Virus record (IMG/VR): IMGVR_UViG_3300045930_000161
Span: 1-32,891 of that record
Origin: a virus
Strand: one strand, 5' to 3'
DNA: 32,891 nucleotides
Position 1 is the first letter of the stretch; each line of letters starts with the position of its first letter. A program made the translations under genes and the position numbers. Below, piece after piece: positions 1 to 32,891 of this stretch. The notes below the pieces were generated by a model that was not told the origin of the DNA, searched no databases, and saw only the letters and a list, made by a program, of their open reading frames with translations.

Positions 1-831
1 ACCCCCCACACTAACCACACCAGTCGAGGGGTTGACGCTAACAGGCGCACCCTCGGCGGTATGACCCACAGTCACGCTCTCCGCGCCAATGTCGGGTCCG
101 AACCCTACATCCGGCCCAAAACCCGTTCCCAAGCCCGACGCAGCAGATTGTGCCGCCGATAGGCCCAGTCCACCCAACCCCACGACCCCACTACCAAGAT
201 TACTAGCCGGGTTATCTGCACTAGCATTAAACCCCTCCGACAACCCCTCACCAAAGCCACTAGCAATCGCCTCCGATGCACTTCGACCTGCATCCGCAAC
301 ACCTCCAGTATTCGGTCCCGCAACACTTGCGTCGCCGCCTCTCGCGGCTGGTCCTGTACCCGACTCCGTTCCAGTACTGGCGGTGCCGAATGGTTGGAAG
401 CCCTGAGGGAAGAACTGCGCCGCTGCACCCTGACGCTGCAACTGACCCAGCCGGGCCATTAACTGCGACGTCACATCACCCTGACTCATCATTGCGGGTT
501 GATTGACGGGCTGAGCCGCCGGGCCAGCGGGACTAGTCGATTGACCGAACCGACTAGGCATAGCTGGCGGCGATAGCGTGGTCGGACGTTGCGGTATCGC
601 CACACCCCCACCCATAGTCTGCGGAGCCATAGGTTGGTTCACAACCCCACCTCCCGGCGATATAGCCGGATTAGGTGATCGTACCATCGCGGCTGGCAGA
701 GCCGCAGCCCCCATACCCGCCGCGGCTTGTGGAACTCCCACCATCGCCGCCGGAAGCCCCGCAGCGCCGCCCGGACTACCAGGTAGGCCCACAAACGGGT
801 TCGCCCCTTCCACATTGCTATAATAAGCCAT
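1..831 (-). CDS. Partial Pro/Gly/Ala-rich virion protein, probable ejection component
   Basis: An open frame starts at ATG 831 and runs without a stop off the left edge, giving 277 residues in the window; the C-terminus is missing. A clear ribosome site (GGAG) lies just upstream, and the start is 9 bases past the stop of the preceding gene. The N-terminus reads MAYYSNVEGANPF, followed by low-complexity Pro, Gly, Ala and Ser sequence with a short amphipathic Gln-rich segment (QLMARLGQLQRQ) near residue 120. No enzymatic motif is visible. As last visible gene after the tail hub and a glycine-rich putative ejection protein, it is probably an internal virion or DNA-ejection protein, which are often large and low in complexity in podoviruses. 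The function is inferred from position only. Confidence 0.75.
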   Translation of the reverse strand, partial: MAYYSNVEGANPFVGLPGSPGGAAGLPAAMVGVPQAAAGMGAAALPAAMVRSPNPAISPGGGVVNQPMAPQTMGGGVAIPQRPTTLSPPAMPSRFGQSTSPAGPAAQPVNQPAMMSQGDVTSQLMARLGQLQRQGAAAQFFPQGFQPFGTASTGTESGTGPAARGGDASVAGPNTGGVADAGRSASEAIASGFGEGLSEGFNASADNPASNLGSGVVGLGGLGLSAAQSAASGLGTGFGPDVGFGPDIGAESVTVGHTAEGAPVSVNPSTGVVSVGG

Positions 832-840
832 CTCCGTCTC

Positions 841-1761
841 CTATCCAAACAGAAGCGAGCCCAGACTACCACCTATCGCACTTCCCGCTATACCCCCCAT
901 CGGACCACCTAGCGCAAGACCCAACCCTGCGCCGCCGAGAGTACCTAAGGTCTGACCCGTGCTCGTCTTGGGCATGTTAGCCGTCGTCACGTTACTGCCG
1001 CCCGGGAAGCCCTGAAGTAGGTTCATAAGCTCCTGAGCCTGAGCCAAATCCCCCACCCTATTCACGTCCCAGTTATAGTTACGCAAGGCTTCGTCCAATT
1101 GAGCCTGCTGCTGGCTCTGCTGAACATCGCCCACGTTTGATATCGAGACGCCGGGAGTTATAGCGCCCTGTTGCAACGTTGGCAAAAGCCCTGCGGCTCC
1201 CAACAGCGCATTAACATTCTGCCCATACCTCTGCCCAGTAGCGTTAATGTTGGTGCTGTAGAGGTCCTGAACTATCTTAGCCGCCGTATCGCCTGCGGCA
1301 CGTTGAGTACGGCCCGCGGCTAGACCCTCCGCTATACCCTGACGCGAACCGCCGTAGCCCTGCGCCACTGCTGTATCGCGGATATTAGGAAGGATCTGTT
1401 CGGTCAGGTTCTCATACAACGGACGTTGTGCCGCCGTGATCGCACTCTGTAACTGCGGGTTGATATTGGGGTCCCACGACATTGTGTTGGGGTCACGCTC
1501 GAGACCTCCAACCAACGACCCGGCTGCTTGACGGGCGAAGTCATAGTTTTCGGCCTGATTTCTCGCCCCCGCCAACGTCGCATTCTGCCCCGCCACCTGA
1601 TTTGGATTAAACGGCAACGTAGTCTGGAACGGCGGCCTCTCCATCGTGTTCGCGGCGAAAGACTGGGCCTTCGGAAATGTCAGATCAAATATCTGCTTCC
1701 CTTCCGGCGACAACTGGTTAGTTGTCGTCTGCGTCGCCTGCTGCTGCGATCCGCCACCCAT
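841..1761 (-). CDS. Putative internal virion / DNA ejection protein
   Basis: 306 residues with a GGAG ribosome site before the ATG. The N-terminus is polar and Gln/Thr-rich (MGGGSQQQATQTTTNQ), the middle (about 25-240) is predicted helical and rich in Gln, Ala and Asn, and the last 40 residues form a small-residue glycine-zipper segment (TLGGAGLGLALGGPMGGIAG...) that could insert in a membrane. This architecture and the position after the tail-hub genes match ejection proteins that leave the capsid to form a conduit through the cell envelope. No catalytic residues are recognised. A needle or internal scaffold protein is an alternative. Confidence 0.6.
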   Translation of the reverse strand: MGGGSQQQATQTTTNQLSPEGKQIFDLTFPKAQSFAANTMERPPFQTTLPFNPNQVAGQNATLAGARNQAENYDFARQAAGSLVGGLERDPNTMSWDPNINPQLQSAITAAQRPLYENLTEQILPNIRDTAVAQGYGGSRQGIAEGLAAGRTQRAAGDTAAKIVQDLYSTNINATGQRYGQNVNALLGAAGLLPTLQQGAITPGVSISNVGDVQQSQQQAQLDEALRNYNWDVNRVGDLAQAQELMNLLQGFPGGSNVTTANMPKTSTGQTLGTLGGAGLGLALGGPMGGIAGSAIGGSLGSLLFG

Positions 1762-1770
1762 TGTAGTCTC

Positions 1771-2205
1771 CTAATTCACTGTACCGCGGTTATTAACCGG
1801 CGCAATTAACACCACCGCCTTGCGTTTAAAGCGGTGGCTTAGCTTCTTCTCCCACCCTTCCCGACCTACGATCTCACACAAACTACACCCTGCGGTCTGA
1901 GCGAACTGTTCCAACGTTGCCTCGATCTGCGGTAACATCCGGTCTATACTATTACCCAAAGCTAACATCACATGCAACACCCTAGCCGCTGGATACTCTA
2001 CCAACCTACTAAACACCACGACTTTAATCTTACTATCCTCCGAAAAAGCCCACACTTGAATATGCCTATTTATCGCATCCTCATACAACGACTCCTTAGT
2101 ATGATAATCGGCCCATATTTCAGGATGCTTATCCAACTCCCGCTCTATATCCCTCCAATGATGTATAAAGCCATCCGGCGTTAACGTACCTCCCGAAGTC
2201 CCCAT
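1771..2205 (-). CDS. Small tail-module protein, GNAT-like (possible T7 gp13-type)
   Basis: 144 residues from ATG 2205, which overlaps the preceding stop as TAATG, the coupling used repeatedly in this operon; an ATG 15 bases upstream is also in frame. The C-terminal half has the pattern AGCSLCEIVGREGWEKKL, which resembles the short acetyltransferase-like proteins found beside tail genes of several podoviruses (the T7 gp13/DUF2833 type as I recall it). An acetyl-CoA loop is not convincing, so catalysis should not be assumed. The location between tail hub and ejection genes suggests a role in virion assembly. Confidence 0.5.
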   Translation of the reverse strand: MGTSGGTLTPDGFIHHWRDIERELDKHPEIWADYHTKESLYEDAINRHIQVWAFSEDSKIKVVVFSRLVEYPAARVLHVMLALGNSIDRMLPQIEATLEQFAQTAGCSLCEIVGREGWEKKLSHRFKRKAVVLIAPVNNRGTVN

Positions 2206-2450
2206 TACAACTTCACCCATATCCCCGCCACTCGCTCATACAGACCCTGACCACTACCGGGGTTCCAGTCCGTTCCATCCGCAAACACCACCATACCATC
2301 GGTTATCTTTAATGGTTCAACGTGCAATATCCGCCACTGTTGGATCTCCGATTGCTGCATCTCCAAACCAATCTGCTTCAACTCCTCCTCAACATACTTA
2401 CGCAAATCCTCTAACGACGTAAGAACCGGCGCGTGCTTGGGGACGTACAT
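2205..2450 (-). CDS. Short tail-associated protein with ADGTDWNPGSGQGLY motif
   Basis: 81 residues, start coupled to the tail-hub stop by TAATG. An N-terminal helical segment (LEDLRKYVEEELKQIGLEMQ, about 12-31) looks like a short coiled coil, followed by a compact C-terminal motif, DGMVVFADGTDWNPGSGQGLYERVAGIWVKL. That motif is common in small proteins encoded next to podoviral tail genes and at the ends of some fibre proteins. A trimerising coiled coil with a small beta cap is plausible. No enzymatic function is suggested. Confidence 0.6.
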   Translation of the reverse strand: MYVPKHAPVLTSLEDLRKYVEEELKQIGLEMQQSEIQQWRILHVEPLKITDGMVVFADGTDWNPGSGQGLYERVAGIWVKL

Positions 2451-4063
2451 TAAAACTCTCCCAGCGGCTCGATATTGATCTTATACCCATCAATCTGCCA
2501 TGGTAATTGGCCCGACATCTCGAGTCCCACTGCGACACCCTCCATAGTTTGGGGGTCGGCGAAATACTGTATCGTCGGGTCATAGTCCACGGCCTCGCCA
2601 TTAACTATAGGTCCATCCACTAACTGCTGAGAGTTAAATCGGATACTAACCGGAGCCCCCGTTATTTTCGGGAATATCCGCGTGATCATCTTCTTCCGTT
2701 GAAAATCCTCAATCGGCTGACCGTTGTTTTTCTTACCCAAAATACCCAAACCAACGCGCTGTAGAGTCGAGGTAAATGGTACACCGTCTCGCGTCGGGGC
2801 GTCGCCATAAGCGTAAAACTTGCTGTTGGCGGGGTCGAGGAAGAATAGCTTGCGTCGCGGCGTCGCCCCGCCAACCGTCGCCATGTCCCATGTCGCGGCG
2901 TCGCTATCCCACGTCACTCCATCAACCTCATCCCACAATCCAAACGACATTGCGCCCGGCGGCGACCCGACCATGGCATTGCGGAAGTTAATACCATCCA
3001 CCTCCGTTATAGCCCACTCCGTTCCGCCGATAGTCTTATAGCACATATGTAGGGCTTTGGATGGGTATTGCTGGCCTGACTCGGGATAGCAGAACCAAAC
3101 GCTGTTAGTAAACGGATTGGCAAACATAAAGCACTCATTAGTATTAGCCGGGTCAATGTCGTTCTGTAGCCGGCGGCGTTGACGCTGCGACAACGCCGAC
3201 CTTATACTATTCCCATCATGCCACAATATATCGCCCGACGTAGTTGCAAATACATGCTTCTGCCCATCTCCCGTAATACACACGCTCCCCGTATTTAGCA
3301 GTCCCTCATTCGCAATCCAAGCACTCTGGCCAAAATCAAACTTGGATTGCCCCCCAACATATCGCATCCGCCACACTGCACTACCCTTATAGAGGTACAT
3401 AATCGAGCCCAACGGCAGGCCGTCCAATAACAATCCAGATTGCGCATCGGGCAATTCATAGTTGCCTGCATCCTTGGTTGGATCAGTTATGTCCCACGAT
3501 ATCGGAACCGAGCCCGGAACAGCGGGGTGGCTCCAATGCACACGATGCGGAAACGAGCCGCCGGCGTCATTGATATTCAACGCAATAAGGTGAGGCCCAA
3601 ACGCCCGTATCACTTTAGCCCGCAATGTCGGGGGCCAGTTGGCCAAATCTTCAAACGTCCCAATCCCTGGAGTTATCGAATACTGCGGCACGTCTAGACC
3701 GTTATTGAATATCGGAATACCTCCACCCGCAATCGTACCATTCCACTGCCGCGTAATAGCTGCGGTATAGTCGCCACCCACAGTCCGCGTCGCGTCGGTA
3801 TGGGACGTACCATCGTACCATATAATCTTAGTCAAGCTGGCATACGCCGCCACGCTCGCTGCGGTGCGCTCGATGATCATGCCGAAGTGTGGCTGGATCG
3901 GGGGCGAACCAAACGTCGACCTATATCCCTCTATCGTCTTAAGTGCCTCATCCTCATACCGCATATTGAGGGCAACCGTCCACGCCTCGGGCGGCAGCAT
4001 GAAGGGCTTAACATCCCTCACCGCCCCGATACGGGCTAGGTCGTTAATATCGAACGTCGGCAC
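2450..4063 (-). CDS. Tail hub / packaged-DNA stabilisation protein (P22 gp10-like)
   Basis: 537 residues. The start is GTG 4063, placed in a TAGTG overlap with the endolysin stop and preceded by AAGGAG at good spacing. The sequence is beta-rich throughout, with an N-terminal stretch (GAVRDVKPFMLPPEAWTVALNMRYED) that resembles the opening of podoviral proteins plugging the portal-adaptor channel after packaging. Repeating Trp/Gly/Asp patterns in the middle (IWYDGTSH, ILWHDGNS, FGLWDEVDGVTWDSDAATWD) fit a propeller-like fold. Size and neighbourhood (adaptor, fibre and small tail proteins) support a tail-hub role. The family assignment comes from recognition of pattern and order, not from alignment. 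Confidence 0.55.
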   Translation of the reverse strand: MPTFDINDLARIGAVRDVKPFMLPPEAWTVALNMRYEDEALKTIEGYRSTFGSPPIQPHFGMIIERTAASVAAYASLTKIIWYDGTSHTDATRTVGGDYTAAITRQWNGTIAGGGIPIFNNGLDVPQYSITPGIGTFEDLANWPPTLRAKVIRAFGPHLIALNINDAGGSFPHRVHWSHPAVPGSVPISWDITDPTKDAGNYELPDAQSGLLLDGLPLGSIMYLYKGSAVWRMRYVGGQSKFDFGQSAWIANEGLLNTGSVCITGDGQKHVFATTSGDILWHDGNSIRSALSQRQRRRLQNDIDPANTNECFMFANPFTNSVWFCYPESGQQYPSKALHMCYKTIGGTEWAITEVDGINFRNAMVGSPPGAMSFGLWDEVDGVTWDSDAATWDMATVGGATPRRKLFFLDPANSKFYAYGDAPTRDGVPFTSTLQRVGLGILGKKNNGQPIEDFQRKKMITRIFPKITGAPVSIRFNSQQLVDGPIVNGEAVDYDPTIQYFADPQTMEGVAVGLEMSGQLPWQIDGYKINIEPLGEF

Positions 4064-4800
4064 TATATCTCCTTAACCTCCACCCTAACACCCCGCGGTA
4101 CCGTCACTGTCACTACAAGGTCCTCTACTGGCGGCGGCAAAGGCTCCGGGCCTACCTCTGTCACCGACTCGTGGATCGCGGCCAAAAACTTCCCATGATA
4201 ACCCTTAATCAAATTACCAATACTAACCCCATTCGACCACGAAGGTACCTTGGACTTATCGCCGTTAATAATCTCCCTCGCTCCATACGCATCGTCCTTC
4301 GTGTCGTTAAAATAGCGCGATAGTGTCTCGGGACTGCCACCCGAAGAGCGAAACCAGCCTTGCGTCATCCCAAGATACATTGTAGGTGCGGCGTATTCCG
4401 GTCTCAACTGGAGGTCGGCATTCTTCTCACAGCTTTTATCGCCAACCCAACCGGCGTTGAACTGCTTGTTCATTTCCGCGTCGGCGCGCTTGTAGTTGTC
4501 CCACCACGTCAGCTGGACATCGCCGCGCCCGTAGTAGATTTGGTTGTAGGGACCAGCAGGCTTGCCGTACTCCATGCCCGCTCCTTTACCGTTCTCGGCA
4601 ATTGGCCACATGGTCGAAGCGGTTTCATGCAGCGTCGTTGCTAGCATATAGGCTAGATAGCGCAGGTCAACGTGCTCAGGAACATACTTCTCCCACGCAT
4701 CTAAAATACCATTCTGCCCATCAACTTGCTGTTGTGTCAATTTGCCATTAAACAGCGAACCCCGGACCATATCGAAGTAAACGCCCCGATCAAACTTCAT
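4063..4800 (-). CDS. Endolysin, GH19 chitinase-like muramidase
   Basis: 245 residues; hydrolyses glycosidic bonds in peptidoglycan at lysis. Residues 51-70 carry the GH19-type segment YMLATTLHETASTMWPIAEN with candidate catalytic Glu59 and Glu69. Residues 89-103 (YYGRGDVQLTWWDNY) form the usual substrate-cleft signature, and YGAREIINGD (172-181) is the third conserved block. A short Pro/Val-rich tail after about residue 215 is extra. No signal peptide is visible, so export through the holin pore is expected. The ATG overlaps the spanin-like stop as ATGA, placing it last in a holin - spanin - endolysin cassette. Confidence 0.85.
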   Translation of the reverse strand: MKFDRGVYFDMVRGSLFNGKLTQQQVDGQNGILDAWEKYVPEHVDLRYLAYMLATTLHETASTMWPIAENGKGAGMEYGKPAGPYNQIYYGRGDVQLTWWDNYKRADAEMNKQFNAGWVGDKSCEKNADLQLRPEYAAPTMYLGMTQGWFRSSGGSPETLSRYFNDTKDDAYGAREIINGDKSKVPSWSNGVSIGNLIKGYHGKFLAAIHESVTEVGPEPLPPPVEDLVVTVTVPRGVRVEVKEI

Positions 4801-5129
4801 CTCACCTTCTCCCTCAACTCTATCTGCTTAAGCCCCCGGATATAGGCGTCCTTCGCATGATTAATGCCCCGCTTCGCTCGACGCGGCTGATCGGTATCAT
4901 CCTTCATCCACTGTTGAAACAAGAACGTAATCTGCTGCATGTATGCCTTCTCGATCGCGGCTCGATCTAGCTCAATTAACCTACTCTCATACTGTGGCGG
5001 CGAGATAAAGTCATCATCAAGGTCCTGTCCCTGCGCCTCCCAGACTGGAAACCTATACGCCAGCCATACAAACACCACGATAGCCAATACGACTATCACT
5101 ATTAAATATGTCGAAAGTCTTCGGAACAC
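4797..5129 (-). CDS. Inner-membrane spanin-like (Rz-type) lysis protein
   Basis: 110 residues. The start is GTG 5129, immediately after the holin stop, with GAGG about 8 bases upstream; the nearby ATG at 5133 is out of frame. Residues 7-25 form a single transmembrane helix (YLIVIVVLAIVVFVWLAY) followed by an acidic stretch and a charged, probably periplasmic helix ending in RRAKRGINHAKDAYIRGLKQIELRE. This topology is that of Rz-type i-spanins, and the ending resembles small proteins found in podoviral lysis cassettes. I found no embedded Rz1-like lipobox gene, so a two-component spanin is not demonstrated. Confidence 0.6.
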   Translation of the reverse strand: MFRRLSTYLIVIVVLAIVVFVWLAYRFPVWEAQGQDLDDDFISPPQYESRLIELDRAAIEKAYMQQITFLFQQWMKDDTDQPRRAKRGINHAKDAYIRGLKQIELREKVR

Positions 5130-5342
5130 TCATAGCCTCGGCAAACTCGGCCCATGTCCCGTTAGTGTACCGATTAGGAAGATCAGAGCTAATAGCAACA
5201 CTATCACCCAGACACCTTGCTTCACCTTCTCCGGTATAGCATAGACAAAGTTCTCGATCACCCAAATAGCCAAATACACTATACCACACAGAATGATAAG
5301 CCCGATCAAGAACCAGAGCACATTAACTGCGATCGCAGTCAT
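5130..5342 (-). CDS. Holin (two transmembrane helices)
   Basis: 70 residues. Two hydrophobic helices, about residues 6-31 (VNVLWFLIGLIILCGIVYLA) and 43-61 (GVWVIVLLLALIFLIGT), are joined by a short charged turn (IPEKVKQ) and followed by a short polar tail. This is the layout of a class II holin, which opens the inner membrane for the endolysin. The call rests on topology and on the two lysis genes directly downstream; holins are poorly conserved in sequence. Confidence 0.7.
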   Translation of the reverse strand: MTAIAVNVLWFLIGLIILCGIVYLAIWVIENFVYAIPEKVKQGVWVIVLLLALIFLIGTLTGHGPSLPRL

Positions 5343-5351
5343 TAGAGCCTC

Positions 5352-6023
5352 CTATGCCAAGCCGTAACAGCGGATAGTTCCCGCCGCGATATTGCTGGCG
5401 CTATAGATAAACCTTATAGCGTTGATTCCAATCCCCGCCTTACCATAGCCATGAAGCAGCGTTGTGAGGCTCCCGTTGGCGATGTAGCTCGCGCTCCAAT
5501 GTATCACCGTCGGCGACGGCGCTCCGATATAAACCCGGATAAAGGCGTCGAGGTGGTGAACATTCGCCACGTCGTTCGAGCAATTACTCGCCATGATAAT
5601 CTGCGACGTAGGTCCTGCACTCGAACCACTAACCCCACCACCTCCCGATTGAAAGCCAAAGCGAGCATGGTTATAGCCCGATGATAGCCATGTCGAGCCA
5701 TTATTAGTAGACAGCTGAATGTATAGGTCCACCGCATTGGTTACTGGGATAAGCCCCTCGATATTAAACTCAAAACTCTTATACTGCGGCGTGGCCACGC
5801 CCATATTGGTGAATACATATGAGGCGGCGGCTCCACTCTGCGTGGCTAGCAACACCCGCGAAGGCACTGCCGGCGGTGCCAAAGGCCCCGTAGCGTCGGG
5901 GAATGTATTCTTCAACACCTCCTTAATAAGGCGAATATGATCATCGCCGAAGCGACGCTCATCTGTCCCGGTGGGGTTGTTCTCGTCCAGGTCTTGAACG
6001 TATGTCGCGGCTTCGATCGGCAT
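5352..6023 (-). CDS. Short tail fibre / appendage protein
   Basis: 223 residues; ATG 6023 overlaps the adaptor stop as TAATG. The N-terminus contains YVQDLDENNPTGTDERRF and GDDHIRLIKEVLKNTFP, a recognisable module in many phage tail-fibre proteins that anchors the fibre to the virion. The remainder (about 60-223) is beta-rich with Ser/Gly turns (SGGGGVSGSSAGPTSQ) and looks like a receptor-facing or capping domain. It is short for a whole fibre and may be an adapter onto which longer fibres dock, or a complete small fibre. Confidence 0.7.
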   Translation of the reverse strand: MPIEAATYVQDLDENNPTGTDERRFGDDHIRLIKEVLKNTFPDATGPLAPPAVPSRVLLATQSGAAASYVFTNMGVATPQYKSFEFNIEGLIPVTNAVDLYIQLSTNNGSTWLSSGYNHARFGFQSGGGGVSGSSAGPTSQIIMASNCSNDVANVHHLDAFIRVYIGAPSPTVIHWSASYIANGSLTTLLHGYGKAGIGINAIRFIYSASNIAAGTIRCYGLA

Positions 6024-6691
6024 TACAAATTAGCTCCCATCGCTGTAGGCCCCGCGGCATCCTCGAATGCCAAATCATCCGCATACACAGCTTTCCGACC
6101 TTCCTGCATCATTCGAGTGAATAGCTGCACCGCCCCCGCGTCACGCTTATCCGCCGCCATTCGTATCCCGGCTTCCCCAATCAACCACCTATCCGCGTTT
6201 GCGAGCCACAGATTTTCAATATTACTATCCAATATCGCATCTTTACGATAATAGTTCCAAGTCATCGTATACGTGTTATCGGCTATTGTAACGAAGTCGA
6301 TTGTTGACTGTCGAATACTATACACGGCCGGGACCATGGTCGTAGCCGCGGGCTGATCTGGACGTTGCTGTGATTCGATAGCAATAACCGCATCGCGATA
6401 ATAGCGGTACTGTTTGAGGTAGTGACGCAGGTGTGAGTCTGGTGCAATAAAGTACAATTGGTTACCATCGTCAGCGCGAAGAAAATCGCTAGGCAAGGCA
6501 ACAGCACGGCTCCCGGCGTTCAATGTTATGGTCTGATCTTCGAGAAGCAGGAACCGCGGCAAGGTCTTACCCTGCTCTAGGTCGCGCTGGGCTTCCTGAA
6601 GGCATTGGATAATGTCGTTGGTCTGACTGTGACCGGGACGTAAAAAGCCCAAGCCGCGATTAATACGCAGGATGGCAGTGTCGCGATCCAT
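6023..6691 (-). CDS. Head-tail adaptor / tail tubular protein A-like
   Basis: 222 residues. The N-terminal helical part (AILRINRGLGFLRPGHSQTNDIIQCLQEAQRDLEQGKTLP, positions 5-44, shown in shortened form: INRGLGFLRP...QEAQRDLEQG) and the motif ALPSDFLRADD (about 69-79) are typical of podoviral adaptor proteins, which form a ring under the portal and hold packaged DNA. The C-terminal region with repeated aromatic residues (WNYYRKD, WLANADRWLIGEAG) also fits that family. A GGAGG ribosome site lies 6-10 bases before the ATG, and a 29-nt repeated dyad element lies about 20 bases upstream. Confidence 0.65.
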   Translation of the reverse strand: MDRDTAILRINRGLGFLRPGHSQTNDIIQCLQEAQRDLEQGKTLPRFLLLEDQTITLNAGSRAVALPSDFLRADDGNQLYFIAPDSHLRHYLKQYRYYRDAVIAIESQQRPDQPAATTMVPAVYSIRQSTIDFVTIADNTYTMTWNYYRKDAILDSNIENLWLANADRWLIGEAGIRMAADKRDAGAVQLFTRMMQEGRKAVYADDLAFEDAAGPTAMGANL

Positions 6692-6710
6692 TGAGACCTC
6701 CAGGAGCGAA

Positions 6711-6739
6711 GGGGCGATTGTGATTTTCGCAACCGCCCC
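6711..6739 (-). promoter_or_regulatory. 29-nt dyad element, copy A
   Basis: On the minus strand the arms are GGGGCGGTTG and CAATCGCCCC around a 9-nt centre (CGAAAATCA). It matches copy C at 29858-29886 at 25 of 29 positions and copy B at 23280-23308 at 25 of 29. It lies in the gap between a decoration gene and the adaptor gene, 19 bases before the adaptor ATG, and points with transcription. The one dyad mismatch is a G-U pair in RNA. It could be a promoter, an operator or an RNA hairpin. Confidence 0.7.
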
Positions 6740-6754
6740 CTCTCCTCCTAACCT

Positions 6755-7201
6755 CTACGACACCGTTGCACTAAACGGCGTCGCTAGAGCTCCCGAGCCG
6801 TTCAACCCTCCCCGCACCATCCACGTTCCAGGGATAATGTCCAGGAACTCCAACCACTCGCCGTTCGACGCCCCGCCCTGCGTGCCGCGGTTCATTGTAA
6901 TAGTGTCGCTAGCCGCGACCGTGGGGAAGTTTACCCCCACGCCCGTTGATAGCGATATCAACACCGAACCCGCCATCACATCGGTCCCATTCGCAACCTT
7001 AATGATGTTCGAGTTCGATGTCGGGGCGATCGTGGTCCAGAGGCGGAACAACGCCCGCGAGCCTGTTGAGGCCGGCAGCGTTACGGTGTGGCCCGACAGG
7101 ATATTCATCACAAGAAGGCGATCCTCATGGAGCGCCTTCGACAACTGCTGTACCGCCGACAACACTATCATCACCGGCGTTCGATTTCTCTCCTTCGCCA
7201 T
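6755..7201 (-). CDS. Small beta-rich capsid decoration/head-fibre protein 1
   Basis: 148 residues with AGGAG before the ATG. After a short N-terminal helix (VMIVLSAVQQLSKALHED) the sequence is beta-rich: HTVTLPASTGSRALFRLW, NIIKVANGTDVMAGSVLIS, NGEWLEFLDIIPGTWMVRGG. The pattern IKVAN-DVMAG is familiar from proteins that follow major capsid genes and coat the head. It lies two genes after the capsid gene, next to a second protein with similar character (7239-7589). Decoration or head fibre is the best reading; a tail collar protein is possible. Confidence 0.55.
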   Translation of the reverse strand: MAKERNRTPVMIVLSAVQQLSKALHEDRLLVMNILSGHTVTLPASTGSRALFRLWTTIAPTSNSNIIKVANGTDVMAGSVLISLSTGVGVNFPTVAASDTITMNRGTQGGASNGEWLEFLDIIPGTWMVRGGLNGSGALATPFSATVS

Positions 7202-7238
7202 AGCACACTCCTTCGTGATTCTTCGCTACAACTACGGA

Positions 7239-7589
7239 CTACCAGGCCCTCCAGCCCAGGACCTGGGATGTATTGCCGGTACACACGACCCGCGTCGTCG
7301 AGGTCGCCGCCACCGTGATCGCGGTCGTGAAAGCCGCGTCGCCGTCGGTCTTGAGCGTAATCACATTGCCGCTCAGATTGACCAAGATAAAGATCAATCC
7401 CTTGCGGGCGTTATTAGACGTCGGCATCAACACATCCACCGCCCCGGCGGGATTCAGGAACAGCAGCGGCGGGTGGTCGATTGTGACAGGATAGTTATCC
7501 GCCGGGACCAGCTCGGCGTTCGCCAACTTCATACCCGCCCCATGCTGGATATCGCGCAGGCGGGCACCTTCCACATTCGTCCTAGCCAT
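7239..7589 (-). CDS. Small beta-rich capsid decoration protein 2
   Basis: 116 residues, strong AGGAGG site before ATG 7589. The sequence VTIDHPPLLFLNPAGAVDV, KGLIFILVNLSGNVITLKTD and TTRVVCTGNTSQVLGW resembles small beta-sandwich proteins encoded just after the major capsid gene in many tailed phages. It shares its general pattern (a hydrophobic strand, then NxSG-IT and a terminal G-W) with the next gene, suggesting an old duplication or two interlocking head-surface proteins. Function is inferred from place and pattern. Confidence 0.55.
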   Translation of the reverse strand: MARTNVEGARLRDIQHGAGMKLANAELVPADNYPVTIDHPPLLFLNPAGAVDVLMPTSNNARKGLIFILVNLSGNVITLKTDGDAAFTTAITVAATSTTRVVCTGNTSQVLGWRAW

Positions 7590-7635
7590 TACATCCTCCT
7601 GTTAAATCAGCACGCCACCATGACGTGAACTGATG

Positions 7636-7657
7636 CCAGAGGGCCGTAGCCCTCTGG
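7636..7657 (-). terminator. Stable cUACGg hairpin after the capsid gene
   Basis: A perfect 9-bp stem, CCAGAGGGC/GCCCTCTGG, is closed on the transcribed (minus) strand by the tetraloop UACG between C and G, the exceptionally stable cUNCGg class. It lies about 21 bases after the major capsid stop. No run of T follows, so it is more likely a partial terminator or an mRNA 3'-end protector than a full terminator. Position between the most expressed gene and the decoration genes fits differential expression. Confidence 0.6.
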
Positions 7658-7677
7658 TAGTGCGTGAACGCCGGGTG

Positions 7678-8910
7678 TCAGGTGGCGCTAATATTGCCCA
7701 GATACCCCATGGTCAGGCCACCATAGAGCACCTCGAGCGAACAGTCCGTATGCCAGAAGCCCCGGCGCACGTCCTCATCTTCCTGCTGCACGTCGTCCTT
7801 CGCCTTGCCGTCGGGGCGGCCGGTCATCGTCACGTAGCTGATCGCGTCGAAGTCGAGGATGAACGCCGACTTGCGGTACAGCGTGTTCCGCGACAATAGC
7901 GGATGCGACTTCATCAGAACGCGGCCGTTGGGGAGGATGAACTCCTGAAAATCCATCCCATACACCTTGACAACGTTGTTCACGTTGAAGGTGACCTCGT
8001 TCACGAACACCTTCGATAGTTCGATCAGAGCCTGGTTGCCCGCGAACACCATGCGGGTATCGCCCGCCCCCGTATTAAAGTCGAACACGGGAGCGATGGC
8101 GTCGAGGAACGTGTTCGGCGTTACGGGCGACGCAAAGATCGTCACGTTCGCCGTGGGCAGGAAGCTGCGAATGCCGCCCATAAACCGCTTGGGCTTGCCA
8201 TTATCCCCCACCGTCTCCGCCGCGCGACCAAACATCATCGACAGCTCGATCGCGGAGCTGTGATTGAACATCTTCCGCTTCTTGTCCTCACTGTAGTTGT
8301 TGTTGGTCCGGGTCTTGGTGTGATCGGCCGTGCCGGTCAGCTCGTAGGTGTCTTTGAAGATCTGAATATAGTTATTGTACTTGATCGGATTCCGCGTCAC
8401 GGCCCGGGGCACGCCCACGCCTTCGGCGTATGCCGACGAGATCAACCACACCCACGCATCGTTCGCGATCGTCGCCGCCGTCGTACCGCCCACGCCCCGT
8501 TTCACCGTGAACTGCGTGTCCGAGATGACGTCATCCACCTCGATCAGCTCGTTGTTGAAGGTGGCACTATCCGCCGTCGGCTCCACCAACAACACATCAC
8601 CCGGCTTCAGGTTCGTAGCCGTGCCCAGGTTCGCGCCCAACGTAGTCGATGTGGGATCGGGCGTGTCCACGTTGATGACAGTATCCGTCGCCGCATGCGC
8701 GCCGTTGACCTGAAGCCGCGTCAACACATTCCCTTCGTTCCACCAACTGAACTCGGGATCGTTCACCGTCCGCTTTTTCGCCCTTGAACTTAGGGCGAAT
8801 ATCGGCGCCGTCCCGTTCGGATTGAACCGCAGAATGCCCTCACGGAAGTTCTTCGGCCGTTCATCCGTGCCCCAGTCGCCAGTACCTCTCAGTCCCGCAA
8901 TGCCACTCAT
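7678..8910 (-). CDS. Major capsid protein (SU10-type, HK97 fold expected)
   Basis: 410 residues, the usual length for an HK97-fold capsid subunit. The N-terminus (ERPKNFREGILRFNPNG, then LSSRAKKRTVNDPEFSWWNE) and the inserted beta-rich segment with NVDTPDPTSTT and LKPGDVLLVEP resemble the SU10-type (DUF5309-like) capsid family. The C-terminal part contains SHPLLSRNTLYRKSAFILDFDAISYVT in shortened form SHPLLSR...AFILDFDAI, typical of the capsid P domain. It directly follows the scaffold gene. Codon choice is visibly more C-ending (ATC, CGC, GTC) than in neighbours that use ATA and CTA, consistent with high expression. No protease domain or cleavage site is evident. Confidence 0.85.
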   Translation of the reverse strand: MSGIAGLRGTGDWGTDERPKNFREGILRFNPNGTAPIFALSSRAKKRTVNDPEFSWWNEGNVLTRLQVNGAHAATDTVINVDTPDPTSTTLGANLGTATNLKPGDVLLVEPTADSATFNNELIEVDDVISDTQFTVKRGVGGTTAATIANDAWVWLISSAYAEGVGVPRAVTRNPIKYNNYIQIFKDTYELTGTADHTKTRTNNNYSEDKKRKMFNHSSAIELSMMFGRAAETVGDNGKPKRFMGGIRSFLPTANVTIFASPVTPNTFLDAIAPVFDFNTGAGDTRMVFAGNQALIELSKVFVNEVTFNVNNVVKVYGMDFQEFILPNGRVLMKSHPLLSRNTLYRKSAFILDFDAISYVTMTGRPDGKAKDDVQQEDEDVRRGFWHTDCSLEVLYGGLTMGYLGNISAT

Positions 8911-8921
8911 CGTAGTCTATC

Positions 8922-9896
8922 CTATTCGTTGCCCATAAACATCGCCTCCACGGGCGACAGTTCCATGGGTGAACCTCGGGATGCCGGACCCGCGTGACCC
9001 CCGGCGGGGGTGAATGGGCTCGGCGGCGGTTGACGCCCATTGGTCGCAACGCCGCGCTGCGGCGTCTGCTGTCCAGGCTGTATTCCAGCTGACGCCATAA
9101 CCATCGGCCCCACATGGGCTATCAGGTCCTGTAGCGTCGCGGTGGGATACATTTGACGGAACATCCGACCATAAGCATAAACCAGCTGACCATGCTTTGT
9201 TCGATCCAAGCTTGGAACCGCACGGTAAAACTGATCTTCCGCCGACATAGCCGCGTTCGTCGTTACGTTGTGACGTTGAATAGCCGCGGGCATAATCCGG
9301 GCCATTTGTGTCAACATCGACTTCTGCGCCTGAACTAGAACCCGCGCCATAAGCCGCGGGATCGCCTCGACCACGTTCGTCTCTAACGCCTCAACTTCCT
9401 GAGGCGACAGATTGAACACCTGTGTAGACAGGACGTCCACCATCTGCGCCTCGTTAGCAGCTAGCGCACTGGCTAGCTGCGCCGGGTCATGCACATCGAG
9501 TCCAGCAAGGCCAGCCCGTGGCTGGCCTTGAGGCTGCTGCTGGACCTGTGGCTGAGCCGGGGGCGGAGGCTGGACCGGCTGAACTGGCGGCGCAACTGGC
9601 TGCTGTACCGGAGGCGCGGAGGCCGGGGGTACTTTAGCGGGCTGCGTCGTAAGCTCGGGCGGTGCAGTCTGCCCTGAATCCCTATCTCCTCCCTCGAATA
9701 TCGATTCAAAATCCAATACCTCAGGCGTGGAGCTCGATGTATCGGTCCCCGACGCCTCGGATGTGGGGGAGGTAGGACCAGCATCGGGCGTCGGGGACCC
9801 AGAAGAAGGCGTCGCGACGGGCGGCGCGCCACCTCCGTCTGTTTCGCCCTGAAATAGCATTACAGGATAGCCGCTATACTTAAACATCGTCATCAT
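8922..9896 (-). CDS. Scaffolding protein (Pro/Gln-rich linker, helical C-terminus)
   Basis: About 324 residues if translation starts near 9896; ATGs at 9902, 9896, 9893 and 9887 are all in frame and GGGG at 9897-9900 best serves 9887, so the exact start is unsettled. The N-terminal 110 residues are Ser/Thr/Asp/Pro-rich, followed by a striking PPVQQPVAPPVQPVQPP linker. A helical region rich in Gln, Ala and Met (LSTQVFNLSPQEVEALETN, PRLMARVLVQAQKSMLTQMAR) and a polar tail ending SPVEAMFMGNE follow. Low complexity, acidic and helical content and the place between portal and capsid genes identify the scaffold. It overlaps the upstream gene end by about 17 bases. Confidence 0.7.
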   Translation of the reverse strand: MMTMFKYSGYPVMLFQGETDGGGAPPVATPSSGSPTPDAGPTSPTSEASGTDTSSSTPEVLDFESIFEGGDRDSGQTAPPELTTQPAKVPPASAPPVQQPVAPPVQPVQPPPPAQPQVQQQPQGQPRAGLAGLDVHDPAQLASALAANEAQMVDVLSTQVFNLSPQEVEALETNVVEAIPRLMARVLVQAQKSMLTQMARIMPAAIQRHNVTTNAAMSAEDQFYRAVPSLDRTKHGQLVYAYGRMFRQMYPTATLQDLIAHVGPMVMASAGIQPGQQTPQRGVATNGRQPPPSPFTPAGGHAGPASRGSPMELSPVEAMFMGNE

Positions 9897-10215
9897 CCCC
9901 ATACCCAGTTGCCCGTTGTTCCTGACGCAACTTATCCATGGCATCGATGATAATCGAAGGCAGATCGCGGGCTAACACCAGACCGCTCATAGCCCCCTTT
10001 ACATACTCCCGAGCCACCATCCCATCCACACTCAACGCCGGCGCCATCATTATATCGGCGTGAAGTTGTAATTTCACCTCCAAAAGCGCAATAAACGCTT
10101 TCCACGCCGGACTTGCGATCATTCCCCTAAATAACTGAGCCCGTTCCTTATCTTCCCTATCCGCCGCTCTCGCATTACGTTGAAGATCCTCAATAAGTTG
10201 GTCCACCCGCTGCAT
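9880..10215 (-). CDS. Small helical protein between portal and scaffold
   Basis: 111 residues from ATG 10215, chosen because GGAGGTGAG lies immediately upstream inside the end of the portal gene; a longer start at 10236 lacks such a site. The sequence is helical (VDQLIEDLQRNARAADRED, KAFIALLEVKLQLHADIM, IIDAMDKLRQEQR) and ends in an acidic DDDDV tail. It overlaps portal and scaffold. Not recognised as a named family; position suggests a head-assembly factor. Confidence 0.6.
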   Translation of the reverse strand: MQRVDQLIEDLQRNARAADREDKERAQLFRGMIASPAWKAFIALLEVKLQLHADIMMAPALSVDGMVAREYVKGAMSGLVLARDLPSIIIDAMDKLRQEQRATGYGDDDDV

Positions 10216-12166
10216 TCTCACCTCCACCCATTGCATTCAAGCCGGCGGCGGTAGACGCCGCCGCGCCCGGCGTAGCTCCCGTATTTCCAGCCCGTAACGG
10301 CACCACATTACCCGCCTGCGCCGCCAACGCCAGTTGCTGATCCGGCATCAACTGCACTTTAAAGCGATTAATATTCTTCAACCCCGCCAATTGCGCCACC
10401 CAGCCGAACATTCGGCCCCAATCATACGTCATTGCGATCTGAGGCCCCATCCTCGGGGCGTTTACCATGATCTCCTTCCACAAATTCGCCTGAGCCATCC
10501 GATCGATAGGCATCGTTCCATCCACGGGCACGAAGTCGAAGAACCCCTGTATATCTTCGGGGCTCACATTGAGAAATGCTTGACCTGCCTCGAGTATGAG
10601 ATCCCCCACGCGGCGCATCTTCGCCGTTGCGTCGTAAAACTGCTGCGAGTTCTGCACCAACTTTTGAGCATGCGGCGCAAAACCCATCGCAGACATGTAT
10701 TCGCATATTGTTTTCTGTCGATTTATACCAAACCCTGTAGTGGTACGCACCTCTGTAGCTGTTTTGCGAGCTGAACCCGTGTTCAGGGTGCCCATAATTT
10801 GGTCGTTGATGCCCAGAACCCGCTCTCCCACTCCCAACATCATTTGGAAGTCTGATAGATGCGCCCGGGTGATGTCTTGAACTGGGATTTGCATAAACGC
10901 ATTTTTCAAATCGGTTCCATAAGCCTCGGGGCGAAGCCGCCACATGAAGCCCGGACCACTATTCTGCACATCCTTAATAACAAGCTTCGATGGATCGACG
11001 ATAAACTGATTGTTTAAAGCCGCGCGCACATTGAAAAAGTGTGTATTAATAAGCCAATCGACCGTGTTTTGGATCGGGTCCATAATCTCAGGCGTCCCTC
11101 GAGCCCAAGACCCATAACCCTCGACCTCCATCTCGAGCACATCAAAGGGGAACTTGCAATGGACATACGGCAAAGGTGTAGCCCCGAGGATGATATCACA
11201 CGCATCATCCAAAGTAATACACCACTTTTGGGGGTAGTTCTGCGACCCAAGACCCCACTCCTTCGGCAACAATTCAACATAGAATTCCCATCCCAACAAC
11301 CCCGATGGATGCTTCTCGTTCTCAACACCAAAACTACTATTATACAACTGCTTATCGAATTCGGGTCGTTGTAGCTGATCCGACATCTGAGCCAGCCCGC
11401 TATCGACCGGCTCAACGTTCTTTAGATGCTCAACCTGCTTTGGCAGGTAATATCCAGCATCCATCCGCTCAATGACTCGATTCCATCCCAATCGAATTCG
11501 GGCGATGCAGAACTCTCCCTTTTGAAAATTCTTAAACGATACCCGGGGGTCGTGCATGAAGTCCCACGGCGACACGTTATAAACGCAATTCCCCACATAC
11601 CCTTCTAACTCCTTCGTTACTTGATACGTTACTAGCTTGCCTGAGCCCGGCGCCTCAATATCCTCCATCTCTACCAGCTCGCCGTAATGCAACTTCTGCC
11701 GATCCCAATACGACCCTATAATCCCACAACCATACTTTCCCGCATCATACAACCATAGATAGTATGGTACTAAGAACTGCCCCACATCAACCTGATATGA
11801 GATTAGAGCTTCCATCGCTTGAATCTGCTGCTCCCCTTCCCCATGACGCCCTGAAAATTGGTGTATCGGATTCCGAGCAAAGAATACCGAAGTCCAATAC
11901 GTATGCGCTGACATAAGAATGCCATAACTATACGGAACTTGAATAGTGGTATAAGTCGGCATTCCCAACGTGTCCCGCCGGTTTCGGCGAACCATATCGA
12001 CGTCAGTCTCCGGTAGGTACGCAAGAGTACGCTCCTCTGCCTGACGCCACTTATCATACCGCTTTTGATGATTGTCCTCGGCAATCTTCTTACGCGCCTT
12101 AATGCGCGCAATTAACTTCTTATGCAGATCTGACTCTTTCGAGATCTCAATGGTATAGCGGGGCAT
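10190..12166 (-). CDS. Portal protein
   Basis: 658 residues from ATG 12166, which overlaps the terminase stop as TAATG with AGGA about 10 bases upstream; an in-frame GTG nine bases earlier has no usable site. Portals form the dodecameric channel for DNA entry. The sequence has the expected order: charged N-terminal helix (KKLIARIKARKKIAEDNHQKR in part), a central domain with ETDVDMVRRNRRD and PYSYGILMSAHTYWTSVF, the region WLINTHFFNVRAALNN, then a helical crown with SARKTATEVRTTTGFGINRQ. The C-terminus is Ala/Gly-rich (NTGATPGAAASTAAGLNAMGG). Size and place directly after TerL support the call. Confidence 0.85.
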   Translation of the reverse strand: MPRYTIEISKESDLHKKLIARIKARKKIAEDNHQKRYDKWRQAEERTLAYLPETDVDMVRRNRRDTLGMPTYTTIQVPYSYGILMSAHTYWTSVFFARNPIHQFSGRHGEGEQQIQAMEALISYQVDVGQFLVPYYLWLYDAGKYGCGIIGSYWDRQKLHYGELVEMEDIEAPGSGKLVTYQVTKELEGYVGNCVYNVSPWDFMHDPRVSFKNFQKGEFCIARIRLGWNRVIERMDAGYYLPKQVEHLKNVEPVDSGLAQMSDQLQRPEFDKQLYNSSFGVENEKHPSGLLGWEFYVELLPKEWGLGSQNYPQKWCITLDDACDIILGATPLPYVHCKFPFDVLEMEVEGYGSWARGTPEIMDPIQNTVDWLINTHFFNVRAALNNQFIVDPSKLVIKDVQNSGPGFMWRLRPEAYGTDLKNAFMQIPVQDITRAHLSDFQMMLGVGERVLGINDQIMGTLNTGSARKTATEVRTTTGFGINRQKTICEYMSAMGFAPHAQKLVQNSQQFYDATAKMRRVGDLILEAGQAFLNVSPEDIQGFFDFVPVDGTMPIDRMAQANLWKEIMVNAPRMGPQIAMTYDWGRMFGWVAQLAGLKNINRFKVQLMPDQQLALAAQAGNVVPLRAGNTGATPGAAASTAAGLNAMGGGENAAGGPTY

Positions 12167-13677
12167 TACGGGCACATCCTCTGAAAGGGCAAATCCTCAA
12201 CATTATCATCACTCAACAAACCTAACGAGGCCCGTTCGAGATACGGATTAGATAGATCCTGTAGTGCAATAGCCGATGCATCAAGATCGTCATCGACCCC
12301 TCCATAGACTGGACCATAAGCCGCGAACTGTTCGGCAAATATCGTATGCTCCGGTCCGATCCAGAGCTTACCGGCGGTAGCCAGACCTGACAATACATTA
12401 ACAATCCTTGCGAATTTCTGCGTCTTATCCACCAGCGGCACGACGCTGAAATACACACCCCTCCGTCTCATCTCCTGCTCGATCAGCCACTTTAACACGC
12501 GCTGATAAGCCACGGCTTCAACCACTATTCTCGCAACCCGCCACTTATGCGCAAGACCCAATGCAGTAGCCACACTCCAACTAGGCTCATGACCACGGTT
12601 GCGAGCGAAATCGAGAAGATGATAATTCCCGTTATAAAGTCCCCAGACATATTGGGCTTCCCAATCCTTAGTAGCTAGGCCTTTGGCCTTCTGTGCATCT
12701 GACGGCGGAGGCACTGGATCGATTCCCAGAACTGCAAACGCCCCCCGGGGCGCAGAGCCGCTGTGCTCTCTGATATTCAACCACTGCGGCTGAAATTGCG
12801 AGAGTTCTGGCGTGATGAGCCGACACTCCATCTCGCGTGTAAAAATCGAAAGCCTGTTGCGGGCCAGAGCAGCCCTTTTCTTCGCTCTCAAATCCAATGT
12901 GGGATGTTGTTCGGGCCACGAACTCACCTGCTGCTCGGTCGGCAGGTCCATTGTCTCTTTCGTCCAGCAAGGGAAGACGTAACTGTTCCATTGCTCATCT
13001 TTCACGGCTTGCTGACTGATATCGTCGGGATGTTGTGGTGTGATTGCCATCACGATCTTAGCGTTGGGCTCGTCCGTTATACTAGCCAGCGAATTGGCAA
13101 CAGCGCCCAGAACCAATTCCACAATCTTATTACGTTGAATATCGCTCGCGGCGTCCTCGTCCGTCTGTGGATCATCTACCACAATAAGGTCTGGCCGATA
13201 ATCATCAAAGTTAATACCCCGCAAACTACCAGTAATACCCGCAGCCAAGACCCACACAGTATGACCAAACGTTTTGTGTTGGATCTCAATTTGAGTCTCC
13301 TCCCACTTCCTTCCGGGCTCAAGATTGAAGGTCTCCTTCCAGAACTTATTCCTCTCAACCTGCATTCTCAACCACTGTACATTACGGATGGCATCATTCT
13401 GCGAAGCCCCGATATATAATACAGTTCTCGAAGTCCCATACGCAATACGCTTAGAGGCGAAAGTGCGTAGCCGCGTCGTCTTGCTCGAGCCCCGAAATAG
13501 TATAAGGTTAACTAATCGTATTGAAGGGTTCTCAAGAGGCGCCCACATCGCCCGCGCGAACATAGGTGACTTCGCGCGGAACGTCTTCGGAAAGAACGTC
13601 GTCGCATAAAACTCCGTGTCCACTGCACCAAGCTTTACTAGCTCCTCTTTCGATACAAGCTGTGTCGCGGCGGTCAT
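12166..13677 (-). CDS. terL: Terminase large subunit (ATPase-nuclease)
   Basis: 503 residues; packages DNA into the prohead using ATP and cuts concatemers. Walker A is FRGSSKTT at 61-68, a variant lacking the glycine that normally precedes the lysine. Walker B is LIVVDD at 164-169, followed by PQTDEDA. The coupling motif may be VMAITPQ (209-215). The C-terminal RNase H-like nuclease has candidate metal ligands Asp320 (VLGIDPVPPP), Glu387 (IVVEAVAYQR) and Asp462-464 (GGVDDDLDASAIA). It lies between TerS and portal. All catalytic acids are present, so the enzyme appears intact. Confidence 0.92.
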   Translation of the reverse strand: MTAATQLVSKEELVKLGAVDTEFYATTFFPKTFRAKSPMFARAMWAPLENPSIRLVNLILFRGSSKTTRLRTFASKRIAYGTSRTVLYIGASQNDAIRNVQWLRMQVERNKFWKETFNLEPGRKWEETQIEIQHKTFGHTVWVLAAGITGSLRGINFDDYRPDLIVVDDPQTDEDAASDIQRNKIVELVLGAVANSLASITDEPNAKIVMAITPQHPDDISQQAVKDEQWNSYVFPCWTKETMDLPTEQQVSSWPEQHPTLDLRAKKRAALARNRLSIFTREMECRLITPELSQFQPQWLNIREHSGSAPRGAFAVLGIDPVPPPSDAQKAKGLATKDWEAQYVWGLYNGNYHLLDFARNRGHEPSWSVATALGLAHKWRVARIVVEAVAYQRVLKWLIEQEMRRRGVYFSVVPLVDKTQKFARIVNVLSGLATAGKLWIGPEHTIFAEQFAAYGPVYGGVDDDLDASAIALQDLSNPYLERASLGLLSDDNVEDLPFQRMCP

Positions 13678-13696
13678 ACATTACCCCGATAAGAGT

Positions 13697-13711
13697 GGAG
13701 GCGGAGCCTCC
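13697..13711 (-). repeat. Short hairpin in terS-terL gap
   Basis: GGAGGC and GCCTCC flank a 3-nt loop, giving a perfect 6-bp stem between the TerS stop and the TerL start. It may tune terL translation or be incidental. Confidence 0.4.
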
Positions 13712-14344
13712 CTAGACAGGCCCACCTTCGCCATTAAGCCCATCTTCGGGTTCAAGGTCTAAGACCTCCGGCTCCGCCTCCCGGCTGCCAGACACGTCTC
13801 TGGGTAGGACGCGCGGCGCCATTCTATACTCCGCAGCACGCTTCTCCTCCGCAGCTCTCATAGCGTCCTGAGCTTCCTTCAACGCCTCCACACTCACTGC
13901 AACCTGCGTGATCTGTTGGGTGCCAGTGTTGATGTTGACGGAGGTTGCAGGAGCCGCCGGGGCATAACCAAGGCGATCAAGCGCGCCAGTTGCGATCTCA
14001 GTCATGAACTTGAGCGGGATCTGATCTCCCTGCTTCTCCAGCTTCTCAAGTATCACATCCAACGACTTACTGGCGACGCCAGTTAGTTTGGCCCGCATCA
14101 TCTCGTCTTGCCGCGCGCTATGCTCCATACGCCGCGCGGCATAATAGTCCTGAAACGTATTACTACGGGTAATATAGCTGATTGTATTAAGATGCTTGTT
14201 CAGATCCTTCGCACAGTCAGTCAAAGAGCCGCCGGGATGCGTGATCATCCAGTCGGCAATATCAACATACCACTGCCTCCACCTCCCATTATATGGGTTA
14301 AGTGGATCGGAGCGGCCAGACGATACGCGGGGCAATGGGATCAT
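13712..14344 (-). CDS. terS: Terminase small subunit
   Basis: 210 residues; recognises the packaging site and recruits TerL. Residues about 22-65 (WYVDIADWMITHPGGSLTDC and LNKHLNTISYITRSNTFQDY) resemble a helix-turn-helix, followed by a long helical oligomerisation region with KLTGVASKSLDVILEKLEKQ and the frequent TerS end-of-core motif ALDRLGYAP (about 121-129). The last 60 residues are charged and disordered. It sits directly before terL. No good ribosome site precedes ATG 14344 (the upstream bases are pyrimidine-rich), which might keep its level low. Confidence 0.8.
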   Translation of the reverse strand: MIPLPRVSSGRSDPLNPYNGRWRQWYVDIADWMITHPGGSLTDCAKDLNKHLNTISYITRSNTFQDYYAARRMEHSARQDEMMRAKLTGVASKSLDVILEKLEKQGDQIPLKFMTEIATGALDRLGYAPAAPATSVNINTGTQQITQVAVSVEALKEAQDAMRAAEEKRAAEYRMAPRVLPRDVSGSREAEPEVLDLEPEDGLNGEGGPV

Positions 14345-14401
14345 GGAGGTAACTTAACACCTGACTCTGGCCATTCTAGCCCCGCATAGTACAAGGCGCG
14401 A

Positions 14402-15160
14402 TCAATCCCCGGCGAACACCACCGCACTAGCGTCATAATCCGCCGTATACCTACACGCTGTAGTGAAGCGGGTCCGAGCTAGCCACGCTGTAAGCCCGGC
14501 AACGGAGGGACCTATAAGTAACGGTCCCGTTACAGGTTTAATCCCACCTTGACCTACAGGGATGGTGGCTTCATGGACTTTAGTGCCACCGAGAAAGAAT
14601 CGCAACACCCGGGAGGCGTCTTTAGTGATTGCGCCGCGTTGAAATGCACCAGACACAAAACCTGCCGCGGCTTTGGTAATGCTGCGTGACACGCCGGCTT
14701 GATCGAGCCAGAAGAACTCCATAGTAGTAGTGTTTTGGCGTACCATCCACCCGTCGATGTTCCAGTTCGGTTGCAACAGCATCACGGTATTTAATAGGTT
14801 TGGTAGCCAATGTGACCACTCGATGGTATAGGGGTTGGCATCGCCCGCGGCTAAGTCCCACGCGGCGTTGTCAGGAAATGAGCCTAGATTAGTGTTGAAG
14901 CAGGCAAACGAAGTAGTCTTACCCACCTCAGCATGTACGTTGGATAGTGCAGAGCCGCCGGGCATATTATTCATCGCCTGACCGCTCTCCGCGACATAGC
15001 CGTTGGTTTGGCCATGGGTACCGTTAAAGTGGGCCTCAAACACGACCTGAGCCGCGAACGGATCTACCGGCAGAGCCGCGCGGCTTCGCCGCATCACCCA
15101 CCGACGCCGCTTCGCAGCATACCCGCGGCTTTCGCTATACTTTACAATACCCTCAGCCAT
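14402..15160 (-). CDS. LamG/ConA-like lectin domain protein
   Basis: 252 residues, ATG directly after the stop of the 1139-aa fibre gene. A basic N-terminus (SRGYAAKRRRWVMRRSRAAL) is followed by a jelly-roll pattern: VVFEAHFNGTHGQTNGY, AWDLAAGDANPYTIEWSHWL, WMVRQNTTTMEFFWLDQ, LRFFLGGTKVHEATIPVG and GLTAWLARTRFT. This is the strand order of laminin-G/concanavalin-like domains, which bind glycans. In this adhesin cluster it probably contributes to host-surface binding. The specific ligand cannot be read from the sequence. Confidence 0.65.
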   Translation of the reverse strand: MAEGIVKYSESRGYAAKRRRWVMRRSRAALPVDPFAAQVVFEAHFNGTHGQTNGYVAESGQAMNNMPGGSALSNVHAEVGKTTSFACFNTNLGSFPDNAAWDLAAGDANPYTIEWSHWLPNLLNTVMLLQPNWNIDGWMVRQNTTTMEFFWLDQAGVSRSITKAAAGFVSGAFQRGAITKDASRVLRFFLGGTKVHEATIPVGQGGIKPVTGPLLIGPSVAGLTAWLARTRFTTACRYTADYDASAVVFAGD

Positions 15161-18100
15161 CTAAGCCTCCACATAATGCAGCTGCGATATATTGCCTGCA
15201 CCGAAGCCCACACTTGGTGACGGGGGTGGGTAGAACTTTAGTCGCACGGTCGCCGGAGACCCTATAGCAGCGCCCACCTCAAACACCGTAAGCCCCGTTA
15301 CGTTGTGTGAGCCATAATTCACAACCATAGTCGCTCCGGCAACATTAGCCGCGACGCTAAATAGAACTTCCCTCTCCGTCTCAAATTGCCATTTATTCTG
15401 ACCATCAGTATTATCGATCGGGATTATTAAGTCAACTCCATTAACCTTACAGCCCTGAACTGACGGGGTGGCAAAGTTATAGATTGTAAATATCACCTTT
15501 CCCACATTATCCAATATTTCAAGAGCTACACGGGTATTGTTAAAGTCGCTACATAACAGGTACGTCTTACCTGATAGAGTCCAGTTGCCGGAGCCCACAC
15601 GTGGAATAGCCCGCGATACCGAGGCGGGGATAGTATCGTCCAACACGGCTTCGAGGGTTATATCGCGCGGGCTGCGGGGGTCGCAGCGGATAGAGTTGGT
15701 CATAACCCTGGCCCAGGGACCTGAGGTGCTGGTAGTGTTATTGGTGGTCGGGGCTCGGGTCCAACCCGCCACACCATTGGTTAGGTTGGCTTGGTCCAGA
15801 GGTAATCCAGCCAATAGGTCAGTCGGATCAGCCGCGGGGGCTTCATAATCACCCGCATCCCACACCACATCATAGCTATTAACAATCAAGCTATCAAGAT
15901 CTTCGATCTTCCACCTATGTAGGCCGCCTTGATACCATTCATCGTTCTGATACAAATACGTAACTCCATCGACTATAGCAAGCCCACCCCACTTACTATT
16001 ACCCGCCATCCCGTCTAGGGCTTTAAAGGAGTAGAAGTAGTTAGGTATACCATCGTTAAGAGCGTCGGGCTGACGTAGTGTTGTACTAGCGAAATAGGGC
16101 GCCGCCGCGCCGAATTGACCCAACATCAACCCACTATCATGGTAGTGGTACCACATATTAACCTGATTATTTCCCCACCCGCCCTCACCTATGTCGCAGG
16201 CGAAGATATAGGGTGTGCCGGGCTCATACGCAAACACCCCGCCGCCATTAGGACCTACGCCCTGCGTTGCATAATACGGGACTTCGGGATATAATAAGAA
16301 CCGCCTATCGATACCACCTCGGTTCTCGCCGGGGCTAGGCCCACCATGGCTTGGTAAAGTCATAAACTTAACCGCTCCACTAGTCGCATCGACGCCCCCC
16401 AAGAAGTTAATGTCTCGCAATCTCGAGGTTCCGTCCCAATCCCTCTGTCCATTACTGTCGAAGAACGGGATAACGTTATTCTCTGTCGCCTCAATACGGC
16501 TATTCTGGATAGTATTACCATCCCACGAGCCCAATACAGGGAAGCCCGCGGGCAGATCCGCTGTTAATAGATGTACGTCGAAGGCGGACCAATCTAAGGG
16601 ATAAGTCCAGGTTGGGTTATTTGAGCCATCAAAGCCGGCAAAGGGGTTCTTCGCAATCCTCGCATACGCCCCCAAGACTCCCTGAGTTAGGGTAAAGTAC
16701 AGGTTCATTTCGGCATCGACATAAGTATTTACATCCAATGTAACACCCGTGTCGCGGAGACCGCTAGCTGTTAATTCGAACCACTTACGCCCACTTCCAG
16801 CATTAAACGCGGCGTAGGTGCGGCCGCCATACACTCCAACGAACCGTAGACGCCCGTATTGATCCGCCCCGGCGTGACCAAAGCCCCAATTCTTTGATAA
16901 TGTCCAGCCTGATACAGCGGGCAGATCATAGTCTATAGCGAACTCGAGGAAGTCCACAAACACCCTAGTCGGATCACCACGACAAACGCCGCAGGCATAA
17001 AACGATGGAATAAACGCCACCTTTCCTATAAAAGCCCCGCTGGAGTCGAAGTGTAGATGGCGGCAATTCCCACTATCACCAACCCAGAAGCTCCCACCCG
17101 GCTCATACGAAACCCATCCGGCTGCGCCGCCAAATATAGTGGTAACTTCGAACATAAACTTCGTATTCGTCACGTCGGGCGACGCGGCGTAGCCGCCGGC
17201 AATACCCAGAGCCCCGCTCGTAGCACACGAGGCCTTGACTGTAGCATCCGAGGTATTAAAAGCTTTGATCTGTTGCGACGCTCCGGCATCACATAGCAGT
17301 AATGTTGCACCGTCGGGTGAAATGCTCATCGATCGAGGCTGTTCGATGGTAGCGGTAGTCTGCGTCCCGGTCAGTGTAACGTTGCCTAAGCCATCAACAG
17401 CACACTTCGTTATCCGCCACACCCCGGCGACTTTATGTGCAAGCCACAGATCTCCAGTAGTCGGGCTCGTCTCGACGACCGTAGGTTCAATAAATGTAGT
17501 GTTGGTTTGTAGGGTGGCACCGGAAGTCTTATCAACCGTTAATAGCTTCGGGGCTTCAGGCCGGGCCACAAATAGGTAGCTTCCACTCCGCTGCACGGCT
17601 ATAGATGATATAAATCGTGTCGCTGAAGTGTCTACAGCAATAGCCCCGCCGGCAATTCCGCCCCACGATACGCCGGATGGGAAGTCCACGAATGCCTTAG
17701 TTGCAATAGTCACGCCCGTTACCATATAGGTCGAGCCCTCCCACCGGGCATAATACACTATAGTACCATCGGTCGTTACGTATAGGGAGTTGGAATAGGA
17801 GGCTCTAAAGCCAATATTAACGGTATAGTCCATATTCTGGACATCAGCGGTAGTGGAATAGCCCATCGTTGGAAGACGTTCATGATAGCCCGAGGCGTAA
17901 AACATCTTACCATCAGCCGCGATCTCCATATCGCTAACGCCGCCGGCTTCATTCCAATATCGCATAGTGCTATGGTCAGGTGATGTATTACCAATCACAC
18001 CCTCCCACGTATAGGTGCACTCATGCGCGACTACCTTAATAGTATAGTCGCCCGAAGGCGCGACGCTGCCATCCTCTAACTCTCCATCCCACGTTGGGGC

Positions 18101-18580
18101 TTCGGCGTCGGGATGATCGGTCACGACATTCCATAACGTCCTAACTAACATACCCGAGCCATCAAACACCCCTGCGCTCGACGTAAAACCAGCAGGTATA
18201 GGTTCAGGCGGCTCAGGCGGCGCCGCGGTAGCGCCTTGAATAACTAACAGGAATGCATTCGTATTGGTACAGTATAGCTGCGCTACACCGTATTGGCCGA
18301 TAAGGGTATTAACACCATCGAACGAGTTAACAACAGCCGTGCTTCCAACCACAGTAACTTCGCCCACGCCCATTTGAGCTATGGTACAGCGAAAATCTGT
18401 AGGTAGACCCGCCGGCACCGATACGACTACCGGCACCAGACTATCTACCGCAACCAACTGATCGTGATCGTCGGCAGTGATAGTATAGGCCACGGAGACT
18501 GGCTTTATATGTGTGCCTAAGACGCGGTTTAGCTTGGCCCGCACGGACTCGCCGTTCTCTTGCTCGGTGATTGAGGGCAT
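15161..18580 (-). CDS. Giant tail fibre / adhesin with Ig-like and propeller-like regions
   Basis: 1139 residues. Residues 1-130 form an N-terminal part with GESVRAKLNRVLG and a beta domain, then a Pro linker (PPEPPEPIPAG). Next comes a FlgD-like Ig pattern, SSAGVFDGSGMLVRTLWN with WDGELEDGSVAPSGDYTIKV. Residues about 215-900 show repeated strands with WVGDSGN, ISPDGATLLLCDAG and AADGKMFYASG, like NHL/WD-type propeller blades. The C-terminus (about 930-1139) is beta-rich. No Asp-box or pectate-lyase signature was found. It is probably the main receptor-binding or surface-sensing protein. The ATG abuts the stop of the preceding gene. Confidence 0.65.
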   Translation of the reverse strand: MPSITEQENGESVRAKLNRVLGTHIKPVSVAYTITADDHDQLVAVDSLVPVVVSVPAGLPTDFRCTIAQMGVGEVTVVGSTAVVNSFDGVNTLIGQYGVAQLYCTNTNAFLLVIQGATAAPPEPPEPIPAGFTSSAGVFDGSGMLVRTLWNVVTDHPDAEAPTWDGELEDGSVAPSGDYTIKVVAHECTYTWEGVIGNTSPDHSTMRYWNEAGGVSDMEIAADGKMFYASGYHERLPTMGYSTTADVQNMDYTVNIGFRASYSNSLYVTTDGTIVYYARWEGSTYMVTGVTIATKAFVDFPSGVSWGGIAGGAIAVDTSATRFISSIAVQRSGSYLFVARPEAPKLLTVDKTSGATLQTNTTFIEPTVVETSPTTGDLWLAHKVAGVWRITKCAVDGLGNVTLTGTQTTATIEQPRSMSISPDGATLLLCDAGASQQIKAFNTSDATVKASCATSGALGIAGGYAASPDVTNTKFMFEVTTIFGGAAGWVSYEPGGSFWVGDSGNCRHLHFDSSGAFIGKVAFIPSFYACGVCRGDPTRVFVDFLEFAIDYDLPAVSGWTLSKNWGFGHAGADQYGRLRFVGVYGGRTYAAFNAGSGRKWFELTASGLRDTGVTLDVNTYVDAEMNLYFTLTQGVLGAYARIAKNPFAGFDGSNNPTWTYPLDWSAFDVHLLTADLPAGFPVLGSWDGNTIQNSRIEATENNVIPFFDSNGQRDWDGTSRLRDINFLGGVDATSGAVKFMTLPSHGGPSPGENRGGIDRRFLLYPEVPYYATQGVGPNGGGVFAYEPGTPYIFACDIGEGGWGNNQVNMWYHYHDSGLMLGQFGAAAPYFASTTLRQPDALNDGIPNYFYSFKALDGMAGNSKWGGLAIVDGVTYLYQNDEWYQGGLHRWKIEDLDSLIVNSYDVVWDAGDYEAPAADPTDLLAGLPLDQANLTNGVAGWTRAPTTNNTTSTSGPWARVMTNSIRCDPRSPRDITLEAVLDDTIPASVSRAIPRVGSGNWTLSGKTYLLCSDFNNTRVALEILDNVGKVIFTIYNFATPSVQGCKVNGVDLIIPIDNTDGQNKWQFETEREVLFSVAANVAGATMVVNYGSHNVTGLTVFEVGAAIGSPATVRLKFYPPPSPSVGFGAGNISQLHYVEA

Positions 18581-20704
18581 TTAGTCCTCCCAGGTTTTAG
18601 TGTCGATCCATATACCGTCGTCGTGCCAATAGCCGTTATCCAATATCCATAACGGAGCTGCTGGCGCGGGTTGTTCGAAGATAGTTCCGTATATACGATA
18701 GCGTTTGCCAGTTCGGCCGCTCCACCTACTCCGGCCGCCACGGCGGGGCACTTCCCTAACATGCCACACTCCAACCTGCGACTCGTAGCCTTCAGGTGGA
18801 GGTACAAAAGCCGTGGCGTTCTCGCCGATAAATGTCAGTTCGGTAGAGCCGCCGATGGTGAGCGCGGCGTCAATTGCTGGGAGTACCCCCACACCGAGCC
18901 AGGTTATAGCGGTAGAGCCGGAAATAGTATAGGTTCCAGAGAGAGTAGCCACACTTGAACCGACCCACGCGACGCTGGTAGTACCAACTATGGCTGTGCT
19001 GGCCTGAGATGTGGCTCGGCCAGTAAATGCCGCGTCGCTAGAGCCGCCTATGATCGCCGTACCAGCAGCAGTACTGCGACCTGTAAAGGCCACCGTGGTA
19101 GAGCCTGATATTAGCATCAAGCCCGTACCAGCGGCGGTGAAGCTTCCAACCCACGCAACAGCCGTACCAAGGCTGACGCCCAAAGTTGCCGCGGCCGTAC
19201 TACGACCTGTAAACGCAATAGTCGTACTACCAGCTATAGTTAATGTGGTGGGTTTGAGAGCAGAGCCGCCAAATACTGCCGTGGTCGATCCGGCTATAGC
19301 CAAAGTCCCGGCCGCCGTCGAACTTCCAGTAAATGCTACCGTGGTCGAGCCGGCGATGGTTAATGTAGTGGGCTTAACCGCGACGCCGCTAAAAGCCGCC
19401 GTGGTACTGCCGGATACACTCAGCGTCCCAGCTACATTGGACTGGCCAATAAACGCCACAGTGGTTGAGCCCGATACCACCATCGAGCCGGAATTAACGG
19501 ATATCGAACTCCCGACCCACGCTACAGCAGTTCCCAGCGATACGGTTAAAGTGCCCGCGGCTATGGCTTCGCCGTTAAAGCTTACAGTCGTTGAGCCCGA
19601 GATAGTTAATGAGCCCGCTCTGTTGCTCTGACCAATAAACGCTACGGTAGTCAAACCGCTAATAGCGGGGCTACCTGATAGTACGGAGCTACCAATAAAT
19701 GCCAGGCTCGATGAGCCAGACACAGCTAAAGTGCCGCTCTGAATATTGGCTAGCGGAGCCGGAGGCTCTAGTAGTAATGGATATAGTCGGGTCTGGGAGA
19801 ATGTGACCGTAACCTCGGTCGCGACCGAAGATAGGCGAACTTCCTTAGCCGCGCCGATAAACGCCCCCGGAGCCGGCTCTATTAGCAGCGGATATAATGT
19901 GGTGCGTTGAAACTGAACCGGCGATACGTTGGTGAAAGTAGGCAGGTCCGCTGGTAGTATGGCGCTTCCAACGAACGCCACAGTAGACGAGCCTGCAATA
20001 GCTAAAGTGCCGTTGCTGGTCTCTCTAAACGCCGCATACACACTGGCACTATCACACGCGCTACCTAATGTCGGGGCTGAAGCCCCCGTGGTTCCAGTTA
20101 CTATACGATGCTCAACCTCAATAACCGCTTCGGTCGTAGTACCCGACGCCGCGCTGCCTGCCTCCGTCCACGCCGTCCACGATCCGGTTACAGTTAACGA
20201 TTGCGTGGTATCGAACTCACACCCTACAGCCCTGACTCTGAGATGTTCGACGTTGGCACCGGTAAAATCTAACGATCCCGCAGCGGTTGTAGTGCTAACG
20301 CCCGCGTTATCTCCAACTTTAGTTACGGTACTACCCGATGGTACTGTAAACTTGCGTGCCGTTAACGCACTGGCGTCGGAGGTGGTGGCGTTGGCGAACG
20401 TGGCAACGATATTAACGCCCGAGGATAGAGCTCCAGGCTGGCCCCACCATAGGGATGTCGCGGCACCCGTCTGCGCGGTGACGGCTTGGGCATGCTGACG
20501 CGCCTTAGTTAAGGCGACGCCGCCGATAGTCACGCCGCTAACGTCGCCCTGATCACCACCCGTAGCGTTTTGATTGTCTACGACAACGGCGACTATAACT
20601 AGATCGCCGGCGCTAACAGCGACAGTAGTCGCGACAGTGAGGTTAGCCTGGTTATTAGCGGTCGAGCCGCCCGAGGCTATATTGCCGCCATCGCTAAAGG
20701 ACAT
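18581..20704 (-). CDS. Virion adhesin with 16-copy Ser/Thr/Gly beta repeat
   Basis: 707 residues with AGGA before the ATG. Residues 1-230 form a beta-rich domain (NLTVATTVAVSAGDLVIVAV, SVYAAFRET near the end) seen in fibre-like proteins. A first repeat copy is at 232-247, then a linker holding a duplicated TLYPLLIEP/RLYPLLLEP, then 15 tandem copies at 323-629 with consensus GTLTISGSTTVAFTGSSTAA. The last 78 residues switch to a basic and aromatic domain (GGRSRWSGRTGKRYRIYG, GYWHDDGIWIDTKTWED). A shaft of beta-solenoid or stacked hairpins with a terminal cap is likely. It lies in the fibre cluster. Confidence 0.65.
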   Translation of the reverse strand: MSFSDGGNIASGGSTANNQANLTVATTVAVSAGDLVIVAVVVDNQNATGGDQGDVSGVTIGGVALTKARQHAQAVTAQTGAATSLWWGQPGALSSGVNIVATFANATTSDASALTARKFTVPSGSTVTKVGDNAGVSTTTAAGSLDFTGANVEHLRVRAVGCEFDTTQSLTVTGSWTAWTEAGSAASGTTTEAVIEVEHRIVTGTTGASAPTLGSACDSASVYAAFRETSNGTLAIAGSSTVAFVGSAILPADLPTFTNVSPVQFQRTTLYPLLIEPAPGAFIGAAKEVRLSSVATEVTVTFSQTRLYPLLLEPPAPLANIQSGTLAVSGSSSLAFIGSSVLSGSPAISGLTTVAFIGQSNRAGSLTISGSTTVSFNGEAIAAGTLTVSLGTAVAWVGSSISVNSGSMVVSGSTTVAFIGQSNVAGTLSVSGSTTAAFSGVAVKPTTLTIAGSTTVAFTGSSTAAGTLAIAGSTTAVFGGSALKPTTLTIAGSTTIAFTGRSTAAATLGVSLGTAVAWVGSFTAAGTGLMLISGSTTVAFTGRSTAAGTAIIGGSSDAAFTGRATSQASTAIVGTTSVAWVGSSVATLSGTYTISGSTAITWLGVGVLPAIDAALTIGGSTELTFIGENATAFVPPPEGYESQVGVWHVREVPRRGGRSRWSGRTGKRYRIYGTIFEQPAPAAPLWILDNGYWHDDGIWIDTKTWED
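18818..19738 (-). repeat. 15 tandem copies of a ~20-residue coding repeat
   Basis: Each unit is about 60-66 bases and encodes variants of GTLTISGSTTVAFTGSS. Some units follow a second type, SLGTAVAWVGSS, which recurs at 5, 11 and (variant) 14 in the series counted from copy 1, suggesting block duplication. A sixteenth, separate copy lies at 19964-20011. Average spacing is 20.5 residues. Confidence 0.8.
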
Positions 20705-20716
20705 TTAGGGTATCCT

Positions 20717-21529
20717 TTAGAGACCCCACTGGGTGACGAAATAGGCGTCGAGGTTGGAGCGTTCTGTGCTGGATAGGGTGTAGTTGCAGATTATAACTAT
20801 CTCGCCCACTATAATATTGCCAAACGCCGCGGCGTTACCACTAGCCCAACCCGAGCCGATAACAAGACGACCGTTGTTTGCGATAGCTGGTACCGCGGCT
20901 GCGGACGTAGAGGCGACGTTATTCTTATATAATGTATGGTTGGTGCCGTCGTATACGCTTCCGAAGCGGTAGTTTGTGGAGGCGGAAGCCGTAGTTGCAG
21001 CGCGTTGAGAGCTGTTGTGGAAACCCCAAAACTCAGTCAGGGCTGAGGAGTCCCACTGACCAAACACGGCGCTCGCAGTGTTATTCCAGTCGTCGGATTG
21101 TCCTGGGCCAACATAAGATGGTAGGACGCGATCGTTAACTTCCTTCGTAGCCCCGGTGGCGAAGGCGGAAAAGACGGACATCTGAGCCGTGTCGGCGGAG
21201 CCCGTGGTTTGGAAGCCTGTGAGGCTCATAAACTCGCTTACGCCGTCGAAGGTTAGACCGGGGCGACCGTTAAAGCTGGTAGTGTTGTATAGGGGGCGAT
21301 CGCCTGAGGTTAGTTGTATAAGATGGTGGTTAAAGCCGCTAAAGTCATTCCACTGCTGGGCGTTAGTGCCGTTGGTTACGGGGGTTGAGCCAGCATCGGT
21401 ATACAAGCCGGTCGTGGTTCTGTACCAGCCCCGGAGGCCGTTGAGGCTTAATGGGGTGAATGAGGCAGGAAGGATAATGTCCTGACGAACAGGTACAATA
21501 CGGTTATAGCGGATGGGGGATAGCATCAT
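20717..21529 (-). CDS. LamG/ConA-like lectin protein (second)
   Basis: 270 residues from ATG 21529, chosen because it overlaps the zinc-ribbon stop as ATGA; an upstream frame extends 28 codons but would overlap that gene. The sequence follows the phage lectin pattern: LRGWYRTTTGLYTDAG, QQWNDFSGFNHHLIQLTSGD, RPGLTFDGVSEFM and the ending SSTERSNLDAYFVTQWGL, which is the hallmark terminus of ConA-like glucanase/lectin domains. It probably binds surface glycans as part of the host-recognition cluster. No catalytic Glu pair is evident, so binding is favoured over hydrolysis. Confidence 0.7.
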   Translation of the reverse strand: MMLSPIRYNRIVPVRQDIILPASFTPLSLNGLRGWYRTTTGLYTDAGSTPVTNGTNAQQWNDFSGFNHHLIQLTSGDRPLYNTTSFNGRPGLTFDGVSEFMSLTGFQTTGSADTAQMSVFSAFATGATKEVNDRVLPSYVGPGQSDDWNNTASAVFGQWDSSALTEFWGFHNSSQRAATTASASTNYRFGSVYDGTNHTLYKNNVASTSAAAVPAIANNGRLVIGSGWASGNAAAFGNIIVGEIVIICNYTLSSTERSNLDAYFVTQWGL

Positions 21530-21765
21530 AACTCGGACTGCCTCTGACGATAATAGCGTTCCTCCATAAACTCGATACGCTTCATGAAGGGTACGCAATC
21601 GCGGCCGATACACTTCTCGCAGATCATACTATTACATTGACGGCAGAAGCCCCCGGAACCGACGCGGCGTATGCGCTGGCAGTGGCAGCAGGTAAAGGTG
21701 TCGCACTCAACGACCCCGGTTTCAGGATCGTCGATGCGAAGGTAGCCGCCGTGCTTTAATCCCAA
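21526..21765 (-). CDS. Cys-rich zinc-ribbon protein in the late operon
   Basis: 79 residues. Cysteines at 21, 26, 27, 29, 41, 44, 49, 52 and 57 form CCHC, CRQC and CEKC-type pairs, sufficient for two zinc sites. The start is TTG 21765, overlapping the preceding gene by 10 bases; there is no ATG or GTG before the first Cys pair. The end (PFMKRIEFMEERYYRQRQ) is a charged helix. Similar small zinc proteins occur among structural genes of some podoviruses. The role is unknown; a nucleic-acid-binding or assembly factor is possible. Confidence 0.65.
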   Translation of the reverse strand: MGLKHGGYLRIDDPETGVVECDTFTCCHCQRIRRVGSGGFCRQCNSMICEKCIGRDCVPFMKRIEFMEERYYRQRQSEL

Positions 21766-22220
21766 AACGCCACGCTTGCGACCATCGTGCTGGCATAAGC
21801 CGGTGATCGCACCCTCAGGCCAATACCATTGGTATTGGTGGCTGGGACGACGAGTTCGCCGCCCGGAGTTGCGACCCAGCGAAACGTAGCTCTCTGATTG
21901 AAGGCTACCTCGAGCAGGTCTGTATCCGCGGTAACGGTGGGTTCGGCCGTGTGGTTGACGGTGCCGACGATGGTGGTCGCGCCGTCGGAGCTATCGAGTG
22001 GCCGGGGCGTGACTGAGGTGCCGGTGCCTACAGTGCTTTGGCGGTCGAGGATCGCGGCCATAGCATTGTCGGCCGGGGTGCCGTCGGCACCAGCCATTAC
22101 GTCGTAGATCCAAGCACGCCGTGTAGTGCTGGGCGACGTTAGACCGACCAAGGTCTTGTAGGTGGTGGTCATGTTCTGTGGGGTGCCACCTTGGCCAGTT
22201 CCGGCGTTGTAGCGGCTCAT
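21756..22220 (-). CDS. Conserved small virion protein
   Basis: 154 residues, start coupled to the preceding stop by ATGA. The sequence WIYDVMAGADGTPADNAMAA, TVTADTDLLEVAFNQRATF and GGELVVPATNTNGIGLRVRS is a pattern I recognise from beta-rich phage proteins encoded with tail and head genes, where Asn-Gln-Arg-Ala and GGEL are conserved. No enzymatic residue set is visible. It is probably a component of the capsid surface or tail tip. Family name not assigned. Confidence 0.6.
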   Translation of the reverse strand: MSRYNAGTGQGGTPQNMTTTYKTLVGLTSPSTTRRAWIYDVMAGADGTPADNAMAAILDRQSTVGTGTSVTPRPLDSSDGATTIVGTVNHTAEPTVTADTDLLEVAFNQRATFRWVATPGGELVVPATNTNGIGLRVRSPAYASTMVASVAFWD

Positions 22221-22549
22221 GATATGTCCTCCATAGCCGCGTTGCGTGCGGCGTTAATGATAATAGTTAACTCGGGCGAGCCGACTTGGACGCCTTCACT
22301 CACGGCTTTCATAATAGCCGCGTGGATCGCGGCTTCAATGCGTTCGGCCCGCTTGATTGAGCCGGGATGGGTAGAGCTGGTCATAACCATCGCGGCTGTT
22401 CCAGCGACGATGCGGCGCTTATACCACTTCCCATCCCCACACAATACCCAATTCTCCACATCTGGGCCTGGAGCGTCATAGCCCAATGCATCGCCGTCCG
22501 CTTCGCCTAATGTACTGTTAAAGCCGCTCGCTTCGCTCGCCGCTTCCAT
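22217..22549 (-). CDS. Hypothetical protein
   Basis: 110 residues with GAGG about 9 bases before ATG 22549. The N-terminal 30 residues are acidic and Gly/Ala-rich; the middle has WVLCGDGKWYKRRIV; the C-terminal half (AERIEAAIHAAIMKAVSEG, PELTIIINAARNAAMED) is helical with an alanine-rich face. Not recognised. It is embedded with overlaps in the late operon between two virion protein genes, so co-expression with them is certain but the function is open. Confidence 0.55.
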   Translation of the reverse strand: MEAASEASGFNSTLGEADGDALGYDAPGPDVENWVLCGDGKWYKRRIVAGTAAMVMTSSTHPGSIKRAERIEAAIHAAIMKAVSEGVQVGSPELTIIINAARNAAMEDIS

Positions 22550-22552
22550 GAC

Positions 22553-22999
22553 TTAGGCCTCCGTGATGGTAGAGCCAATGGCGAGGCGTGGGGTGACGCC
22601 GTTCGATACGCTGATAGTCGGGCTCACGGCGCCGAACATTAGCATCTTGTTAGTCGTGGTACTGGGCGTGTGGCCGATGCTGGCAAAGCCCACCGTGCCA
22701 CCAGTTCCAGCGGTCATGAGACCGAAGTCGATGTTGGCGGTCGTCGTGATAACGCCGCCCGACGGGGCGGGGAAGGCCGTACCTGCGGTGTCGCGGGTCA
22801 TAGCCACGTGGCGGGCGTAGCCGGTGTAGCTGATCTCGTTCGTAGACTGGTCGCCACCTGCCGCGGGAGTTGAGGTGTGTAACGCCAAACTCATCGCCGT
22901 CGCCGGCGACGTGGCGTTGTTCTGGGCAATATTTGCGATCGCGACGGCCCTGAATACCAAACTCAGAACATCGTTGGCAAAGACTGTAGATTTGGGCAT
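22553..22999 (-). CDS. Conserved tail/virion protein (MPKSxxxxND family)
   Basis: 148 residues from ATG 22999, selected over an upstream ATG because AGGAG precedes it and family members begin MPKS. The order MPKSTVFANDVLSLVF, AIANIAQNNATSP, SLHTSTP-type stretch (LALHTSTPAAGGDQSTNEIS), YTGYARHVAMTRD and VSNGVTPRLAIGS is a well-known conserved phage protein, usually beside tail or head-fibre genes. The C-terminal SNGVTPRL is its signature. A trimeric beta structural protein is likely; the exact location in the virion is unknown. Confidence 0.7.
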   Translation of the reverse strand: MPKSTVFANDVLSLVFRAVAIANIAQNNATSPATAMSLALHTSTPAAGGDQSTNEISYTGYARHVAMTRDTAGTAFPAPSGGVITTTANIDFGLMTAGTGGTVGFASIGHTPSTTTNKMLMFGAVSPTISVSNGVTPRLAIGSTITEA

Positions 23000-23009
23000 A
23001 GCTGTGCTC

Positions 23010-23201
23010 CTAATCGTCGCCAAAGATGGCGTCTAGAGTGAATTGCTGTGTAGCGGGGGGATAGACGCTCAAGAACGATGTCAGGGCGTCCTGAATGCGG
23101 TAGTCGAAGTCGGGGGGGTTGCCATATACCTGACGTAGCCGCGCTACGATTTGGCGGGATTCCTTAACCAAGCCATCGAGGCTTGTGGGGACGTCAGGCA
23201 T
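23010..23201 (-). CDS. Small hypothetical protein, first gene of the late block
   Basis: 63 residues, mostly helical (LDGLVKESRQIVARLRQVYG, IQDALTSFLSVYPPATQQF). GGGAG lies 9-13 bases before ATG 23201. It is the promoter-proximal gene of the leftward structural operon and ends 10 bases before the next ATG. Not recognised; being first, it is probably expressed well. Confidence 0.55.
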   Translation of the reverse strand: MPDVPTSLDGLVKESRQIVARLRQVYGNPPDFDYRIQDALTSFLSVYPPATQQFTLDAIFGDD

Positions 23202-23279
23202 CGCAATGTCTCCCTTCGAGCGGTGGAGTTAACCCTAAGCTAACACGGATAGAGGCCCAAGGTCGGCGGGGCGCAACAA

Positions 23280-23308
23280 GGGGCAATTGTGATTAGCGCA
23301 ATCGCCCC
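23280..23308 (-). promoter_or_regulatory. 29-nt dyad element, copy B
   Basis: On the minus strand the arms are GGGGCGATTG and CAATTGCCCC around CGCTAATCA. It lies 78 bases before the first gene of the late block and points with its transcription. It matches copy A at 25 of 29 positions and copy C (29858-29886) at 22. The single dyad mismatch is G-U pairable. No convincing -35 hexamer lies upstream, so a phage-specific signal is possible. Candidate control site of the late operon. Confidence 0.7.
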
Positions 23309-23373
23309 TTCTAGCCCCGACGTAGCAACTCTGGCCAGTTAATTCTGGGATCTTACGCGCGGAGTGTTGGAAG

Positions 23374-23402
23374 CCAAGAAAGAGGCTTCGCCTCTTTCTT
23401 GG
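23374..23402. repeat. Perfect 13-bp inverted repeat
   Basis: CCAAGAAAGAGGC and GCCTCTTTCTTGG are separated by three bases. No T-run follows on either strand. It lies 25 bases after the terminator of the leftward 202-aa gene and before copy B of the dyad element, so it could back up that terminator or form the leader of late mRNA. Confidence 0.7.
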
Positions 23403-23426
23403 GGGACGTATGGCCCCCAGAATGCA

Positions 23427-23451
23427 AAAGCCCCACACTAAGCGGGGCTTT
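23427..23451 (-). terminator. Rho-independent terminator of the 202-aa gene
   Basis: On the minus strand AAAGCCCC and GGGGCTTT form an 8-bp stem around a 9-nt loop, ending in CTTTT. It begins 19 bases after the stop of the gene at 23470-24078 and isolates that gene from the late operon. The T-tract is short, so termination may be partial. Confidence 0.7.
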
Positions 23452-23469
23452 CACAACTCTTAGTGTGCG

Positions 23470-24078
23470 CTAGGCGAGTAGATCATCCGTGGTAGCAACT
23501 TTGCGGCCGGTCATTGCGGCATACTGCGCGGCGATGCCGGGGTTCAACCGGCACGATGCCACGTAGGCTTTGCCAGTCTTTTCGTCGTTAAGCTTGCCAA
23601 GCTGCCGGGCCCGTTCGTTGTTGGACTCGATTTCGGCCTGCGTGCGCTTGCCATCGGCGACAAGGAACGCGCAGATAGCATCCGCCAGAACATCGAGATT
23701 GACGCGCGGCCCACCCTCACGCTCGCCCGTCCAAACGGGCGGGGTTTTGTTCAAGTCGTCGAGGGTTTCACGCACGGCGGCGATTTGACTGTCGTAGTCA
23801 AATTCGAACGGCTTAACGCCGTTTCGCTTTTGGTTGCGCACGCCGGAAGTGTCGTTAGTGAAACGCGTCTTGAGGCCGAAGAGCCCCGCCATCCGTTGGG
23901 CGTCGGGGCTCAAATCGGCCCACATCACCTGTACAGCCTGTTTGTTGCCAAGCAAGGTGTAGCGAATGCCGACGGCATCCTCTTCCTTGATACCATCGGG
24001 GCTTTCGCCAGCGGCGTTAAGCAGTTCATGTGTGGCGACGGCCTTGGACTCGGTTTCCTGTTCGGTTTCTTTAACCAT
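23470..24078 (-). CDS. Unknown 202-aa protein with shared ATTDDLLA tail
   Basis: 202 residues from ATG 24078, placed 45 bases after a predicted transcription start. N-terminus is Glu/Lys-rich (MVKETEQETESKAVATHELL); the middle has GIRYTLLGNKQAVQVMWADL, LFGLKTRFTNDTSGVRNQKR and a linker with TLDDLNKTPPVWTGEREGGP; the helical C-terminal third reads LDVLADAICAFLVADGKRTQ and NERARQLGKLNDEKTGKAYV. It ends in VATTDDLLA, shared with two rightward proteins (25257-25703 and 30690-30959). It has its own promoter, leader hairpin and terminator, unlike any other gene here. A regulatory or early replication role is suggested by this isolation; the family is not recognised. Confidence 0.75.
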   Translation of the reverse strand: MVKETEQETESKAVATHELLNAAGESPDGIKEEDAVGIRYTLLGNKQAVQVMWADLSPDAQRMAGLFGLKTRFTNDTSGVRNQKRNGVKPFEFDYDSQIAAVRETLDDLNKTPPVWTGEREGGPRVNLDVLADAICAFLVADGKRTQAEIESNNERARQLGKLNDEKTGKAYVASCRLNPGIAAQYAAMTGRKVATTDDLLA

Positions 24079-24084
24079 GATACT

Positions 24085-24113
24085 CAATCCCAGAGTTGGC
24101 CCGGCCGGGATTG
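24085..24113 (-). repeat. Leader inverted repeat over the ribosome site
   Basis: CAATCCC and GGGATTG (7 bp) flank a 15-nt loop containing CCGGCCGG, just upstream of ATG 24078. On the transcript the 3' arm GGGATTG(AG) is the only purine-rich stretch before the start, so folding could mask it. This suggests post-transcriptional control of the 202-aa gene. Confidence 0.45.
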
Positions 24114-24129
24114 GCGGGGCTACGCGATT

Positions 24130-24158
24130 AATATAGCCGCGCATCGCAGCGATTGCAA
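24130..24158 (-). promoter_or_regulatory. Sigma70-type leftward promoter
   Basis: On the minus strand TTGCAA (24158-24153) and TATATT (24135-24130) are separated by exactly 17 bases. The expected start near 24123 leaves a 45-base leader before ATG 24078. It sits in the divergent control region and is flanked upstream by two inverted repeats (24164-24185 and 24193-24221) that could be operators. Confidence 0.65.
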
Positions 24159-24163
24159 GCCCC

Positions 24164-24185
24164 GGGGCGAGAATATTTTCGCCCC
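24164..24185. repeat. 22-bp near-perfect palindrome, candidate operator
   Basis: GGGGCGA and TCGCCCC flank an AATATT centre; only one base pair of the eleven fails. It lies immediately upstream of the -35 of the leftward promoter, the usual place for an activator or repressor site. Confidence 0.6.
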
Positions 24186-24192
24186 TCACCGT

Positions 24193-24221
24193 GCCCCGTG
24201 GCATGGGGATTGCCACGGGGC
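24193..24221. repeat. Perfect 11-bp inverted repeat, candidate operator/hairpin
   Basis: GCCCCGTGGCA and TGCCACGGGGC flank a 7-nt spacer (TGGGGAT). The element is 29 nt long like the dispersed dyad element but is a different sequence. It lies 35 bases upstream of the leftward promoter in the divergent region. Confidence 0.65.
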
Positions 24222-24487
24222 GCGTAGGGCCTGGAGGCGGCACACACACAAGTTCTGTCGCGATTGCAACGGGGCAAAGTGATGAGACTCAAACCTCTAG
24301 TGTAACCTCCCAGTCCTGCCTCCAGGATAACCTATCCCATAGCCTCGGTAACCTGTTTTGGCGAATTCGCCCCGAAACCACCCCACCCCCAGGTATCCCG
24401 ACCTATGGTCTTATATGGGAGGTCCCCCCCCCCTCAGAACATCTCTCTTCCGAAGAGAAGAGCTCAGAGCTCTGAGCCACGACTTGG

Positions 24488-24518
24488 GGGCTACGCCACG
24501 TCAGGGCTACGCCACGTC
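24488..24518. repeat. Tandem duplication of a 16-bp unit
   Basis: GGGCTACGCCACGTC occurs at 24488-24502 and again at 24504-24518, one base apart. It could be an iteron pair for a replication initiator or regulator, but two copies are few. Confidence 0.6.
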
Positions 24519-24724
24519 GGGACCCGCTTGGGGCAATACCTGGCCTTAGCCGGGAAACCCTATGGGTTTCGGCAAAGCCGATATATGAGGTAATCTAGGT
24601 TACCCGGCAGGCTATCCGGCAGGTTTCACTGGAGGCTCCCAAGACGTATTGCAATATCCTTAGTTGACCAGCAGTATAAACCTATGCTAACCTACCAAAC
24701 CGCCCCGCCCCATCGGAGACCTCC

Positions 24725-25120
24725 ATGCCAAAACTACGTCAATGCGTATCGTGTGGTAGCACCACAATGTTGCCACATGCACGAAGATATTGTCCTACTT
24801 GCAGGTCAATAAAACGCAAGAACTATCATATGGAGCCCGAGAGGAGATCCCAGAACAACACTGCACGTAAGGCACGCCGCGCGGCGAGTAAAGGCACATT
24901 GGTCAAGCTACCTTGCTTCTGTGGCAATCCAAACGTTCAAGGTCATCATCCAGATTATACTAAACCTTTAGAAGTTATCTGGCTCTGTGCAAGACATCAC
25001 GTCCAACTCCATTCTATACTACGCAATGGAGATTCTAAAGAGCGGGTTCAAATACTTAATAGACTTAGTGAGCTAGAAGCACGCAAGATGAAAGAGCTGA
25101 AATTGAGGGCGGAAGATTGA
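24725..25120 (+). CDS. HNH-like zinc protein
   Basis: 131 residues, first gene of the rightward block, preceded by GGAGACCTCC. An N-terminal zinc ribbon (CVSCGSTT...RYCPTCRS, Cys at about 7, 10, 23, 26) and a basic stretch (RKARRAASKG) precede CFCG and GHHPDYTKPLEVIWLCARHH, which has the H-H and C-x2-H layout of HNH-type nucleases of phages (pattern HHxDYxKPLxVxWLC). A C-terminal helix (LSELEARKMKELKLRAED) follows. It may cut or bind DNA or assist packaging; nuclease activity is not certain because many members with this motif are uncharacterised. Confidence 0.65.
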   Translation: MPKLRQCVSCGSTTMLPHARRYCPTCRSIKRKNYHMEPERRSQNNTARKARRAASKGTLVKLPCFCGNPNVQGHHPDYTKPLEVIWLCARHHVQLHSILRNGDSKERVQILNRLSELEARKMKELKLRAED

Positions 25121-25144
25121 GCTATGCGTTTTTTACTTAGGGCA

Positions 25145-25200
25145 ATGCGCTGAGCGCATAACAATAGGTATTGACAGGTTGCCCTAGGTATGATCAGGTA
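25145..25200 (+). promoter_or_regulatory. Hairpin plus promoter-like leader
   Basis: ATGCGC and GCGCAT form a 6-bp hairpin (25145-25159), followed by TTGACA (25171-25176) and TATGAT (25189-25194). The 12-base spacing is too short for a normal sigma70 promoter. A similar arrangement, TTGACC (24664-24669), TATGCT (24683-24688) and then GCCCCATCGG, precedes the HNH-like gene, and GCCCCATCGG recurs at 25205-25214. The shared layout suggests a common signal whose nature is unclear. Confidence 0.35.
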
Positions 25201-25256
25201 CCTTGCCCCATCGGCACGCGCCGACTCGGCCTCCCAACCCCATGAGAAGGCACCCC

Positions 25257-25703
25257 ATGCACGAATCCCCCCCTCTCGCCTACGTGATACACCATCACCA
25301 ACAGCGATGCCTGCATTGTGGCAGGTCGCACGACTATTGTGCGATCTACGCGCGCAACGATGTTAAGCCCGTTACGATAACGGGCTTAGGCCGTGCGGTT
25401 AGCAACCTGCACACCATTAAGCAACCCAGCGATGTTAATTGGAACGTTCCCATTGAGCATGCTGAAGCGAGAATAGTCGAGATTCCATTCTGTCACGCTT
25501 GCTATTCAACTGTAAGTCTGGCCCACAACTTAACCCCGCCACGGCCGCAAGTCGCAACCGGAGCCGCGGCTAAGACTTATGATGCCGCGGCCACGGTTTC
25601 AGGCGGCTATGCTGTTGAGTCCACAAGCCCCTTTCATAAGGTCGCCCCCAAGCCGCGGCGTGAACCCATTAAGGCCGCGACAATCGATGACCTGTTAGCA
25701 TAA
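25257..25703 (+). CDS. Zinc-binding early protein with ATIDDLLA tail
   Basis: 148 residues from ATG 25257, chosen for AAGG six bases upstream; in-frame ATG 25242 is an alternative. Two Cys pairs, CLHC with nearby His/Cys (RSHDYC) and CHAC (about residue 78), likely hold zinc. Between them lies TITGLGRAVSNLHTIKQ. The C-terminal 60 residues are Pro/Ala/Lys-rich and probably disordered (PKPRREPIKA), ending in ATIDDLLA. The last codons and the following TAACGGAGC are shared with the gene at 30690-30959. Function unknown; zinc fold and tail suggest a nucleic-acid or protein-binding adaptor. Confidence 0.7.
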   Translation: MHESPPLAYVIHHHQQRCLHCGRSHDYCAIYARNDVKPVTITGLGRAVSNLHTIKQPSDVNWNVPIEHAEARIVEIPFCHACYSTVSLAHNLTPPRPQVATGAAAKTYDAAATVSGGYAVESTSPFHKVAPKPRREPIKAATIDDLLA

Positions 25704-25713
25704 CGGAGCTATC

Positions 25714-25983
25714 ATGCATCCCGCAACCCCACGCGGCTTTGGCAACCACGTATTCGACGACCTCACCAAACACCTCAATCAACGCCTGCATAAGGCCGTC
25801 GAGGACTTTACCAGCCGCGTTCAATATATGGAATGCAGTACTAAGGAATCCACCATGGCCGCGGTCATAGCCTCGGCTCTGGAAATCGCCGGCATCGCCG
25901 CGACCGTAGGCGGCATGTCCCACAAGTCATTCATCCAGTTGGCCCACGAAACCTTCAACCGCTATCAGGAGCAAAAGCCATGA
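25714..25983 (+). CDS. Hypothetical protein
   Basis: 89 residues; GGAG eight bases before ATG 25714. Contains helices FDDLTKHLNQRLHKAVEDF and a small-residue hydrophobic stretch, MAAVIASALEIAGIAATVGG (about 48-67), that could be a membrane helix or a packed core, then HKSFIQLAHETFNRYQEQ. The stop overlaps the VWA gene start by four bases, so the two are translationally coupled. Not recognised; it could partner the VWA protein. Confidence 0.6.
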   Translation: MHPATPRGFGNHVFDDLTKHLNQRLHKAVEDFTSRVQYMECSTKESTMAAVIASALEIAGIAATVGGMSHKSFIQLAHETFNRYQEQKP

Positions 25984-26657
25984 CCGACTCAACCGATATC
26001 ATGCATCGCACTACGGATCTAGTCGATCCGAATAGCCGACCTTCAAATCTCGACTACATCGTCCTCGACGCCAGCGGCTCGATGTTATCCAAGTGGTTGG
26101 AGTCGCTCCAAGCCATCGACAACTACGTTGCGGGGCTCACCATCGATACACGCATCATTGCGGTCAGCTTCACAACCGGCACCGGCGGCAATGCCGAGTT
26201 TATTAAGTTTCGCGACTGTCGCCGCGAGGACTGGAAGCCGCTATTACTCGACCAGCCCCAATGCCGGGGCCATATGACCCCACTATACGACGCCATCAAC
26301 ACCTCCGGTCGCGAATGTCGCGACATCAATCCCATCCACAACTCAGTGGTTTATGTAACGGATGGTGAGGAGAACGCCTCTAAAACCACCCAGCCCCAAG
26401 CCAAGGCCATACTGGATTGGATGCGAGCCAAGGGTTGGCAGATCACATTCATTGGGTGTGACTTCGACAACAGCCATCAAGCAGCCCTGCTAGGCGGTAA
26501 CGCGCAAAGCGCGATCGGCGTCAGCAAGGCCCGCCTGGTCACTGCGACTAAGGAGCTAGCCAAGAAGCGTAACCTTTACAGCCAATTCGGCGTCCCGATG
26601 CATTGGAGCAAGGAAGACCATCAGCAGTTTGGTGGTTATATTGGAGGGGCGAAATGA
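25980..26657 (+). CDS. von Willebrand factor A (VWA) domain protein
   Basis: 225 residues. A complete metal-ion-dependent adhesion site is visible: Asp30, Ser32 and Ser34 in LDASGSM, Thr100 in HMTPLYDAI, and Asp128 in VVYVTDGEEN. Strand-helix alternation (IIAVSFTTGTGG, WQITFIGCDFDN) fits the Rossmann-like VWA fold. The last 60 residues lie outside the core. VWA proteins mediate metal-dependent protein contacts, often with AAA+ ATPases or in stress and defence operons; no such ATPase is seen in this window. It overlaps both neighbours by four bases and so belongs to a tight operon. Confidence 0.8.
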   Translation: MTDSTDIMHRTTDLVDPNSRPSNLDYIVLDASGSMLSKWLESLQAIDNYVAGLTIDTRIIAVSFTTGTGGNAEFIKFRDCRREDWKPLLLDQPQCRGHMTPLYDAINTSGRECRDINPIHNSVVYVTDGEENASKTTQPQAKAILDWMRAKGWQITFIGCDFDNSHQAALLGGNAQSAIGVSKARLVTATKELAKKRNLYSQFGVPMHWSKEDHQQFGGYIGGAK

Positions 26658-27001
26658 GAGCCCTTCAAGCTTCCGAGAAAGAGCAGGCTTGTGAGACTTG
26701 CGGCTCACAGCCTGGAGAGTTGTGTCGGACTAAAGGCAACAAGCCCGCATGCGAGCCTCACTCTGCTAGATACAAAGCATGGCACGAGCACGGTGTGGCC
26801 ACGGGCGCTGTTAAAGTCCCCCATCTCCAAATAAGCAACACATTCAAGCCTGAGTGCGAGTATGTTGTGACTGGTAAGATGTTAAATGCCATATTACGCG
26901 AGGCTGGGATTGGTACTACGTCGGCCTTTCAGAAGGAACGCGACATCAGAGCCATACTGCAATTCGCCGCACTAATTACAGATGCCCGTAGTTCGAAATA
27001 A
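26654..27001 (+). CDS. Zinc-finger protein (CxxC-PG-C type)
   Basis: 115 residues from ATG 26654, coupled to the VWA gene by ATGA, with GGAGGGG just upstream. Residues 13-34 (CETCGSQPGELCRTKGNKPA) plus CEPHSARYKAW form the CxxCxxxPGxxC...H-x2-R zinc motif common in small actinobacterial and phage proteins of unknown role. A second half with VTGKMLNAILREAGIG and helical end may be a separate domain. DNA binding is possible. Confidence 0.65.
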   Translation: MRALQASEKEQACETCGSQPGELCRTKGNKPACEPHSARYKAWHEHGVATGAVKVPHLQISNTFKPECEYVVTGKMLNAILREAGIGTTSAFQKERDIRAILQFAALITDARSSK

Positions 27002-27014
27002 CTGACCATCTAAA

Positions 27015-27058
27015 GAGGAGTGGGAGCGGATACTCAAAACCCTCAGCTCCCACCCCTT
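27015..27058 (+). repeat. Intercistronic hairpin
   Basis: GTGGGAGC (27020-27027) pairs perfectly with GCTCCCAC (27046-27053) around an 18-nt loop, and the stem extends by about four pairs (two certain) past an A-C mismatch. It lies in the 121-base gap after the zinc-finger gene. No T-run follows, so processing or attenuation is more likely than termination. Nothing else is seen in the gap. Confidence 0.5.
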
Positions 27059-27122
27059 CAATACCAGACCACCCAACTTTAACAACAATCCAGACCCAAC
27101 TGACGACAAGGGAACCCCTAAT

Positions 27123-27788
27123 ATGAGCCAACCTATGACAACGAGCGATGATTTCCCGCTTGACAGGTTCATCAAACTGCTCAACATGCTGCGGGATACA
27201 ACTAGTGACAATGAGAAGATTAATGCCATTCGCCTATGCAATGCGATGTTAGCGCGGAGTGGTTTGGACTGGGAACGTTTCGCCCGGGGCAAAATCACCA
27301 TAGTTAACGATCCTTTCAGCTCAATCGCCGAACCCCCCAAAGCCGCCGCAGCGCCACCACCTCCTCAACCCACCCCACCTCAACGCTCCCCCCGCGACAC
27401 CGCGATTGTCAATTCACGTCTCAACCTACTCCACAACAATCGCCACCATCTCCGCACTCACACCGCAACGCGGCTAGACCAAATCACAATCGATTGGCAA
27501 CACCACGCTCCTAATATGAGTGATGCCGACTATTCGTGGCTCAGTTCCGAAGCCGCGCAGTTCGACCTCAAACAACGCGACATCGCCGAAGTTGAACGTT
27601 ATTTAGATGTCTGCGACTTAGCCCCGCTCAACGATAGCGAAATCATCCGAGTCCGAGCTATCCGCATAACCTGGCAGCAATCCCAGCTTATGTGTGATCA
27701 CGACTACAGCTTCCTATCCAGCCTGTATCGCTACTACAATCGCCCAACTGGCGGTCCTGGTAAGCGGAAAGCTAAGAGGTTGTTCTGA
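27123..27788 (+). CDS. Unknown protein, N-terminal domain shared with 29424-29813
   Basis: 221 residues. Residues 14-58 (FIKLLNMLRDTTSDNEKINA, IRLCNAMLARSGLDWERFAR) form a helical module that closely matches the start of the protein at 29424-29813 and ends in the same RGK. This module resembles the short N-terminal domain that precedes variable regions in many phage early proteins. A Pro-rich linker (PPPPQPTPPQRSP) follows, then a second helical domain with DADYSWLSSEAAQF and CDHDYSFLSSLYRYY, an internal repeat of DYSxLSS. The basic tail is KRKAKRLF. Function unknown. Confidence 0.65.
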   Translation: MSQPMTTSDDFPLDRFIKLLNMLRDTTSDNEKINAIRLCNAMLARSGLDWERFARGKITIVNDPFSSIAEPPKAAAAPPPPQPTPPQRSPRDTAIVNSRLNLLHNNRHHLRTHTATRLDQITIDWQHHAPNMSDADYSWLSSEAAQFDLKQRDIAEVERYLDVCDLAPLNDSEIIRVRAIRITWQQSQLMCDHDYSFLSSLYRYYNRPTGGPGKRKAKRLF

Positions 27789-28177
27789 TGAGCTACATCT
27801 ATCTAGCCTCGCCCTATAGTCACCCTAACGCCTTAGTGCAAGAGATGCGCTACGTTGCAGCACGCGACGCCGTGGCCTGGCTCCTAAAACGCTGCATATG
27901 GGTATACTCTCCCATCGTCCACTGTCACCACCTCGCTTTGCATGAGTCCCTGCCTAAAGGCTATGCATTTTGGCGACCCTACAACAGGGCCATGCTCGAA
28001 GCTGCAACAGCACTATACATTTTAGATATAGTCGGCGCTTCAACTTCCGAAGGCGTCGCCGGCGAACACACACATGCTCAAAAGCTTAACTTACCCATCA
28101 CCGCGATGAAGCCCTCAAACGATCGCGATGGCTATGACTTCGACCCTCCACTCAACTCACTGGAGATAATCCAATGA
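27788..28177 (+). CDS. DUF1937-like (nucleoside deoxyribosyltransferase-like fold)
   Basis: 129 residues, start coupled to the preceding stop (TGATG). The N-terminus YIYLASPYSHPNALVQEMRY, the following HCHHLA with FWRPYNRAMLEAATALYIL, and STSEGVAGEHTHAQKLNLPI match the DUF1937/DUF4406 family, distant relatives of nucleoside 2-deoxyribosyltransferases. SPY and the S-xGV-xE motif are the conserved elements. A role in nucleotide handling or N-glycosidic bond chemistry is possible, but enzymatic activity of this family is not established to my knowledge. Confidence 0.7.
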   Translation: MSYIYLASPYSHPNALVQEMRYVAARDAVAWLLKRCIWVYSPIVHCHHLALHESLPKGYAFWRPYNRAMLEAATALYILDIVGASTSEGVAGEHTHAQKLNLPITAMKPSNDRDGYDFDPPLNSLEIIQ

Positions 28178-28395
28178 CCCTCCCCCTATACATCATCACC
28201 CTCGATGGCGATATGTTTCAGGTCTGTCTATACTTTAAAGGCGAGACCTATCCCATCCCAGGCAAGCGTTACACCTCCTACTATGTTGCCAACATGGTGA
28301 TAAAGCAGATGAAGGCGGAGGATTATAAGCATTGGCAAGAATCCTCACTCGCTAAACAGTCACGCGAATACGACGGCGAAGGAAAACCACTATGA
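28174..28395 (+). CDS. Hypothetical protein
   Basis: 73 residues, coupled to the preceding stop by ATGA and to the next ORF the same way. The start LPLYIITLDGDMFQVCLYFKG is beta-hairpin-like, the rest charged and helical (YYVANMVIKQMKAEDYKHWQ). Not recognised. Confidence 0.55.
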   Translation: MTLPLYIITLDGDMFQVCLYFKGETYPIPGKRYTSYYVANMVIKQMKAEDYKHWQESSLAKQSREYDGEGKPL

Positions 28396-28568
28396 TCACC
28401 GCAAGACACGAAATCACCCTAAGACGCCGCTTAAATCGCGTCATTGACGATTACTTCTACGGCGGTCAGACCCAAGACGATCTTGTGGTTAACATAGTTG
28501 ATGTTATCAAGCAGACTATAGAGGAAATGGAAAATGACAAAAGCCCCGCGATCACCAAACCCCGTTAG
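28392..28568 (+). CDS. 58-residue protein in an ATGA overlap
   Basis: ATG 28392 overlaps the preceding TGA; the frame runs to TAG 28566-28568 and overlaps the next gene by 35 bases. The peptide starts MITARHEITLRRRLNRVIDD, then YFYGGQTQDDLVVNIVDVIK and ends in ITKPR. It is mainly helical. It fills what would otherwise be a 138-base gap in a densely packed operon and keeps the overlap pattern, which supports its reality. Function unknown. Confidence 0.6.
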   Translation: MITARHEITLRRRLNRVIDDYFYGGQTQDDLVVNIVDVIKQTIEEMENDKSPAITKPR

Positions 28569-28986
28569 TAGCTTCGGACCTGAGCTGCTCAACGCCCTCA
28601 TCGAGGGCTCGAAGCGAAGGTTCGAAGTTAAAGGTGTAACCTATCGCGAAGCAGTAAAGTTCCGCCATCGCTGCCACCAGTTACGGCATCGAATGCGAGA
28701 AGAGAACCACCAACTCTCCGCTGTAGTAGCCAAGACTCGCATTAGTATTGTGTGGGATAGTACGACTGAGGTACTGTATAGTAAGAAGCGCGTCGCCTAC
28801 CCTAAGTCGGCCGACGCCAGAGTCAATATCGTCATCGAACCGCATGATAGTGAGTTCGCCGCGGCTTTAGCCGCGGCCGGTATCACCATCCGCCCCATCA
28901 CCGACGACGGCATAGTTCCGGCGACCGAAGGGAGCGGCTCTAACACTCCGACCCCCTCAATCGAAAAACTCTTAGGTGACCTATGA
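28534..28986 (+). CDS. Hypothetical protein
   Basis: 150 residues, GAGGA about 8 bases before ATG 28534. Contains a basic helical core (GVTYREAVKFRHRCHQLRHR) and a beta part with TRISIVWDSTTEVLYSKKRV and DARVNIVIEPHDSEFAAAL. After a disordered linker it ends in PSIEKLLGDL, which is acidic-hydrophobic like the shared DDLLA tail of other proteins here but not identical. Basic character suggests nucleic-acid binding. Not recognised as a family. Confidence 0.6.
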   Translation: MTKAPRSPNPVSSFGPELLNALIEGSKRRFEVKGVTYREAVKFRHRCHQLRHRMREENHQLSAVVAKTRISIVWDSTTEVLYSKKRVAYPKSADARVNIVIEPHDSEFAAALAAAGITIRPITDDGIVPATEGSGSNTPTPSIEKLLGDL

Positions 28987-29186
28987 CAACCAAACAGGAC
29001 CTGGTCGGCGAACTAGTCGTCGCCGCGCTGGAGACTCTCGACTGCTACCCCAGGCTCGTCGCCATGCCTGAAGAGGATAGCGCCACCGCGCTCAATCTCA
29101 ACCTCACGTTGGCGAACTTCTTCAACACCCTCATCGATAACCTTAACGAGTCGGCCAGGGAGAAGTACGATGCACCTCAAACCTAG
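28983..29186 (+). CDS. Small hypothetical protein
   Basis: 67 residues, coupled by ATGA to the preceding gene. Helical and acidic (QDLVGELVVAALETLDCYPR, LTLANFFNTLIDNLNESARE). Not recognised. Confidence 0.5.
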   Translation: MTTKQDLVGELVVAALETLDCYPRLVAMPEEDSATALNLNLTLANFFNTLIDNLNESAREKYDAPQT

Positions 29187-29203
29187 CTTGATGGAGAAGC
29201 TTA

Positions 29204-29446
29204 ATGAACCAACCCGGCATTGACATAATCCAGCGTCTCCGCTGGGTTAGCGTCCACGGCACTCAGGCCGACGCCAGAGCTGCAATGGACGCCGCGATAG
29301 AAGAGATCGAGCGTCTCAGGGCTCAGATCACACACCTAAGCAACTCCATCACAGGCACGATGCAGGTCGCGGCTGAAAATATACGACTCCAATCCGAACT
29401 CGGAATCATAAAGGCCAGACTCAATGAACACGAACGCAAAAGCTAG
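29204..29446 (+). CDS. Small coiled-coil protein
   Basis: 80 residues with GGAG before ATG 29204. Residues about 25-75 are heptad-like (DAAIEEIERLRAQITHL, AAENIRLQSELGIIKARLNE). It overlaps the next gene by 23 bases. A dimeric coiled-coil adaptor is plausible; the function is unknown. Confidence 0.55.
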   Translation: MNQPGIDIIQRLRWVSVHGTQADARAAMDAAIEEIERLRAQITHLSNSITGTMQVAAENIRLQSELGIIKARLNEHERKS

Positions 29447-29813
29447 TGACTTTGAAATCTTCATCAAACTAATGATGATGACCCAAAGCTCCAGCGATCA
29501 GGAGGCCCTTACGGCTCTGCGCAAAGCTAACGCTAAACTCGCCTCAATCAATCGCAATTGGGAAGAATTGCTTCGTGGTAAGGTAACCACGGCAGAGTTC
29601 CCCGACATCGCCATGGGTGGCAACCTCAACACAGGCGGCGGCGTTAAATACACCGACCAATTCATCACCGTCATGCTCGACGATCTCCTACTTGAGGTCC
29701 AAGGCAGCTTCCGCACTTTCGTGACCGATATTAATCGCTTCTGGGAAGAAAAGGGCTTCCTCACCGAAAAGCAATACAACGTGATTAAGAAGTCCTGGGA
29801 AATGCGGAGGTGA
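29424..29813 (+). CDS. Unknown protein with the same N-terminal module as 27123-27788
   Basis: 129 residues. Residues 9-53 (FEIFIKLMMMTQSSSDQEAL, TALRKANAKLASINRNWEEL, LRGKVTT) repeat the helical module of the 221-aa protein, here with the commoner ALRKANxxLA and WEELLRGK form. The second half is different (YTDQFITVMLDDLLLEVQGS, FLTEKQYNVIKKSWEMRR) and helical. Being the last gene before a promoter and a non-coding stretch, it closes this sub-operon. A shared scaffold or interaction module is inferred; function unknown. Confidence 0.6.
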   Translation: MNTNAKASDFEIFIKLMMMTQSSSDQEALTALRKANAKLASINRNWEELLRGKVTTAEFPDIAMGGNLNTGGGVKYTDQFITVMLDDLLLEVQGSFRTFVTDINRFWEEKGFLTEKQYNVIKKSWEMRR

Positions 29814-29845
29814 TAAAATAAATCCTTGACGTGGAAAAAAGGCCC

Positions 29846-29874
29846 TTGACAGGCGATAGGGCGGTTGTTACAAT
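29846..29874 (+). promoter_or_regulatory. Near-consensus sigma70 promoter
   Basis: TTGACA (29846-29851) and TACAAT (29869-29874) are separated by exactly 17 bases: a perfect -35 and a -10 with one difference from TATAAT. Transcription should start near 29881. It is the strongest rightward promoter I can see in the window, and the -10 lies inside copy C of the 29-nt dyad element, so a factor binding that element would block or help it. Confidence 0.8.
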
Positions 29875-29886
29875 CACAATCGCCCC
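29858..29886 (+). promoter_or_regulatory. 29-nt dyad element, copy C
   Basis: Arms AGGGCGGTTG and CAATCGCCCC surround TTACAATCA. Orientation is with rightward transcription. The last 15 bases (AATCACAATCGCCCC) are identical to copy A. It overlaps the -10 hexamer and the expected start, the typical place for a repressor site, and is immediately followed by a smaller dyad GCCCCAATGGGGC (29882-29894). Confidence 0.7.
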
Positions 29887-30115
29887 AATGGGGCTCAACC
29901 TCCAACCTTTACCCGGAGGCGCCAATGAAGTAACCACCCACCACATAGCCCTCGCTGTTCTACGGGCCCCCCAGACTCCGGCACAAGCACTCTGGGGGGT
30001 CCACAACACGATAGTAGCGGGATTTAGTGGTGGTCAGGAAAGCCACGTTAGACAGGTGGGGCGTCATAGTCCCGGTTTAGCGACACTCCTGCCCACCACT
30101 AAGTCCCCCAACTCG
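29881..30115 (+). ncRNA. Structured leader or small RNA
   Basis: Between the promoter and the gene at 30126 lie about 235 bases with strong pairing. The first large stem pairs 29964-29975 with 29991-30002, 12 bp with one G-U, including CCCCCCAGA/TCTGGGGGG, loop 15. The second pairs 30019-30039 with 30087-30107, 21 bp with one G-U and one T-C mismatch, enclosing 47 bases with an inner CCAC/GTGG hairpin. A two-codon minigene with a consensus ribosome site lies near the start. It could be a cis leader controlling the genes from 30126 or a free small RNA. A frame of 86 codons crosses it but lacks a ribosome site. Confidence 0.55.
29925..29933 (+). CDS. Two-codon minigene ATG AAG TAA
   Basis: GGAGG (29915-29919) stands 5 bases before ATG AAG TAA, an ideal ribosome site for a frame of two codons (Met-Lys). 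It lies 44 bases after the predicted transcription start, before the two large stems. In lambda, bar minigenes of this size act by peptidyl-tRNA drop-off, and short leader ORFs can control downstream folding. Either is an inference; chance occurrence is possible. Confidence 0.35.
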   Translation: MK

Positions 30116-30125
30116 GAGCACCACA

Positions 30126-30281
30126 ATGGTAAATCCAGCTATAGCTGAGAAGTTCTTCGAGCTTCTAGCCGAGATCGTACACGGTGACGAGCCATACACC
30201 GAAAAGCTTGCCACTCTACTAGCTCTCGGCGACGAGGCCGATAAGGCCAATCTTGAAGAACTCATTACATGGTTCAGCTAA
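30126..30281 (+). CDS. Small acidic helical protein
   Basis: 51 residues, with GGAG eight bases before ATG 30126, first gene after the structured leader. The sequence (IAEKFFELLAEIVHGDEPYT, KLATLLALGDEADKANLEEL) is acidic and wholly helical. It ends one base before the next ATG. Not recognised; acidic small phage proteins often inhibit host enzymes or mimic DNA, which is only a possibility here. Confidence 0.6.
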   Translation: MVNPAIAEKFFELLAEIVHGDEPYTEKLATLLALGDEADKANLEELITWFS

Positions 30282-30282
30282 C

Positions 30283-30480
30283 ATGCCCCTCCCCATCACC
30301 TATCCCAACCTCAAAGTCCTCCGCGACGCCTTCATTCGCGTCGCCGAGGACGATCAAGACGCCCGCATTATTGATTGGCTCGACGAACTATTAGACATCA
30401 CAGCGTTGCGGCCCAACTGGCCCCACACTATCACCCTCACCCCACAAGAATCAGTGAGCGGCTATGTCCCGACCATTTAA
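30283..30480 (+). CDS. Small acidic hypothetical protein
   Basis: 65 residues from ATG 30283, one base after the preceding stop. Reads LKVLRDAFIRVAEDDQDARI and IDWLDELLDITALRPNWPHT; the first half is helical and acidic. It overlaps the next gene by 17 bases. Not recognised. Confidence 0.55.
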   Translation: MPLPITYPNLKVLRDAFIRVAEDDQDARIIDWLDELLDITALRPNWPHTITLTPQESVSGYVPTI

Positions 30481-30697
30481 TCCTGACCTATCAGTGCCGT
30501 GGAAGATCAACCTCCCGGCTACAACCGCGGGCAAGGTCGAATACGCCCTTCTCGACCCCGTTCATAGCAAACCCATATACGGCAGTAGAAACCAGCTGCT
30601 CAAAGCTTTGCTTGAATGGTGGCTAGCCCGCGAAGCGGGGCAACCTCTCCCACCCGTTCCTACAATACTTGAACTTCGGGAGCGCAAGAATGACTAA
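30464..30697 (+). CDS. Ribbon-helix-helix-like protein
   Basis: 77 residues. After MSRPFNPDLSVPW comes KINLPATTAGKVEYALLDP, then KPIYGSRNQLLKALLEWWLA. A short basic strand (KINLP), a helix and the G-S-R-N-Q-L-LKALL helix follow the pattern of ribbon-helix-helix DNA-binding proteins, where the strand contacts DNA as a dimer. I recognise the opening as conserved in podoviral early regions. A possible regulator of the early promoters or dyad elements, inferred only from fold pattern. Confidence 0.55.
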   Translation: MSRPFNPDLSVPWKINLPATTAGKVEYALLDPVHSKPIYGSRNQLLKALLEWWLAREAGQPLPPVPTILELRERKND

Positions 30698-30959
30698 CAC
30701 CGAAACGAGCTATGTCTGGGACCCCGATCTCACCGACCCACGCTCACCGGTAGAGCTGGAGGCCCGGCGGCGAGAGATCACCGACCTGCTCAAAACCCAA
30801 TACAAGGGCTACAACGACCCAGAGGTTCCCTTTCCTCTCTTGCAGGAGCTGTCGGTTATAACCTCAACCCTCCGGCGCAAGAACGCCGGGCCTCCACGCG
30901 AGCCGCGCCGCGCGGCTGTTAAGCCCCAAGCCGCGACGATAGACGACCTACTAGCCTAA
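30690..30959 (+). CDS. Small protein with ATIDDLLA tail
   Basis: 89 residues from ATG 30690 with GGGAG eight bases upstream. The helical core (SPVELEARRREITDLLKTQY, LLQELSVITSTLRRK) is followed by a basic, Pro-rich linker (PPREPRRAAVKPQA) and the tail ATIDDLLA. Linker plus tail have the same layout as the zinc protein at 25257-25703, though the cores are unrelated. The helical part could form a dimer. Function unknown; the tail suggests a shared binding partner. Confidence 0.65.
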   Translation: MTNTETSYVWDPDLTDPRSPVELEARRREITDLLKTQYKGYNDPEVPFPLLQELSVITSTLRRKNAGPPREPRRAAVKPQAATIDDLLA

Positions 30960-30971
30960 CGGAGCACCCCA

Positions 30972-31301
30972 ATGACAACCGACCGACCACCCTTCCTCGC
31001 AACCATAGCGTCCGGAATGGCAGCCGGAGATGAGGCACCCAAGCCTGAGCCCACAATAACAGCCTCAGACGCTCTAAAGAACTTCGCCGCCGACCACATC
31101 CGCCCTACACTAGAAGCCCTCACCACCCTCGAAGAAACCATTGCAGCGTGTAAGAAATCCCTCAGTGCCGAACTAGCTAAGCTCTGCGATCAATCTGAGG
31201 GTTTCGCCGTTCACAACGTTGAAGCTATCAAGTGCCTCAACATCTGCACCGATGCCGTTACACAACTAGTAAACGGTCGTAATAATGCCAAACGAAGCTG
31301 A
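30972..31301 (+). CDS. Hypothetical helical protein
   Basis: 109 residues. ACGGAGC before the ATG is the same ribosome-site sequence that follows the other ATIDDLLA gene. Reads ALKNFAADHIRPTLEALTTL, EETIAACKKSLSAELAKLCD and VEAIKCLNICTDAVTQLVNG; fully helical, probably coiled. Overlaps the next gene by 17 bases. Not recognised. Confidence 0.55.
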   Translation: MTTDRPPFLATIASGMAAGDEAPKPEPTITASDALKNFAADHIRPTLEALTTLEETIAACKKSLSAELAKLCDQSEGFAVHNVEAIKCLNICTDAVTQLVNGRNNAKRS

Positions 31302-31623
31302 CATAGCCCCGCCCGAACAGCAGAAGCTGGCCCGAACAATAGACAAACTCAAGCCAATGTTAGCCGCGGAATACGATCGCGGCTTTAACGACGGCCTCAA
31401 GTTCGTTATTAGCTGCCTTCGCCGCGCGGCTGACACCGTTGAAAAGCCTACCTATTCCGACTTTGAGCGTAAGTCGGGTAATGGTAGCCCCGGCGGCTCC
31501 ATCTACCGCGGCGTCTACCGCAGCGGCCAACTTCACTTCGCCTCCCAACTCCGCTCCGTAGCCACAGAGATCGAGTCCGCCCTCAAAGCAGTCGAGACAC
31601 CCCCCGATGGAACTAAAACCTGA
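31285..31623 (+). CDS. Hypothetical protein
   Basis: 112 residues. A helical N-terminal half (QQKLARTIDKLKPMLAAEYD, GLKFVISCLRRAADTVEKP) is followed by a Gly/Ser-rich turn (KSGNGSPGGSIYRGVYRSGQ) and a last helix (LRSVATEIESALKAVETP). It overlaps both neighbours, so it is coupled to the nuclease gene downstream. Not recognised; an accessory factor for that nuclease is possible by position. Confidence 0.55.
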   Translation: MPNEADIAPPEQQKLARTIDKLKPMLAAEYDRGFNDGLKFVISCLRRAADTVEKPTYSDFERKSGNGSPGGSIYRGVYRSGQLHFASQLRSVATEIESALKAVETPPDGTKT

Positions 31624-32569
31624 ACTACCCCTCTACATCGACAGCACCATGATGTCAACCTTCCGCAGTTGTATGCGGAAAGGTTATAACAACTTCATCC
31701 TCAACTGCACCTTACCCGGCGTTAGCATTGATTTGCATGCCGGCGGCTGCTTCGCCTCCGCATTGGAAGAAGTCTACATCCAAACCTGGGTCAACAAGCG
31801 CGACCTCCGCGACGCCCTCGCCGTGGCCCACGCCAGATTCCTACTCGAATGGGGGGACTTCGAGGTGCCAGAGTGGAAGCGCACCGCAAAGACCATGGAC
31901 CGCACCTGGGAAGCCGTTGAGCACTACTTCGCCACCTGGAGCCCTAAGACCGATCCCATCATCCCATATCACGACGCCCATGGCAATCCCACCATCGAAT
32001 ACACCTTCGCCATCCCCCTCACACCCACTTCCCGGATAGTCAGCGATGGACATTTCCCTCTGCACCCTAGCGGTAGTCCTTTCCTCTATTGCGGACGCTT
32101 CGACATGCTCGGAGCTCTGGCGGGAAAGCCCGTTCCCAAAGACGACAAAACCACCGGCTCAAGTATCGGTCAGTTCTGGGCCTCTCAATGGAACTTGCGC
32201 TCCCAATTCATGGGTTACGTCTGGGCATGTCAACAATGCGACATCCCAGCTGATAGTGTCGCCGTGCGTGGTATTGCTATCCAAAAGACCCAATTTACCA
32301 CGGCCGAGGCCCTCATCCCTTTCAGCCGCGACCTCATCTCGAGGTGGCACGAACAACTCCGTCGTGATCTCTGGCGCATCTACGATGCCTGGAACAGCAA
32401 CAAGTGGGACTACAATTTCGGCGACACCTGTACCGCTTACGGACTATGTCCTTTCATGGACGCCTGTCAAAGTGCCGCACCTGACAATTGGCTCTCATCT
32501 TTCGACCGTAGGACTTGGAACCCCCTCTATAAAGACCCTTCAAGGGAGCCAATTAATGCCGGAGCATAG
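31607..32569 (+). CDS. Cas4/RecB-type PD-(D/E)XK nuclease with four-Cys cluster
   Basis: 320 residues, the usual size of phage Cas4/RecB-like exonucleases. Motifs in order: IDSTMMSTFRSCMRKGY (11-27) with Cys22; HAGGCFASALEEVY (44-57) with His44; GRFDM (163-167) with Asp166; DDKTTG (179-184) with Asp179/180 and Lys181 (the D-x-K catalytic element); QFMGYVWACQ (200-209) with Gln200; and CTAYGLCPFMDAC with Cys275, Cys281 and Cys287. Cys22 with the last three could bind an iron-sulfur cluster. A function in DNA end processing during replication or recombination is likely. It overlaps the preceding gene by 17 bases and has no clear ribosome site. Confidence 0.8.
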   Translation: MELKPELPLYIDSTMMSTFRSCMRKGYNNFILNCTLPGVSIDLHAGGCFASALEEVYIQTWVNKRDLRDALAVAHARFLLEWGDFEVPEWKRTAKTMDRTWEAVEHYFATWSPKTDPIIPYHDAHGNPTIEYTFAIPLTPTSRIVSDGHFPLHPSGSPFLYCGRFDMLGALAGKPVPKDDKTTGSSIGQFWASQWNLRSQFMGYVWACQQCDIPADSVAVRGIAIQKTQFTTAEALIPFSRDLISRWHEQLRRDLWRIYDAWNSNKWDYNFGDTCTAYGLCPFMDACQSAAPDNWLSSFDRRTWNPLYKDPSREPINAGA

Positions 32570-32586
32570 AACCAGGAGATAGGTTA

Positions 32587-32874
32587 ATGACCTTGCTTTC
32601 CATCATCGATAGTCTTGAAGCCGCGGAGGCTAGAATGACCAAAGAACCATCCGAGGCCACAATGCGGGTGGCGCTGGAAATTGTCGAGCGATGGGTTCGT
32701 GAGCCCGCCAGCGAAGAAAACCACATTGCTAAGCTGGAGACGTTGGTTGCCCTAGCCCTCGACCACCATGCAGCGGTGCAAAGGGAGCGGGCCGCGCAGG
32801 AAGTTGAGAAGATCTTCCGCGAATATGTCTGGTGCGGTCAAGTCGCCGCCGCCATCAGGAGCGCATCATGCTAA
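32587..32874 (+). CDS. Hypothetical helical protein
   Basis: 95 residues; AGGAG 11-15 bases before ATG 32587. Helical throughout (LLSIIDSLEAAEARMTKEPS, MRVALEIVERWVREPASEEN, LVALALDHHAAVQRERAAQE). Not recognised. It follows the nuclease gene in the same orientation and contains the start of the next gene. Confidence 0.55.
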   Translation: MTLLSIIDSLEAAEARMTKEPSEATMRVALEIVERWVREPASEENHIAKLETLVALALDHHAAVQRERAAQEVEKIFREYVWCGQVAAAIRSASC

Positions 32875-32891
32875 TTCTAACCATACCAGCA
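32868..32891 (+). CDS. Start of a further gene, cut by the window edge
   Basis: ATG 32868 follows AGGAG with 7 bases of spacing and overlaps the previous stop; the eight visible codons read MLILTIPA and are open to the edge. The overlap pattern fits this operon. Too short to identify. Confidence 0.5.

Follow-up and report, generated by a model that had tools for sequence, protein, structure and literature searches.

The window, which is the whole of an IMG/VR record and 32,891 bases long, comes from an uncultured tailed phage. Terminase, portal and capsid are encoded in its left part by the minus strand; in its right part, the plus strand carries small early genes. Three of the proteins encoded here end in nearly the same peptide. 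The first, of about 202 residues, is encoded at 23470-24078 on the minus strand and ends VATTDDLLA (23473-23499, minus strand); we refer to it and its homologues as family A. The second (family B; 148 residues, 25257-25703, plus strand) is a putative zinc protein with a CxxC...CxxC pattern and ends AATIDDLLA (25674-25700, plus strand). The third (family C; 89 residues, 30690-30959, plus strand), whose gene lies upstream of a PD-(D/E)XK exonuclease gene, has a short helical body and a basic linker of Ala, Pro, Lys and Arg, and it also ends AATIDDLLA (30930-30956, plus strand). The common C-terminal peptide was described in an earlier note on this DNA and is confirmed at these positions; the bodies in front of it were said to be unrelated, and BLAST finds no match between them. 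Among the 53 called proteins of the window, the chance expectation, computed from how often each amino acid occurs at the ends of this genome's proteins, is 6.8e-6 for pairs sharing an exact 7-residue tail and 6e-8 for triples with a common 5-residue tail.

The genes for the two plus-strand proteins are also followed by the same letters, TAACGGAGC, to which the earlier note had drawn attention. The shared string is present, but it consists of the stop codon and the ribosome-binding site (GGAG) of the gene that follows (starting at 25714 and 30972, respectively), and thus it is not part of the tail signal. Searches of Pfam and PHROGs with families A and C returned nothing informative, A4 and A10 had no significant match among PDB sequences, and tblastn of P0001-P0003 against named phages gave none. 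When the exact peptide TIDDLLA was sought in viral contig DNA, the one match was antisense to a 630-residue gene and is attributable to chance. The AlphaFold2 model of family A has a pLDDT of 91.5, and comparison of this model with PDB structures gave no convincing match.

Several neighbouring genes are of interest. Two plus-strand proteins belong to a further family, E: one, at 27123-27788, ends KRLF, and the other is at 29424-29813; neither has the tail. The protein at 28534-28986 (plus strand), which ends IEKLLGDL and had been thought to end similarly, does not belong with the tailed set, since its C-terminus does not track the tails across its family of 20 genomes (z = 1.0, 630/4000). The exonuclease of the recombination module (31607-32569, plus strand) is also tail-less, as is a conserved small protein at 30464-30697 (plus strand) with a ribbon-helix-helix-like fold, assigned by eye. 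The latter occurs in 41 genomes, adjoins the family C gene on its upstream side, both here and in the relatives inspected, and is possibly a DNA-binding regulator. Just upstream of the corresponding pair of genes in one relative (G005, locus L013, about 6220-6470), the end of a 244-residue protein is a low-complexity run of GCC and GAC codons (an Ala/Asp repeat). Near the family B gene, a protein with a von Willebrand factor A domain is encoded at 25980-26657, and another is found in the relative G006 (L018 6479-7183). GC-rich inverted repeats, seen by eye at 24170-24240, lie between the family A gene and the divergent gene for an HNH endonuclease (24725-25120).

Related contigs were reached by way of the terminase, and two of them, G005 (47.6 kb) and G006 (48.4 kb), encode proteins homologous to the tailed ones. 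Using the primase (DUF3987) of this phage group and its DNA polymerase, a PolA with an N-terminal uracil-DNA glycosylase domain (UDG-PolA), we found more than 150 loci. The set analysed comprises 53 genomes: the window, G005, G006, 46 whole or nearly whole contigs and four named phages (Microcystis phage Mel-JY34, Vibrio phage VS-ABTNL-3, ctMlz233 and Caulobacter phage Kuura). Genes were called with a home-made caller based on codon usage, followed by gap filling; the starts are uncertain, but the stops, which define the tails, are certain. In profile searches, family A was found in 45 of the 53 genomes (66 proteins, often two copies in a genome), family C in 43 and family B in 26.

The same gene families keep a matched tail, and its sequence varies by lineage. 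In G006, the tails are VRTTDDLMAAIT for family A, STSTDDLMKGLDL for B and VSTTDDLMIDI for C, with two further ones, ISTTTDDLMTGLDI on family D (encoded directly upstream of the gene for a Sak4-like ATPase) and KVTTADLMKDIDF on family E; in G005, family B ends LSPSDLLALL and family C ends LTPEDLLSQL. Further genomes have their own versions, given here in the order A, C and B: TVDDLAAMLG, SVDDLADMF and SLDDLCNMF in G009; SIDDLLG, SIDDLLL and TIDDLLF in G023; PQASDL, PSLEDL and PAIEDL in G013; VTADALI, SLEALI and TLEDLI in G011; and TSADLV, SINDLI and SLQELI in G035. In ctMlz233, G043 and the rest of their clade, family A ends DTDALLxxL and family C ends SDDLLSxL, and many homologues of B are tail-less. 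The tails are thus lineage-specific (TTDDLM..., LTPEDLLSQL/LSPSDLLALL, SVDDLADMF/SLDDLCNMF, PSLEDL, DTDALLxxL/SDDLLSxL). The genes of the relatives carry tails other than those of the window, yet these match inside each genome, as a shared partner predicts, and the idea of docking put forward in the earlier note survives the check set for it there, by which unrelated tails on the same genes in relatives would have counted against it.

This matching was assessed by permutation. Tails of A and C have a mean alignment score of 22.6 when both come from one genome and of 14.1 when they come from different ones (n = 37, z = 10.4, 0/20,000 permutations), and when one genome is taken from each of 15 clades, defined at under 50% PolA identity, the means are 22.8 and 12.5 (n = 15, z = 7.9, 0/20,000). 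Tails of C and B also match within genomes (z = 7.1, 0/20,000; 11/20,000 at the clade level), as do those of A and B (z = 4.2, 1/20,000), more weakly at the clade level (448/20,000). A loose motif common to all lineages raises the between-genome baseline, so the permutation test is conservative. In a second collection, of 69 loci reached by way of family A alone and with near-duplicates included, the result was z = 3.9 (1/20,000). The match stops at the tail: a control segment 17-30 residues from the end (-30 to -17) of A and C shows no within-genome match, and the C-termini of Sak4 and the primase, used as controls, do not track the tails.

Families A, B and C were chosen after the pattern had been seen in the window and two relatives, but a wider scan of all conserved families (those in at least 12 genomes) was not restricted to them; strong tracking was found in A, B, C and one B-related family only. 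In the same scan, no tracking was found for the C-termini of DNA polymerase, primase, SSB-like protein, Sak4, terminase, capsid or portal, and that of the scaffold protein is, if anything, below chance (z = -2.6). Blind comparison of non-homologous pairs found scores of at least 32 in 34 of 90,119 pairs within genomes and in 12 of 362,977 between genomes, an excess of 11-fold that rises to 28-fold at a score of 40. Phage lambda, taken as a negative control, has no tail pair at a score of at least 26. The tail pattern is real and extends across a large phage family.

Tails are also present on families D and E and on a DNA methyltransferase in a few genomes. Additional carriers number 18 at a score of at least 28, as against 2-4 expected, and include zinc proteins upstream of Sak4 as well as methyltransferases. 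Family E is tailed or tail-like in all eight other genomes that have it, the window copy at 27123-27788 being an exception, and its tails track those of the other families (z = 3.4, 25/20,000, nine genomes) despite the two tail-less members in the window. For the methyltransferase, the signal is weak and varies with the settings (19/4000 in one analysis, 891/20,000 in another). Besides the two window proteins of family E, the exceptions include family A in G045, which is without a recognizable tail.

The tails are acidic: mean net charge over the last 12 residues is -2.3 for A, -1.6 for C and -1.2 for B, compared with 0.0 for other proteins. The segment ahead of the tail is strongly basic in family C (+4.3), mildly so in A (+1.8) and not basic in B (-0.7); the basic, Pro-rich linker reported for the window proteins of B and C is therefore present in those two but is not a rule for family B as a whole. 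Several members of family A have the motif at a distance of up to about 20 residues from the C-terminus, which means that it can do without a free end in some proteins. The endings differ by lineage (-LLA, -LMIDI, -LEDL, -ADMF and -DNSDLL, and also LDL and SQL), and no tail of A, B or C ends in the PF of SSB-type tips. The bacterial beta-clamp motif is QLxLF; when the tails of the three families were compared with it, none had Gln at position 1 of the pentapeptide.

We think it fairly probable that the tails serve for docking to one common partner, each lineage having its own form of the motif, and that this partner is probably encoded by the phage and linked to DNA metabolism. The motif would be acidic-hydrophobic, roughly [ST]-x-[DE]-[DE/A]-L-[LMIF], and would sit at the C-terminus or close to it, borne by a flexible linker that in family C is basic. 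Several unrelated early proteins of one phage (A, B, C, D, E and sometimes a DNA methyltransferase) would carry the version particular to that phage, the same pocket would read all the versions within one phage, and changes in the pocket would cause all the tails to change together. The partner would most likely be a phage-encoded part of the replication or recombination machinery, at which the tails would gather accessory proteins. We infer a single common partner from the matching of the tails; that this partner is encoded by the phage and sits on DNA is more speculative.

Candidate partners were sought with partial Mantel tests of tail similarity against core-protein similarity, and no robust candidate emerged. 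The SSB-like protein gave a partial correlation of 0.21 (p 0.013, 35 genomes), which is not significant after six tests and is gone with 20 genomes. The major capsid protein gave 0.45 (0/1000, n = 20), but the correlation is lost inside the two capsid groups (-0.11 and 0.19) and is due to group structure. The scaffold C-terminus, considered as a source of the tails, does not match them.

The common partner might instead be a host protein, for example of the replication or transcription machinery, with the tails differing as the hosts differ. Lineage-specific tails common to a genome are equally expected in that case; furthermore, none of the phage core proteins shows clear co-variation with the tails, and the known hosts of the relatives vary widely (Vibrio, Caulobacter, Microcystis). 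Well-known host pockets that read a tail or motif, such as those of SSB-tip binders and the beta-clamp, are conserved across bacteria. Tails as unlike as PSLEDL and INVNELF are hard to reconcile with pockets of this kind, and the lack of an SSB-type PF end on any A, B or C tail also speaks against a host partner, which we regard as rather unlikely.

Another use for a common tail would be to pack proteins into the head for delivery to the next cell, as with the internal proteins of T4. Family C is small and basic, and the major capsid protein was the one that tracked tail similarity best across groups, but the absence of that signal inside each capsid group, scaffold C-termini unlike the tails (z = -2.6, as above) and the tailed methyltransferases of a few genomes make a role as capsid cargo very unlikely.

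Alternatively, the tails could be functionless, the inherited products of copying or recombination among the 3' ends of genes in one genome. Codon choice bears directly on this. In the two plus-strand genes of the window, synonymous differences had been reported along the tail, and indeed six of the seven TIDDLLA codons differ, only that of the second Asp (GAC) being identical; the preceding Ala-Ala is GCC GCG in both. Over the B and C tails of the window, three of nine codons are identical, compared with 2.8 expected from codon usage. For matched tails in general, at positions where the residues are identical, 130 of 293 codons agree and 110 are expected. This slight excess would speak for copying, but most shared residues differ in codon at a near-random rate, the match is seen in many lineages although their peptides differ and does not extend beyond the tail, and neutral copies are not expected to change in step. 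Since codon agreement is close to the expectation from codon usage, recent DNA copying is not the general cause of the tails; functionless copying is largely refuted and we consider it highly improbable. The simplest reading of the codon differences is selection on the tail peptide. Finally, C-terminal tags by which several early proteins would be handed to ClpXP or another host protease for degradation, also proposed in the earlier note, are extremely unlikely: the LLA ends of the window loosely resemble ssrA-type ends, but other lineages end LDL, IDI, SQL, EDL, DMF or DLL where ssrA and ClpX call for fixed residues at the extreme C-terminus, the motif is internal by up to about 20 residues in family A, and such diversification is not expected of a degron read by a conserved protease.

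Docking of several proteins on one partner has its closest precedent in phage T4, where gp43, gp55 and gp33 bind the gp45 sliding clamp through highly similar, exchangeable acidic-hydrophobic C-termini (PMC2988020). There, as in the phages described here, similar hydrophobic-acidic C-termini are found on several unrelated proteins of one phage; unlike in T4, the tail is carried by three to six different protein families per phage and is strongly diversified among lineages. No gp45-like clamp was found among the conserved families named by Pfam or PHROGs, many families being unnamed and the contigs possibly partial. In phage T7, gp2.5 and gp4 have acidic C-terminal tails ending DF (EESEEADEDGDF and SESTDWSNDTDF), but these are only two proteins and their tails are weakly similar to each other, with a score of 23 compared with up to 49 in this family.

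A literature search of open-licence papers found no report of this tail pattern. A common, co-varying tail offers a way to group phage proteins of unknown function into one assembly from sequence alone, and the lineages would supply a series of dozens of naturally diverged pairs of peptide and pocket. It also reduces a long list of unknown early proteins to one testable question: what do the tails bind?

Other genes of these phages give some context for that question. They encode the PD-(D/E)XK exonuclease, a Sak4-like annealing ATPase, a ParB-methyltransferase fusion, UDG-PolA, the DUF3987 primase and a conserved SSB-like protein of about 150-165 residues. The model of the latter (pLDDT 96.1) matches the ssDNA-binding protein PrgE (Z 10.0/9.7, rmsd 3.3/2.6, 114/103 residues), with many SSBs lower down, and three members match a PHROG SSB family. 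All 86 of its sequences are tail-less, ending 1-5 residues after the last strand. The acidic tip of E. coli SSB, for comparison, is DDDIPF. In phage HK620, the SSB encoded next to Sak4 recruits the latter with its tip NDYPPF (PMC5928155), and the phages studied here likewise combine a short acidic-hydrophobic C-terminal peptide with a Sak4-type module; unlike SSB tips, however, their tails sit on proteins other than the OB-fold SSB-like protein and lack the PF end. The parallel with SSB tips suggested by the earlier note thus holds for the type of peptide, a short acidic-hydrophobic C-terminus of the recruiting kind, but not for its ending or, judged by the SSB-like protein, its bearer, and the clamp-binding C-termini of T4 are closer. 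A specific form of docking would be a distributed SSB tail, in which the SSB has lost its recruiting tip and accessory proteins carry the equivalent, competing for one pocket on the recombination core of Sak4 and SSB, with pocket and tails co-diversifying into a private docking code for each phage; we offer this tentatively and think it unlikely.

Two further features of the relatives were seen. A 103-residue protein in G005 (L013 3417-3728) ends DDEIPF, a classic SSB-type tip, whereas the SSB-like protein of that phage is tail-less. A single gene encodes the UDG-PolA of ctMlz233 and of Mel-JY34, but in G006, G005 and VS-ABTNL-3 it is split between two, separated by at least one small open reading frame (PolA coordinates: L016 6900-8702 and 9888-10658 in G006; L013 13170-14972 and 15252-15995 in G005; L029 24872-28006).
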